Below, piece after piece: positions 1 through 55,119 of a DNA stretch of 55,119 nucleotides; position 1 is the first letter of the stretch; each line of letters begins with the position of its first letter. This DNA is from Lewinellaceae bacterium. Its GTDB lineage: Bacteria > Bacteroidota > Bacteroidia > Chitinophagales > Saprospiraceae. Below the pieces are notes generated by a model. That model made no database searches and was not told where the DNA came from. It saw only the letters and a program-made list of their open reading frames with translations. Position numbers and translations under genes: made by a program. Location of the stretch: assembly GCA_947476195.1 (NCBI GenBank), contig CANJPT010000015.1, positions 1-55,119 on the forward strand, read 5' to 3'.

Positions 1-1173
1 AGGTATGAGGTCAAACTTAACCCCTTTGGGTATTTTTAAACGAAAGGTGCCATCGGTTGCAAGTACGATATTGTGCGGGTCTCCGGATGCTCCATAATAT
101 ATTCTGGAGCCTTGAATTAGTTCGTGGGTCTTGCTATTTAAGACACGTCCAATTACCTCTAGTTCTGTCTCCTGCGGTGGAGCTATTCGTACCCGAAAAA
201 TATCGCTGTTTCCTTCCCGCTTAGATATGAAGTAAAGAAACCCCGAGGTCATATTGAAGTAGGGTTGACTGTCATCGTACTTCGAATTCATAGGTTCAAA
301 TAAGAGTGCGGGTGACGACCATTTTTTCCAGGTATCGTCCAAACGGCGTGAAGTGTATAAGTCATTCCCACCGGCACCCCCGCTTCTGGCTGAGGAGAAA
401 AATAAGGTCTCGTTGTCTTCAGAAAGAAATGGCGTGGTTTCTCTTTGATCAGAGTTAATAACATTGCCAAGATGTTGAGGAGCACCCCATTTGTTTTCTG
501 CTTCACGAAAGCATACATATAGGTCCATATCTCTGGAATCAGATCTGATGGCAGAAAGAATTAAAGTTTTACCATCAAAACTCATGGTCAGACTTACGTC
601 GGAAGTGATGGTGTAATAGTCAGTTATCTCCACGGGTTTTGGAAAGCTCCAGCCAATACTGTCCTGTGTGCGGCGCGCCAGTGAAAAGCCCCGATCCATA
701 TTTCCATTTCGCTCAAATTGATTGAGCACATAAAACGCATTGGGGTCTGGTGTAATGGTCACCATACTATTGGGTAAGGCGTTGTTCAATGGATAACCTG
801 GGTGCTCTACAGCAGTAAAATCAAAGGAGTCCCCTTTGGCAATCCAGATATCCTGGTTAAAGGCAGAGCTTTCTGGGTTTAAAATGGGTTTGCCAGCAAT
901 TAGCGTATACACTTCTGCCAGCGTAGCCGGGTATTTTTCTGCTGGGAGTTTGATGGCCATATCCACACTATCAATGAAGAGGGTTCGATTGTACTCCGAA
1001 AAACCAACACGAGTGAAATATAAGGTGCGGCCGTCACGGCTTGGAACAGGCGTAATCTCATCAAAAGTAGAATTGATCGTAGCAGGAAGTTTTTCTAAAA
1101 CGAAATAATTATACGTTTGAGAAAAACTAAAACTGGACAGAAAACAAAATAAAATGGACGGTATAGATTTCAT
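1..1173 (-). CDS. PD40 beta-propeller secreted protein, 3' end missing (PorE/OmpA-type candidate)
   Basis: I read this frame by hand; it is open from the ATG at 1173 to the window edge (391 codons seen). The start MKSIPSILF is followed by a signal peptide ending near residue 19 (FSFSQ). Residues about 30-330 carry PD40/WD40-like blades, with motifs such as TLFFSSARSGG followed by NDLY. From about residue 336 a carboxypeptidase-regulatory-like domain begins (VIGRVLNSKTHELIQGS). This order matches Bacteroidota proteins that end in an OmpA peptidoglycan-binding domain, including the T9SS component PorE, but that end lies outside the window and no N-terminal TPR is visible. It follows porU and porV on the same strand, separated by a terminator-like hairpin, so it may have its own promoter. 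Function in T9SS is inferred from family and position only. Confidence 0.75.
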   Translation of the reverse strand, partial: MKSIPSILFCFLSSFSFSQTYNYFVLEKLPATINSTFDEITPVPSRDGRTLYFTRVGFSEYNRTLFIDSVDMAIKLPAEKYPATLAEVYTLIAGKPILNPESSAFNQDIWIAKGDSFDFTAVEHPGYPLNNALPNSMVTITPDPNAFYVLNQFERNGNMDRGFSLARRTQDSIGWSFPKPVEITDYYTITSDVSLTMSFDGKTLILSAIRSDSRDMDLYVCFREAENKWGAPQHLGNVINSDQRETTPFLSEDNETLFFSSARSGGAGGNDLYTSRRLDDTWKKWSSPALLFEPMNSKYDDSQPYFNMTSGFLYFISKREGNSDIFRVRIAPPQETELEVIGRVLNSKTHELIQGSRIYYGASGDPHNIVLATDGTFRLKIPKGVKFDLIP

Positions 1174-1197
1174 TTACAAAGGAAGAGAAATTTAATA

Positions 1198-1239
1198 AAA
1201 AAAAGCGAGCCACTCAAGTTATTGAGCGGCTCGCTTTTT
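1198..1239 (-). terminator. Hairpin terminator downstream of porV
   Basis: An inverted repeat AAAAAGCGAGCC...GGCTCGCTTTTT, with an inner CTCAA/TTGAG extension, lies between the porV stop and the next gene. The single stem mismatch is a G-U pair when transcribed from the minus strand, and a T run follows on that strand. This looks like an intrinsic terminator ending porU-porV transcription. Confidence 0.75.
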
Positions 1240-1262
1240 AAACGATGCACGGGTTAACCCTA

Positions 1263-2471
1263 TTATTCTTCGTCGCCTTCAAAAGCGGAAAAGTCAAAAA
1301 TTAAAGAGAATCGAAGCGTGTTGTCCAATGGATTCCGTTGGTTGCTGGTAGGCACCAGATAACTAAAGTTTAGTCCAAAGATGTTGTACTTCACCCCAAG
1401 ACCAACGCTGAAATATTTACGGTTTCCTTTGGAATAGTTTTCGCGAAAGTGACCAATACGAATAGCAAACTGATCATCATACCAGTATTCTGCACCTATA
1501 CCAAGCGTGACCTCTTTGATCTCTTCTGGGAAACCACCCGGTGCATCTGCAAAGGACACGAACATTGCACGGATAGGAGAGTATTCTTTGTAGTCAATTA
1601 CGCCGTTTCCATCGGCATCACCGAGATCTGGACGTGGGGTTGGAACGAGTAATTTGTTAAAATCCGTACAAAACGTAATGGAGTTAAACTCATCAAGCTG
1701 GAGTTTATACCCAAGTCCAATACCAAGATTAGTAGGAATATAATCCCGATTTACGGAGTTCGTATAAGTGATCTTAGATCCGATATTCGTGATGGCAGTA
1801 CCGAGGGTAAATTCACCCTTTTTACCGCCAAGTTTGGAGGGTGTCTTGTAGGTAAACGAAATGTCCGCAGCACCGGAAACTCCAGGCTTTATTTCGTTTC
1901 CTTCTACAACACGGCCAGTCGCCAGGTTGGAGTAAATGAATTTTGCACCTACTGAAGCGGAAAGTTTTTCTGACAACTTACGGGCATAAGCACCAGCAAA
2001 TTCAAATTCATTTGGACGGCCTTGACCAAGAGATTGGCCGGTCTCATCTGTAAACTCAATATCTCCAAGTGAGAAATAGCGAAGGCTTGCGCCAATGGTT
2101 TGAAACTTATCTAAACGGAAATATCCGGCCAGATAAGCCAGATAGACATCGTTCAGACCGAGGTTTCGCATCCATGGCGTATACGTGGCTGAAATGGAAA
2201 CTTTTTTGTCCGAAAAGGCCAGTTTGGATGCATTGTAGTGCATTCCGTTGGGGTCAGTAGAGGTAGCAAGTCCTACGTCACCCATAGCACCACCACGTGC
2301 ATCTGGTACTATACGGAGAAATGGAACAGCCGAAGTGACAGCGTTAGCGCATTTTTCACCGGTTATTGGGTTAGTCCCGTTGACACAGTTTGGCTCAATT
2401 TGCCCGTACAAGGCTGTTCCCGTCAGAGTCAAAGCCGCCGCGAATAGCGACTGCGCAAGTAATTTCTTCAT
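1263..2471 (-). CDS. porV: Type IX secretion system outer-membrane protein PorV
   Basis: PorV is a FadL-like outer-membrane barrel that receives cargo from the SprA translocon and delivers it to the PorU sortase. I place the start at the ATG at 2471 (MKKLLAQSLFAAAL), which gives a clean signal peptide ending near GTALYGQ; the upstream in-frame TTG at 2480 adds only three residues. The mature N-terminus holds the PorV signature: AVPFLRIVPDARGGAMGD followed by a short plug and repeated amphipathic strands to the C-terminus. Length (402 residues) is normal for the family. It lies 90 bp downstream of porU on the same strand, the classic porU-porV pairing, and is followed by a hairpin terminator. 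Confidence 0.93.
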   Translation of the reverse strand: MKKLLAQSLFAAALTLTGTALYGQIEPNCVNGTNPITGEKCANAVTSAVPFLRIVPDARGGAMGDVGLATSTDPNGMHYNASKLAFSDKKVSISATYTPWMRNLGLNDVYLAYLAGYFRLDKFQTIGASLRYFSLGDIEFTDETGQSLGQGRPNEFEFAGAYARKLSEKLSASVGAKFIYSNLATGRVVEGNEIKPGVSGAADISFTYKTPSKLGGKKGEFTLGTAITNIGSKITYTNSVNRDYIPTNLGIGLGYKLQLDEFNSITFCTDFNKLLVPTPRPDLGDADGNGVIDYKEYSPIRAMFVSFADAPGGFPEEIKEVTLGIGAEYWYDDQFAIRIGHFRENYSKGNRKYFSVGLGVKYNIFGLNFSYLVPTSNQRNPLDNTLRFSLIFDFSAFEGDEE

Positions 2472-2561
2472 GATAAACAAGAGAATTTTAGTTGTAATGT
2501 TTTGGTCTTTAATCCTGCCTTCTGTTTAGGTTTAAAGAGAAGTGCAGAATAACTTTTCAAA

Positions 2562-5500
2562 TTATTTTAGAATCACTAACTTTTCAAAATTGCTTTCGGC
2601 TGTACTATTTCCACCGGAGGCATCAGTACCGCGCACTTTCACCCGGTAAAGGTACACACCCCGAGCGAGTGGGTCGCCATATTCATCGTTTCCATCCCAT
2701 GAAACATCGGTTGAAACACGAAAACTATCATTATTTGTAATGCTCTGTTGAATGGTTTTTACCAAATGACCAGAAACGCTAAAAATGCTAACCTGTACAT
2801 CCAGAATTTGTCCAGCCAAATTGTGTTCAAATTGAAAGTAAGTATTGGTCGTGAATGGGTTTGGATAGTTTAGTACATGCGCTAAGGCTGCTTTACCATT
2901 TTCTGCAACTACAAATTCAGTATAACCTTCTCCAGGATTATTGGCTACGTCCCAACCTTTTACCTGTAAGGTATGTCGCCCGGTTGTGAGATTACGCAGC
3001 GGATAAATGGCCTGGCCTTTGCGTGCATCTCCTTGGGCACTTTCATAAAATTCATTGAGCACCAGCGTTTCCAACACATTCCCATCCAAAATAGCCGTCA
3101 AATCATGACCAATACTGGTACCCGTGACGTTCATGCCATAGTCATCCGAGCATTTCACCATTACTTTTGGGTTGTTATCTGTGATCCCTCCAAATGCAAA
3201 CGCATCTGTGTTGATAAAAGCCTGTACGCTTGGTGGAGTATCGTCCTGCACCAAACCAGCGTTTCCACCTATGATAATGTTATTATCCCCACCGGCGGCA
3301 TCCAGTGGAGTGCCATTTTCGGCGTAGTAACTGATTTTACCCTTTCCATAGGTGTAATTTAGGTCTTTTGGAACCACAAAATTTACTTTAAAAATTCCGC
3401 TTGTTACCTGTGCACTACCCTTGAACAGGATATTGCGTTGCGTTTTAAAGTCTAATACATTACTACCGGGATCTTGTCCTAAAGTTTTGAGTGATTGTGC
3501 CTTGTCATATATCGTTACAAATACCCGGCCATTAAACCCGGATAAAAGGTTTCCAAGGGTATCCGTTACGGCGCCTTCAAGTTCCACAGGCATTAAGGCA
3601 CGGAGTGTATCGGGTTGGCCTAAAACATAAGGATGGCCATTCACTTTAGTTGTAGCCACCCTGTATTCCGGCATGGCGAGATTCATCGTTGGATCACCCA
3701 GCAGGGTAAATCTACGGGCATTGCGATCAGTTGTCGATAATGCATTTTTAGCGTCTTTTAAAGTTTTTCCAATACGCCGATAAACACCATTTTCCTTTTT
3801 AAAAATGATATTTTGAACAGCATCCGTCAAATCTTCGTTTCCTGCAATATACACTGAACGTACTGTCGTAAACAAGCCAACAGCGCCAGCCTTTATTCGG
3901 AGCAGCGCTTGCTCTCCGCCTGTTAAGGTTGTATAATCATCGTACCCACCAAAGGTACAGGTAGCCGTAACGATGAGCGGATAGCGATTTGGGTTGTCCC
4001 AGCCCGCTATGTCATTATTGTCCACAACACGCTCCTGAGTCCAACCTCGTGGCCCTCCATGGCCAATATAGTTGGTCACAAGATTGCCCTTGAAAATTTC
4101 TGAGTTGATGGCAGATTTGGCATCCGGAAATCGTTGTCCTGCTGAAGTGGCTATTTGTTGGTATGCATCTAAGTAGACCTTGCTGATGTTAAACCAGGAT
4201 TCTTGTCCGGCATTTTGATTGGCAAGTTTTTCGGCCTGAGCGATATGTGCATTCCCGTCCTCGTCATCAGCGATGTATAAGGTGCGTAAATGCCAGTCTC
4301 CTAGCATTTCTGGGTCCTTGTCATAGCTAATGAGCTTGTCTACAATAGCCCGCGCTTCATCCGCTGTTTTGCAAATGAAGCGGCCAATTGCAATATCCAG
4401 TGCTCCAGTCAGCGAGCCACTTTCCTCGGGGCTAAGCAGTCCATAAAAATCGTCGGTAGGAAAGGCATCAATCGGACTAAAAGATTCAGCCGTTTCAAAA
4501 GCAGGGATAAAATCTTTGTTGTCTTCGCTGTTTGTATTGTTTTTTGGATCAAAGGAACCATCACCAAACAGCAGCAAATAGTTGAATTTATCAGGATTTC
4601 GTTCCAATAGCATCCTTGAAAAATCTCGAATGGCTGTTGGATCTTTTGCTCCCGAAGAAAATTCGTTGTAGAGTTGATCGATGTTTACGGTGGCCACATC
4701 CAGACCTGAAACAGTACGTCGATGTTCGGCTAAACGCTCAGCTTCACCTTGAAAATCAGTATGATAAATAATTACAAAATCGTTATTTTCAAGACCATGC
4801 AGGTTTTGATTTACAATTTTACCGGCTACTATTTCGGGTTTGGCAAAACTGGCAGCATCTGTGAAAGCAACAAAATTGCGAAGAATGCCGAGTGTACTTG
4901 TTCCAAATTCTAGCACCCCTGCATTTTGACTTTTTTGTTGAATGAATGGCGTTTGCGGGTTGGTCACATCCCATACAGTTGTATTGCTGCTGGTACCGGA
5001 AAGACGGAATGTGGAAAACGCTTGCCCTACAGTTTTTAGATCGCGAAATTCCAGAACAGAGCCCACCATTGTTAGGCGGCGGCGGGCATTGATCTCGATA
5101 TAGTCAAGCCATCCTTCGCTCTGAGCACCCACCTCTGGGCAAACAACCGTTGCCTTGAAGGCATCTGAGCCGGGCTGGAAGTTGCCGCTTAAAATTACGT
5201 TAGAAGCGTAATTTGCATCGTTGTTCGAAACATTAACGCCTGGAATGTTTTTTGAAAAAGTGGCACTGCCTGCTTCCAGACGAACGGTTTGACCTATGCT
5301 GCTTCTGCCGGCAAATTCACTGCGTACACGTGCGCTGCTACCAGACACTAGGTTGGGGAAGTTAAAATCATATTCTTGTTGTCGGGCCTGGTAAAAATAA
5401 TCACCAAACCAGCGTTTTCCAGAGCCCTGAGAGGAGGAGTTGAAGTGCAATAAGTTGTTCTTTTCCTCCTCTATCCGTTGATAATCATCGAATTCTTCGG

Positions 5501-6428
5501 TAACGTAGGTAGCATTTTCACTGGGTTTTTCAGTAATTCGCAGGCCAGATCCTTCTCCGGTTTTGATGAAATACCAGGCATGGAGATCATAAAGATTCAC
5601 CTTAACCGTCAACTCTGGATCTGAGGCACTCGGGCGATAGATCCATGGGCGTGGTCCAACGGCATAAAAAAGAATATAATCGCCGGTATTAAATTTGCCA
5701 TCTTCCTCGCCGACTACCTTAATTGCGTTTTCAGTCAGATCATCAGGACGGGCATCACTATTTTTTTCTGGCAACATATTTCCTCCATTTCCGTAGAGCC
5801 GGATGCTGCGTGGGTCAATATTATCCAGATCATTTATGCCCAATTGGTTTTTCAGAAAGGCATAATCCAGTTTGTAAATGCCATTTTGTCCCACGCCGAA
5901 TTTGTAAATATTTCCACTACTCAGCACCGAAGTATAGGTAAAAGGGCCGCCTCGATCGAGGGCAGGAGTGGGTGAAACAGGAAGTGGCTTGATGCGTATA
6001 TTGAGTGTAATACTGGTCGCCCGCTCGTAATTACTGCCCACTTTACGCAGGGGTATAAAGGTAACACGTCCAAAAAATTTATTTCGTTCATGTTCAACTA
6101 ATGTGTTGATATTCAAGTAGTTAGTTAGATACTTATCATCAGGCGAAGTTTTTTTTGCATACACCTCCCAGTTCACGGAGACAATTTCAACCTCCAATTC
6201 AGATTTAGCTACCAAGGCAAAACGCTCAGAAAAAACAGGAAGTGAACGTGCCTCATCCCCAAAAGAACAACCCTCAAATTTCCAGACTTCAAATGGCGAA
6301 CCATCTGCCAGAATGTAGGTAGTAGGCGTATTTGCCCATAGTAATTTACGCTCAAAAGTGAACGAATTTTGGGCACCCAGACTGAAGCAGCTGAGCAAGA
6401 AAAGAAAGGGAGAAAGGTAATTTTTCAT
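2562..6428 (-). CDS. porU: Type IX secretion system sortase PorU
   Basis: PorU is a surface-exposed gingipain-like (peptidase family C25) transpeptidase that removes T9SS C-terminal signals and attaches cargo to the cell surface. The start is the ATG at 6428 (MKNYLSPFLFLLSCFSLGAQ, signal peptide); an in-frame TTG lies two codons upstream. The C25 domain occupies the middle: a YLLLFGDGSFD strand, the catalytic His in NYIGHGGPRG (codon 4059-4061, about H790) and the catalytic Cys in VTATCTFGGYD (codon 3957-3959, about C824). The C-terminus has a FlgD-like/type A-like region (NYPNPFTTNTYF, then ARGVYLYRVKV). At 1288 residues it is a usual size for PorU. It is divergent from the lipoprotein gene at 6527, so promoters for both must lie in about 100 bp. 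Confidence 0.94.
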   Translation of the reverse strand: MKNYLSPFLFLLSCFSLGAQNSFTFERKLLWANTPTTYILADGSPFEVWKFEGCSFGDEARSLPVFSERFALVAKSELEVEIVSVNWEVYAKKTSPDDKYLTNYLNINTLVEHERNKFFGRVTFIPLRKVGSNYERATSITLNIRIKPLPVSPTPALDRGGPFTYTSVLSSGNIYKFGVGQNGIYKLDYAFLKNQLGINDLDNIDPRSIRLYGNGGNMLPEKNSDARPDDLTENAIKVVGEEDGKFNTGDYILFYAVGPRPWIYRPSASDPELTVKVNLYDLHAWYFIKTGEGSGLRITEKPSENATYVTEEFDDYQRIEEEKNNLLHFNSSSQGSGKRWFGDYFYQARQQEYDFNFPNLVSGSSARVRSEFAGRSSIGQTVRLEAGSATFSKNIPGVNVSNNDANYASNVILSGNFQPGSDAFKATVVCPEVGAQSEGWLDYIEINARRRLTMVGSVLEFRDLKTVGQAFSTFRLSGTSSNTTVWDVTNPQTPFIQQKSQNAGVLEFGTSTLGILRNFVAFTDAASFAKPEIVAGKIVNQNLHGLENNDFVIIYHTDFQGEAERLAEHRRTVSGLDVATVNIDQLYNEFSSGAKDPTAIRDFSRMLLERNPDKFNYLLLFGDGSFDPKNNTNSEDNKDFIPAFETAESFSPIDAFPTDDFYGLLSPEESGSLTGALDIAIGRFICKTADEARAIVDKLISYDKDPEMLGDWHLRTLYIADDEDGNAHIAQAEKLANQNAGQESWFNISKVYLDAYQQIATSAGQRFPDAKSAINSEIFKGNLVTNYIGHGGPRGWTQERVVDNNDIAGWDNPNRYPLIVTATCTFGGYDDYTTLTGGEQALLRIKAGAVGLFTTVRSVYIAGNEDLTDAVQNIIFKKENGVYRRIGKTLKDAKNALSTTDRNARRFTLLGDPTMNLAMPEYRVATTKVNGHPYVLGQPDTLRALMPVELEGAVTDTLGNLLSGFNGRVFVTIYDKAQSLKTLGQDPGSNVLDFKTQRNILFKGSAQVTSGIFKVNFVVPKDLNYTYGKGKISYYAENGTPLDAAGGDNNIIIGGNAGLVQDDTPPSVQAFINTDAFAFGGITDNNPKVMVKCSDDYGMNVTGTSIGHDLTAILDGNVLETLVLNEFYESAQGDARKGQAIYPLRNLTTGRHTLQVKGWDVANNPGEGYTEFVVAENGKAALAHVLNYPNPFTTNTYFQFEHNLAGQILDVQVSIFSVSGHLVKTIQQSITNNDSFRVSTDVSWDGNDEYGDPLARGVYLYRVKVRGTDASGGNSTAESNFEKLVILK

Positions 6429-6502
6429 ATCCAAAATCCAGTATTAACAAGTGCGGTGAAAGGACGCAAAGCCGGGCTGCTGGGTTGCCTACTCAAATTC
6501 CC

Positions 6503-6510
6503 TTTCTTTG
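6503..6510 (+). promoter_or_regulatory. Possible -7 box in the porU/lipoprotein divergent region
   Basis: TTTCTTTG resembles the Bacteroidota -7 consensus TAnnTTTG with one mismatch. It ends 16 nt before the GTG proposed as start of the lipoprotein gene and has TTG 15 nt upstream, a short spacing. Weak evidence. Confidence 0.25.
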
Positions 6511-6526
6511 TGCCAAAATTATTGCC

Positions 6527-7276
6527 GTGCGTCTTTTGCCAATTCATATTCTGTCCTTTTTGACATTCATCTTTTTTGCCTGTGGCAACGGAGACAAACG
6601 CGATATCAGTGAATATTACTTTCCAGTAAAAGAGCTTCGGGCTGGAAAAGTTTATGAATACATGGTGTCGCAAAAAGATTCCGTGGTGCCGGAATATTGG
6701 TACTACCATACACTTGTACGCGATAGCGGGCTTTTTTTGATAGGAACTTACTACGACCATCGTTTTCAGATTGGGCAGATCGTTCGTGAAAAAATCACAA
6801 AGAGTGGTGCTTTGGCCAAAGAATGTCATTTGTACGAGGAAGATCCTGATCCGGAAGTTGAAGGAGGACAAATTCACACCACGACGGTAATCGAAGCACC
6901 TAATAAATTCCCGTTTTGGGTAATCGACTCTTCGGGAGTATTTTTATTTAAACTTCAATTTCACCCATCCGATGATCCTAAGGCAACCATATATGTGGTC
7001 AGAAACCGACGATTTTTAGGGGATGCTCCTGATTTTGAATTTCAGGACAAGATGTATCCCTGCATTCGATTTGGGCTTGTGGAGGCTATAGGGAATGAAA
7101 AAGAAGGAGCTGCAGAAGTGGAAGGGCGAGGGGAGGAGTGGTATGCCAAAGGCTTGGGCCTGGTTTATTATAAAAAGACATACGGGAGTGGTGTGTTTAA
7201 AATGGAGGCCCGTCTGACGGATATTTTTTCCATGGCGGAATTAGAACAGAAAGCTGCTGCTGTTTATGGGCAGTAG
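6527..7276 (+). CDS. Unknown lipoprotein encoded inside the T9SS cluster
   Basis: I do not recognise a family. Starting at GTG 6527 the protein (249 residues) reads MRLLPIHILSFLTFIFFACG, a lipoprotein signal peptide with the lipobox Cys at residue 19. An upstream in-frame TTG at 6485 would bury that signal behind 14 residues, so GTG is preferred. The mature part is hydrophilic and probably beta-rich, with repeated Y/W residues (EYYFPVKEL, EYWYYHTLV, EEWYAKGLGLVYYKK); the last motif resembles periplasmic proteins in which a polar sugar or lipid product is measured, but that is not diagnostic. It stands between divergent porU and the porW/sprE-like gene on its own strand, 142 bp from the latter. 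A role in T9SS is therefore plausible, by position only. Confidence 0.8.
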   Translation: MRLLPIHILSFLTFIFFACGNGDKRDISEYYFPVKELRAGKVYEYMVSQKDSVVPEYWYYHTLVRDSGLFLIGTYYDHRFQIGQIVREKITKSGALAKECHLYEEDPDPEVEGGQIHTTTVIEAPNKFPFWVIDSSGVFLFKLQFHPSDDPKATIYVVRNRRFLGDAPDFEFQDKMYPCIRFGLVEAIGNEKEGAAEVEGRGEEWYAKGLGLVYYKKTYGSGVFKMEARLTDIFSMAELEQKAAAVYGQ

Positions 7277-7418
7277 CATTGGGAATACTTTACAAAAATT
7301 GTGTTTACAGAGGCAACCAAATTACCTAAAAATGCACCTTTTCCCATCCTGAGTTTTCAGGGGGCGAAAGAAAAATTTCGCATTTTTGAATCCAATCCTG
7401 CTTTTCAAGATTTTTGAT

Positions 7419-10322
7419 ATGAAAAATATTTGGAAAATAGCCCATTCGGGCATGGTGCTGCTGTGTGTTGTAGCTATTTCGGCCTGTGTCACTACGAAAA
7501 AGAAGGGGCAAGAAACCGGGGGCAAGAAAACGTACCACTCCTTTACCAATAAGTACAATTATTGGTTTAACGCCGATGAACTCTTCAATCTTACCATTAC
7601 TAAGCTTGAGGAGGGCTATAAGGACGACTACAACCAAATTCTTGAAATTTACCCATATTCGGCTGCTGACCCAAACGGCGTACGGGCAGAATTGGATAAT
7701 GTGATCCTTAAAGCGGCAAAAGGAATATCCCTTCACCGCCCGGGTACTTGGACCGACGATAACTATGGCCTCATGGGGAAAGCGCAATTTCTTAAGCGTG
7801 ATTATGAGACCGCTGAGGCTACCTATAAATTTATTCGGGAAGAACAAGACCCTCGCCGTAGTTCCACAGCCAAAATAAAAGGAAAGTCGTCGAAGCAAAA
7901 ACTGGCTGAAAACAAGAAAAAAGCAACGGCTAAAAAGAAGAAAGAGGCTGCAAGGAAGAAAAAAGCAGCAGCAGCAAGGAAGAAAAAGGCCAAGGCCCAC
8001 AAGAAGAAGGGTTCCAAGAAGACAAGCGGAAAAGAAACTACAAAATCTTCCGAAAAGCCCGCCCCAATCATCTTGCCTAAAGACGTGGTCAAGCCTAAAG
8101 AGAATAGCCCATATAGCGAGCCATGGGGGCATATCAATGATTTCCCATCTGCTATGGTATGGTATGGCCGGACGCTCACGGAGCGGGATAAATACGATGA
8201 GGCTGAATTTCTATTTCGCGAACTTTGGGAGGAATCCAACTTTCCTTTGAAAAATCAGGACGAACTCGCTACTGCAGAAGCATACCTTTTCATAAAGCAA
8301 AAAAAATATGATAAAGCGATTGCTCCACTTGTAAAGGCTATAGGACTGACGAACAACAAAAAATTACGCGCCCGTCTTTCCTTTATTCTGGCCCAACTGT
8401 ACGAACGTGCCGGGCAACACGAGGCAGCATACGCAGCTTATGATAAAGTGTTGAACAGTACACCTAAGTACGAGATGGAATTCAACGCTCGTCTCCAACA
8501 AACCTCAGCAGCCTGGGCGAATGGCAAGACCGACAGTGAGTCAGGACTCCAAACCCTTGAGCGAATGCTTAAGGATGAAAAAAATCTGGACTATCGAGAC
8601 CAGATCTACTTTTCAATGGCCAATATCGAACTTCATGACAAGAAAAATAAAGAGGGTATAGAATATCTACGCAAATCATTGTCATACAGTAAAAACAATA
8701 CGGTACTTCGCGCTGAAAGCTATCTTAAATTAGCTGATCTATATTTTGAGGAGGAGCAGTTCGTGTTGGCAAAGGCTTACTACGATAGTACATTGACTGT
8801 TTTACCGGTGGAAGATATTCGCCACAAACGGGCTGCGGATTATGCCACTAATCTTAAAGACATTGCCCGCTTAATCCAAACAATCCAGGATAATGACAGC
8901 ATCGTTCGTATCTTCCGTATGACGGATGTAGAGCGTAAAGACTTGGCAAAAAAAATCAAAAAGCAGCGACAGACAGCTGAGAACGAGGCTTTAAAAAATT
9001 CCGCTGCAAATACCGGACCAGCAGACCCGGCCAAAGCACCCGCTCCTATCGCTGGCAATAAACCATCTGCTTTTTATTTTTATAACGAAACATTCCTGAA
9101 GAAAGGACGAAAGGATTTCGCCCGCCAATGGGGTGATCGCAAATTAGATGACAACTGGAGGCGTAGTGCGCGGGTTGGAGCCAATGTGGCAGACAACGCA
9201 AATCCACAACGACGTATAGGGGATGGAGAACAAAACGCGGAAGATAGCACCCAAATAGAAGCAGATGCAGAAGCCGCCCTCAAGGATATATTTTCTAATA
9301 TCCCAAAATCGGAGGAGGAACTTACGGTAATTCACATGGCTACCTATGAGGCCATGTACCAACTTGGAACCCTTTTCCGTGATCGCCTCCAGAACAATCG
9401 CCGTTGCTCAGGTACACTTGAAGAGATGCAAACCCGCTACCCTGACACGGCTCGGTACGAAAAAGAAACCTGGTATTACTGTTATTTGGCTTTCACAGAT
9501 CTTACCAACCGTGAACGAGCACAATATTACTATGATAAACTGGTAGAAAAATATCCCAAAAGTGCCTATGCACGCACGCTCACGGACCCCAATTTCCTGA
9601 ATGCCACCAAAGAACGGGAACAAGAACTTAATAAATATTACGAAGTAACCTACGTCCTCTTTAAAAAAGGAAGCTACAAAGAAGCCTTTGACCGCTGTGA
9701 AAGTGCACCCAAAAAATTTGGATCTCAAAATCCATTAGTAGCAAAATTTGCCTTGCTCAGTGCGCTTTGCACTGGTAGTATTGGTGGAAACGAGGCGTAT
9801 TGCGCGGCACTTGGCGAAGTTATCAAACGCTATCCGGATAGTCCGGAAGCTATCAGGGCCAAGGAAATTGCTCGTCTGCTTTCTTGCAAAGGGTTCGAGG
9901 TGGAGGAGAAGAAAAAAAGCGATACACCGCTCGATGAGGGGTTCACGCGTGAGGATGATAAACTGCACTATTTCATTGTCGCCCTTACCGGAGAAAATGT
10001 GCGTTTAGACGATGTAAAGGCGGCAGTATCCGATTACAACAGCGAAAATCACAAGACTGAGCAGCTTAGGATCTCCAATATTTTCCTGGGTACCGACACC
10101 AATACGCCCATCATTGTCATTCGTAAATTTGATAACAAAGAACAGGCCTTGCGTTATTACAAAGAGGTCAAATCCCAGCCAGGATTCTTGGGCGAAACTG
10201 CTAAAAAAACGTACAACAAAGAGATCTTTGTGGTAACTCAAGAGAACTACCGACGCATCCTAAAAAACAAGACCCTCGACCGCTATCGGGAGTTTTTTGA
10301 AGAAAATTACTTGAAAAAGTAA
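7419..10322 (+). CDS. sprE: PorW/SprE-like TPR lipoprotein of the type IX secretion system
   Basis: SprE (PorW) is an inner-face outer-membrane lipoprotein with TPR repeats that links the T9SS motor to the translocon and is needed for secretion and gliding. Starting at the ATG at 7419 (MKNIWKIAHS) the protein has 967 residues and a lipobox (VVAISAC, Cys about 24). The mature start contains the SprE-like block YHSFTNKYNYWFNADELF. TPR helices follow at about 115-140 and from about 240 to 475 (for example YDEAEFLFRELW, YERAGQHEAAYAAYDKVL) and again at about 640-830; a C-terminal domain ends the protein. Residues about 143-229 form an unusually Lys/Ala-rich linker. A strong hairpin terminator follows. 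Slightly longer than characterised SprE because of the linker. Family assignment is from sequence pattern; its neighbours porU and porV support it. Confidence 0.85.
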   Translation: MKNIWKIAHSGMVLLCVVAISACVTTKKKGQETGGKKTYHSFTNKYNYWFNADELFNLTITKLEEGYKDDYNQILEIYPYSAADPNGVRAELDNVILKAAKGISLHRPGTWTDDNYGLMGKAQFLKRDYETAEATYKFIREEQDPRRSSTAKIKGKSSKQKLAENKKKATAKKKKEAARKKKAAAARKKKAKAHKKKGSKKTSGKETTKSSEKPAPIILPKDVVKPKENSPYSEPWGHINDFPSAMVWYGRTLTERDKYDEAEFLFRELWEESNFPLKNQDELATAEAYLFIKQKKYDKAIAPLVKAIGLTNNKKLRARLSFILAQLYERAGQHEAAYAAYDKVLNSTPKYEMEFNARLQQTSAAWANGKTDSESGLQTLERMLKDEKNLDYRDQIYFSMANIELHDKKNKEGIEYLRKSLSYSKNNTVLRAESYLKLADLYFEEEQFVLAKAYYDSTLTVLPVEDIRHKRAADYATNLKDIARLIQTIQDNDSIVRIFRMTDVERKDLAKKIKKQRQTAENEALKNSAANTGPADPAKAPAPIAGNKPSAFYFYNETFLKKGRKDFARQWGDRKLDDNWRRSARVGANVADNANPQRRIGDGEQNAEDSTQIEADAEAALKDIFSNIPKSEEELTVIHMATYEAMYQLGTLFRDRLQNNRRCSGTLEEMQTRYPDTARYEKETWYYCYLAFTDLTNRERAQYYYDKLVEKYPKSAYARTLTDPNFLNATKEREQELNKYYEVTYVLFKKGSYKEAFDRCESAPKKFGSQNPLVAKFALLSALCTGSIGGNEAYCAALGEVIKRYPDSPEAIRAKEIARLLSCKGFEVEEKKKSDTPLDEGFTREDDKLHYFIVALTGENVRLDDVKAAVSDYNSENHKTEQLRISNIFLGTDTNTPIIVIRKFDNKEQALRYYKEVKSQPGFLGETAKKTYNKEIFVVTQENYRRILKNKTLDRYREFFEENYLKK

Positions 10323-10343
10323 AAATAACAGGAATAGATGCAC

Positions 10344-10384
10344 ATCGAGGCACAGGGCTTTTGAACCTTGTGCCTCGATTTTTT
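10344..10384 (+). terminator. Intrinsic terminator after the porW/sprE-like gene
   Basis: A 14-bp stem, ATCGAGGCACAGGG with CCTTGTGCCTCGAT, contains one G-U pair and an 8-nt loop and is followed by six T residues. It lies 22 bp after the stop codon and just before truA. Confidence 0.88.
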
Positions 10385-10397
10385 ATAATTACAAATT

Positions 10398-11132
10398 ATG
10401 GCAAAATTCAAACTGACCCTCGAATACGACGGGTCGCGCTATTCTGGCTGGCAACTCCAAAAAAATGAACGCTCTGTTCAAGGCGAACTCATCCAGGCAG
10501 CCTCCAAGATATTTGATGATCAACCAGTTGAGGTCTATGGAGCTGGTCGGACGGATTCCGGCGTGCATGCGCGTGGGCAAGTGGCTCATTTGGAAGTCGG
10601 AGAGACACGGTTATCCCCGGAGCAGATCAAAATGAGTCTAAACGATGAGCTTGGACACGCAATCAACATTTTGATGGTGGAAAAAGCCCATCCTAAATTC
10701 CATGCCAGGCATGATGCCCGCAGTCGAAGTTACACCTACCAGATCTCTAAAAGACGCGATGCTTTTGGTAAAAAGTATGTGTGGTGGGTGCGGGACCCTC
10801 TCAATCTTAGCGCCATGCGAGACGCAGCGGCCCGCCTGGAAGGGTTTCATGACTTCCGATCCTTTGGCTCCATTGAAAAAGAAGGTAGCAGTACCCTCGT
10901 GGATCTTGATCACGTAGAAATTCGTGAAGAGGGTGATCGTATATATTTTCACATCACAGGCTCGCATTTCCTTTGGAAAATGGTACGTCGTATGGTGGGC
11001 GTACTGGTAGAAGTAGGACGGGGAAATTTGACCGGTCAGGATGTTGAAACTTTTTTGAAAACAAATTCACGTGAACCAGCTCGCTTCACGGCTCCACCCA
11101 GCGGATTATTCCTGGAAAGGGTAGATTATTAA
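10398..11132 (+). CDS. truA: tRNA pseudouridine(38-40) synthase TruA
   Basis: TruA converts uridines 38-40 of the tRNA anticodon arm to pseudouridine. The 244-residue protein starts MAKFKLTLEYDGSRYSGWQ and carries the catalytic loop GAGRTDSGVHARGQ with the nucleophilic Asp (about residue 52). Other family marks are FHARHDARSRSYTYQI, FHDFRSFGS and FLWKMVRRMVGVLVEVG. Length is standard. It sits between two hairpin terminators, so it is probably transcribed alone from the AT-rich leader at 10385-10397 or by readthrough. Confidence 0.96.
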   Translation: MAKFKLTLEYDGSRYSGWQLQKNERSVQGELIQAASKIFDDQPVEVYGAGRTDSGVHARGQVAHLEVGETRLSPEQIKMSLNDELGHAINILMVEKAHPKFHARHDARSRSYTYQISKRRDAFGKKYVWWVRDPLNLSAMRDAAARLEGFHDFRSFGSIEKEGSSTLVDLDHVEIREEGDRIYFHITGSHFLWKMVRRMVGVLVEVGRGNLTGQDVETFLKTNSREPARFTAPPSGLFLERVDY

Positions 11133-11135
11133 AAA

Positions 11136-11171
11136 AAAGCCCCCGTGCCAAATAATTGGTACGAGGGCTTT
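11136..11171. terminator. Bidirectional hairpin between truA and the 95-residue ORF
   Basis: AAAGCCCCCGTGCCA pairs with TGGTACGAGGGCTTT with two wobble or mismatch positions, with A/T runs on both sides. The two genes converge here, so it probably stops transcription from both. Confidence 0.75.
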
Positions 11172-11196
11172 AATTAGTGGTGGGAGCCATACTGAA

Positions 11197-11484
11197 TTAG
11201 AAATGTGCTTCCAAAGCTGTTTTTGCGCTGTATTGCAGAATATTGTGCAGTACAGAAGGTGAAGGGTTGAACTGAACTTTGGGAAGTTGTGCTTTTGAAA
11301 ACAACAAGTTGCTGAAACCAGCGCTTATTTCAGAGTCTTCCTCTATCATATGCGACATTTCAACAGCATCCCGGGCGGACAATTCGCGGTACAGAAACTG
11401 TACCATTTGACTATCGTATGTGTAGGTTTCTTCCATAGGCGTTTTGCCGTACTTTGGCTTGTAAACAATTGAAAATTCCTGCAT
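11197..11484 (-). CDS. Small acidic hypothetical protein, 95 residues
   Basis: I do not recognise this protein. It starts MQEFSIVYKPKYGKTPMEE, has no signal peptide or membrane segment, and is moderately acidic with a predicted helical centre (SARDAVEMSHMIEEDSEIS). It converges with truA across a shared terminator and has an AT-rich upstream region of about 150 bp before the next, divergent gene. The reading frame is open, stands alone on this strand, and has codon use like its neighbours, which makes it a likely real gene. Confidence 0.65.
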   Translation of the reverse strand: MQEFSIVYKPKYGKTPMEETYTYDSQMVQFLYRELSARDAVEMSHMIEEDSEISAGFSNLLFSKAQLPKVQFNPSPSVLHNILQYSAKTALEAHF

Positions 11485-11587
11485 AAAACACTTGCTTTGG
11501 GTGGGTTATTGCATCTCCACTCAAATAATTTTAGAATTTAACACTGAACTAACAGAGGGTCCATTTTAGGGACGGGTTATTACTAAC

Positions 11588-11614
11588 TTGTGACTTTTAG
11601 GCAGATTACTTTTG
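11588..11614 (+). promoter_or_regulatory. Bacteroidota-type promoter of the membrane glycosyltransferase gene
   Basis: The -7 box TACTTTTG (11607-11614) matches TAnnTTTG exactly. A TTG at 11588-11590 lies 16 nt upstream, a little close for the usual -33 element. Transcription would begin near 11620, which favours the ATG at 11637 over the TTG at 11622 as start codon. Confidence 0.5.
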
Positions 11615-11636
11615 CGCTTCATTGGCATCGCACCGT

Positions 11637-14060
11637 ATGAAAGGAGTAGAACAGATAGAACACACCTTGCACAACCTTGCTTCTCCAAAACGGAGTCATA
11701 CGTTTTGGGGCTTTATAGCTGTATTGGCGGTGTCTGCTCTTTTGATCTGGGTAAAACATGGTGCTTGGCTTCAAGCGCCTAACGATGTAATGTTTTCGAA
11801 AAGTTCTGATGGTTTAAAAAACTACATGACCTCGGCCTGGCACGTTCAACAGGATTCCAGCTATGTACACTATAGCGGTATGAATTATCCTTTTGGCGAT
11901 CATGTTCTTTTTACTGATAATCAGCCTATTTTGTGTGCGGCGATCAAATGGTGGAGCGCTCAGGTATTCGATGTAAAGGATGATGTAATTGGCATTATTC
12001 ACTTCTCTTTGGTACTTTCTATCCTGTTTGGCGCAGGAGTACTCTATTTGTTATTGCGAAAACTCCACCTTCCAGTGTGGTACGCAGGATTTTCTGCCAT
12101 AGGGATAGCATTTCTTTCACCGCAATACAATCGATTTGACGGTCATTTTGGCCTTTCCCATATTTGGGTTTTGCCCATGCTTTTACTTTTGCTCTGCCGG
12201 TATGAAGAACGACAAAGCCGGAGATACCAAACTCTCCTGATTGGGATACTCATTTGGTTCTCTTCGCAATTACATTTTTACTACCTGGGGGTTTCTGCAA
12301 TCTTTTTGGGTTTTTATACCTTGTTTCAGATATTCCTGGACTTTTCCTGGCGCAATATCTGGATGCGACTGAGCCATATGGTGGTAATGTTCGTGCTGCC
12401 CTTTACCGTATTGAATGTTTGGACCCATTGGTCTGATTATTGCCCCGACCGCCCTGCGGCCCCTTATGGGTTCACAGCGTACATCGCACATTGGGAAGGC
12501 CTTTTTCTGCCCTACGATTTTTTCCCGATGCACCAGTGGATCGATCTTCATATCACGAAAATAAGAGGACTTGATTTTGAGACGGAAGCTTATGTCGGAT
12601 TTGTGGCATTTATCTTCACACTCTGGCTGATATTCAAGCGGCGTTTCCTGCTATTTGAGCCGGAATGGGAACATGCTGCCTACCACAGGGTTCATAAAAA
12701 CTACCTCCGAGGTGTTTATTTTGCTGCATTTGCGATCTTAATTTTTGGAATGGGGTTTCCATTTTCCATAAAAGGACTGGAGTGGATGGTCAATTACCTG
12801 GGTCCGATGAGACAATTCAGGGGATTAGCACGGTTTACCTGGGCTTTTTATTACTCGATCAATGTATTGGCTTGCTATGTTTTATGGAATAAAAGCCAGC
12901 GCTTACAAATGAGTGAAAAAGCGATGGCATGGGCAAAGACCCATTCAGCAGGAATGGTCAAATTTTTGCCAATTACGGCCAAATGGAGCCTGGTCATCCT
13001 TCCATTGGCTGTTTTATGCTGGGAAGCCTTTTATTTTCAACAATATAAGTTACTGCCTTTGATGCCCAATTTGACCAAGCGTAGTATGGTAGCCGCTTCA
13101 CCGGACCATTGGTTGAATAAAGTTGATTTTGGACGGTTTCAATCCTTGATGCCACTGCCCTATTATCATATGGGTTCTGAAAACATCTGGCTCGAGGTAA
13201 ACTACCCGCTTTTCCAAAAGGTGCAATGCACAGCTTTACAAACCGGCGTACCAGATATGGGCATGAATATGAGCAGGGCGTCTATCAGTCGGATGGTAAA
13301 GTCCATGCAGTTTTCTTTACTGGCCTGTGAACCGCCTGAATTGCTCCGGGAACTTCCGGACAACCGCCCTATAGCACTCATGATTGAAATGAGTAAATGG
13401 GAAGAGGTGCAAAAAAAATATAGGCATCTGATCGATAAAGCAACACCAGTATATCAGAATTCAGAGCTCAAAATAATGGCACTGGTACCGGATAGTGTCC
13501 GTGCCTGGTCGCAGCAACAAGCCCGAAGCATTGTATTAGAAGACAGCCAGGCAAATTTTGATGCCGGATATGGCTTCCGCAGTGAAAAAAAGCCATTGTG
13601 GCACACCTGTATCCATTATGACTCGATCACTACGAGTGAGCATGTTTTTCAGGGCAAAGGTGCTGCACAGGGGAATCTTGGCGATACTACCTGGATTTGG
13701 AACAAGCCGATGCCAAAAGGGACCTACTATTTTAGTATTTGGGTAAAAGTGGACGAGGATCAGGGCATGACCCAGGAGGTGAAACTTTGGGAAAAAAGCC
13801 GCACGGATGGGCATCAGATATATTTCAGGAGAGAGACTTTGCGCTCATCACTAAAAACTATTGTTCATGGCTGGGCGTTGTTTGAATTGCCTTTTGAGGT
13901 GCAGGAAGAAAACTCAAGTCTGGGTATTTTCCTGCATAAACAATATGCAGATGCACCATTTTGGTACGATGAATGCATGATCAAAGACCAAAACTTCACT
14001 TTGTATCACCGGGAACCAGGATGGGTGGCTCGGAATAATTATTGGTATAAATTGAATTAA
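11637..14060 (+). CDS. Multi-spanning membrane protein, probable GT-C type glycosyltransferase
   Basis: The 807-residue protein (ATG 11637, MKGVEQIEHTL) has about ten to eleven hydrophobic segments within its first 480 residues, for example FIAVLAVSALLIWV, FSLVLSILFGAGVLYLLL and TLLIGILIWFSSQLHFYYLG. The loop after the first segment contains SSDGLKNY and YPFGDHVLF, the acidic-loop layout of GT-C sugar transferases that use lipid-linked donors. The last 330 residues are soluble and look beta-rich, perhaps a carbohydrate-binding or jelly-roll region (WIWNKPMPKGTYYFSIWVKV). Substrate cannot be read from sequence. It stands alone between the small minus-strand gene and the dihydroorotase homologue. 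Other membrane families cannot be excluded. Confidence 0.72.
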   Translation: MKGVEQIEHTLHNLASPKRSHTFWGFIAVLAVSALLIWVKHGAWLQAPNDVMFSKSSDGLKNYMTSAWHVQQDSSYVHYSGMNYPFGDHVLFTDNQPILCAAIKWWSAQVFDVKDDVIGIIHFSLVLSILFGAGVLYLLLRKLHLPVWYAGFSAIGIAFLSPQYNRFDGHFGLSHIWVLPMLLLLLCRYEERQSRRYQTLLIGILIWFSSQLHFYYLGVSAIFLGFYTLFQIFLDFSWRNIWMRLSHMVVMFVLPFTVLNVWTHWSDYCPDRPAAPYGFTAYIAHWEGLFLPYDFFPMHQWIDLHITKIRGLDFETEAYVGFVAFIFTLWLIFKRRFLLFEPEWEHAAYHRVHKNYLRGVYFAAFAILIFGMGFPFSIKGLEWMVNYLGPMRQFRGLARFTWAFYYSINVLACYVLWNKSQRLQMSEKAMAWAKTHSAGMVKFLPITAKWSLVILPLAVLCWEAFYFQQYKLLPLMPNLTKRSMVAASPDHWLNKVDFGRFQSLMPLPYYHMGSENIWLEVNYPLFQKVQCTALQTGVPDMGMNMSRASISRMVKSMQFSLLACEPPELLRELPDNRPIALMIEMSKWEEVQKKYRHLIDKATPVYQNSELKIMALVPDSVRAWSQQQARSIVLEDSQANFDAGYGFRSEKKPLWHTCIHYDSITTSEHVFQGKGAAQGNLGDTTWIWNKPMPKGTYYFSIWVKVDEDQGMTQEVKLWEKSRTDGHQIYFRRETLRSSLKTIVHGWALFELPFEVQEENSSLGIFLHKQYADAPFWYDECMIKDQNFTLYHREPGWVARNNYWYKLN

Positions 14061-14164
14061 GACTGTTGGACATTTTGACAATGGACTTGTGCTGTAAAAA
14101 TGTAAAACGCATGCATTAGCAGGGTCCTGACTGACTTCCAATATCAAAATGTCCGGCAGTATTC
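14061..14164. repeat. Dispersed intergenic element, copy A
   Basis: The ends form an imperfect inverted repeat, ACTGTTGGACATTTTGA (14062-14078) against TCAAAATGTCCGGCAGT (14144-14160), 15 of 17 pairs. The left part holds the shared core GGACTTGTGCTGTAAAAA (14083-14100). Related cores occur at 17021, 19959, 27531 and, inverted, 34968. Confidence 0.55.
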
Positions 14165-14200
14165 TAAAACAGACCGTTTTATTTATAAACACTCAGAAAA

Positions 14201-15448
14201 ATGCTATTGCTGCTAAAAAATGCCCGCATCTTCGATGGCACCACGGAAAGCCGGGGGCAGGATATACTTATTCGGGACGGCATCATTGAGGCCATTGGAG
14301 ATCACCTTTCCACACCCCAGGGAGCTGAAATCTGGGAATCTGCAGATCTCTGTGTTTCTCCAGGCTGGTTAGATGTAGGTGTGTATGCTGCCGATCCGGG
14401 CTATGAACATCGTGAAGACATGGCTTCGGCTGCTTCCGCCGCCGCTGCGGGAGGATTTACTGCGATTGCCTGCTTCCCGAATACGGCCCCGGCCCTACAC
14501 ACCAAATCCGAGATTTTGTATGTAAAAAATAAATCTATGGGCTTACCGGTACAATATTATCCTATAGGAGCAATCTCGCAAAGTTGTGAGGGGAAAGATC
14601 TGGCCGAGTTGTTCGATATGCATACCGCGGGCGCAGTAGCCTTTAGCGATGGCAAACGTGCGGTACAGGATGCAGGGCTTTTACTCCGGGCCCTTCAATA
14701 TGCCCAGGCTTTCAATGGATTGGTTATCAATGTGCCGCATCATAAAACCATTGCTGCGGGGGGCCAAATGCATGAAGGGGTGATGAGTACCACGTTGGGA
14801 CTTAAAGGGTTGCCTGCTTTGGCGGAAGAACTTATGGTGCAGCGTGACCTCAGCCTTCTGGAATATTCCGAAGGCAGGTTGCACATCCATTTGGTCTCTA
14901 CGGCTAAAAGTGTAGCGCTCATCCGGGCGGCCAAGCATGCAGGACTACCCGTCACGGCTTCGGTAGCAGTTGTAAATCTTTGTTTTACCGATGAAAAACT
15001 CGTGGACTTTGATTCCAACTGGAAAATACTACCGCCACTTCGCAGCCAGACAGATACGGAAGCTTTGCTCGACGGGTTGCTCGATGGAACGATCGATTTT
15101 ATCTGCTCTAACCATACCCCATGGCATGAGGAAGCCAAAAATCTGGAGTTCCCTTATGCTGAATTTGGCATGATCGGGCTGGAAACGGTCTTCGCGTTAT
15201 GCCGGACGTATTTGAGAAAAAAACTAAAAATCAATGACCTGGTCGATAAAATGAGTCTGGCGCCACGTCGGATTCTGGGGTTACCAATTTCAAAGATCGC
15301 CCCGGGTGAGCCAGCCGAACTGACAGTTTTTGATCCTGATTTTGAATGGATTATGGAAGTGCAAAATATCCGCTCTAAATCCCGGAATACTCCTTTTGTT
15401 GGGAAAAAATTCAAAGGGAAGGTACTGGGCGTTGTTCTGGGTAAGTAA
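14201..15448 (+). CDS. Dihydroorotase-like protein lacking metal ligands (PyrC pseudoenzyme type)
   Basis: The 415-residue protein aligns along its whole length with type I dihydroorotase of pyrimidine synthesis: AAAAGGFTAIACFPNT, GLKGLPALAEELMVQRD, LRSQTDTEALLDGLLDGTIDF and FGMIGLETVFAL. The catalytic parts are gone, however. The HxH after strand 1 reads LDVGVYAADPG; the conserved H-x-x-H-x-S-T reads LHIHLVST; the TPHH segment reads VAVVNLCF; and the catalytic Asp of TDHAPH reads SNHTPW. Dihydroorotase homologues without ligands (called PyrC' or PyrX in other bacteria) serve as partners of aspartate carbamoyltransferase, and similar copies occur in Bacteroidota. A structural or regulatory role is therefore likelier than catalysis; pyrB and an active dihydroorotase should be elsewhere. 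Transcribed alone; the next gene is 113 bp downstream. Confidence 0.85.
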   Translation: MLLLLKNARIFDGTTESRGQDILIRDGIIEAIGDHLSTPQGAEIWESADLCVSPGWLDVGVYAADPGYEHREDMASAASAAAAGGFTAIACFPNTAPALHTKSEILYVKNKSMGLPVQYYPIGAISQSCEGKDLAELFDMHTAGAVAFSDGKRAVQDAGLLLRALQYAQAFNGLVINVPHHKTIAAGGQMHEGVMSTTLGLKGLPALAEELMVQRDLSLLEYSEGRLHIHLVSTAKSVALIRAAKHAGLPVTASVAVVNLCFTDEKLVDFDSNWKILPPLRSQTDTEALLDGLLDGTIDFICSNHTPWHEEAKNLEFPYAEFGMIGLETVFALCRTYLRKKLKINDLVDKMSLAPRRILGLPISKIAPGEPAELTVFDPDFEWIMEVQNIRSKSRNTPFVGKKFKGKVLGVVLGK

Positions 15449-15471
15449 CAAGTTTTGAGGTATAAGTTACG

Positions 15472-15541
15472 AGTAGCAAGTTTAAAGTTACCAGTAGCCA
15501 CAATCTCAAACGGGTCTCTATGCCGCTTTAAACTTGCTACT
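15472..15541. repeat. Intergenic inverted repeat, 16-bp perfect arms
   Basis: AGTAGCAAGTTTAAAG at 15472-15487 is the exact reverse complement of 15526-15541, with 38 nt between. It fills the gap between the dihydroorotase homologue and the EamA gene, ending 20 bp before the latter. It may act as a terminator or be a mobile-type intergenic repeat; there is no T run. Confidence 0.7.
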
Positions 15542-15561
15542 ACGCTACACTAATAACTTAT

Positions 15562-16437
15562 ATGCCTACCCGTCCACCTTCCGCTTTTGATTGGTTTTTA
15601 ATGATTTTCCTTGCAGCGATCTGGGGGGCATCTTTCTTTTTCATTAAACATTCGGTGGCTATTTACACCCCGATGCAAATGGCGATGTGGCGGATGGTAT
15701 TTGCCACAGTGGTCTACCTGCCCATCGCAGCGGTCTATTGGTCAAAGATTGATTGGCGGCGATGGAAACCTTTGGTTGTGGTGGCTTTTTGTGGCTCTGC
15801 CATTCCCAATTTATTTTTCGCAATCGCTCAACAGCACGTCAATAGTAGTCTCGCGGGGGTGTTAAATTCGCTTACCCCCCTCTTCACCCTTCTGATTGGC
15901 ACGACGTTTTTCGCCATGAACTTTTCCCGGGAGAAAGTGCTGGGTGTAGTGATTGGACTGGCTGGAGCGATAATTCTGGTACTTTTTAACGCCAGCAGTG
16001 GGGCTTCAGGCAATGCTTTTTTTGCAGCCCTTTGTGTGCTGGCTACCGTGTGTTACGCCATCAATGCAAATACGGTAAATACCCATTTGCGCGATATCCC
16101 GCCTGCGGGTATCGCATCGGCAGCTTTTGTCATCACGGGTGGCTTTTTCATGATAGGACTTTGGTTGTCAGGGGGCTGGGAGACCGCATGGCAGCATCCG
16201 GATGGCATGAAAGGCTTGGGCTATATTTTCTATTTAGGTGCTGTGGGTACCGTAATCGGGTCCATTTTATATTATATTCTGATACAGCGAACCAGTGCAA
16301 TTTTTGCGACTTCAGTCACCTATCTCCTTCCAATAGGTGCGATTGCCATTGGGGCATTAGACGGAGAAGCGATTAGCCTCATAGACATGGTGGGTACAGC
16401 GGTCATTTTGCTGGGAGTATATCTTGCCAGGAAGTAA
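15562..16437 (+). CDS. EamA/DMT-superfamily transporter
   Basis: This 291-residue inner-membrane protein has about ten transmembrane segments and the two-fold EamA repeat of drug/metabolite transporters. The first half opens with WFLMIFLAAIWGASFFFIKHSV and includes PLFTLLIGTTFFAMNFSREKVLGV; the second has VGTVIGSILYYILIQRTSA and SVTYLLPIGAIAIGAL followed by a last helix, VGTAVILLGVYLARK. Such proteins export small metabolites or amino acids; the substrate cannot be told. It starts at ATG 15562 (MPTRPPSAFDWF), 113 bp after the dihydroorotase homologue on the same strand. Confidence 0.9.
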   Translation: MPTRPPSAFDWFLMIFLAAIWGASFFFIKHSVAIYTPMQMAMWRMVFATVVYLPIAAVYWSKIDWRRWKPLVVVAFCGSAIPNLFFAIAQQHVNSSLAGVLNSLTPLFTLLIGTTFFAMNFSREKVLGVVIGLAGAIILVLFNASSGASGNAFFAALCVLATVCYAINANTVNTHLRDIPPAGIASAAFVITGGFFMIGLWLSGGWETAWQHPDGMKGLGYIFYLGAVGTVIGSILYYILIQRTSAIFATSVTYLLPIGAIAIGALDGEAISLIDMVGTAVILLGVYLARK

Positions 16438-16548
16438 GCTTTACCAAACCTTGGACAAGTTGAGATCGGACGATGGATGCGATGCAGCAAAGGCACGATT
16501 ACGAAGCAAGTCCAGAGTCTAATGTCAAATGATCTAAGGTCTGAAGTC

Positions 16549-16977
16549 TTACTTTTTTAGTAGTCCGTTCAATTCCTCAAATAGATTTTCGATGGATTTT
16601 TCAACGGGTATATTTTTGTCTCCCCATAACAAGCGACTCAGGCTGTCGCAATCCTTGAATTCCAAAAAAGAATAGAGGTTACCCGGATGATTGTACTCCA
16701 TTTTAGCGAGCTCAGGAGAAGTGATCGTTTTGAAAAGGTCTTTGGCTTTTTTGGCTTTGGTTTTTCCAACGGCAGTAGTGTTTCCCATGATGTCCTGGCT
16801 AAAGATCTGGCCGTTTTCAAGCAAAATATGGGAAGTTTCTTTACCAACGAAACCTCCGCCATTGCCCCAGCGAATTTGTTTTTCAGGTAGGTTTCCGGTG
16901 GTATATTTCTGGTATTTACAGGCCAACGTAAACAAGGTAATAGCTGCAATAGTCAGCGAAAGGAGGATAATTTTCAT
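16549..16977 (-). CDS. Small lipoprotein of unknown function
   Basis: The 142-residue product has a lipoprotein signal (MKIILLSLTIAAITLFTLAC, Cys about 20). The mature part begins KYQKYTTGN and contains a Gly-rich motif, RWGNGGGFVGKETSH, followed by a mixed alpha/beta stretch rich in Lys. I have seen the WGNGGGF type of motif in small Bacteroidota lipoproteins but know no function for it. It converges with the EamA gene and lies 115 bp downstream of the purD stop, with a copy of the dispersed intergenic element just upstream. Confidence 0.75.
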   Translation of the reverse strand: MKIILLSLTIAAITLFTLACKYQKYTTGNLPEKQIRWGNGGGFVGKETSHILLENGQIFSQDIMGNTTAVGKTKAKKAKDLFKTITSPELAKMEYNHPGNLYSFLEFKDCDSLSRLLWGDKNIPVEKSIENLFEELNGLLKK

Positions 16978-17004
16978 GGAGGATCAATGTTTTAGGAGTG
17001 GCTG

Positions 17005-17060
17005 AATAATCAGTTAGATATTGGATTTGTAGTGTAAAACCTTAAAAATAATCTACTTGT
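17005..17060. repeat. Dispersed intergenic element, copy D (degenerate)
   Basis: TTGGATTTGTAGTGTAAAAC (17021-17040) aligns without gaps to the core of copy A and, with its left flank CAGTTAGATA, even better to copy E at 19959. It lies between purD and the small lipoprotein gene. Confidence 0.4.
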
Positions 17061-17092
17061 GTGGTTTTTGTTTCTGGCCACAGCTTTTTGTC

Positions 17093-18370
17093 TTAGCTGT
17101 CCATCAGATCCTTGCCAATATCACGTCTGAAATTTTTGCCTTCAAACTGAATCACGTTAGCATTTCGGTTTGATTTGCGCAAAGCACTCGGAATGTCTTT
17201 CCCCAGGCTGGTCAATGCAATGACCCTTCCTCCGGCCGTCACGCACTGCCCCCCTTTTATCGTGGTACCGGCATTAAAAGCAATGCCATCCTTCACAAGA
17301 TCCAGACCTGTGATGACTTTTCCTTTTTCATAATCGCCCGGATATCCTCCACTGACGAGGAACACGGTGGTAGCGGTCCGTTTGTCGGTTCTGATTTTGA
17401 CGCGCCCCAGAGTGCCCTTTGCGCAATTTTCGAACAAGGTAAGGAGGTCGTTTTTGAGGCGTGGCAGTACAACTTCCGTTTCCGGGTCGCCCATTCTGCA
17501 GTTGTATTCGATGACTAAAGGCTCGCCTCCTACGCTGATGAAACCGAAGAAAATGAACCCTTTGTACGGGATTTTTTCTTTTCTCAATCCCTCCACGGTA
17601 GGGCGAATGACCCTGTCTTCCACTTTTTGCCACATCAAAGCATCCACAAAAGGAACCGGGCTTACAGCACCCATGCCACCCGTATTGGGTCCGGTATCGC
17701 CTTCTCCGATGCGCTTGTAGTCTTTAGCTTCTGGCAGAATTTTATAAGTTTTGCCGTCGGTGAGCACAAAAACGCTGAATTCAATGCCCGTTAAGAATTC
17801 TTCTACTACTACACGGGCACTGGCAGTACCAAATTTTCCATCAAGCATTTCCCGCATCTCTGCGGCGGCTTCTGCGTGACTTTGGCAGATGACCACGCCT
17901 TTTCCTGCTGCCAAACCATCAGCCTTTAGCACGATGGGCAGCGCGTGACTTTTTAAATACGCCAAACCAGCTTCCAGGGTTTCTGCGGTAAATTCCTGAT
18001 AGGCAGCCGTTGGGATTTTGTGCCGAAGCATAAATTGCTTGCTCCAGGCCTTACTTCCTTCCAATACCGCCCCAGCTTTTGAAGGACCGATCAGGGGAAT
18101 TTTTTTCAAAGATTCATGTGCCTGAAAATAATCCCAGATACCACGCACAAGCGGCTCTTCCGGTCCGACCACGACCATATCGATTTGATTTTCAAGTACC
18201 AATTTTTTAACAGCAAGAAAATCCAAAGGGTCGATCGGCACATTTTGTCCGTAGGCTGAAGTGCCGGCATTGCCAGGACCGATGAATAGTTGGGCGCAGC
18301 GTTTGCTTTGGGCGAGTTTCCAGGCAAAAGCATGTTCACGGCCTCCAGAGCCGAGGATAAGAATACGCAA
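17093..18370 (-). CDS. purD: Phosphoribosylamine-glycine ligase PurD
   Basis: PurD (GAR synthetase) joins phosphoribosylamine and glycine with ATP in step two of purine synthesis. The protein is an ATP-grasp enzyme: RILILGSGGREHAFAWKLA at the N-terminus, GPSKAGAVLEGSKAWSK, the ATP-binding VLKADGLAAGKGVVI, and EYNCRMGDPETEVVLPRL with metal ligands. I take TTG at 18370 as start, giving 426 residues beginning exactly at the family's first strand. An in-frame ATG at 18442 would add 24 residues (MAAGWACWIAFINQLL) unlike other PurD proteins. The gene is monocistronic on the minus strand. Confidence 0.95.
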   Translation of the reverse strand: MRILILGSGGREHAFAWKLAQSKRCAQLFIGPGNAGTSAYGQNVPIDPLDFLAVKKLVLENQIDMVVVGPEEPLVRGIWDYFQAHESLKKIPLIGPSKAGAVLEGSKAWSKQFMLRHKIPTAAYQEFTAETLEAGLAYLKSHALPIVLKADGLAAGKGVVICQSHAEAAAEMREMLDGKFGTASARVVVEEFLTGIEFSVFVLTDGKTYKILPEAKDYKRIGEGDTGPNTGGMGAVSPVPFVDALMWQKVEDRVIRPTVEGLRKEKIPYKGFIFFGFISVGGEPLVIEYNCRMGDPETEVVLPRLKNDLLTLFENCAKGTLGRVKIRTDKRTATTVFLVSGGYPGDYEKGKVITGLDLVKDGIAFNAGTTIKGGQCVTAGGRVIALTSLGKDIPSALRKSNRNANVIQFEGKNFRRDIGKDLMDS

Positions 18371-18442
18371 AGAATTTGTTGTGGCCAAGGTGGTCAAAAG
18401 TTGATTAATAAATGCTATCCAGCATGCCCACCCGGCAGCCAT

Positions 18443-18942
18443 TTTTTAGCAGGCCGGCAGACAAAGGCAGTAAAAGTGCGAAGGTAAAGCACGGTGGTTA
18501 AAAGGAATGATTTCTGGTGCAACGGTGCAAGAATATGATTGTCGGGCACTTGATTGGGTAGCCCGAATACAAATTGCGGCAGTATAGGATGGCACTTTGG
18601 CATTATTTCCGGCCAATTTCTTTCAGAGGATGTCTATCCTGTATGGAAAAACCTACATTATTACCTTGCACGATAACTATGTAATGATGCTTCAGGTTGC
18701 GCCCAATCCAACCTCAGGATGTACAGAAGTGAGCCTCCCGGATAGTGCTGTAGGCTGGTTTTTGGGATACAATACAAGTGGGCAAAAGATAAAACCCCGT
18801 TATATACCACCCGAAACCCCCAAACTATCACCTAACAGGATAGTAAATCAATAGGCGTTGCCAGAGTATAGGTGTTGCGCTCATTTTTATCTTCTAAAGA
18901 AAAGGGTTCTTGAAAACCTGCAAGTTTTTGTAAACACTTAAC
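18443..18942. other. Gene-poor stretch between purD and metF
   Basis: Apart from the T9SS-tail fragment, I see only a weak hairpin TCGGGC...GCCCGA near 18541-18566 and AT-rich sequence. No promoter box or RNA gene could be supported. Confidence 0.6.
18597..18854 (+). pseudogene. Orphan fragment resembling a T9SS type A sorting domain
   Basis: The short frame contains LQVAPNPTSGCTEVSLPDSA and then YNTSGQKIKPRYIP. This is the layout of a type A sorting domain: V-PNP-S near the start, a strand, then Y-x-x-x-G-Q. The usual closing strands (G-Y-x-x) and C-terminal Lys are missing, and there is no signal peptide or cargo domain in front. It lies in a 570-bp region without other genes between purD and metF, so it is best read as the decayed tail of a lost T9SS substrate. 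A very small expressed protein is possible but unlikely. Confidence 0.5.
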
Positions 18943-19899
18943 CTAAGCCACCGTACCCGCAATCTTCTTCACCGTCTCCGTATCACCCATCGTATAATAG
19001 TGCAAACAAGGCACCCCGGCAGCTTTCAGTTCTTTCGACTGCTGGGCACACCATTCGATGCCTACTTGCTTTACCGCTGCATCGTCTTTAGCTTTGAGCA
19101 CTTCGCTTACCAAGTCCTCGGGCAGATTGATAAAGAATTTACGCGGGATAGAATTCAGTTGATATTTTTTAGTCAGTGGTTTTAAGCCTGGTACGATGGG
19201 TACGTCAATGCCGGCAGCCCGGCAGGCCTCTACATAGGCGAAGTAGTTTTTATTGTCGTAAAACATTTGTGTCACGATATAGCCTGCGCCGGCGTCCACT
19301 TTTTCTTTGGTAAAATGAAGATCCGTGGCAAAATTCGGCGACTCAAAATGTTTCTCCGGGTAGCCTGCTATACCGATGCAAAAATCAGTTGGCTCACCAT
19401 TCTGGATGTTGAGATCCTGATACTTGCCCTGATTCATGCCGCCAATCTGGCGTACGAGATCAAGTGCATATTTGTGTCCATCGACCTGAGGGATAAACTT
19501 GTCTTCAAACTGCCGCGCATCGCCGCGCAGTGCCAATACATTGTTGATACCCAGAAAATTAAGGTCAATCAAGGCATTTTCTGTTTCTTCTACTGAAAAT
19601 CCCCCGCAAATCAGGTGTGGCACCGAATCCACGCCATACCTGTGCATGAGCGCAGCACAAATGCCCACCGTGCCGGGTCGCTTCCGGATGGCTGATTTTT
19701 CGTAGTATCCCGAAGGCCGCTGGTTGTAAATAAACTCTTCGCGGTGGTAGGTCACATCAATAAAAGGCGGTTTGAACTCCATCAAAGCATCCAGGGTATT
19801 GAAGATAGCCTGCATACTTCCTCCTTTCAGGGGCGGGAGCACCTCGAAGGAAACCAGGGTTTTATTCTTTGATTTTTGAAAATGTTCAGTTACTTTCAC
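18943..19899 (-). CDS. metF: Methylenetetrahydrofolate reductase MetF
   Basis: MetF reduces 5,10-methylene-THF to 5-methyl-THF for methionine synthesis, using FAD in a TIM barrel. The 318-residue protein starts MKVTEHFQKSKNKTLVSFEV, where the Glu of SFEVLPP matches the catalytic Glu. Other marks are PPFIDVTYHREE, NNVLALRGDARQ, FCIGIAGYPEKH, YIVTQMFYDNKNYF and VPIVPGLKPLTKKYQL. Length is typical of bacterial MetF. Its 5' leader carries a 15-nt tandem repeat and a 24-bp inverted repeat, which separate it from the glycosyltransferase gene upstream on the same strand. Confidence 0.96.
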   Translation of the reverse strand: MKVTEHFQKSKNKTLVSFEVLPPLKGGSMQAIFNTLDALMEFKPPFIDVTYHREEFIYNQRPSGYYEKSAIRKRPGTVGICAALMHRYGVDSVPHLICGGFSVEETENALIDLNFLGINNVLALRGDARQFEDKFIPQVDGHKYALDLVRQIGGMNQGKYQDLNIQNGEPTDFCIGIAGYPEKHFESPNFATDLHFTKEKVDAGAGYIVTQMFYDNKNYFAYVEACRAAGIDVPIVPGLKPLTKKYQLNSIPRKFFINLPEDLVSEVLKAKDDAAVKQVGIEWCAQQSKELKAAGVPCLHYYTMGDTETVKKIAGTVA

Positions 19900-19912
19900 T
19901 TGTACGTGATTG

Positions 19913-19957
19913 GTGATTAGTTTATAGGTGATTGGTTTATGGGTGATTGGTTTGCAT
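19913..19957. repeat. Three tandem 15-nt repeats upstream of metF
   Basis: GTGATTAGTTTATAG, GTGATTGGTTTATGG and GTGATTGGTTTGCAT follow one another without gaps, starting 13 bp before the metF start codon. The last copy forms most of the left arm of the inverted repeat 19934-20030. Confidence 0.8.
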
Positions 19958-20030
19958 CAGTTTGATATTTGATTTGTCCTTTAAAGGAAGTAGGGATACC
20001 AAGATTATGCAAACCAATCACCCATAAACC
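19934..20030. repeat. 24-bp perfect inverted repeat between the glycosyltransferase gene and metF
   Basis: The arm GGTTTATGGGTGATTGGTTT plus GCAT (19934-19957) is the exact reverse complement of 20007-20030, 49 nt apart. The loop holds a core related to the dispersed intergenic element (TTTGATTTGTCCTTTAAAGG, near 19969). It may form a hairpin in the transcript from the upstream gene. Confidence 0.8.
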
Positions 20031-20036
20031 TAAACA

Positions 20037-21986
20037 TCATTTCTGGGCGGCTGCCCGCTTCCTGAATTCTGCCGCCTGGATTGGTTGGTGGATGGCTTCC
20101 CGGATTTCTGCAATAGATTCAAGGGTCCGGATATCCTCGTATTGGCGATTCAGTGCGTAATTGAGGAAGTCCAGGGCTGTTGATGGGTCATTTTTCTTTT
20201 TCCAGTAGAATTCATAGCCCACCCGGTAGCAGAAAGACATGTACTTATCCGCGTTGGAGCCATCCAGATATTTCATGTAGGCGGCGAGGTTGGCCCTGAA
20301 GGTACCGTTGTACGGTATTTTTTCTACCACGTCTTCTGCGACGTGAAAGAACTTATCGAGTTGGTGGTCAAGGTCGAAACGAGCCGCTGCCACATTGAAT
20401 TTCATAATTAGCGCGGCGCCATATTTTGGATTTATTTCCAGCGAGCGCTTGATGTGGTATTCCATTTCGGTCACCAATTTTTCACGAATTTCCGGATCTT
20501 TTTCTTTGGTGTATTTTTCTTCATAAAGCCCGGTTGTATAGAAACAGTGGGAGCGGGCGCTCCCTTCTGAAACCTGCACAGCGGCACGGTTGAGGGTAAA
20601 TCCAGTTTGCCAGTCAGGAATACGCGTGACTACCCGAAAAACATATAAACCAGCAATGGTGGCAAAGACCATCATGCCCAATGGATAGGCTGAGTTTGAT
20701 TTTTCCTTGATCCATTGAGGTAGTTTTATGGCAAAAAACCAACCCGCCAGCAGGCAAAAGGCCACTGAAGGCATGTATAAAAAGCGTTCGTTCATGAATG
20801 TACCTACTTTCACAAACAGATTGGAAACAATGCTAAGCGTCAACAGATAAAATAAAATGGCGTAGGCTGGAACGCTGCGCTTGCGGATGTTCCAGACAGC
20901 CCAAAGACCCATAGCTACATGGGTAGTGATTCCTAAGATAGCCCGCCAGTCAGACCAGCTTACTTTAGGCACGTGGTAGGGGTAGTAATCAATGGTAAGC
21001 GGGTGTGGTACAAAGAGTAATTTCAGGTACCAGGCCAGCGTAAGGAAAATTGTGGCCTTTTCTTCACCGCCTGTCATGCCGTAAAACGGGTTGTTCATGA
21101 TATCGTTGTCGGTGAGCTTTCCCGGGTCGAGCATATAGCCCAGCGCATTGAAGCGTGCCCAAATAAATAGCGCGGCAGCAGCCAGAAGCGGCAAGGTGGC
21201 CAGAAGAATCCGCCCAAAGGATACTCTGGTAAAAAACCACACTGTAAGCGGGATAACCGCCACAAAGGTTAGGGCGTTTTCTTTGGCGAACATGGCCAAC
21301 AGTAAAAAAATGCCCGAAAGCAGCAGCCACCACCAACCTTTGGTATCAAAATATTTTAAAGTGGCCCAAAGTGTGCCCAGTCCGCCGAGCAAGGCCAGAA
21401 TCTCGTCTCGACCTTTGATGTTCGCCACACATTCTACGTGTAGCGGATGAAGGATAAATAAAGCAGATGCGATAAAGGCAACGCTGAAGTACCATTTTCC
21501 ACCCTCGCCAATGGGGAAAAGGCCGAGCAGGACCCGGTACATTAAAATACCAGTCAATCCATATAGCAATACATTGAAAAAGTGGCCAATAAAAGGCTTA
21601 TCCGGCCCAAAAAAACCAACTTCCATCGCAAACGTGGCCAGCGATAACGGACGGTAACGACCGCCCTCCAGCAAAAATTTTTGCTCTTTGAAATAGCCCA
21701 TGAAGCTATCAGAGCTGAAGATCTGCCTGATTCCGGAAAATCCTTTCAGTACATACTCATTCTTCCAATAGGTCATCTCGTCATCGAGCACATAACCATA
21801 GTGAAGGCCTATGAAATAAAGTGCAAAGGCGAGTGCCAACAGGGTCAATGCTGGCAGCCAATGATTACTCCAAAAGCCGGGACTAAAGGTCTCTGTAAGG
21901 GGTGTGGGTGCTGCTTTTCCTTTTTTTGGTGAAGCAGACGTATTTTTTTGAGCTTGGGGAAGCTTGGATTTGCTTTTAGCAGCCAT
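20037..21986 (-). CDS. TMTC-like membrane glycosyltransferase with C-terminal TPRs
   Basis: The 649-residue protein has a Lys-rich cytoplasmic start (about residues 1-30) and then about ten transmembrane helices to about residue 465. The first periplasmic loop carries the acidic GT-C motif HYGYVLDDEM and GGRYRPLSLATFAMEVGFFG; a second loop has HPLHVECVANIKGRDEIL. These are hallmarks of the Bacteroidota GT39-like/TMTC proteins that use lipid-phosphate sugars to O-mannosylate secreted proteins. Residues about 490-640 are helical with TPR-like pairs (IREKLVTEMEYHIKRSLEINP). Part of the gene occurs again as a decayed copy upstream at 22276-22500. The start ATG lies 26 nt after a TACTTTTG promoter box. 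Confidence 0.82.
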   Translation of the reverse strand: MAAKSKSKLPQAQKNTSASPKKGKAAPTPLTETFSPGFWSNHWLPALTLLALAFALYFIGLHYGYVLDDEMTYWKNEYVLKGFSGIRQIFSSDSFMGYFKEQKFLLEGGRYRPLSLATFAMEVGFFGPDKPFIGHFFNVLLYGLTGILMYRVLLGLFPIGEGGKWYFSVAFIASALFILHPLHVECVANIKGRDEILALLGGLGTLWATLKYFDTKGWWWLLLSGIFLLLAMFAKENALTFVAVIPLTVWFFTRVSFGRILLATLPLLAAAALFIWARFNALGYMLDPGKLTDNDIMNNPFYGMTGGEEKATIFLTLAWYLKLLFVPHPLTIDYYPYHVPKVSWSDWRAILGITTHVAMGLWAVWNIRKRSVPAYAILFYLLTLSIVSNLFVKVGTFMNERFLYMPSVAFCLLAGWFFAIKLPQWIKEKSNSAYPLGMMVFATIAGLYVFRVVTRIPDWQTGFTLNRAAVQVSEGSARSHCFYTTGLYEEKYTKEKDPEIREKLVTEMEYHIKRSLEINPKYGAALIMKFNVAAARFDLDHQLDKFFHVAEDVVEKIPYNGTFRANLAAYMKYLDGSNADKYMSFCYRVGYEFYWKKKNDPSTALDFLNYALNRQYEDIRTLESIAEIREAIHQPIQAAEFRKRAAAQK

Positions 21987-22011
21987 AGGATCAGATTCAT
22001 AATTGAAGTTG

Positions 22012-22019
22012 CAAAAGTA
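22012..22019 (-). promoter_or_regulatory. -7 promoter box of the TMTC-like gene
   Basis: Read on the minus strand this is TACTTTTG, an exact TAnnTTTG match ending 25 nt before the start codon. No clear TTTG -33 element is present at the expected distance. Confidence 0.5.
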
Positions 22020-22094
22020 GAATGATTGACAGCATTTTTTGCCGACACTTATTAGATCTGTATGTAGATCAGCAATTTATTAGTCTGGCGTGGT

Positions 22095-22270
22095 CTACTT
22101 TGGTTTCATGCGCAAGATACCTGGCCGGGTGCCGCGCTTGTTTCTTTTGACTAAACGCCTATTAAAACTAGGGTAACCGCTTGATTTTCTTTGCTTTAAA
22201 GGCGAATTTTTGAATGCTTGGTCAAAAGATATAAGCGCGGTACCGTTAGGTTGGGGTGCTTTTTGCAGTG
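22095..22270 (-). pseudogene. Possible remnant of a TnpB-like transposase
   Basis: The frame reads TALISFDQAFKNSPLKQRK followed by SSGYPSFNRRL. TnpB/OrfB proteins of IS200/IS605 elements carry a similar stretch, DxAFKNFF followed by a basic run and GYPxFK. The fragment has no start, catalytic part or end, and it abuts the decayed glycosyltransferase copy. The match is short, so this is a tentative call; it would explain how the duplicate arrived. Confidence 0.3.
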
Positions 22271-22275
22271 TTCTA

Positions 22276-22500
22276 ATAAAATGCCCGAAAGCAGCAGCCA
22301 AATCCAACCTTTGGTATGAAAATATTTTAAGTGGCGCCTAGTCCGCCGAGCAAGGCCAGTATCTCGTCCCGACCTTAGATATTCGCCGCATAATCTACGT
22401 GCAGCGTATGCACGATAGACAGGGCAGACTCGAAAAAGCAACAATGAACGACCATTTTCCGACCTCACCAGTAGGAAAAAAGCCCAGCAAAGCCCGGACA
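22276..22500 (-). pseudogene. Decayed partial copy of the TMTC-like glycosyltransferase gene
   Basis: About 225 bp align to 21308-21541 inside the intact gene: for example ATGCCCGAAAGCAGCAGCC, CAACCTTTGGTAT, AAAATATTTTAA, and CAGTCCGCCGAGCAAGGCCAG-like blocks recur in the same order. The copy has several small deletions that break the frame and many substitutions. One stretch still translates as FHTKGWIWLLLSGIL against FDTKGWWWLLLSGIF in the gene. It ends beside the aminotransferase stop codon. Confidence 0.85.
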
Positions 22501-22504
22501 TTTC

Positions 22505-23629
22505 CTAAAGCCCCTTATCCTTCTGCAGATAGGTCTCCAAAACCTCCAAAACAACAGGCATGTTTTCCCGGCCGAAACCGATTCTTGTATGCTTGTGCCC
22601 GTACTCAAATGTTTCAGAGGGCAGGAGCATGATACCCGTGTTGCGAACCAGTTTTTCTGCAAAGTCCATGGCAGTTCCTTTAACATTCAACTTTACAAAG
22701 GCTGTTGAACCGGAATTTGGCTTTATAAAATCACAAAAATTTCTGTTCCTATGCTGGAATTGCTCAAAAACGGAGATGTTTTTCTTGATTTTTTCTAAAT
22801 TTGGCTGGATAAATTTTTCCATATTGTTTAAAGCGATCGTTGCCAGAATTTCACTGGTCGAACTATTGCAGATGGAGAGATAGTCTTTATAGCTTTCTAC
22901 TTTTTTTAGGATATCCTTGTTTTTAGACGTCAACCAACCTAAGCGCAAACCTGCCAGCCCAAAGGTCTTGGCGGTACCCCAGAGACTAATCGCATTTTCA
23001 TACAGGTCACACGCAGAAGGCAAATCTACGTTAGGCTTATGATCTAAAAAACGATACATTTCATCAGAAAAGAGCAGGATTCCGTTTGCGCGTGCGATGG
23101 ATATGATATCTTTATACGAATCAAGATCCGGACTAAATCCGGTAGGATTATGCGGAAAGTTGATCACAATTAGCCTGGTATTTGTTCTTATCAGGTTTTT
23201 TAAGTCTGCTGGGTCATAGTACCAAGGTCCATCGTTTTGAGTGGGTTCCCAAAACGAAATGTCACAGCCCAGATCTTTGGCCACCTGATACAAGGACTGA
23301 TACATGGGCGCCATACAGATCACATGATCGCCGGCATTCAGCACCACATTCATCAGGATAAAATTGGCTTCCCCGGGCGAGGATACCACGACCTCATCCA
23401 GGTCGATCGTTTGGTAATGGGGCAGGATGGATTGCCGCAAGGATTCACTTCCCAGGGTTTCTGTGTAGCCCAATTTTAGGTTGTTCCAATGCTCCAGCTC
23501 CTCATTTGAAGCAAGGTTTAGCACGTACTTCATGGAGTACCCGTCGCAGTCTGAACTGGACAACAGGTATTTGGCGGTGAATTCATATCGCGCAAAATAA
23601 CGTTCAACTTTAAAATCTTTTAAATGCAT
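22505..23629 (-). CDS. PLP-dependent aminotransferase, class I/II fold
   Basis: This 374-residue fold-type I enzyme carries the full PLP site: N161 in FPHNPTG, D189 and Y192 in LLFSDEMYRF, the Schiff-base Lys K221 in WGTAKTFGLAGLRLGW, R229, and a C-terminal substrate Arg in HTRIGFGRENMP. The start MHLKDFKVERYFARYEF and the early ASNEELEHWN differ from the common aspartate aminotransferases and resemble the group that includes capreomycidine synthase. The amino donor and product cannot be told. It is alone on its strand: the cyclophilin gene diverges upstream, and decayed sequence lies directly downstream. Confidence 0.88.
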   Translation of the reverse strand: MHLKDFKVERYFARYEFTAKYLLSSSDCDGYSMKYVLNLASNEELEHWNNLKLGYTETLGSESLRQSILPHYQTIDLDEVVVSSPGEANFILMNVVLNAGDHVICMAPMYQSLYQVAKDLGCDISFWEPTQNDGPWYYDPADLKNLIRTNTRLIVINFPHNPTGFSPDLDSYKDIISIARANGILLFSDEMYRFLDHKPNVDLPSACDLYENAISLWGTAKTFGLAGLRLGWLTSKNKDILKKVESYKDYLSICNSSTSEILATIALNNMEKFIQPNLEKIKKNISVFEQFQHRNRNFCDFIKPNSGSTAFVKLNVKGTAMDFAEKLVRNTGIMLLPSETFEYGHKHTRIGFGRENMPVVLEVLETYLQKDKGL

Positions 23630-23931
23630 GTATCCTGGATAGTTTTATCGTGACTTAAAATTACAGCGAAAATTGTTTGATAGACATTTAAGATGTTTGA
23701 TCATTAGCGAAGTCTTACCAATAAATAACGGATGCCGAGCCTCACTATCGCAAATCCTATATCAGAACAGAATAAATGTAAGAAAAAGGCTCGCAGCCCA
23801 AGCTCCAGCATTGCTACCTTTGCCTTGTGGATGTGTATCCGGGCGAAAAACCAGCTTTATGGTGTTGAAGCACAGACAATTCCCCCACAAGTATATTTAA
23901 AACAACCGTACAAAAAATTTTAACTATAAAA
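23630..23931. other. Divergent intergenic region before the cyclophilin gene
   Basis: About 300 bp without a convincing gene. It contains one exact -7 box (23815-23822). Short frames here show no family resemblance. Confidence 0.6.
23815..23822 (+). promoter_or_regulatory. -7 promoter box, probable cyclophilin promoter
   Basis: TACCTTTG matches TAnnTTTG exactly. No -33 TTTG is evident, and it would give a leader of about 100 nt before the ATG at 23932. Confidence 0.35.
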
Positions 23932-24432
23932 ATGAAGGTTCAACTGACCACATCCATGGGTGTTATCACCCTCTCGCTGAATGCCGAAAAAGCACCCCTG
24001 ACGGTAGAGAATTTTGTCAAATATGTCAATGCCGGCCATTACAATGGCACCATCTTTCACCGTGTGATCAATGATTTTATGGTCCAGGGCGGAGGTATGG
24101 ATGCTCAAATGAACTCCAAGCCCAGCGGAACGCCCATTAAAAATGAAGCCAATAATGGCTTGCTGAATTCAAAGTACAGCATTGCCATGGCCCGCACCGG
24201 TGATCCTCATTCCGCAACTGCGCAGTTTTTTATCAATGTAAAGGACAATGCGTTCTTAAACCACAGTGGAGAGAACCAGCACGGCTGGGGCTACTGCGTT
24301 TTTGGAGAGGTTGTTGAAGGACAGGAGATTTTGGATGCGATGAAGGTGGTTCCAACCGGCCGCTTTGGCGGATATGATGACGTGCCTAAGGAGGCGATTG
24401 TAATAGAATCGGCGGTGGTGCTTGAAGGCTGA
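23932..24432 (+). CDS. Peptidyl-prolyl cis-trans isomerase, cyclophilin type
   Basis: Cyclophilins catalyse proline isomerisation during protein folding. The 166-residue protein is a single cyclophilin domain with no signal peptide, so it is cytoplasmic (PpiB-like). It shows the catalytic Arg in TIFHRVINDFMVQGG, followed by SIAMARTGDPHSATAQFFIN and the Trp-containing HGWGYCVFGEVVEG. Starts at ATG 23932 (MKVQLTTSMGVITLSLN). The gene is followed by a near-perfect hairpin terminator. Confidence 0.94.
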   Translation: MKVQLTTSMGVITLSLNAEKAPLTVENFVKYVNAGHYNGTIFHRVINDFMVQGGGMDAQMNSKPSGTPIKNEANNGLLNSKYSIAMARTGDPHSATAQFFINVKDNAFLNHSGENQHGWGYCVFGEVVEGQEILDAMKVVPTGRFGGYDDVPKEAIVIESAVVLEG

Positions 24433-24491
24433 GGATTTGCGGGCTCCGATTACATGATCTGCGATTTTCGATTGGATTTGGGAAGGCGGAT

Positions 24492-24543
24492 TTCAATAAA
24501 AAATGTCGGCGTGACTTTAGGTTGCGCCGACATTTTTATTGAA
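24492..24543. terminator. Hairpin terminator after the cyclophilin gene
   Basis: TTCAATAAAAAATGTCGGCG pairs with CGCCGACATTTTTATTGAA: 19 bp with one bulged A and a 13-nt loop. A/T runs on both sides make it usable in both directions; it lies between convergent genes. Confidence 0.88.
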
Positions 24544-24560
24544 TGGAAATGATTTGGTTT

Positions 24561-24673
24561 GTCGGCACAGCCGACGGTTAATAGTAGGTACGCACAAGGC
24601 TTTCAGCCTTTGTGCCAGCGTATAAATGCTTAACCTGGTGAAACCATAACTTCAATTATGTTTTCACGGTTAA
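24561..24673. repeat. Three further hairpins between cyclophilin gene and secreted-protein gene
   Basis: GTCGGC-ACA-GCCGAC at 24561-24575; GCACAAGGCT-TTC-AGCCTTTGTGC at 24592-24615 with one bulge; and TTAACCTGGTGAAACCATAA pairing with TTATGTTTTCACGGTTAA across 24630-24673 with small bulges. Together with the terminator just upstream this makes four hairpins in 182 bp. Confidence 0.75.
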
Positions 24674-24723
24674 AAAACAGTCGTAAAATTTATTCCCTGA
24701 TATGCATTACTGAAGCCAACAGC

Positions 24724-25614
24724 TTAAAACCTCAGCAGCACCTGATAATAGTAGTCCGGCGTAGTTTTAGAAAGTGACGTCAATACCGGTTTTTTTAAAA
24801 TAATTTTGAAGCAGGGATACTTTTTCCCGCCATCCATTAGCGTAAACGTGGTAATATCCGAATCAAACACATAGAGCGGATTGGCTTTTTTAATTTCAGA
24901 TTCAAAGATCCATTCGCCCGGATTGAGGCATTGTTTTATTTCGTTGCAGATGTTGTCATAGTATTTGCGCACCACCTCGTTGGAGTCCTTTGGCATACTA
25001 AATAGTAGTTCCTCATACCCGTTGTTGATCACGCCTTCGTTCAATTTCTGATACGTTCTTTTGGTTCTGATTGCTTCCACTAAAGGCGCCTTGGGGTCAT
25101 TTAAATTGGCCTGTTTGAAGGTATATTGAGGAATCGCCTCCCAATCCAAAAACCATTGATTGATGAGATAATACAGCCGATCGCAGCTGGAAAAATTGTC
25201 ATCAAAGTACATTTGGGGAGCATCCAGTATCTTATAATCAAAACTGTATTTACCTGTTTTGTTCTCTTCTGCAGAAGTGTGCACCAGATAAAACGTGGTA
25301 TCCGAATCGGCAATGAATGAAATGCGCGATTCTGTACCGGCTTCATTTAATTTGCCCAATACAGAAGATCCAGCCGCAGCAGCCAGCACAACAAAAGGCT
25401 TAAATTCTTCGCTTTTCATTGTAAAAAGAACGCCCTGTCCTTTCCTGATTGTAAATGTCCGCGCTTTATAATGCCGGTTGTCACTATATGGATCTGTTTG
25501 AACTAATTCACTCTCCCGGGCTTCGCCTGTGGCGCCGATGTTTACCGATTGGGCGTGGGTGTTTAGAATCGAAACCAGAAAAATATTTAAAAAAACAATA
25601 TGTATTTTATGCAT
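24724..25614 (-). CDS. Secreted protein of unknown function, 296 residues
   Basis: I do not recognise a family. The N-terminus is a signal peptide (MHKIHIVFLNIFLVSILNTHAQ) with cleavage likely before Gln-22 or Ser. Residues about 25-130 look beta-rich, with the pattern ARTFTIRKGQGVLFTM and SFIADSDTTFYLVHTSAEE seen in secreted prepeptidase-like or FlgD-type folds. The second half is mixed, with many aromatic residues (DDNFSSCDRLYYLINQWF) and two Cys. No sorting domain is present at the C-terminus, so export is periplasmic or outer-membrane associated rather than through T9SS. It converges with the cyclophilin gene across the hairpin cluster. Confidence 0.75.
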   Translation of the reverse strand: MHKIHIVFLNIFLVSILNTHAQSVNIGATGEARESELVQTDPYSDNRHYKARTFTIRKGQGVLFTMKSEEFKPFVVLAAAAGSSVLGKLNEAGTESRISFIADSDTTFYLVHTSAEENKTGKYSFDYKILDAPQMYFDDNFSSCDRLYYLINQWFLDWEAIPQYTFKQANLNDPKAPLVEAIRTKRTYQKLNEGVINNGYEELLFSMPKDSNEVVRKYYDNICNEIKQCLNPGEWIFESEIKKANPLYVFDSDITTFTLMDGGKKYPCFKIILKKPVLTSLSKTTPDYYYQVLLRF

Positions 25615-25625
25615 GACAATTATTC

Positions 25626-25699
25626 AATTTTAGTACCTGGTTAGCACGAATATAAAATCCCGAAGAGATATTAAAAATATGCAAACCAGGTACCAATTT
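25626..25699. repeat. Intergenic inverted repeat upstream of the secreted-protein gene
   Basis: GTACCTGGTT (25633-25642) is the exact reverse complement of AACCAGGTAC (25684-25693), and the arms extend imperfectly on both sides. It lies between fbp and the secreted-protein gene, both on the minus strand. Confidence 0.65.
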
Positions 25700-25819
25700 T
25701 AAAAACTACAGTTGCCCTTTATCATCAATGGCTTTGACTTAAATCCCGTAATTGACATTCGTAAATTCTAAGGTTCCATTTCTTGTATGCTGCCAAGCGA
25801 CACCCCGGCGATACAAACG

Positions 25820-26920
25820 CTATAACGGCAACGCCGAATACCGCTCAATGAAATTCTTCAATTCGTCCACCATCGCCGGAGAACCGATTGCAATGGTGCA
25901 ACGCTGGTGAAGATCATGGGGCGCCAGATCGAGGATACGCTTGAGGTGTGTATTTAAGGCTTTACCGCCGGCCTGTTCCATCAGCATCGCCAGGGGATTG
26001 CATTCGTACAACAGGCGAAGTTTGCCTTTCGGATACTTGCGGGTGCTTGGGTAAAGGAAAATGCCACCCTGGATCAGGATGCGGTGCACATCGCTCACCA
26101 TACTACCGATGTAACGAAGACCGTAGTTCTGGTCGGAGCAGTGGTCAATATAGCGGCGCATTTCCAGGTCGAACTTGGAATAATAGCCTTGGTTTACCGA
26201 GTAAGTCTGGCTGTTTTCTGGCACACGCATATTGCGGTGACTAAGGCAAAATTCGCCAATGCTTGGGTCGAGTGTGAAGCCGTTCACGCCACGACCGGTC
26301 GTATATACGAGCATGGTGGAGGTGCCATAAAGTACATATCCGGCAGCTACTTGTTGCGTACCCGATTGCAGGAAATCTTCTTTCGTGGCTGGGCCAACCG
26401 GGTCGCTTTGCCGCCGGTAAATAGCAAAAATAGTTCCCACAGACATATTTACGTCAATGTTAGATGAACCGTCGAGCGGGTCGAACATCACGATGTAATG
26501 GCTTTGTTTGGAACCTACCGGAGGTACGTGTATAATGTCGTCGTTTTCTTCAGAAGCGATCGCACATACCTCACCTGAATTTTGTAGGCATTCGATGAGC
26601 CGTTCATTGGCGTACACATCGAGTTTTTGCTGGGTGTCGCCGCTTTGGTTCTCACCGCTGTCAGCTACGCCGAGAATATTGACAAGACCGGCTTTATTCA
26701 CTTCACGGTTGATGATCTTAGCAGCCACGCCGATGTCGCGCAGGAGACCAGTGAGCTCACCGGTAGCATAAACGAAGTCTTTTTCAGAGCGAAGAATGAA
26801 TTCATCAAGGGTGACGATCCGATTGGTCGGGATGGTACTCAGGTCGGCCGGGGCAGAGATGCCTATGTAGGGAGTTTTTTCCGATTTTAAGCCGAAATTT
26901 TTATTTGTGGTGGTGGCCAT
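25820..26920 (-). CDS. fbp: Class I fructose-1,6-bisphosphatase
   Basis: Fbp hydrolyses fructose 1,6-bisphosphate to fructose 6-phosphate in gluconeogenesis. The 366-residue protein starts MATTTNKNFGLKSEK at ATG 26920; a longer frame upstream is excluded by a promoter box at 26960-26967. It has the class I metal and substrate motifs: ASEENDD (Glu ligands), MFDPLDGSSNIDVNMSVGTIFAIY, and later RYIGSMVSDVHRILIQGG and YPKGKLRLLYECNPLAML. The N-terminus is somewhat longer than in E. coli. Monocistronic, divergent from a small lipoprotein gene. Confidence 0.96.
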   Translation of the reverse strand: MATTTNKNFGLKSEKTPYIGISAPADLSTIPTNRIVTLDEFILRSEKDFVYATGELTGLLRDIGVAAKIINREVNKAGLVNILGVADSGENQSGDTQQKLDVYANERLIECLQNSGEVCAIASEENDDIIHVPPVGSKQSHYIVMFDPLDGSSNIDVNMSVGTIFAIYRRQSDPVGPATKEDFLQSGTQQVAAGYVLYGTSTMLVYTTGRGVNGFTLDPSIGEFCLSHRNMRVPENSQTYSVNQGYYSKFDLEMRRYIDHCSDQNYGLRYIGSMVSDVHRILIQGGIFLYPSTRKYPKGKLRLLYECNPLAMLMEQAGGKALNTHLKRILDLAPHDLHQRCTIAIGSPAMVDELKNFIERYSALPL

Positions 26921-26959
26921 AAGTTGGTTTGTACAAGTTATGTGGTGAAAATGGCAGGT

Positions 26960-26993
26960 CAAAAGTATGCATAACGACCTTTCAAAGCTCAAA
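26960..26993 (-). promoter_or_regulatory. fbp promoter
   Basis: On the minus strand the -7 box is TACTTTTG (26960-26967), with TTTG at 26990-26993, 22 nt upstream, and a second TTTG 15 nt upstream. It lies 39 nt ahead of the fbp ATG. Confidence 0.55.
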
Positions 26994-27115
26994 TTTTCTC
27001 GAAAGGTTAAATCTGCTTCTTTTTCAGAAGATTGACAAAAATCTGGCTGTTTTGCTGCACATTTGTAGGAGGATTTTGTTTTTCTACGCTTAAACCAAAA
27101 ATCGACAATCAAATT

Positions 27116-27505
27116 TTGAAAAGAATCTCACAGCTGTTAGTAATTGCTTTTTTAGCACAGATGGCTTGCCACCCAGCATTGCCCGATGAAATTCCTTTGC
27201 CTACCAAAATTTGTGTGCGGACCCAGCATCACACCCTGCTGATCCCCAATGCCACTATTTATATGAAGTATAATTCGGACACTTTTCCGGGGTACGACAA
27301 GCCCCCGTCCTTCTACGATACTTCGTTCAAAACGGGATCAGATGCCCGTGGTTGTATTGAACCGGTGCCGGAAGGTCACCATTGGCTCGTAGCATTCGGA
27401 CATGATAGTTTGTATTACCCCCATGACGTTCGGGGAAGTATGAAGGCTATAATCGAACTTTCTAATAAGCCCGTTCTGGATACAATCCTCTATATTTCAG
27501 AATAA
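27116..27505 (+). CDS. Small lipoprotein of unknown function
   Basis: Using TTG at 27116 the product (129 residues) reads LKRISQLLVIAFLAQMACHP, a lipoprotein signal with lipobox Cys at about residue 18. The frame is open further upstream to 27032, but that extension (MTKIWLFCCTFVGGF) has no family look and would hide the signal. The mature part is likely a small beta-sandwich: KICVRTQHHTLLIPNATIYMKY, then DARGCIEPVPEGHHWLVAFG, the pattern of a carboxypeptidase-regulatory/CNA-B-like domain. Function unknown. It is followed after about 150 bp by the large CAP-domain gene, with a repeat copy between. Confidence 0.65.
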   Translation: MKRISQLLVIAFLAQMACHPALPDEIPLPTKICVRTQHHTLLIPNATIYMKYNSDTFPGYDKPPSFYDTSFKTGSDARGCIEPVPEGHHWLVAFGHDSLYYPHDVRGSMKAIIELSNKPVLDTILYISE

Positions 27506-27506
27506 T

Positions 27507-27597
27507 AGACTGGAGGATTATTTTTACACTAGACTTGTGCTTTAAAAATCTGGAAAACAGGCAATTGTTGAATCGTGTCAACCGTCCAATGTCCAGT
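27507..27597. repeat. Dispersed intergenic element, copy B
   Basis: AGACTTGTGCTTTAAAAATC (27531-27550) matches the copy A core, and the following CAGGCA-ATTG-AATCGTGTC segment matches copy C read in reverse. The right end GTCCAATGTCCAGTA resembles the ends of other copies. Confidence 0.55.
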
Positions 27598-27657
27598 AAT
27601 TTTTTTCTCACGCACAATTCACAGCTTCATTTTTCAAATACTACAAACCAACTATTT

Positions 27658-30600
27658 ATGCAAAAGCAATTTTTGATCGGTCTTGTCCTGATTTTCCAGA
27701 CAGGAAATCTGTTTGCCCAGCAACTGCTGACAGCGCCCTACCAATGGTCGCCCGAGCAGGAGACCAGCCTACATGATCTTCCTGGTATTACCCTACAAAA
27801 ACCAGAGCTCTGCAATCGACAGGCTATTATTGATGATTATAACAATGTTTACCTCGCTTCGGCGATTTCAAGCGCTCAACTTGCATGGACCGGAAGTGTG
27901 GCCACTTGTACACCAGGTACCACTTCAGACCTGGCTGAAACCTACACACTCAATCGGATAAACTATTTCCGAAAACTGGTTGGTGTGCCCAACAATATGG
28001 TCCTGGACCAAAATGCCTATGAGGCCAATTGCCAGGCGGCGGCCTTGATCATGGATGCCAATGATAACCTTAGCCACTCCCCACCCAACAACTGGACCTG
28101 CTGGACACAAGCCGGCAGCAACGGGGCCGGCAGCTCCAATCTTGCTTTAGGTGCGCATGCTTCAGGCGCTATCTCCTTGTACATGATAGATCCGGGAACG
28201 GGAAACGAACCTGCCGGTCACCGGCGATGGATATTAAATTCGCGGGCCTCTAAATTTGGAACAGGCTCAAGCAGCTCAACAGCAGCCAATGCCCTCTTTG
28301 TTTTTGGCCCTTCGGTTGTTCCTCCCAGTTTGCCCTCTTTTATAGCCTATCCCAGCGAAGGATTTTTCCCCAGATCCCTTATGCCTACCCGATGGTCCTT
28401 TGGGATTCCCGGCGGTAATTTTTCAACTGCTTTGGTAGTGGTCAAAGATGAGGTCGGAGCAACGGTCGGCATCACTCAGCATCCTTACCAGGTCGGTTAT
28501 GGTGACAATACCCTTACCTGGGAAATGCCAGGCTCCGCGGCCAGTTTTGCCAATAAGGAGGACGTTGTATACACGGTCACTGTATCCGGTATTACCAATG
28601 CCCTGGCTACCACTTATACCTATAAAGTGGTGCTTATCTATGAAGAGACGCCCACTGTTTTATTCACCAAAACGGACCCTACCTGCGAAAACAATGGTTC
28701 TGTTTCCGCATCTTTCTCAGCAGGTGCTAAATCCTATGCCTGGAGCAATGGACTATCTACTGCTGGCATTTCCAATGTATTGCCCGGAACCTATACCGTT
28801 ACCATCACGGACAAAAGTGATTGCACCACCGTTGCCACCGTAGAACTTCTGGATAACTCCGTTGTGGTAATTGCGCCAGGCGATGCAAGTACCGCAACGG
28901 TCGTTAATTGTGCTGGAAACATTCAATTAAACCTAAGTACTACTGGTGCAACTAATCTTGGAACGAATCAAATCGTGGGCTGGTGGTTTACCCAGGATGC
29001 ACCGGCTTCGAATGCAATTGCCGATCAGGCGACTTTGAATACCGCACTGGCTGGAGCTGCCGTGAATCCGGCCATTGTGACGCCCGGCCTAAGTAGTTTT
29101 ATGTTCAAATCAGGCAGCGGCACTACGCTATCCAAAGCCTTTACCTGCGGCGCACAACTGGATCCAAATAAGACGTATTACGCCACGCCATTTGTGACCC
29201 AGAATGATTCTCCTGCGCCTATCAGTTATACCAATAACACCACCGCCGGCAACATTCCGATCAATGATGTAAATGCCGGAATCGCAGGAAAAACGGAAAT
29301 TCCGGTCAAAGTATGGCAGGTGCCCACCAGTGCAAACCTGAAAAAAGTTTGTGTTCAGATCACCTATGGAGGTTTTTGCACCCTGAACGATCTGGACATA
29401 AAAATCCGGGACCCATTTGGTACGGAGATCTATCTGACATCTTTTTTTCCGGGTTTTGCGAATGGAACCGCCGGGTTTAATGCTTGTTACGTAGATGATA
29501 TGTCGGGCGTAAATGTTTGGGATGGTTGCAATGGAAATTGTTACACAGGGCTGATCAACAGTGAAACCAATTTTAACCCCTTCAAAAGTATTGACCCAAA
29601 TGGAACATGGACTTTGATCGTAACCGATGATTTTAACCAGGGTTTTAAACCCAATTTTATCAAGGCAAGCTTTGAATTTGACGAAGCATCCTATGCCATT
29701 AATTTCCCGGAAGTAGCTTTTAGCAACTGTGTCATGGGCGACCCGGTTCATTTTTCCTGTGCTGAAACCAATGCACCGGCCACTCCGATTATTTCCGGAC
29801 AAACGCAATTTTGCAGCGATGTAGCAGGGACACTTTCTGTGGGGGCAGGTTATCAAACCTACCTTTGGAACAATGGACAAACCTCGACTTCTATCCAGAT
29901 ACAACAAGCGGGGACTTACACGGTAACAGTTTCAAACGCAGTGGGCTGCACTGCTTCAAGCTCTACCAACGTTCAGATGGGTACTATACCCAGCACCAGT
30001 ATTAGCGGTAATACAGAAATTTGCCAAGGTCAACCCACCAGTCTGGATGCTGGCGCAGGATTTAGTGCCTATGCCTGGAGCAATGGACAAACAACCCGCA
30101 ATATTTCGGTTCAAAATGCCGGGACGTACACGGTTACGATTACCAATGCAAGTACTTGTACGAATACTGCCACGGTTGCGGTCAATATCATAAATGTACC
30201 CAGCCCATCCATTTCCGGAGACTTGAGTTTTTGTCCCGGAGTAAACACGACCCTAAGCGCTCCTGCCGGCTTTTCGGCTTACCAATGGAGCACCAATCAA
30301 AACACACCAAGTATTCAGGTACAACAAGCCGGATCGTATCAGGTAACCGTCACCAATAACCAGGGCTGTACGGCTACGAATGTGGTAATGGTCAGCGTAC
30401 TTCCTGCGCCTACAGTCAATATTTCAGGCATCCAGAGTTTTTGTGAAGGGGCTAGCGCAACACTTATTTCCACAGCAGGCTTTTCTGCCTATACCTGGAG
30501 CACCGGCCAAACCACGCAGAATATTACGGTCATGCAAGGGGGAATGTATACTGTTACGGTTGTCAATGCCCAGGGTTGCACAGGCACCGCCAATCGAAAC

Positions 30601-31515
30601 ATTACGGTCAATCCACACCCTACCACGAGTATTAGTGGAAATTTAGCCTTTTGTGCAGGGCAAACCACCCTACTGAGTGCCAGTCAGGGACTGAGCGGCT
30701 ACACCTGGAACACCGGCCAGACCACACAAAACATTACAGTCAGCCAAGGCGGAACCTATTCCGTTACCGTGGTCAATGCCCAGGGTTGTACTGGCACCGC
30801 CAGTCAAAACATTGCGGTTAACCCACTTCCTACCGCGAGTATTAATGGGAATCTATCCTTTTGCTTGGGTAAATCCACGGTGCTGACGGCCAATCAGGGA
30901 CTAAGCACTTATGCCTGGAATACCGGAGAAACCACCAATGCGATCACGGTTACAACTGCCGGAACCTATTCAACCACCGTTACAAACAGTTTTGGATGTA
31001 CCGATGATGCCTCTGCAAATGTATCAACAGTAGCAAACCCTACGGTTGATCTGGGACCAGACAAGGTCATTGTGCAAGGACAACAAATTGTCCTGAATGC
31101 CTCCGGTCCAGGCCTGACTTACTTTTGGTCAACCGGGGCGACCACCGGAACCCTGACGGTACAACTCATGGGAACCTATTCGGTTACGGTAACGAATGCC
31201 GCCGGTTGCACCGCGACCGATGATATTAAAGTAGAGGTAACCAGTGATGCAAGCGAACCGGAATCGGCATTTAAAATTGAAGTTTTCCCGAATCCTGCGG
31301 TAGAATCCCTGCAATTCAGGTCCAATGGATTTGATGTTACGGGGCTGATCCTGGAGAATATTCAGGGTAAAGTGCTCTTGAATAAGAGCGATTTTATCTC
31401 CAAAGACACCTGGCAAAAACTGGACATCAGGCAGCTACCGGTCGGGACCTATTTTCTGATTCTGCGCGGGACGCAGTATACCAGTACTGTTAAGTTTGTG
31501 AAGGCGGGACTTTAG
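27658..31515 (+). CDS. Secreted CAP-domain protein with seven 70-residue modules and a T9SS type A tail
   Basis: The 1285-residue protein starts at ATG 27658 (MQKQFLIGLVLIFQTGNLFAQ, signal peptide). Residues about 90-245 form a CAP/SCP-like domain with the motifs NRINYFRKLVG and GHRRWILNSR. A SprB-like module (CENNGSVSASFSAG...WSNG) lies near 340-400, and residues about 515-680 resemble a proprotein-convertase P-domain (LDIKIRDPFGTE, NGTWTLIVTDDF). Seven Ig/PKD-like modules of exactly 70 codons follow (29791-31260), each of the form S-I-S-G, F-C, G-x-x-x-Y-x-W-S-x-G-Q-T-T and GTYTVTVTN. The last 85 residues are a type A sorting domain (IEVFPNPAVESLQF, PVGTYFLILRG). It is therefore a PorU/PorV client, anchored or released at the surface; CAP domains often bind lipids or act as adhesins or proteases. 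Confidence 0.85.
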   Translation: MQKQFLIGLVLIFQTGNLFAQQLLTAPYQWSPEQETSLHDLPGITLQKPELCNRQAIIDDYNNVYLASAISSAQLAWTGSVATCTPGTTSDLAETYTLNRINYFRKLVGVPNNMVLDQNAYEANCQAAALIMDANDNLSHSPPNNWTCWTQAGSNGAGSSNLALGAHASGAISLYMIDPGTGNEPAGHRRWILNSRASKFGTGSSSSTAANALFVFGPSVVPPSLPSFIAYPSEGFFPRSLMPTRWSFGIPGGNFSTALVVVKDEVGATVGITQHPYQVGYGDNTLTWEMPGSAASFANKEDVVYTVTVSGITNALATTYTYKVVLIYEETPTVLFTKTDPTCENNGSVSASFSAGAKSYAWSNGLSTAGISNVLPGTYTVTITDKSDCTTVATVELLDNSVVVIAPGDASTATVVNCAGNIQLNLSTTGATNLGTNQIVGWWFTQDAPASNAIADQATLNTALAGAAVNPAIVTPGLSSFMFKSGSGTTLSKAFTCGAQLDPNKTYYATPFVTQNDSPAPISYTNNTTAGNIPINDVNAGIAGKTEIPVKVWQVPTSANLKKVCVQITYGGFCTLNDLDIKIRDPFGTEIYLTSFFPGFANGTAGFNACYVDDMSGVNVWDGCNGNCYTGLINSETNFNPFKSIDPNGTWTLIVTDDFNQGFKPNFIKASFEFDEASYAINFPEVAFSNCVMGDPVHFSCAETNAPATPIISGQTQFCSDVAGTLSVGAGYQTYLWNNGQTSTSIQIQQAGTYTVTVSNAVGCTASSSTNVQMGTIPSTSISGNTEICQGQPTSLDAGAGFSAYAWSNGQTTRNISVQNAGTYTVTITNASTCTNTATVAVNIINVPSPSISGDLSFCPGVNTTLSAPAGFSAYQWSTNQNTPSIQVQQAGSYQVTVTNNQGCTATNVVMVSVLPAPTVNISGIQSFCEGASATLISTAGFSAYTWSTGQTTQNITVMQGGMYTVTVVNAQGCTGTANRNITVNPHPTTSISGNLAFCAGQTTLLSASQGLSGYTWNTGQTTQNITVSQGGTYSVTVVNAQGCTGTASQNIAVNPLPTASINGNLSFCLGKSTVLTANQGLSTYAWNTGETTNAITVTTAGTYSTTVTNSFGCTDDASANVSTVANPTVDLGPDKVIVQGQQIVLNASGPGLTYFWSTGATTGTLTVQLMGTYSVTVTNAAGCTATDDIKVEVTSDASEPESAFKIEVFPNPAVESLQFRSNGFDVTGLILENIQGKVLLNKSDFISKDTWQKLDIRQLPVGTYFLILRGTQYTSTVKFVKAGL
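29791..31260 (+). repeat. Seven tandem 210-nt modules inside the CAP-domain gene
   Basis: The codons for the module anchor I-S-G (or its equivalent) start at 29791, 30001, 30211, 30421, 30631, 30841 and, diverged, 31051: every step is exactly 210 nt. Modules at 30421 and 30631 are the most alike at DNA level (for example the shared ACCACGCAGAATATTACGGT-type and GTCAATGCCCAGGGTTG stretches). Confidence 0.9.
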
Positions 31516-31540
31516 CGTGCAGGATCTAGCCTGAGTCGTC

Positions 31541-31584
31541 CCAAAATTTCAACCCACGACTTCAGTCGTGGGTTGAAATTTTGG
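31541..31584. terminator. Perfect 20-bp hairpin between convergent genes
   Basis: CCAAAATTTCAACCCACGAC, loop TTCA, then its exact reverse complement. It lies between the CAP gene and the TonB receptor gene, whose stop codons face each other, and has A/T runs that suit a two-way terminator. Confidence 0.9.
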
Positions 31585-31638
31585 AATTATTGAGGTTGAA
31601 TCATAACTGTAATGGCAGCTAAAGCAGCTGGTTCACTA

Positions 31639-34176
31639 CTAGAAATCCATTCGAATCCGAACATTCAAGCGCCGGCCAGTCAGATAATTCGGAATGGCGT
31701 ATTGCGTATTTTCAATCGTTTTGATCCAGGTATTTGAGGCCTCGTTGGCCACTTTTAAAAGGTTAAACACTTCAAGGCTGGCCCAGGTATTGCGGGTGAA
31801 CCGGAAGATATTATGGGGCTTTTTATTGCGCCATTGTTCCTTCCAAAGCTGGAAGCCGAAGCCGATATCTACCCGGTGATAAGGTGCAAAACGATACGGG
31901 TTTCTGTAAATGATATTGTTGTCAGGCACCCCAAACGGAAGGCCGGAGCCGACCGTAAAATTGAGGTGCATCCGGATATTTTTGTTGCTGCGGAGGTAGT
32001 CTTGGAAAAATGTCGAAAAGGTAAAAAGCCTGTCAGTTGGGCGTGGTACATCTTTGACGTCCTGCCCTACGCGCTGGCCCAGATTGCGCACCTTGTGTTG
32101 CACGCCGTCAATGCTTTCGCGGGTACGAAGCATGGAAAAATTGACCCAGCTTTCTGCGCCTTTTACAAATTCCCCATTGAGTCGAACGTCAAAACCAGTA
32201 GCATAGCCCTTAGAGTTATTTTCCCCGGCATAGCGGATGCGTACGTTGTCGAGATCAAAAGAAACGAGGTCCCACATTTTCTTGTAGTAGGCCTCTGCGA
32301 TGAGGCGCATTTTGACTGGACGGCGTTTTCCCCAAAGGAAATCCCACGTAAAGCCACCCACCACGTGTGCAGATTTTTGTGCCGCTAAGTTGGTGTTCAC
32401 GGTGCCGTCCAAACGCCGCATTTCACGATAAAAAGCCGGCTGATAATAGAGCCCGCCGCCCAGGCGATAGGATACATCCCGCTTTGTTTCCAGGGGTTTG
32501 TACAGAAATTGCACCCGCGGCGTCACAAACCAATCCTGATTTAAGGTCCAGTACTGTCCACGTGCTCCGGCGATTATCTGTATTTCTCTGACCCCGTCTT
32601 TTTTCCAGGTCCAGGCATCCTGAAAAAAGGCAGAGAAGCGATCGCTGCTGAGTTGATTGCGGGTTTTTAAGATCCTGCGCACCTGAAGCGCCACGGTATC
32701 ATAGGGAAGTGAGTAGAGCGCAGAATCGAGTCTTTCCCATTCATTGATCTTGTCCTCGATCTGTTCGTTTTGCCACTTGGCCGACCATTGCAGGAAGTGG
32801 TTGCGCTCCAGTCCAGCTTCTATTTTTGGGCGTTGAAGTTCGATGCCTCCCTTGTACTCTGCGTTGGTTACCACGGCATTGAGGTAATTGCGTACCCAGG
32901 TATGTTGGGTTCCGGTGCCAAGGATATTGGTGATCTCGCCGAAATTATCGGAGCCGAGGTTTTCCTCTAATTCTCCCAAAATATAGTAGCCGAGAATATC
33001 AAAACGCTCATTTTCCTGGCTGGTATAGTTAGAGACTAAAAATTTATGATACAATGGATTTTGATCCCTGTCTGGCAGATAGGTGAGTGAAAGCCCGCCC
33101 ATTGCTTGCGTAAAATCGTCCACTTCCTGACCTTCAAAGGCGGTACGTAATTGTAAGGCATAATCGATCAATCCGAATGCACGCGCAAGACTTTGCGGCT
33201 GAAAGGTATAGGTCGATCGGTTGAAATTTCCGATCGCGCCGATCTGCCAGTCGCGGCTCAGATCGTAGGTCAGGTATGCCTGGATATCTGTGAAATTGGG
33301 CACGTATTCACCTTTCACGTCCAGACTACCCAGGAGCGTTTGGGTGGTTTTGTAACGAGCACCGACCAAGTATCTAAATGCGCGGTAACTTTCTTTTTTA
33401 GGCTTCCAGCTACCTTCCAAATGTGCCGAAGCACCCAGAAAACTGGCGCTGGCACTGGCCCGCAGACTGTCAGGACGTTTGTATTTGATATCCAGCACAG
33501 AGGATAGCTTGTCACCGTATTTGGCCTGAAAGCCCCCGCTCGAAAAGGAGAGGTCGCGCACGAGGTCAATGTTTGGGAAGGTCAGGCCTTCCTGTTGTCC
33601 GGCGCGGATCAGTTGTGGACGGTAGATCTCGAAATCATTAACGTACACGAGGTTTTCGTCGTAGTTGCCGCCGCGCACCTGATATTGAGAACTGAGTTCG
33701 CCGCCGGTACCCATGTTCGTGCCGAGCGCAATGTGGGGCAACACACTTTCCAGATTGCCCGTGGTACTGGGAAGCATCTTGAGGTCTGTGATGTTTTTTT
33801 CCTTCACCATACCGCCGTCGTCGAGCCTTCGGCCACTGATAACGACTTCCAGATTGGCCCCCACTGGCGACATAGCAAGGTCCAAGGCATACCGTGCACC
33901 TGGTTGCATGGGCAGAATGTCTGCGGAGGTTTCCTGATAGGCTACTCTTTTGAAGGAGAGCGTGACCCGTTGGTTGGCAGGAACCTGTGTGGTGAATTTT
34001 CCATTTTCGTCGGTGCTTACGGCTTTGCCAGAACCTTTGATAAATACGCTTACCAGTTCTATTGGCGTGCCGTCGGAGGCGTCGATAACCTTACCGTAAA
34101 CGGAGGCGGTCTGCTGGGCCAGGGCAAGGAGTGGGGCGAAGAGCAGGAGGGCGGTGAGGATTTTTTGAAAACGCAT
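31639..34176 (-). CDS. TonB-dependent receptor
   Basis: This outer-membrane barrel imports a ligand using TonB energy; the ligand is unknown. The start is the ATG at 34176 (MRFQKILTALLLFAPLLALAQ); an upstream in-frame ATG at 34230 precedes the promoter box and is rejected. The 845-residue protein has a carboxypeptidase-regulatory-like domain (about 22-105, SVYGKVIDASDGTPIELVSV), a plug domain (about 120-240, SSQYQVRGGNYDENLVYVND then GGFQAKYGDKLSSVLDI) and a barrel to the C-terminal aromatic Phe (RLNVRIRMDF). It has no SusD partner, so it is not a typical SusCD pair; it resembles Bacteroidota siderophore or peptide receptors. Confidence 0.9.
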   Translation of the reverse strand: MRFQKILTALLLFAPLLALAQQTASVYGKVIDASDGTPIELVSVFIKGSGKAVSTDENGKFTTQVPANQRVTLSFKRVAYQETSADILPMQPGARYALDLAMSPVGANLEVVISGRRLDDGGMVKEKNITDLKMLPSTTGNLESVLPHIALGTNMGTGGELSSQYQVRGGNYDENLVYVNDFEIYRPQLIRAGQQEGLTFPNIDLVRDLSFSSGGFQAKYGDKLSSVLDIKYKRPDSLRASASASFLGASAHLEGSWKPKKESYRAFRYLVGARYKTTQTLLGSLDVKGEYVPNFTDIQAYLTYDLSRDWQIGAIGNFNRSTYTFQPQSLARAFGLIDYALQLRTAFEGQEVDDFTQAMGGLSLTYLPDRDQNPLYHKFLVSNYTSQENERFDILGYYILGELEENLGSDNFGEITNILGTGTQHTWVRNYLNAVVTNAEYKGGIELQRPKIEAGLERNHFLQWSAKWQNEQIEDKINEWERLDSALYSLPYDTVALQVRRILKTRNQLSSDRFSAFFQDAWTWKKDGVREIQIIAGARGQYWTLNQDWFVTPRVQFLYKPLETKRDVSYRLGGGLYYQPAFYREMRRLDGTVNTNLAAQKSAHVVGGFTWDFLWGKRRPVKMRLIAEAYYKKMWDLVSFDLDNVRIRYAGENNSKGYATGFDVRLNGEFVKGAESWVNFSMLRTRESIDGVQHKVRNLGQRVGQDVKDVPRPTDRLFTFSTFFQDYLRSNKNIRMHLNFTVGSGLPFGVPDNNIIYRNPYRFAPYHRVDIGFGFQLWKEQWRNKKPHNIFRFTRNTWASLEVFNLLKVANEASNTWIKTIENTQYAIPNYLTGRRLNVRIRMDF

Positions 34177-34197
34177 GTTGTATTGGATGCTTTGGGA

Positions 34198-34205
34198 CAA
34201 AAGTA
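34198..34205 (-). promoter_or_regulatory. -7 promoter box of the TonB receptor gene
   Basis: On the minus strand TACTTTTG lies 21 nt before the ATG at 34176, which fixes that start over the longer frame. Confidence 0.5.
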
Positions 34206-34501
34206 GAAAACATGAAATCGCTTTGATCATTTTTCAGGTTTCTCCGCTACGGTGAGCCGTCTTGATTACCCGATAATTTTAAAAATCTCATTGGTTTCAA
34301 GTATTCATGAATCGTTCTTAGGGATCCTTCAAAGATTTCAGGAATGGATTTCCAGATACTCGCAGCGGCTACGGAACATAGCAAATGCTAAAGTCTTTGG
34401 CGAAGCAATAGAGTCCCATTTTTGAGTGCCGCGACAAAATCCTTTAAAGAATAAGGATGATTGACGTATTGAACCCTTCTGTTATTTGTCAACTCATGTG
34501 G
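34206..34501. other. Intergenic stretch between TonB receptor and arfB
   Basis: About 300 bp upstream of the TonB receptor gene and downstream of arfB. I see no gene, strong hairpin or repeat here. Confidence 0.6.
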
Positions 34502-34918
34502 TCAATTTGATAATGTGGATTCCCAATCCTTTGTCCTTACAGCCTTCTTTTCTGAAGTCTTTTTTTTGCTTTGCAATCGCTTTGCGATCACTGATTTAGG
34601 TATCCGTGTGATCTTCCGCCGTTTGGGTTTATGCAGGGCTTTTTCAATCAGTCGGATTAGTTTTTCTTCAGCGAGATGCTTGTTCATCAGTTGCGAACGC
34701 TCCGTCTGATTCATGGCGGAAAGAATGCCTTCAGAAGAAATATGATTGGCCAATTTCTCAAAAACCAATGCTTTTTCTGAATCTGAAAGTGCCTGCGAAG
34801 CAGCTACCTCGAGCAATGCTTCGGCTTTGGTCTCCACCTTATTTACGTTTTGTCCGCCGGCACCACCAGAGCGTGCCGTTCGGAAGGAGAGTTCATTTTT
34901 GAGCAATTCAATATTCAT
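34502..34918 (-). CDS. arfB: Ribosome rescue factor ArfB (class I release-factor-like hydrolase)
   Basis: ArfB (YaeJ) frees stalled ribosomes by hydrolysing peptidyl-tRNA with the release-factor GGQ motif. Starting at ATG 34918 (MNIELLKNELSFRTARS) the protein has 138 residues and shows SGGAGGQNVNKVETKAEA with the catalytic Gln. As expected for ArfB it lacks the codon-reading domains and ends in a basic tail (KPKRRKITRIPKS then KRLQSKKKTSEKKAVR) that enters the mRNA channel. An in-frame start at 34951 would add 11 residues in the repeat region. A copy of the dispersed element lies immediately upstream. Confidence 0.93.
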   Translation of the reverse strand: MNIELLKNELSFRTARSGGAGGQNVNKVETKAEALLEVAASQALSDSEKALVFEKLANHISSEGILSAMNQTERSQLMNKHLAEEKLIRLIEKALHKPKRRKITRIPKSVIAKRLQSKKKTSEKKAVRTKDWESTLSN

Positions 34919-34920
34919 GA

Positions 34921-35027
34921 TATTGGATATTTGACGATAGACTTTGGACACGACTATGCAAGTGCCTGATTGTAAAAATTTTGCAGCACAAGTCCCAAGG
35001 CTATCGGCCCATGTCCAATAGTCTATC
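34921..35027. repeat. Dispersed intergenic element, copy C (inverted)
   Basis: The reverse complement contains GGGACTTGTGCTGCAAAATT, matching copies A and B, followed by CAGGCACTTG and TCGTGTCC as in copy B. The ends GATAGACTTTGGACA (34936-34950) and TGTCCAATAGTCTATC (35012-35027) form an imperfect inverted repeat. Confidence 0.55.
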
Positions 35028-35162
35028 TTCCTGTAAAGTACTTTTTAGGGTAGGAAGTTCCAAAGGTCTTGATTTTCGTCGCTGTGCGCCAAAACATCTC
35101 ACTTATTTCGCGTCAATTCTTTTCATTTTCCCACTTTTGGGCTGAAATACTATTGTATAAAA

Positions 35163-37694
35163 ATGAAAAAACTACTTTTAATCGGTTTACCCGCCATAGC
35201 CCTTGTGGCGGCGGGCCTACTTGCCTACCTAAAAAGCTCTTCCGAAGAAGCGGAGCAATCCCCTTCTCAAGCAGGCGCAGCCTTCCTCTTTTGGGGCCAG
35301 GCCCGAACCTTTCCAGACGGAATATTCCATACTGAAAAATACACTGAAGCTATGGCGCAAATGCGCTTATCAGCGACATTGCGGGGTGATCGAAGTCCGG
35401 ACTGGGAAGCCCTCGGACCAAAAAACATTGGCGGACGAACGCTTTGTCTGGCCATCAATCCCCTGGACACCAACATTTTGTGGCTTGGAAGCGCTTCCGG
35501 CGGCATCTGGAAAAGCACCACTGCAGGCAAGGGCGCAGATGCCTGGCAACGCATAGAAACGGGCTTCCCGGTCCTCGGTGTGAGTACCATTGCACTGGAT
35601 CCCGGCAATCCAAATATCATTTACGCAGGCACCGGGGAAGTGTACAATGTTGAAAATTCAACGCCCAATGTGGCGATACGGGTTACCCGTGGCACCTATG
35701 GTATTGGCATTTTGAAAAGTACCAATGGCGGAGCAAGCTGGACTAAAAGTCTCGACTGGGGTTACGGACAGTTGCGCGGAGTGCAAGACATCAAGATCAA
35801 TCCACTTCGTCCGGCCACGATCTATGCAGCCACATCGGAAGGACTTTTGCGCAGCTGGGATGCCGGTACGAGCTGGCACACCATCCACAACAAACGCATG
35901 GCAGTAGATATCGAGATCGACCCATCCGATACCAGTCGGATATTTGTGACCCATGGTTCACTGGAAGATCAGGATGTAAGTGGTATTTACCGCTCTATGG
36001 ATGGAGGCTCAAGCTTTGTTAAACTCTCCGATGGACTTCCGGATACCTACACCGGGAAGGCTCTCCTGACCATTTGTCTCACGCAACCCAATATTCTCTA
36101 TGCCTCTGTGGGAGAACTCACGCAACAGAACGGTCTTTATAAAACAATCAATGGTGGCAATTCCTGGGTAAAGGTCAGTGCCGAAAATGTAAGTAGTTAT
36201 CAGGGCTGGTATGCACACGATGTGGCCGTGCATCCTTTAGATCCGAATACCTTTATCTGGGTCGGTATTGACGCCTGGAAATCAACCAATAGTGGCACTT
36301 CCGTGACTCAAAAATCTCGTTGGTACAAATGGGATTTCGGATATGTCCCGGCTGGAGGTTCAGAAGGTCCGCCGGATTATGTTCACGCGGATATTCACCG
36401 GGTTTATTACGTCCCGACAGATCCGAACAAAGTTTATATGGTTTCAGACGGTGGACTTTTTGTTTCCTATGATGGTGGTGAAACCTATCAGGGACGCAAT
36501 GGTGGCTACCAGACCCAGCAGTTCTATGCCAATTTGGGAAATTCGACCACCAATCCTAATTTATGCATCGGTGGAATGCAAGACAATGCCACCGCCATTT
36601 ACTCAGGTGATCCTTCCTGGAAGCGAGTGATTGGTGGGGATGGCGAATGCACTGCCATAAATCCACTGAATGATCAGATTATGTATGGTTCATCGCAATA
36701 CCTGAACATGGCAAAGAGCATTAATGGAGGCCAAAGCTGGTACGGGATCGGCGGCGAGATCAACGGAAGCAAGGCCTTCAACGGACCTTTTGAGATCGCG
36801 CCGTCCAATCCGGATATTATGTATGCCGGGGCACAAAGCCTTTGGCGTTCAGACGATGCCGGGGAAACCTGGTTTGCCGTTACAGATGTGCTTGCAGATG
36901 GCGATGTAATTTTGAGCATTGCCATTGATCCCGAAAATCCGGACCTAGTGTATTGTAGTACCGCACCGACCGCCACCAATGAAGCGCGGGTATATAAAGT
37001 AGATGTTTCCGCCGCAACAGCCACCCAAATGACGGGCCTACCCAATCGGTATTGTATGGATTTTGCATTTTATCCCGGGGTGCCAGGGACTTTATTTGCT
37101 GTATTTGCCGGCTTTAATACTCAACACGTATGGCGTACCGTGAATGATGGCGCTACCTGGACGGCCATTGACAACGGGCTTCCCGATGTACCCACCAACG
37201 CGATCTTGATCGATCCGACTATCGCTAATTTTTACATCGCCAATGATCTTGGCGTCTGGCACTCCGCAGATGCCGGGGCAACATGGAATCTATATTCCGC
37301 TGAGGCCCCGCAGGCCATGCTCGCCATGCACCTCAGCATTGCGCCGAATTATAAACTCCGCGTGGCCACACATGGCCTTGGATTATGGCAAACAGACCTG
37401 GCTCAGGCCTCTAAAACAACGGAACCGAACGGCGTATTTGCTATTCGTGGACTCTATCCCAATCCGTCAAAAGAGCGCAGTGTGCTTAATTTCACTTTGA
37501 TGAAAGAAGCAAACATTACGATCAAGATGCTGGACCTGAATGGAAAGACCGTTTGGGAATCTGCTTCAGAGCGCTTGTCTGCCGGTAAATATTCGCGCCC
37601 GGTTTTAGTGGGGGATCTGCCGGGAGGTACTTATGGGGTAGTGTTGGAAACGGCCAAAGGCCGTACAGGTCGGATGTTAATCGTGGGTCGTTGA
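35163..37694 (+). CDS. Asp-box beta-propeller protein with T9SS type A sorting domain
   Basis: The 843-residue protein begins with a signal or anchor helix (MKKLLLIGLPAIALVAAGLLAYL). Residues about 80-745 form sortilin/BNR-like propellers with at least eight Asp-box motifs, such as STNGGASWTK, SMDGGSSFVK, TINGGNSWVK, SYDGGETYQG, SDDAGETWFA and VNDGATWTAI. Despite Asp-boxes it lacks obvious sialidase arginines, and the family is mostly described as VPS10-like or xyloglucanase-like propellers; no substrate can be named. Residues about 758-843 are a type A sorting domain (IRGLYPNPSKERSVLNFTL, PGGTYGVVLETAKG). It should be secreted by the T9SS encoded at 1-10 kb. Confidence 0.88.
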   Translation: MKKLLLIGLPAIALVAAGLLAYLKSSSEEAEQSPSQAGAAFLFWGQARTFPDGIFHTEKYTEAMAQMRLSATLRGDRSPDWEALGPKNIGGRTLCLAINPLDTNILWLGSASGGIWKSTTAGKGADAWQRIETGFPVLGVSTIALDPGNPNIIYAGTGEVYNVENSTPNVAIRVTRGTYGIGILKSTNGGASWTKSLDWGYGQLRGVQDIKINPLRPATIYAATSEGLLRSWDAGTSWHTIHNKRMAVDIEIDPSDTSRIFVTHGSLEDQDVSGIYRSMDGGSSFVKLSDGLPDTYTGKALLTICLTQPNILYASVGELTQQNGLYKTINGGNSWVKVSAENVSSYQGWYAHDVAVHPLDPNTFIWVGIDAWKSTNSGTSVTQKSRWYKWDFGYVPAGGSEGPPDYVHADIHRVYYVPTDPNKVYMVSDGGLFVSYDGGETYQGRNGGYQTQQFYANLGNSTTNPNLCIGGMQDNATAIYSGDPSWKRVIGGDGECTAINPLNDQIMYGSSQYLNMAKSINGGQSWYGIGGEINGSKAFNGPFEIAPSNPDIMYAGAQSLWRSDDAGETWFAVTDVLADGDVILSIAIDPENPDLVYCSTAPTATNEARVYKVDVSAATATQMTGLPNRYCMDFAFYPGVPGTLFAVFAGFNTQHVWRTVNDGATWTAIDNGLPDVPTNAILIDPTIANFYIANDLGVWHSADAGATWNLYSAEAPQAMLAMHLSIAPNYKLRVATHGLGLWQTDLAQASKTTEPNGVFAIRGLYPNPSKERSVLNFTLMKEANITIKMLDLNGKTVWESASERLSAGKYSRPVLVGDLPGGTYGVVLETAKGRTGRMLIVGR

Positions 37695-37698
37695 TAAA

Positions 37699-37791
37699 TA
37701 ACCACCCAAGCAGATTATAATCGCCTCGTAGAGGCGCAATATAACCACCCGAGCAGACTCAAATCGCCTCGGAGAGGTGTAATGTTGGTAG
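37699..37791. repeat. Two direct repeats after the propeller gene
   Basis: AACCACCCAAGCAGATTATA... and AACCACCCGAGCAGACTCAA..., each followed by ATCGCCTCG-AGAGG-G-AAT, occur in tandem about 43 bp apart. The second forms the left arm of the cruciform 37764-37904. Confidence 0.75.
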
Positions 37792-37904
37792 CTTTTGTTG
37801 ATCCATTTCAACTGGCGGGCAGAGCCGCAATATGATTGATCGGCTCTGCTAGCCCGGTAATATGGCCTATTATAAGCTACCGATATTACGCCTCTCCGAG
37901 GCGA
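37764..37904. repeat. Long cruciform-forming inverted repeat before mnmA
   Basis: Outer arms of 29 bp (37764-37792 with 37876-37904) differ at three positions, and all three are G-U pairs in a plus-strand transcript. An inner stem GCAGAGCCG/CGGCTCTGC pairs 37819-37827 with 37841-37849. It lies between the propeller gene and mnmA, 109 bp before the latter. Confidence 0.85.
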
Positions 37905-38013
37905 TTATGAATCTGTTCCTTCAGAACGCACGTTAAACTAAGAAACTTCCGACCTTTGCATTTCGAACTTATTGGGGGTAACCGATGTTTTATCCCTCCA
38001 ATTCAACAAAAAA

Positions 38014-39114
38014 ATGAGCAAGCACGGAAAAGCATTGGTCGCCATGTCAGGCGGAATAGACAGTACGGTCGCCGCAGTCCTTCTGCATGAAGAGGGCTGG
38101 GAAGTCATTGGAGTGACCATGAAAACCTGGGATTATGCCACCAGTGGTGGCTCGAAAAAAGAGACGGGCTGCTGCTCCCTCGATAGTATCAACGATGCCA
38201 GACAAGTCGCGGTAAAGCTTGGCTTTCACCATTTTATTGTGGATATCCGCCAGGAATTCGGCGATTATGTGATTGATAATTTTGTGGATGAATACATGGC
38301 CGGGCGTACTCCAAATCCCTGTGTGCTCTGCAATACCCACATCAAGTGGAATAGCCTCCTGCGCCGCGCCGATATGTTGGATTGCGAGTTTATTGCCACC
38401 GGACACTATGGCATCATCAACGAACTTGAGGGTCGTAAATACATCACCCGGGCCAAGGACCGGCAAAAAGACCAAAGCTATGTGCTCTGGGGACTCAGTC
38501 AGGATTGCCTGAACCGCACCCGGATGCCACTCGGGACATTCACCAAACCCGAAGTCCGCCAGATGGCCGCCGAACGCGGCTGGGATGAGCTGAGCAAAAA
38601 AGCCGAGAGCTACGAGATCTGTTTTGTGCCCGACAACGACTACCGGGGTTTCCTGCGTCGTCGTATCGATGGCTTGGACGAGCAGGTAGCCGGCGGCGTT
38701 TTTGTGGATTCCCAGGGCAAGGTCCTGGGTAAACACGAGGGCTATCCGTTTTATACCGTAGGACAACGCAAAGGCCTGGGAATCGCACTTGGTGAACCCA
38801 TGTTCGTCACCGAAATACGCCCCGATACCAACACTGTTGTACTGGGCCGTGAAGACGACCTTATACGCAACAGCATGATGGTGGGCAAGGTCAACTTAAT
38901 GAAATACAAAGAATTACCCGCAACAGGCTTTGAAGCTGTGAGCAAAGTCCGCTACCGGGATGGGGGCACCTTAAGCACCTTAAATCCCGTCGGCAACGAT
39001 ATTGAAGTCTCTTTCCATGCCAATGTAAAAGGCATTGCACCGGGACAAAGCGCGGTGTTTTTTGAGGGGGACGATGTGGTAGGAGGAGGGATCATTTATG
39101 GGAGTGGACGTTAA
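38014..39114 (+). CDS. mnmA: tRNA 2-thiouridylase MnmA
   Basis: MnmA adds sulfur to U34 of Lys, Glu and Gln tRNAs. The start is ATG 38014 (MSKHGKALVAMSGGIDSTVAA), which begins right before the ATP PP-loop SGGIDS; 14 upstream codons in frame are unlikely. The nucleophile and persulfide cysteines appear in TPNPCVLCNTHIKWN and ESYEICFVPDNDYR. Length (366 residues) is standard, and the C-terminal beta domain is complete (SVFFEGDDVVGGGIIYGSG-type end). The gene follows a long cruciform and is 136 bp upstream of the methylmalonyl-CoA mutase gene. Confidence 0.96.
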   Translation: MSKHGKALVAMSGGIDSTVAAVLLHEEGWEVIGVTMKTWDYATSGGSKKETGCCSLDSINDARQVAVKLGFHHFIVDIRQEFGDYVIDNFVDEYMAGRTPNPCVLCNTHIKWNSLLRRADMLDCEFIATGHYGIINELEGRKYITRAKDRQKDQSYVLWGLSQDCLNRTRMPLGTFTKPEVRQMAAERGWDELSKKAESYEICFVPDNDYRGFLRRRIDGLDEQVAGGVFVDSQGKVLGKHEGYPFYTVGQRKGLGIALGEPMFVTEIRPDTNTVVLGREDDLIRNSMMVGKVNLMKYKELPATGFEAVSKVRYRDGGTLSTLNPVGNDIEVSFHANVKGIAPGQSAVFFEGDDVVGGGIIYGSGR

Positions 39115-39250
39115 TACGACGATAAACCTTATAGGTTTGGATAAAATTAGATAGATAGTCAACAGCGGCCCGGGATTTCCTGAGCCGCTGTTGTTTTATA
39201 AACCAGAAACCACAAAATCCCCCGATATTTCGCCCAGAAAAATACCATCC

Positions 39251-41335
39251 ATGCCTGCACCAGATTTCTCCAGGATCAAATTCGACCCGACGCTGCGGAA
39301 TGCAGAATACGGAATGCAGAATACGGAATCTACGCAAATTCCGCATTCCGCATTCCGTATTCCATATTCCGCTGGTCTTCCCCCCTACCTCGGCGGCCCC
39401 TATTCCACCATGTACCTCACCCAGCCCTGGACCATCCGGCAGTACGCAGGGTTTTCCACGGCTGAAGCGAGCAACGCTTTTTACCGCCGCAACCTGGCCG
39501 CCGGACAAAAAGGCCTGAGCGTAGCTTTCGACTTAGCTACGCACCGGGGCTATGATTCCGACCACCCCCGGGTGGAAGGCGATGTGGGCAAAGCTGGGGT
39601 GGCCATCGATTCTGTGGAGGATATGAAAGTCCTTTTTGATCAGATCCCGTTGGGAGAAATGTCCGTGTCCATGACCATGAACGGGGCCGTCATTCCCATT
39701 ATGGCGTTTTACATCGTAGCGGCAGAAGAACAAGGCGTTCCGCCGGAAAAATTATCTGGTACGATCCAGAACGACATTTTAAAAGAATTCATGGTGCGCA
39801 ACACCTACATCTACCCGCCTGGGCCGAGCATGCGCATCATCAGTGATATTTTCTCCTACTGCGCCGGACACATGCCGAAGTTCAACTCCATCAGCATTTC
39901 CGGCTACCACATGCACGAAGCGGGTGCGCCGGCGGAGATCGAGCTGGCCTACACCCTCGCCGACGGACTGGAATACATCCGCGCGGGTATCGCCTCCGGA
40001 TTGGACATTGACGAATTTGCGCCACGGCTTTCCTTCTTTTGGGGCATCGGGATGAATCATTTTACAGAGATCGCCAAGCTTCGCGCCGGGCGGATGCTCT
40101 GGGCAAAACTGGTGAAGCAGTTCAATCCGAAAAGCAACAAATCGCTCATGCTGCGCACCCACTGCCAGACTTCCGGCTGGAGCCTTACAGAGCAGGACCC
40201 ATTCAATAACGTGGCACGCACCTGCGTCGAAGCCATGTCGGCGGTATTAGGCGGAACGCAGAGTTTGCACACCAACTCTTTCGACGAGGCCATGGCTTTG
40301 CCGACCGATTTTTCGGCCAAAATTGCCCGCGACACCCAGATCTTTATCCAGAAAGAAACGGACGTCACCCGGGCCATCGATCCCTGGGCGGGCTCTCATT
40401 TTGTAGAACAACGTACGGCAGAACTGGTAGAAAAAGCCTGGGCCCTGATGCAGGAAGTGGAAGAACTGGGCGGCATGGCCAAGGCCATCGAACAGGGCCT
40501 GCCAAAACTCCGCATTGAAGAAGCAGCCGCTAAAAAGCAGGCTGGCATTGATTCTGGCAAGGAAAAGATCGTCGGGGTCAACGTTTTTCAAGTCGCTGAC
40601 AACGAACGATTTGAAATTCTAGAGGTAGACAATTCCGCGGTGCGGGAAGGTCAGATCCGACGCTTACAATCCCTGAGAAAAAACCGGGATGAAGCAGCTG
40701 TTGCGGCGGCTTTATCCGCTGTAGAACAAGCTACGAAAGACGGAGCCAACCTTCTGGAAGCCTCCATCCACGCCGCCCGCGTCCGGGCCACCCTGGGCGA
40801 AATCTCCTCGGCCATGGAAAAGGCATTTGGCCGCTATGTGGCTACCACCAAATCCATTTCAGGCGTTTACGCTGCTAACATGAGCAAAAACGAAGACTTC
40901 GAGCATGCCCAACATCTGGCGGATGAATTCGCCGAGCTGGAAGGTCGTCGCCCGCGCATCATGGTCGCCAAATTAGGCCAGGACGGCCACGACCGGGGCG
41001 CCAAGATCATCGCCACAGCCTTCGCAGATCTTGGCTTTGACGTAGATATTGGACCTTTGTTCCAAACACCCGCTGAGGCGGCCCGTCAAGCTGTGGAAAA
41101 CGATGTGCATATCCTCGGAATTTCTTCTCTGGCAGCAGGACACAAAACATTGGTCCCCCAAACCATTGCCGAATTGGAGAAACTGGGTCGCGGGGATATT
41201 TTGGTAGTCGTGGGTGGGGTTATCCCGCAGCAGGACTATGAATTCCTGCGGAAGGCAGGCGCCGCGGCCATTTTTGGGCCGGGGACTGTGGTGGCGAAAG
41301 CTGCACAGGAGTTGTTGGGGGTTTTGATGGGGTAA
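39251..41335 (+). CDS. scpA: Methylmalonyl-CoA mutase, large (catalytic) subunit
   Basis: This adenosylcobalamin enzyme interconverts succinyl-CoA and methylmalonyl-CoA in propionate metabolism. Starting at ATG 39251 ([16 protein letters not shown]) it has 694 residues. The catalytic barrel is clear: [58 protein letters not shown] and [20 protein letters not shown]. The C-terminal cobalamin domain has [12 protein letters not shown] with the cobalt-binding His, then [10 protein letters not shown] and [10 protein letters not shown]. The small subunit is not adjacent. Two oddities: a 78-bp palindromic element (39295-39372) is translated as residues about 16-41, and the conserved Arg of TMYxxRPWTIRQ is Gln (codon 39422-39424). 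Gene symbol is given by function; mutB or mcmA1 are equally used. Confidence 0.92.
39295..39372. repeat. Palindromic element in frame within the mutase gene
   Basis: Two 35-nt arms built of GCGGAAT/ACGGAAT words (39295-39329) and their near reverse complement (39338-39372) enclose an 8-nt loop. The element is exactly 78 nt (26 codons), has no stop in the mutase frame, and encodes [19 protein letters not shown]-like sequence that has no counterpart in other mutases I know. Confidence 0.85.
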
Positions 41336-41354
41336 AAGGAAGGTGGGGTAGTTG

Positions 41355-41436
41355 CCATGCCCTTTAGGGCATGGAATAAAGGATGTGATTTCATTTGGGC
41401 TTTAGCTCTATGCTTGCCATGGGCTAAATCCCAAAT
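41355..41436. terminator. Two hairpins between the mutase and response-regulator genes
   Basis: CCATGCCC-TTTA-GGGCATGG (41355-41374) is perfect; ATTTGGGCTTTAGCTC (41393-41408) pairs with GGGCTAAATCCCAAAT (41421-41436) at 14 of 16 positions. They separate convergent genes and probably end both transcripts. Confidence 0.65.
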
Positions 41437-41476
41437 TCTTATATTACCCTTTCCGGGGCCTGAAGACCCCAGAAAA

Positions 41477-42166
41477 TTAACTACAAACCACCCGATATCC
41501 CACCCCTTTCAAAGTCAAAATCTGCACCCCTGGATCCTCCTTCAAATATTCCCGGAGGTGGGTGATATAAACGTCCAGATTCCGGGAATTGAAAATTGAA
41601 TCATGGCCCCACACTGATTTCAGGATTTCCCTGCGTTCGACAATGGTGTTGAGTGTGGTGGCCAATAGTTCGAGCAATTGGGTTTCGCGATGGGAAAGCT
41701 GTCGCGGTGGTTGGGTGTCGAGTTGAAGTTGCTGGCGTTCAGGTTGAAATAAAAAACGCCCCAGGCGAATGCCCTCCGAATTTGCAACTGGAGCCAGCTG
41801 ATTTCCCTTTTTTAAATGGATCAGATTTTTGATGCGCACGATGAGTTCCTCCTGGCTGAATGGCTTGCGGAGGTAGTCATTACCGCCGGAATCAAAGCCC
41901 TGCAATACGTCTTCGGTCTGGCTTTTGGCGGTCAGATAAATAATAGGCATTTGAGGGTCCAGGGCGCGGATCTCTTTTCCCAGCGAAAAGCCATCACGGT
42001 GCGGAAGCATCACATCGAGGACACACACGTCGGGGCGAAAAGTCTCAAAAGCGGCCATTACTTCGGCGCCATCAGCTACCCAATGCACTTCAAACTGGCG
42101 GCTTTGGAGGCTTTCCTGGACGATTTTTCCCAGGAAGGGCTCGTCTTCTACGTATAGGATCTTCAT
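41477..42166 (-). CDS. OmpR-family two-component response regulator
   Basis: The 229-residue protein has a receiver domain (1-115) with acidic pair E7-D8 (YVEDEP), phospho-acceptor D51 (VCVLDVMLP), T79 (IYLTAK) and K101 (YLRKPF), and a winged-helix DNA-binding domain (130-229) with SHRETQLLELLA and NLDVYITHLREYLKEDPGVQ. It binds DNA when phosphorylated. It converges on the mutase gene. Its likely partner is the histidine kinase at 46405, with an outer-membrane barrel and a GLPGLI gene between them, the usual setting of this kind of Bacteroidota system. Confidence 0.94.
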   Translation of the reverse strand: MKILYVEDEPFLGKIVQESLQSRQFEVHWVADGAEVMAAFETFRPDVCVLDVMLPHRDGFSLGKEIRALDPQMPIIYLTAKSQTEDVLQGFDSGGNDYLRKPFSQEELIVRIKNLIHLKKGNQLAPVANSEGIRLGRFLFQPERQQLQLDTQPPRQLSHRETQLLELLATTLNTIVERREILKSVWGHDSIFNSRNLDVYITHLREYLKEDPGVQILTLKGVGYRVVCS

Positions 42167-42237
42167 TGCGGGGTTGTCGGCTATTAGACTATTTATTGAA
42201 TCAAATCATTCCACGTTTAAAATTCTTTGTTTTTACG

Positions 42238-42337
42238 CCAATCGTTGTTTGTCATCCTGAGCGCAGCGAAGGACCCGGATTGGAGAGTTATGCATACCGA
42301 GTCCTTCGCTGTGCTCAGGATGACAAACAACGATTGG
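42238..42337. repeat. REP-like inverted repeat with 41-bp arms
   Basis: Left arm 42238-42278 and right arm 42297-42337 match at 39 of 41 positions around an 18-nt loop. They contain GTCATCCTGAGCGCAGCGAA, the core of an extragenic palindrome found in many unrelated bacteria. It lies between the response-regulator start and the barrel-gene stop. Confidence 0.92.
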
Positions 42338-42394
42338 TGATAAAGCTGAGCGTGTAGATTGGTGAATGCTGATTCCAGGTTCACCCATCCGTCG

Positions 42395-42430
42395 TTTACG
42401 GTGCACCGTAAACCGTGCACCGTGCACCGT
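42395..42430. repeat. GTGCAC-rich palindrome at the end of the barrel gene
   Basis: TTTACGGTGCACCGTAAA (42395-42412) is a perfect palindrome and is followed by two more CCGTGCA units, running up to the stop codon of the barrel gene at 42430-42432. Confidence 0.75.
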
Positions 42431-45297
42431 CAAAGCTTAATCTCAATCCCATCCTTCTCGCGTTTGAAACCTGTAAGCGAATAAGAAAAGCTCACCATAA
42501 AGTAGCCCGCCAGGTTACGCACGCGTTCTTCTTCCAGGTAATTGAGCTGACTACTCCTGGTAATGCCAATATTTTTATTGAGCAGATCGTATGCTGCGAG
42601 TTTGATCTGCCCCTTGTTATTTTTCAAAACATATCGGGTAACACTGGCCCGCCAAAGCGGTATGCTACTTTTTGCACCAAAGTTTTCTCGGGAATAAATA
42701 CGGAGATCAATACCCGTCCCGATGGCCCATCTTTTAGTAGGGAACACCGTGATTTCTCCAAAATACCGCTGATTTAAAAAGGACTGATTCAAGGCAGTAC
42801 TGACCGAATATCTGGTGCAGTTCTGTGAAACCTCCCCGCCAAGACTCCAGTCTATCTTTTCCTTGCGGCGGTTGTCAAAAGAAACCTCCAAAGTATTCAG
42901 CCAGCGGTTGGTGATGTTTTCCAGATCGTTGACAAACAGAATTCCCCGATTGTAGGTATCGTTCAGGCGGGTATTGAGGTTGATCTTCAAGGGCCGAAGC
43001 GGAGTGCTGTAACTGGCATTCGCATTGACGATGTAGTCGTTTTTCACATTCACCGGCTGTGTAACCCGGCGAAAAAGTGAATCTATGGTAGCAGCATTGG
43101 TGATCCGGTTGTGCGTGTAGGTGGAATTGATCGAAACGAAAAAACTGCTCATGTTAAATTGATCGAAGTCCATAAAACTCGCCGCGAGATTGTGGGCGTA
43201 TTCGGGACGTAACTCTGGATTACCGATGTACAGATCAAGTGGATTTGAGTTGTCCAGTGTGGGCTGAAGTTGCTCCAAAGAGGGCTCTCTGAAACTGGTA
43301 TTGTAATTGAGATTGAAGTGACGGGTGGTGTTCAGATCGTAGTTAAAAAACGCACTGGGCAATACCCGGGTAAACGATCGCTGAATTGGATTTTCAATTG
43401 CTGAAATATCGCCGCCCAGTTGAGATTGTTGCAGTGCCGCCCCTGCGGTAAAATTATACTTCGGCCGGTTTTGCATAAAATTCAAACCAGCCCGGTCGTA
43501 TCGATATCCCCGACGATAATCGGTACTTAGAAAGGGGTTGAATACCTCACCCGGGGTTGGCGTTGTGATACGATCGTAGAAATTTTTACCGGTGGAATTG
43601 AGGTATTGCTGATGTTCTACGCGGGTTTCCAGGTAACGACGTTTGCCAATGGGTTCTGTATAGGCCAGGGAGCCGCCATAATTAGCTGCATCGTCCAGAT
43701 ACGCCTGACGTTGATTGACCGTGGCTGTTTCCGGAGGATTTTGTTGCAAAAACTGGTTGACAGAAAGCAAACTTCCATCCCGCTGGTCGTCTCCAAGGTT
43801 ACCGCTGACATTTGCTATCAGGGCACGGCCTTTTCGGCCAAAACGCAGGCGGTAGGTAAGACTTGCATCGCCTTTTAGGGTTTGGCCATTAGCGGAATAG
43901 TCGCGGGTACCCAGGTTTTGGAGCAGGTCTGTGGTGTCAAACGTATGAGAAGCCCCTAGGCTTTGAAAAAGGCCGTCGTTGAAGCTTAATTTGGAACGAA
44001 ACGTGAGATTCTGAAAGGAATCCAGCTTTGTTTTGAGGGTAAGATTAAGGCGGTGGTTCTGATTTTGATTGAGTCGGTCCTCCGTTTCTTCTGAGTTAAA
44101 AGTGTTGTTTCCGAGCGTATTCACCCGGGTTGCCTGGCGTTCGAGGTCGTTTTCGATTCTGTTGTAAAAATAATTGGCGCTTAGGGAAGTATGTTTAGAA
44201 AGATCGGTGTTGAGGTTGGCTCCACCCGCCCAACTTTCAGTAAAACCCCGATCCAGCATCGGACCCATTGGTACGCCACCGTCTTCAATGTTGAACGACA
44301 AACGCATCTGACTTCCGCTGCTGCCGCCTCCACCGCCCATGAAATTGCCCAGCCCACCCATAAAATTGATGTAGTCCTGAAAAGAAAAACCCTGCTGGTT
44401 GTTATTGTTGGACATTCCTATAGCTGACATCTGGGTACGTCGTCCGAATCGGTTGACATTGAAATTGCCTTCGTACCGGCCTTCGGTACCGGCTCCGATA
44501 TTGGCTTTTCCGAAATAGCCATTCTTTTTGCCGTCCTTCAGTTTGAGATTGATGGTCCGTTCATCGCGACCGTCTTCAATGCCGGTGAACTCGGCAGACT
44601 CCGATTTTTTATCAAATACCTGTATCTTGTTCACAGCATCTGCCGGCAGGTTTTTGGTGGCAATTTTGGGGTCATTTCCAAAAAACTCCTTGCCTTCCAC
44701 CAGTACGTTTTGTACCGTTTTACCCTGCGCTTTAATACTGCCATCGGGCTGTACCTGTATGCCTGGGAGCTTTTTAAGCAGATCTTCTACCACGGAGCCG
44801 GGTTGGGTTTTGAACGCCGCGGCATTGTATTCCAGCGTGTCTTTGTGCATGCTTAGCGGCACCCGATCGGCGGTGATCTCTACATCTTTCAACAACATGG
44901 AAGAAGGCTCGAGCACGATCTTTCCCAGGTCAGTTTTGCCTTGACCGGAGGCTATTTTGAGGGATTGCCAATGGTTTTTATATCCGAGATAACTGACCTG
45001 CAAGATGTATTCGCCCGACTCCACGCGCTTCAGGTTAAACTGCCCGGCATCATCTGTGAGACCGAATAAAACGAATAGAGAATCCTTGGCTTCCAACAAT
45101 ACTACGCTGGCGGCAGGCAATCCAATGCCACTTGAATCAGCTATCTGACCTTCAATATTGATGCTTTGAGCAGAAATTTGTACCGCGAAAAGGCAGGAGA
45201 GTAGGAGGGAAACAGCTTTTGTAAAAGCCGGTTTACCCCCTGTAGCTTTCTTCCCCGTCAAGGATTGACAGGGAGGATTAATATATGAATATTTCAT
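42430..45297 (-). CDS. Outer-membrane beta-barrel protein of the TonB-receptor-like family
   Basis: The 955-residue protein begins with a longer leader (MKYSYINPPCQSLTGKKATG) before a signal peptide (AVSLLLSCLFAVQISAQS). Residues about 47-130 are a carboxypeptidase-regulatory-like domain (NIEGQIADSSGIGLPAASV), residues about 140-255 a plug-like region (PGSVVEDLLKKLPGIQVQPDG then QNVLVEGKEFFGND), and the remainder a large barrel (OMP_b-brl_3 type). A Gly-rich loop (GGGGGSSGSQ) occurs near residue 320. Members of this family are commonly encoded beside GLPGLI proteins, as here; transport substrate is unknown. A start at a downstream residue is possible because of the leader. Confidence 0.88.
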   Translation of the reverse strand: MKYSYINPPCQSLTGKKATGGKPAFTKAVSLLLSCLFAVQISAQSINIEGQIADSSGIGLPAASVVLLEAKDSLFVLFGLTDDAGQFNLKRVESGEYILQVSYLGYKNHWQSLKIASGQGKTDLGKIVLEPSSMLLKDVEITADRVPLSMHKDTLEYNAAAFKTQPGSVVEDLLKKLPGIQVQPDGSIKAQGKTVQNVLVEGKEFFGNDPKIATKNLPADAVNKIQVFDKKSESAEFTGIEDGRDERTINLKLKDGKKNGYFGKANIGAGTEGRYEGNFNVNRFGRRTQMSAIGMSNNNNQQGFSFQDYINFMGGLGNFMGGGGGSSGSQMRLSFNIEDGGVPMGPMLDRGFTESWAGGANLNTDLSKHTSLSANYFYNRIENDLERQATRVNTLGNNTFNSEETEDRLNQNQNHRLNLTLKTKLDSFQNLTFRSKLSFNDGLFQSLGASHTFDTTDLLQNLGTRDYSANGQTLKGDASLTYRLRFGRKGRALIANVSGNLGDDQRDGSLLSVNQFLQQNPPETATVNQRQAYLDDAANYGGSLAYTEPIGKRRYLETRVEHQQYLNSTGKNFYDRITTPTPGEVFNPFLSTDYRRGYRYDRAGLNFMQNRPKYNFTAGAALQQSQLGGDISAIENPIQRSFTRVLPSAFFNYDLNTTRHFNLNYNTSFREPSLEQLQPTLDNSNPLDLYIGNPELRPEYAHNLAASFMDFDQFNMSSFFVSINSTYTHNRITNAATIDSLFRRVTQPVNVKNDYIVNANASYSTPLRPLKINLNTRLNDTYNRGILFVNDLENITNRWLNTLEVSFDNRRKEKIDWSLGGEVSQNCTRYSVSTALNQSFLNQRYFGEITVFPTKRWAIGTGIDLRIYSRENFGAKSSIPLWRASVTRYVLKNNKGQIKLAAYDLLNKNIGITRSSQLNYLEEERVRNLAGYFMVSFSYSLTGFKREKDGIEIKL

Positions 45298-45335
45298 AGC
45301 TTAATTATTAGTCTGAATGTAATCAGGAGCGGAAT

Positions 45336-45403
45336 TGGCACCCGGATGAAACGGATTTGCACAGAATTTAAATTCTGTGCAAATCCGTTTCATCCGGGTG
45401 CCA
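45336..45403. repeat. Perfect 68-bp palindrome without a loop
   Basis: The left arm TGGCACCCGGATGAAACGGA... (45336-45369) is the exact reverse complement of 45370-45403, with the axis between 45369 and 45370 (AATTT|AAATT). It lies between the GLPGLI gene and the barrel gene on the same strand, 38 bp before the barrel start codon. Confidence 0.95.
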
Positions 45404-45438
45404 TTGTTCAGAACCTGACTTGAAATGAGGGTGGCATA

Positions 45439-46209
45439 TCAATTCCGAATGATCACCTTCATCGTACCACCGCCACCGCCAGGGGTTGCTCCCATTTCTT
45501 TCATTTTCTCATCCCGGATCTTGTTGAATTCCGCACGGGTCACAGATTTGCCTTTGGTGGGTTTTTCAATGGCCTTTTTGTCCGGCGTTTTCAACTCCAC
45601 CTTATCCGCCACTACCGTACGATCTCCATTGGCCATGCTAATTTCCAGAATGAGGCCAGGCAGATCAGCAAACTCGCCGGGGCCAATGCTAACGGGAATC
45701 TGTGCGGCAAACCAAGCCTCCACCTGGCGCGAGGTGTCTTGCAATACAGCTTTTTGGCACAAATAGCCAGCTACCTGTTTTTGCTCCGCGCTGATCTTCC
45801 ATTTCATCCTTTTGGGCTCCTCCTGGATCAGGAAAAACCGGCCAAAGAACTCCGTGCTTTCGATCCGCTTTCCTTGCTCGATGTCCTGGTATTGATGATT
45901 TTCAGGACGCATCATTTTGATGTTCATTTTGACATCGCCTTCGCCATTGTCGGCGGTGAACGATGCGTCCGTGCCCCCTGGCGACTGTTCAGGAGCATCG
46001 GTGTACAGGCATTCCTTTGAATTGAAGGTCAATGTTTTGGCGGCTTTTTGCTCCGGGGGTACCATTTTGCGGAACTCCGCTTCGTCCATGCCTTCCGGCG
46101 TTTCAATTTTGATCTTTATGGTCTCCGTGTAGGTCACCACGCCTTCAGTTGTTTGAGCAAAGCCCAGCCATGGAAGGAAAAGGATGAGTAGAATGGGTAG
46201 TTTTTTCAT
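45439..46209 (-). CDS. GLPGLI family protein
   Basis: GLPGLI proteins are Bacteroidota exported proteins of unknown role named after a conserved motif; here it reads FADLPGLILEI. The 256-residue product starts MKKLPILLILFLPWLGFAQ (signal peptide). The body is beta-rich with LTFNSKECLYTD, RKMKWKISAEQK-like strands and AGYLCQKAVLQD, then KVEL near the end. The last residues are Gly-rich (GGGGGTMKVIIRN). It is upstream of, and in the same direction as, the outer-membrane barrel gene, and probably forms an operon interrupted by the 68-bp palindrome. The kinase gene diverges from it. Confidence 0.9.
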   Translation of the reverse strand: MKKLPILLILFLPWLGFAQTTEGVVTYTETIKIKIETPEGMDEAEFRKMVPPEQKAAKTLTFNSKECLYTDAPEQSPGGTDASFTADNGEGDVKMNIKMMRPENHQYQDIEQGKRIESTEFFGRFFLIQEEPKRMKWKISAEQKQVAGYLCQKAVLQDTSRQVEAWFAAQIPVSIGPGEFADLPGLILEISMANGDRTVVADKVELKTPDKKAIEKPTKGKSVTRAEFNKIRDEKMKEMGATPGGGGGTMKVIIRN

Positions 46210-46404
46210 GATAAAAATTTTTTAATGAATGAATTTAAGGTGGCGGCCAATGTGATTTGTACTCGGGTGGAGTAAGTTTTGCTCCTTGACCAAACTAATC
46301 CCCAACACTGTCAGCTAGCACCCAATGACCATATTGAATTGGAAACAAAGGTCAGACACTCCCGGGTTAATCAACCTTGATACAACCTTAATTAAGGTTA
46401 AAGC

Positions 46405-47910
46405 ATGGTGAAGGGCTTTTACCAGCGCGTACCTTTGGGCCAGATGTTTCGACAACGCCATCATATTGCTATTTTACTACTTTCTCTGGGACTCGTTCTA
46501 TTGGGTATTTTCCTCTGGCTTTTTCTAAAAAAAACATGGGAAGATGAATCTAACAGTCTACGCCAGGAGACCAATTTGTTGTTTGTTGATGCGGTGCACA
46601 GTATTGAGCGCAAGATGTTCGAAAAGCTGATCGTAAGAAGATTAGAGAATGGTGGCGGTGATACCACGGTAAGTATTTCACTTCACCTACCGACTCCAAA
46701 ACACATCACCGATTCTGCAAAAGCCTTTGCCCTTGTACAGGAGCGTTCGATCCAGACAGGCATGGTACTCAATAGCATAGACACCAGCTATCCGAACATG
46801 AAATTTGTGCTGAACACCGATCATACCTTTGACAAGGCTGAAATGTCTGGTACGCTTTCGATGTTTATGACCGCTGATTCCATTAATCAAGTTTGTACAG
46901 ATTCGATCGATCCGCAGATATTGAAGTCTTTGGAGTTAAATTTTGGGCTGGCAATCCAGAAATCCGGATTGCCGGTGGCCTGGAAAGTGATCCGCCCAGA
47001 CAGCTTTGCCTACACTGAAGCTCATCGTGGACATTTCATGGCGGGTAAATATACGGACATGTTGAGTGGCGAACAATTGGGCGTAGAGATCCGCAATTAC
47101 CAAGCATATCTTTTTCAGAAGATCGGTCCGCAAATGCTGTTTTCCATCCTGCTCTTTGCTTGCATGGGTCTGGCATTTTTGTTTGTATATCAAAGTTTTA
47201 AAAAGCAAATGCGCCTTACGGAGATCAAAAATGATTTTATCCGGAACATGACGCATGAGTTAAAAACCCCCATTTCAACAGTGAGTGTGGCCATCGAAGC
47301 GATGCAGAATTTTGATGCGCTTGCTGACCCAATCCGCACCCGGGAGTACCTCGCCATTTCCCAACTCGAACTCAACCGACTCACGCTTTTAGTGGACAAA
47401 GTGCTCCGGATGTCGCTCTTCGAGCAAGGCGATCCGGAATTTAAAACAGAGTCCATCAACCTTCAGGCGCTGGTCCAAGAAGTATTGGCTGCCATGAAAT
47501 TGCAGTTTGAAAAATACCGGGCAGAGGTGAATTTTTCCTTTTCAGGCACGGACTTTTTATTGCGTGGTGATCGTTTACATTTGGTCAGCGTACTGTACAA
47601 CCTGTTAGAAAATGCGCTAAAATACAGCATTTTGCCGCCTAAAATAATGGTAAGCCTGTCGCATTCCGGAAGTCAGTTGACGTTGAAAGTCAGCGACAAG
47701 GGTAGAGGTATTCCAACGGAATACTTGGGCCGTATCTTTGAAAAATTCTTCCGCGTACCCACTGGCGATGTACATGATGTCAAAGGACACGGATTAGGCC
47801 TGAATTATGTGGCCGGGGTTGTTCGCCTGCATCAGGGGAGTATTGAAGTGGAGAGTAAGGAGGGCGTTGGGACGGAGTTTATCGTTAAGTTGCCGACTTC
47901 AGGGGTATAG
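46405..47910 (+). CDS. Sensor histidine kinase
   Basis: The 501-residue kinase has two transmembrane helices (about 21-41, HIAILLLSLGLVLLGIFLWLF, and about 243-263, MLFSILLFACMGLAFLFVY) with a 200-residue periplasmic sensor between. The dimerisation domain carries the phosphorylated His, H284, in FIRNMTHELKTPIS. The ATPase domain shows the N box (NLLENALKYS), G1 (DKGRGIP), F box (IFEKFFRV) and G2 (GHGLGLNYV). It is the likely partner of the regulator at 41477. ATG 46405 is the first start, but ATG 46444 (MFRQRHHIAI) lies just after a TACCTTTG box at 46430 and may be the true one, which would give 488 residues. Confidence 0.93.
   Translation: MVKGFYQRVPLGQMFRQRHHIAILLLSLGLVLLGIFLWLFLKKTWEDESNSLRQETNLLFVDAVHSIERKMFEKLIVRRLENGGGDTTVSISLHLPTPKHITDSAKAFALVQERSIQTGMVLNSIDTSYPNMKFVLNTDHTFDKAEMSGTLSMFMTADSINQVCTDSIDPQILKSLELNFGLAIQKSGLPVAWKVIRPDSFAYTEAHRGHFMAGKYTDMLSGEQLGVEIRNYQAYLFQKIGPQMLFSILLFACMGLAFLFVYQSFKKQMRLTEIKNDFIRNMTHELKTPISTVSVAIEAMQNFDALADPIRTREYLAISQLELNRLTLLVDKVLRMSLFEQGDPEFKTESINLQALVQEVLAAMKLQFEKYRAEVNFSFSGTDFLLRGDRLHLVSVLYNLLENALKYSILPPKIMVSLSHSGSQLTLKVSDKGRGIPTEYLGRIFEKFFRVPTGDVHDVKGHGLGLNYVAGVVRLHQGSIEVESKEGVGTEFIVKLPTSGV
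46430..46437 (+). promoter_or_regulatory. -7 box that may set the kinase start
   Basis: TACCTTTG matches TAnnTTTG and ends 6 nt before ATG 46444. If used, the transcript would begin at or next to that ATG. Confidence 0.35.
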
Positions 47911-47953
47911 AAATTTCGTGTGTTTTTATTTAGGAACTTGCTTTTATTTGCAA

Positions 47954-47983
47954 TTGTAAGTGAATCAAAATGTGCTACCTTAA
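47954..47983 (+). promoter_or_regulatory. Possible promoter of the isomerase-like gene
   Basis: TTG at 47954-47956 and, 19 nt later, TACCTTAA, two bases off the TAnnTTTG box; the start codon follows 14 nt downstream. Confidence 0.3.
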
Positions 47984-47997
47984 CCGTCTTTCATAAT

Positions 47998-48903
47998 ATG
48001 TCTACTCGTCGTCATGCCTTAAAAACCCTGGTTGCTGGAGCCGCAGCGCTCGCGACCTCTCCCAAATTCGCTTTCGCCGAAAACAAGGCAACCCAATTTT
48101 CAACCAACAATCCACTAATCACCAATACGCCAATCCTCAGAAAAGGAAACATCCGTCACTCCGTCTGCCGCTGGACTTATGGCGATCTATCCCTCGACGA
48201 AGTTTGTATTTTTGCCAAACAGATAGGGCTCTCCGCAATTGACCTCATCGGCCCGAAAGAATGGGACATTTTGAAAAAACATGACCTTGACTCCTCCATG
48301 TGCAATGGCGCTGAGATCGGCCTTACCAAAGGATTCAACGACCCGCAATATCATGCCCAACTGGTGCAAAACTATTTGGATGTGATCCTACAGGTGGCAA
48401 AGGCGGGATACAAAAACCTAATCTGTTTCAGTGGAAACCGTAATGGCATGGACGACGAAACGGGCCTGAAAAACTGTGTTGCCGGTTTGCAAAAGATCCT
48501 CCCGCTCGCCGAAAAAAACGGCGTGGTGATTCAGATGGAACTCTTCAACTCCAAGGTAGATCACAAGGATTATATGTGCGACAAATCCGCCTGGGGCATA
48601 GAACTCTGCAAACGCCTGGGGTCAGAAAACTTCAAGCTACTCTACGACATATACCACATGCAGATCAATGAGGGCGATGTGATCCGCACGATCCGAGGCC
48701 ATCATCAATACTTCGGCCATTACCATACAGCCGGGGTACCTGGCCGCAATGAAATTGACGAAACACAGGAGCTCTTTTACCCGGCCATCATGAGAGCCAT
48801 TGTTGAAACCGGTTATAAAGGGTATGTAGCACAGGAGTTCATTCCGACAGCAGGTGACAAACTGGGGTCTCTAAGCAAGGCGATCGATATTTGTGATGTA
48901 TAG
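47998..48903 (+). CDS. Exported TIM-barrel isomerase of the hydroxypyruvate isomerase family
   Basis: Starting at ATG 47998 the 301-residue protein begins MSTRRHALKTLVAGAAALAT, a twin-arginine (Tat) signal, so it folds in the cytoplasm and is moved to the periplasm. The mature protein is a xylose-isomerase-like TIM barrel closest to hydroxypyruvate isomerase: metal-site residues appear in VIQMELFNSK (Glu), LLYDIYHMQ (Asp), FGHYHTAGVPGRNE (His, Glu) and YVAQEFIP (Glu). Such exported copies in Bacteroidota are usually of unknown sugar specificity. An upstream in-frame start at 47920 would place 26 residues ahead of the Tat motif and is unlikely. It follows the kinase gene by 87 bp. Confidence 0.87.
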   Translation: MSTRRHALKTLVAGAAALATSPKFAFAENKATQFSTNNPLITNTPILRKGNIRHSVCRWTYGDLSLDEVCIFAKQIGLSAIDLIGPKEWDILKKHDLDSSMCNGAEIGLTKGFNDPQYHAQLVQNYLDVILQVAKAGYKNLICFSGNRNGMDDETGLKNCVAGLQKILPLAEKNGVVIQMELFNSKVDHKDYMCDKSAWGIELCKRLGSENFKLLYDIYHMQINEGDVIRTIRGHHQYFGHYHTAGVPGRNEIDETQELFYPAIMRAIVETGYKGYVAQEFIPTAGDKLGSLSKAIDICDV

Positions 48904-49009
48904 AATGGCTTCGGTTTTCTCAAAAACGGCCCGTTTTTATTTGGTCTGGTGATAGGATTTTTGCGTGACTGAAAGGCCCCTTGATTTAATTCACCATTTG
49001 AAAAAACCT

Positions 49010-49591
49010 ATGAAAAACGCTTGTTTAATTGTCTTTTCGCTACTTTTGATAATACTCACTTCGTGTAAGGAGTATAATAAATCCATTTATGAAGGTTGTT
49101 GTGGGACCGAGTCGATCACGGATTCTATTCCTATGACCGTGAAATTGTGGAATGATCAAGGTTTGTTGGTTGATTCTCATGTGGTGGCCAGCGTATCGAT
49201 TCCTAATGTATTTACCCCGGATTCAGTCTATTATGAAGACCATATTTTCTTGATGTGTGGAATCTATGTTGTAAAGGTAGTGACTGCAAAATATACCAGT
49301 GAATCGGGTGAAACCTTGTTTGAAAATGGAAATTTTCAAGTGTACGATACAGGACCAGCCTGGCATGGCCAAAAACCGAATGGGGAGTATTATTACGGTA
49401 GTTTCGACTATGAAATTACGCTGGAGTTTTGGAATGGAACACTTAAAACGTACACCGGACGTGCTTGTTCCTTTAAATGTGGTGCAGAAGGTTTTCCTAC
49501 AGAGAAGCTCCCTAATTGCTTTTTCCCAAGCCAGAACGATGGATTTGGTGGTATTGATACGAGTCGGCCTTACCCCATAGAATGTTTTTAA
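49010..49591 (+). CDS. Small lipoprotein of unknown function
   Basis: From ATG 49010 the product (193 residues) starts MKNACLIVFSLLLIILTSCK, a lipoprotein signal with Cys at 19. The mature part looks like a beta-sandwich with six further cysteines, several in pairs (YEGCCGTE, RACSFKCGAE), which may form disulfides in the periplasm. The middle has SIPNVFTPDSVYYED, similar in wording but not in context to gliding-motility C-terminal domains, so I give it no weight. Family unknown. It lies between the isomerase and methyltransferase genes on the same strand. Confidence 0.72.
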   Translation: MKNACLIVFSLLLIILTSCKEYNKSIYEGCCGTESITDSIPMTVKLWNDQGLLVDSHVVASVSIPNVFTPDSVYYEDHIFLMCGIYVVKVVTAKYTSESGETLFENGNFQVYDTGPAWHGQKPNGEYYYGSFDYEITLEFWNGTLKTYTGRACSFKCGAEGFPTEKLPNCFFPSQNDGFGGIDTSRPYPIECF

Positions 49592-49674
49592 TACGTTTAA
49601 GGTACTGGCCAAGTCCTACACTCCCCTCCTTTTTCTGTTCCTTTACACCCATTTTGGAATTAATTTCCTTGACT

Positions 49675-50358
49675 ATGCTTAAACATTTCGCCTTACAACT
49701 GCTTGATTTCTTTCGCTTTCATAAATCCTATTCTCAGGATGGGGAAGACATGGTCATGCGTGCCTTATTCGAGTATTTGCCAAAAGGTTACCGAGGTTTT
49801 TTTGTGGACGTAGGCGCACACCATCCGGTCCGGTTTTCAAACACCTTCCATTTTTACAAAAAAGGTTGGCGCGGGATCAACATTGATGCGACCCCTGGCA
49901 GCATGCGTCCATTTGGATGGGTCCGTCGCCGCGATATAAATCTTGAATTAGGCATCGGGGCAGAACGTGGAAGCCTTAGTTTTTTCTGTTTTGACGAAGC
50001 AGCACTCAACACGCTTTCCGAACAGGTTGCGCAGGAAAGAGCTGCCGGTGGACGTTACAAAATCACTAAAAAAGTGGAGGTGCCTGTGCTTCCGCTTCGT
50101 GAAGTTTTGCGGCAAAATTTGCCTGTCGGCACCCAAATTGATTTCCTCAGCGTGGATGTAGAAGGCATGGACGAAATGGTACTGCGCTCCAACGATTGGC
50201 AGGTCTTCCGCCCAACCTTTGTACTGGCAGAGGACACCCACTTTGATCCCAACGAAGGCAAAACCCAAGCCTCTGACGTATATGCCTTCCTTCGCGAGCA
50301 AGGCTACCAAATGGTTGCAAAAACACCCAGAACCCTGATCTTCAAAGATTCGCGCTAA
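49675..50358 (+). CDS. FkbM family methyltransferase
   Basis: The 227-residue protein (ATG 49675, MLKHFALQLLDFFRFHKSYS) has the Rossmann SAM-binding motif FFVDVGAHHP and the FkbM pattern QDGEDMVMRALFEYLP, INIDATPGS and the catalytic-region acidic strand DFLSVDVEGMDEMVL. FkbM enzymes O-methylate sugars or secondary metabolites; here a glycan target is likely, given glycosyltransferases in the window. A longer frame from 49582 is not supported. It converges with the type B T9SS gene, and their stop codons overlap by 4 bp (50355-50358), leaving no room for a separate terminator. Confidence 0.9.
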   Translation: MLKHFALQLLDFFRFHKSYSQDGEDMVMRALFEYLPKGYRGFFVDVGAHHPVRFSNTFHFYKKGWRGINIDATPGSMRPFGWVRRRDINLELGIGAERGSLSFFCFDEAALNTLSEQVAQERAAGGRYKITKKVEVPVLPLREVLRQNLPVGTQIDFLSVDVEGMDEMVLRSNDWQVFRPTFVLAEDTHFDPNEGKTQASDVYAFLREQGYQMVAKTPRTLIFKDSR

Positions 50359-52862
50359 CGAATCAGCGTTACGTCTCCTTTCTTTTTCCCGATCCGGCCA
50401 TCATAGTATTCCAACTCCAGGTAATAAACATATACGCCCGCCGAAGCTGGTTTTTTGCGAAAAACACCGTCCCAGCCTTGCTGTTCCTCGTTGGGCGGAA
50501 AATCATACCGTTCAAAAACCAGCTCTCCCCAACGATCGTAAAACCGGAGTACCTTTATTTTTGAAATGCAGTCCAATTTGGTGAACGCGGTCAAATAATC
50601 GTTTTGCCCATCCTCGTTTGGACGAAAAACATTGGGAATGTAAACAGCAGTTTCACATTCCGGGACCTCGACAAAAACCCACACCGCTTCCCCTGCCTCA
50701 CATCCTGCCGAATCCTTTACCAACACCTGGTAACCAAGCGACCCCGTTAAGGTTGCGGTTGGATCTTGTACCGTTGGGTCGTTCAGCCCTGTCGGTGGAG
50801 ACCATTGGATCTCAGTGCTTAGCGAGGCGAAAACTTGTAAGGGTAATATTACAGGTTGGTTCCATTTCGTGCTGATGGTGTCGGGCAAGGAGAGAGACAG
50901 CTCTGATTGGCTGATGGTGAATGTTGCCAGGGTGTCGCAGCCATTTCCGGTTGCTGGCAGCAATAGGGTAAAATTGGAGGGACTTGTATAGGATTTACCG
51001 GCAATGACCACTGAATCGCCGGGGCATAAATGAATTTGTTCGGATACTATAGGGAGTGGATGCGCTGTCGCAAGAATGGTCAAGGCGGTATCACAGGTGG
51101 TCAGCCCCGGAATGGTGTCCTTCAAGATCATGCTTTCTGTAAACACATGACCATATGAGATCAAGGTATCTCCGACACAAAAATCGAGGGCTACCAGCTT
51201 CGGAATCAGGGTACTTTCATACGCAAAGAGGGTCAAAATCGTGTCGCAACCTACCGATGCAAACAAGGTGTCAGCATAGATCCCGCCCTGGCTGATCATT
51301 AAGTTGTAAGCCTGCACGGTATCGCCAGAGCAAAAATAAAGGCTCTCCGTACGTGCAACGAATGGCTGGTATGCAGCGACCACTAAAAAGGTGGTATCAC
51401 AGCCTGTGGGGTTAGAAGTGGTTTTGGAAAAAAGCCCCGCCTGCGTAATGCTTATCCCGTGGGAAATAATGGTGTCGCCCTCACAAAACTGAACACTATC
51501 CTGTACTTCCGTTATATTATTGAAATCAGAAAAAAAGCCAAACCGCGCCCCCGTTGCAAATTCAGCGCCACACAAAAAGCCAGCGTGAAATTTGCCCAAT
51601 GTATTTTCTACAATGGATGAAAACTGAGCCGGAACAGCAAATGCATCAAAGGGCAAAACGGCTGCAACAAACTCTCCTCCGGAACCAGGTACCACCGAAA
51701 ATGCTGTGGCCGGAATCAAACCAAGATTCCCATTGAGCAAAAAACCGCTCTCAAATCCTGCCCGGGTGGTCACTTCAAGCCAAAAAGGTTCATCGGTTGG
51801 GCGTACAAATCGAACCGAGGTAGAGCCTGTACAATCCAAAGGGGGCATGATCTCTCCTGAAACTTCGCAGCCATTGCCCGTCATTTGCAACACACCCACC
51901 GGATCGGTGGCTTCTATAAAATACTGCCCGCCATCAATATCCACAACAAAAGTCTCCCCTGCACCTACCAGGCCTGCAAATGCGCCATTCACTTTCAATT
52001 GCGTTCCTGCAACTGTTCCCACCACAAAGGCTTTTTCTGTACCTGTCAGAAATCCTTTTTGCACGATATATCGCTTTCCCATTTTGCTAATTGGAATGAT
52101 TTGGTCGCCCATCAAGTCGCTACAACTCCCCCCAAAGACAACGCCACGAAGCAAATCATCCTCCATGGTCACGGCAATTGGCTTATTGGCCACTACGTGT
52201 GTTCCGGTGGGATGTTGGTCTGGTTCCCAGCCGATGGCCTCCCCCGCCCATGCTTGCCCTTTTTGCAAAACAATGGTAAACGTTGATCCGGCCCCGTGAC
52301 CCACGATGGCTTTGGTTGGGGTGATAGTCACGTTTGTTCCGTCTTCGGTCGCCACAATATTAAAGGAAGCGCGTGGTATAGGCAGGTGGTTTGGACTGGT
52401 CGAATTGGGCAAATAAGTCTGAAAAGGTACGTAGAACTCCTTACCTAAAGCATTTTTGCCCTTCATAGAAAAGATTTCAGGATTGCACTGACAGCCTCCG
52501 ATTACCTCGTAGTAGGCCGTTATAGGCGTTGTAGCGGTGATCAAAAAGCCTCGGTTCAGGACCGTATTCGCGGGAGTACACTCCGCGTTGTTCATGCCAA
52601 AAAGCAGCGAGCTGATCTCCCCGCTGGTATTGGGCGGCAAAAAAATATTCTGGACGGGAAAGCCCGGATTGGCCGGTTGAGATAGAATAACAGTTGCAGC
52701 CGATTCGTAAGTCGAAATCCTAAACGTGATGGGGCGATCATAATCAACCGTTCCCTGGCCTTGCGTTACTTCGGGCGCTGCAAACCAAAACTCGGTGTCT
52801 TTTTGTGCCCGGATCAAACCGGCCCACCCAATAAATAATAGCAACGCAATGTATGTTTTCAA
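50355..52862 (-). CDS. T9SS type B secreted protein with IgGFc-binding-like domain and four 51-residue modules
   Basis: The start is TTG 52862 (MKTYIALLLFIGWAGLIRAQ, signal peptide). Residues about 25-440 resemble the IgGFc-binding N-terminal domain (TEFWFAAPEVTQGQG, GKEFYVPFQTYLPNS, FNIVATEDGTNVTITPT). Four modules of exactly 51 codons follow, marked by the Cys of C-E-G-D, C-S-G-D, C-V-G-D and C-P-G-D (codons at 51485, 51332, 51179 and 51026). A PKD-like module (about 660-740) precedes a gliding-motility-associated type B C-terminal domain (YIPNVFRPNEDGQND, FYDRWGELVFER, VYVYYLELEYYDG). It is therefore a T9SS client of about 835 residues, probably an adhesin. The -7-like TACTTTTG overlapping the TTG start is probably chance. 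Confidence 0.87.
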   Translation of the reverse strand: MKTYIALLLFIGWAGLIRAQKDTEFWFAAPEVTQGQGTVDYDRPITFRISTYESAATVILSQPANPGFPVQNIFLPPNTSGEISSLLFGMNNAECTPANTVLNRGFLITATTPITAYYEVIGGCQCNPEIFSMKGKNALGKEFYVPFQTYLPNSTSPNHLPIPRASFNIVATEDGTNVTITPTKAIVGHGAGSTFTIVLQKGQAWAGEAIGWEPDQHPTGTHVVANKPIAVTMEDDLLRGVVFGGSCSDLMGDQIIPISKMGKRYIVQKGFLTGTEKAFVVGTVAGTQLKVNGAFAGLVGAGETFVVDIDGGQYFIEATDPVGVLQMTGNGCEVSGEIMPPLDCTGSTSVRFVRPTDEPFWLEVTTRAGFESGFLLNGNLGLIPATAFSVVPGSGGEFVAAVLPFDAFAVPAQFSSIVENTLGKFHAGFLCGAEFATGARFGFFSDFNNITEVQDSVQFCEGDTIISHGISITQAGLFSKTTSNPTGCDTTFLVVAAYQPFVARTESLYFCSGDTVQAYNLMISQGGIYADTLFASVGCDTILTLFAYESTLIPKLVALDFCVGDTLISYGHVFTESMILKDTIPGLTTCDTALTILATAHPLPIVSEQIHLCPGDSVVIAGKSYTSPSNFTLLLPATGNGCDTLATFTISQSELSLSLPDTISTKWNQPVILPLQVFASLSTEIQWSPPTGLNDPTVQDPTATLTGSLGYQVLVKDSAGCEAGEAVWVFVEVPECETAVYIPNVFRPNEDGQNDYLTAFTKLDCISKIKVLRFYDRWGELVFERYDFPPNEEQQGWDGVFRKKPASAGVYVYYLELEYYDGRIGKKKGDVTLIR

Positions 52863-53253
52863 AAGTAGATAAGGTTGGTGTGTTTAAAAGAGACTTCAGC
52901 AAAAATACAGAAAAATTTGGGATAATCAAGTGCGCCGGTCAGGCCGATCTCGGAACCAAGAATGATGCGATTGTATATATTGATGTTGTAGTAATCCAAA
53001 GTAAGGTGGCAAGAAAAACGTTAACTCCAATATAATAACGTATCAAAATTTGTACAAAATACTACGCCTAAACCCAACTTAATCTCAGTAATAATTGATA
53101 TTATACTGCTTGTCAGAATAAAGAAAGACGCCTGAATTATTTTGCTGCAGATTTTGGAACGAGTACCTTTGATACGTAGCATATCATTCATATTTTCGCC
53201 AAAATAAGTCGATTACATTCAGATCTGTGGCGCACACTATTCCATTCAAAACC
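52863..53253. other. Divergent intergenic region
   Basis: About 390 bp separate the type B T9SS gene from the small-protein gene. Only the promoter at 53141-53171 can be supported; short plus-strand frames here have no family resemblance. Confidence 0.6.
53141..53171 (+). promoter_or_regulatory. Full Bacteroidota consensus promoter
   Basis: TTTG at 53141-53144, a 19-nt spacer, then TACCTTTG at 53164-53171. Both boxes and the spacing fit the TTTG/TAnnTTTG consensus, the best match in the window. It drives the 142-residue gene and probably the glycosyltransferase gene behind it. Confidence 0.75.
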
Positions 53254-53682
53254 ATGCTTCTCTCCAACGAATTACTATTCCTCACGGCAGAAAAGCCAGC
53301 GCTCTCCAACGCTGTTGGGGGCTTTGCCCGACAACTTATGGTCTTAGCCCGGGAAGAACCCAGTGCATCCGCCAATCGGGACTTTCTTGCCAAGGTGCTG
53401 GCGGCGGCAAATTTGAATCTGGCACAGGATGCCCTTCTCGCGGAGATCCCTCAAGGAGAATCCCGGGCTCTTGCCGCGGATTTAAATGAATACAAACCCA
53501 GACAAGTACTGGTCTTTGGTCTGTTGCCCACCCAATTGGGTCTGTCCTTTGAGGCAGAATACTACCAACCGCTTTCTTTTTACGGCTTCACATGGTTGTT
53601 CGCTGACAAACTTTCAGCTCTGGAACCAGATAAAGTGAAAAAGACTCAGCTCTGGTCGGCCCTGAAGCAAATATTCCTGTAA
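53254..53682 (+). CDS. Conserved-looking cytoplasmic protein of unknown function, 142 residues
   Basis: ATG 53254 (MLLSNELLFLTAEKPALSNA) is preferred to the GTG nine codons upstream. No signal peptide or membrane span. The first half is helical and Ala/Leu-rich; the second half has a strand and a compact ending, VLVFGLLPTQLGLSFE then FTWLFADKLSALEPDKVKKTQLWSALKQIF. That ending, with L-F-A-D-x-L-x-x-L and K-x-x-L-W-x-x-L, recalls the psi subunit (HolD) of DNA polymerase III, but the similarity is short and I cannot confirm it. It has the strongest promoter in the window and is followed after 33 bp by the glycosyltransferase gene. Confidence 0.75.
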   Translation: MLLSNELLFLTAEKPALSNAVGGFARQLMVLAREEPSASANRDFLAKVLAAANLNLAQDALLAEIPQGESRALAADLNEYKPRQVLVFGLLPTQLGLSFEAEYYQPLSFYGFTWLFADKLSALEPDKVKKTQLWSALKQIFL

Positions 53683-53715
53683 CCCGTAATCCAGCTCGTT
53701 CATATATCATAGTTC

Positions 53716-54927
53716 ATGCATCATAGTTCAAGATTGCAAATCCTCCAACTCTGCCACAAGTTTCCATATCCGCTCAGAGACGGCGGTGCCATTGCCGTGA
53801 CCTATCTGGCGAAAGCCTACGCCGCGCTCGGACATGAGGTGACCTTACTCTCTATGAACACCAGTAAACACTGGTTTGACATCTCTACCTTACCACCTGA
53901 TTTTGACCACTATGTAGCCATGCACACGGTTTTTGTGGAAAATCATATTCGCATTCTTCCCGCCCTACACAATCTTTTTTTTAGCAATAAATCCTACCAT
54001 GTAGATCGTTTTGAGAGCGCAGAATTCGCGGAAAAACTAGCCAGATTATTGCAAAAAAACACCTTCGATGTAGTACAACTGGAATCCATTTTCCTTGCCC
54101 CTTACCTGCCCATCATCCGCCAATATGCTCCAGCCGCAAAAGTTGTACTGCGGACGCACAACGTCGAGCACGAAATTTGGGAACGAGTGGCTGACAATGC
54201 CAGCCCCTTAAAAAAATGGTATTTACGCAGTATAACACCCCGTCTAAAGGCATATGAACTGGAGCAGATTAATCACTGCGATTTAGTGGTAGGCATCAGT
54301 CAACGGGACGTAGCACAATTCAAAAACCTGGGTCTGCACCAACCTGCCACTGTTTGTCCCATTGGTCTTGATTGCCGGGATTATCGTCCTGATCCTACAA
54401 GCTTTCTCCGCCCCCTTAGCCTTTCCTTTATCGGTTCGTTGGATTGGATGCCAAATCAGGAAGGTCTGCGCTGGTTTCTGGATACGATCTGGCTGCCCTT
54501 GCTGGCGCCAAATTTCCCGGAACTTACCTTCCATATTGCAGGTCGAACCGCTCCGCGCTGGCTACGCGAACTGGACATGGAGCGCGTTACCTTCCACGGT
54601 GAAGTCCCGGACGCTGCAGATTTTTTGAACCAACATTCAGTCATGGTAGTACCCTTGCTTTCGGGTGGTGGGATGCGGGCAAAGATCCTGGAAGGTATGG
54701 CGGTAGGCAAAGTCGTGCTTTCTACGAGACTGGGCATAGAAGGGATAGAAGCAACAGACCGTCAGGAATGCCTTTTGGCGGATCAACCGGCTGAGTGGTT
54801 AGATGCCATTCGCTGGTGTTACGAGGAAGGAGAAAATCTAGCTGCTTTGGGAAACCGGGCGAGGCTATTTTGTGAACAACACTTTGATAATGAGGAGATA
54901 GCCAGGAAATTGGTGGCGGTGTTGTAG
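53716..54927 (+). CDS. GT4-family glycosyltransferase
   Basis: The 403-residue protein has the GT-B fold of family 4. Its N-terminal domain binds the acceptor (LQILQLCHKFPYPLRDGGAIAVTYLAKAY); the C-terminal donor domain has LSFIGSLDWMPNQEG, VTFHGEVPDAADFL and the nucleotide-sugar motif GGGMRAKILEGMAVGKVVLS with the E-x7-E-like pair of the family (ILEGMAVGK and, later, GIEGIEAT). It likely builds surface polysaccharide. Start ATG 53716 (MHHSSRLQILQ); ATG and the motifs fit, though MQ-type shorter starts are possible. It lies 33 bp behind the 142-residue gene and probably shares its promoter. Confidence 0.92.
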   Translation: MHHSSRLQILQLCHKFPYPLRDGGAIAVTYLAKAYAALGHEVTLLSMNTSKHWFDISTLPPDFDHYVAMHTVFVENHIRILPALHNLFFSNKSYHVDRFESAEFAEKLARLLQKNTFDVVQLESIFLAPYLPIIRQYAPAAKVVLRTHNVEHEIWERVADNASPLKKWYLRSITPRLKAYELEQINHCDLVVGISQRDVAQFKNLGLHQPATVCPIGLDCRDYRPDPTSFLRPLSLSFIGSLDWMPNQEGLRWFLDTIWLPLLAPNFPELTFHIAGRTAPRWLRELDMERVTFHGEVPDAADFLNQHSVMVVPLLSGGGMRAKILEGMAVGKVVLSTRLGIEGIEATDRQECLLADQPAEWLDAIRWCYEEGENLAALGNRARLFCEQHFDNEEIARKLVAVL

Positions 54928-54976
54928 CTCCTGCATAATTGACCAAAAAAGACAAAATGCAGGCAGCGCCGCCTGC

Positions 54977-54984
54977 TATCTTTG
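54977..54984 (+). promoter_or_regulatory. -7 box directly before the last gene
   Basis: TATCTTTG is an exact TAnnTTTG match only 4 nt before the ATG at 54989, so the transcript would be leaderless or nearly so. A GCAGGC...GCCTGC hairpin (54959-54976) covers the spacer; no -33 TTTG is clear. Confidence 0.45.
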
Positions 54985-54988
54985 CCCC

Positions 54989-55119
54989 ATGAAACATACG
55001 AAAATACTTGCCCGTTCGCTAAAACAATGGTGGGCAAATCTCCTGCTGATACTGCTCTTCCCAGCACTCCTCTCCGCGCAGGAAGTATTTATAAAAACAT
55101 ACGATCATTTTTTTACCGA
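54989..55119 (+). CDS. Secreted protein, 5' end only
   Basis: I read this frame by hand: MKHTKILARSLKQWWANLLL followed by a hydrophobic core and LLSAQ, a signal peptide with cleavage likely near residue 31, then EVFIKTYDHFFT up to the window edge. Forty-three codons are visible without a stop. The mature start resembles beta-propeller T9SS substrates of Saprospiraceae, but nothing further can be said. Confidence 0.6.
   Translation, partial: MKHTKILARSLKQWWANLLLILLFPALLSAQEVFIKTYDHFFT

Follow-up and report, generated by a model that had tools for sequence, protein, structure and literature searches.

REP/RAYT elements and MITEs are small palindromes that lie between genes, in some cases within them, and are believed to rely on a partner gene. 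Palindromes that are translated as part of a protein are best known from Rickettsia, whose palindromic elements of about 150 bp fall into defined families (PMC10969869), recur in the genome and stand in frame in metabolic genes; the enzymes concerned reportedly keep their activity (PMC10969869, PMC6649704). In the intervening sequence (IVS) of the Coxiella burnetii 23S rRNA, an S23p ORF is enclosed by a stem-forming pair of terminal inverted repeats, and tandem GACAGAT heptamers are found ahead of this ORF (PMC4990558). Tandem units of 7 nt, the TAACTGA heptamers, have also been described in Beggiatoaceae and in some Bacteroidetes; these repeats are direct and mostly located just upstream of start codons, and the accessible part of that report names no partner gene (PMC4679880). 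Finally, the protein family PF05635 resembles Avd of diversity-generating retroelements (PMC10053308). Both in-frame palindromes (in Rickettsia; PMC10969869, PMC6649704) and S23p genes between inverted repeats in 23S rRNA (PMC4990558) are already known. Among titles and abstract openings, with most subscription papers outside the scope, we found no account of cassettes in which inverted short-unit arrays frame a PF05635 gene between protein genes, or of the gene-less arrays of such cassettes in enzymes.

The window analysed here, a 55,119-nt stretch of DNA from a Lewinellaceae bacterium, carries on its forward strand a gene for the large subunit of methylmalonyl-CoA mutase at 39251-41335 (694 amino acids from the ATG at 39251; Pfam PF01642 with E 4.9e-222 plus a B12-binding domain, NCBIfam NF006944 with 1256 bits, PDB 1req). 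As the first-pass annotation had noticed, this ORF reads without a stop codon through a 78-nt palindrome at 39295-39372. Its 5' arm (39295-39329) consists of heptamers of the GCGGAAT/GCAGAAT/ACGGAAT type and is the G-rich strand, the loop of 8 nt occupies 39330-39337, and the 3' arm (39338-39372) is made of five ATTCCNN heptamers and is 86% complementary to the 5' arm. The earlier description of two 35-nt arms of GGAAT words around an 8-nt loop was right as to arms and loop, but both arms are tandem heptamers in mirror image, with a period of 7/14, and not one unique palindromic word. Similarly, the element does have the length of 26 codons, yet its first nucleotide is the third base of Leu15, counting from the ATG at 39251, so that it is not codon-aligned; the variable linker codons that it encodes number 24 (39299-39370). 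All six matches to the heptamer pattern in the window lie inside the palindrome, against 0.01 expected from shuffles. A 180-nt RNA spanning it, with the terminal inverted repeats predicted to form a stem, folds at -55.7 kcal/mol compared with -35.4 +/- 3.5 kcal/mol for shuffles (z -5.75), and none of the 200 shuffled RNAs folded as stably. Phage and plasmid collections searched with a 98-nt query gave no match. Elsewhere in the window, a 210-nt unit is tandemly repeated, in about two copies, at 30489-30935.

Alignment of the protein to solved mutases starts at residue 40, which is the end of the palindrome. Relative to its nearest relative, G010, the core of the mutase has a dN of 0.044 and a dS of 1.03, and the gene carrying the palindrome is, on sequence grounds, under purifying selection. 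The next match to the mutase in the source genome, among the matches listed, covers residues 165-530 only, at 33% identity. We assume that the gene yields a functional mutase in which 24 linker residues derive from the repeat, and no gain of function is proposed. Short arrays are not rare in this genome: in 755 kb of it, arrays with a period of 7, 8 or 10 occupy 12 loci, the one in the window included (the scan also counted six of period 9 and three of period 12). An ordinary two-part tandem repeat unrelated to any element, or a fault of assembly, is nonetheless a very improbable account of the locus, given that one block-shuffled copy of the genome yields no arrays, that the palindrome is far outside the shuffles in both pattern matches and fold energy, that the frame is kept and that relatives have arrays at the same linker.

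We lean, if narrowly, towards the reading that the mutase palindrome is a gene-less array of a repeat family associated with PF05635 cassettes, of which C77 in the same genome is the gene-carrying member, and that it has been kept in frame in a tolerant linker. Palindromes of this word type had been said to be normally intergenic. In the source genome, the GGAATGC unit occurs at two places besides the mutase, C26 and C77, both between genes. At C26 (L006:1495-1640) it forms a degenerate hairpin between the end of an EF-Tu gene and tRNA-Trp. At C77 (1453-2049), two GGAATGC arrays of opposite orientation enclose a gene for a four-helix-bundle protein of PF05635/TIGR02436 ("23S rRNA intervening-sequence protein"), the family to which, from its name, S23p presumably belongs. 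The cassette is flanked by a BrkB-family gene (YihY) and then an AAA/MoxR-like gene, and in all nine relatives showing both genes the junction is without it; five of these have a short spacer (72-117 nt including gene ends), one has 243 nt and three have other ORFs. The YihY-MoxR junction (L015 / C77:1451-2085) may be an insertion hot spot, as G021 has a CYTH-like ORF where the source genome has the PF05635 cassette, and G007 and G009 each have a transposase-like one (ORFs named by eye).

Across the genus, six of 41 genomes contain the GGAATGC unit (G005 with 55 matches, G014 with 25, G023 with 7, the source genome with 6, and G022 and G025 with 1 each), and a search of the 41 genomes with the palindrome DNA gave no other mutase locus among the matches listed. 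At the four GGAATGC places read in G005 and G014 (L203-L206), the unit makes up hairpins that hold no gene and whose loops, judged by eye, measure roughly 25-75 nt. Among 86 PF05635 arm pairs, C77 alone clearly has GGAATGC arms, and none were seen at the PF05635 loci examined in G005 (four of five), G014 (six of seven) and G023 (eight of eight). That the relatives richest in the unit have no GGAATGC cassette among these loci argues against a simple master-copy story. The restriction of the unit to six genomes, together with the fact that the C77 protein is without a near relative that carries it, also speaks against the reading we favor. As a separate candidate, GGAATGC arrays at C306 of G023 were considered as cassette ends around a 465-aa ORF and rejected, because the arrays are co-oriented and the ORF has no Pfam match.

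The association of PF05635 genes with mirror-image arrays extends well beyond C77. Of 99 PF05635 loci analysed across the genus, 86 have inverted arrays of short units (82 of 94 in one set and four of five in another), the loci having been chosen mostly by score, not by random draw, from 196 matches in 41 genomes. Controls gave inverted arrays at none of 1120 places in mutase loci and at 6 of 5000 random places in the source genome (best score 31). The loci lacking them are L132, L133, L144, L153 (which has just 66 nt on one side), L188, L189, L193, L218, L226, L230, L232 and L243 in the larger set and L309 in the smaller. The source genome itself has seven PF05635 matches, five of them with inverted arrays, each of its own unit and that of L130 weak. 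In the 82 array-bearing loci of the larger set, the cassettes measure 471-903 nt and the period is 7 (37 loci), 8 (19), 9 (5), 10 (5), 6 (2) or 11 (2), or is weak (12). The two strands of the element ends are unlike, with G exceeding C in the 5' arm of 82 of the 86 arm pairs; the mutase palindrome, with its G-rich 5' arm, resembles the majority. Among PF05635 loci from other families of the class, 15 of 30 reach the score compared with none of 57 displaced places, the sample being one best locus per genome out of 122 genomes with a match. An Rfam scan of 12 PF05635 loci gave no match at the gathering score, so these 12 loci are not in rRNA genes visible to Rfam.

The repeat unit also tracks the protein. 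Array similarity follows protein similarity across 70 loci (Mantel r 0.45, reached in 0 of 2000 permutations). Among pairs of loci without related flanks, units are shared by four of five pairs at a protein score of 0.8 or more, by 25 of 81 at 0.6-0.8 and by 18 of 2141 below 0.4; this comparison disregarded flanks of less than 100 nt, which hence count as not related. Pairs with related flanks share units in 12 of 12 cases at 0.8 or more and in 11 of 14 at 0.6-0.8. Such co-variation is what would be expected if ends and gene moved together, and common descent of whole loci accounts for part of it.

Arrays without a gene show the same connection in part. Seven of the 12 solo arrays of the source genome match its PF05635 arms, which random arm sets from other genomes do in 8 of 5000 draws. 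The thresholds of the analysis were chosen after looking at the data, which counts against the favored reading. A second enzyme, the ADP-glyceromanno-heptose 6-epimerase HldD, also has a short-unit array translated in frame. In the source genome (G000) it is one of the 12 array loci, is found at C66 (L343:8173-8210) and consists of TCGTTCC heptamers forming an imperfect palindrome with the preceding stretch; no matching unit exists among that genome's five PF05635 arm pairs. The linker before WAGFKFFNVYGP has 26 residues in the source genome compared with 8-21 in 27 of the 28 other parsed loci, the exception being G023, whose linker of 25 residues also has an array. A strong period of 7 is seen in three of 29 HldD linkers (source genome, G022 and G023) versus one of 580 control windows. 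The unit is ACGGTGG in G023, as in the G023 cassette L141, and GAGGGT in G022; weak palindromy is seen in the HldD arrays of the source genome (score 10) and of G022 (score 8), both scored without a control set.

When the mutase and HldD linkers are taken together, four of seven arrays match a PF05635 cassette of the same genome, a number that relabelling among the 13 genomes that have at least three arm pairs reaches in 8 of 20000 trials. Of these four, the mutase arrays of the source genome and G022 match that genome alone, and the other two carry an ACCGTCC unit that is common to five genomes. The three with no same-genome match in the sampled cassettes are the mutase array of G010, in which four of seven PF05635 loci were sampled, and the HldD arrays of the source genome and G022. 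The three of seven linker arrays and five of 12 solo arrays left unmatched, and the sharing of one unit by five genomes in two of the four matches, weigh against the reading of the palindrome as a gene-less cassette array. Three further observations concern arrays and cassettes. In G022, at C47 (L307, L351), a PF05635 cassette directly follows hldD, which itself carries an in-frame heptamer array. At C7 of the source genome (L325:6373-6414), a heptamer array lies near the N-terminus of a 602-aa ORF of unsure start codon; judged by eye, this array seems to supply the hydrophobic portion of a lipoprotein-like leader. At C32 (L329:140-677), more than 500 nt are occupied by the 8-nt array GTCATTGG, which has 14 six-mers in common with the arms of the C81 PF05635 cassette.

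What the element did to the mutase can be judged from its relatives. In the genus, the protein begins with a sequence like MPAPDFSNIPF..LRP, followed by variable residues and then, in most, by AG(I/V/L)PP(F/Y)LGGPY. Between LR and AG there are 14-21 residues in the 26 relatives parsed, of 28 genus loci (L029 and L030 were not; L023, L042 and L043 were counted from the second LR), versus 24 in the source genome, and none of the 26 carries the palindrome-encoded residues. As the unit also recurs in the source genome outside the mutase, neither of the two findings that the first-pass annotation had named as refuting its view came about. Members of other Bacteroidota families have a longer, conserved linker (WxTxEGI...YTxxD...). 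The idea that the palindrome is a replacement of that linker was rejected, as it is present in none of the 26. Given that the long linker is absent from the genus and that the genus linker is already short and variable, the first-pass annotation's claim that the element replaces the usual linker does not stand; compared with the nearest relative, 8 codons have been gained, not 26. By comparison with its relatives, the palindrome sits in a segment of the mutase already short and free to vary.

This same linker holds heptamers in other genomes. Of 110 mutase loci, 10 could not be parsed; in the 100 parsed, a strong period-7 signal occurs in six linkers versus one of 2000 windows of the same genes, and there is no excess at periods 6, 8, 9 or 10. 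The units are GGAATGC in the source genome, GTAAATC in G010, CCGTCNN in G028, AATCCCC in G022 and CGCAATC in the Saprospiraceae MAG L048, and the sixth locus belongs to a Flavobacterium (L098). In the relatives, these arrays are direct repeats and not palindromic, which counts against the favored reading. It is further weakened in that no transposition was seen and that no clean empty site or target duplication can be defined in the mutase, the nearest relative G010 (dS about 1) having a different heptamer array at the palindrome site. These data would suit local growth, in which a pre-existing short heptamer array was lengthened and made palindromic in place by slippage and template switching (fold-back), the link to PF05635 being indirect or accidental. 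The different arrays in the same linker of G010, G022, G028 and L048, the gain of just 8 codons, the excess at period 7 with none at 6, 8 or 10, and the abundance of GGAATGC in G005 and G014, where no examined PF05635 locus has a cassette of this unit, are all in keeping with it. However, fold-back would copy the local unit, and the mutase unit is that of C77 and C26, not that of the G010 linker; the same-genome cassette matches of four of the seven linker arrays also count against it. We consider local growth unlikely, though it deserves to be taken seriously.

A very stable predicted hairpin 44 nt after the ORF start might also have been kept for regulation, lowering or timing mutase translation or serving as an RNase III target; RNase III cuts IVS hairpins with an S23p (PF05635) ORF (PMC4990558). 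This is quite improbable, because no other parsed mutase linker has so long a hairpin (palindrome score 20 in the window and 10 or 11 in five others; of 500 control windows, 3 score at least 10 and the best scores 17) and because a cut would separate the start codon from the sole whole large-subunit match listed for the source genome.

The palindrome as a gene-less array of the cassette family shares its unit with a PF05635 cassette of the same genome and has inverted arms with a G-rich 5' arm. Its origin might then be as follows. The cassette would be mobile, and its protein would recognise its own repeat, as DNA or as an RNA hairpin, and help copy arrays to new sites. By that route the mutase copy would have come from the C77 family, and it would have been retained because it fell in frame, was open in that frame and met a tolerant linker. 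An RNA step in the spread is thinkable, from the likeness to Avd and the RNase III cutting of IVS stems. More tentatively, and as a proposal that we would sooner doubt than assert, PF05635 proteins, so far known as Avd-like and from rRNA intervening sequences, may mark out a large class of very small mobile cassettes: the protein would recognise its own repeat and diverge together with it, mirror-image arrays would form the ends, and arrays without the gene would be scattered genome-wide, in frame in enzyme linkers too, where they would supply new protein sequence; the heptamer repeats of Bacteroidota would then be footprints of such cassettes, some outliving the gene. Such a class may tie together unexplained bacterial heptamer repeats, coding palindromes and the PF05635/S23p family, which has no known function. 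Every PF05635 gene, taken with its repeat, offers a testable protein-repeat binding pair, and in the enzyme linkers it can be seen how conserved proteins can acquire new residues from a repeat family.

Among the known systems, REP elements differ in that no GTAG/CGTC tag was seen by eye at the foot of the mutase stem, GTAG occurring on the minus strand only, in the loop. Unlike the partners of REP/RAYT and MITEs, the candidate partner here is a four-helix-bundle protein. No target duplication was seen in the comparison with relatives, none of which offers a close empty site for the mutase. The C77 protein, which matches PDB 2rld (E 5e-10), belongs to PF05635, the family that resembles Avd of diversity-generating retroelements. 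The 23S rRNA IVS shares a trait with C77, L131 and the mutase element, all of which have terminal inverted repeats with a predicted stem, and by analogy the heptamers ahead of the Coxiella S23p ORF would lend outside support to a link between PF05635 and repeats. In contrast to the IVS, the mutase element lies in the mutase ORF instead of a 23S rRNA gene and has an 8-nt loop with no PF05635 ORF inside, which the C77 cassette does contain; the genus cassettes have short-unit arrays on both sides, occur several per genome and are accompanied by gene-less arrays. Lastly, the first-pass annotation had likened the element to the Rickettsia palindromic elements, and the likeness is sound insofar as an in-frame repeat lies in an enzyme under selection, recurs in the genome and has a counterpart in a second enzyme, HldD; it would not by itself make the palindrome one of those elements. 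The mutase palindrome, like them, is in frame in a protein gene still under selection, with enzyme activity predicted. It differs from those elements of about 150 bp in its 78 nt, its mirror-image heptamers, its occurrence in Bacteroidota and a unit held in common with a PF05635 cassette, other loci having other units. The mutase palindrome would thus work like a Rickettsia palindromic element, a comparison that holds as an analogy.
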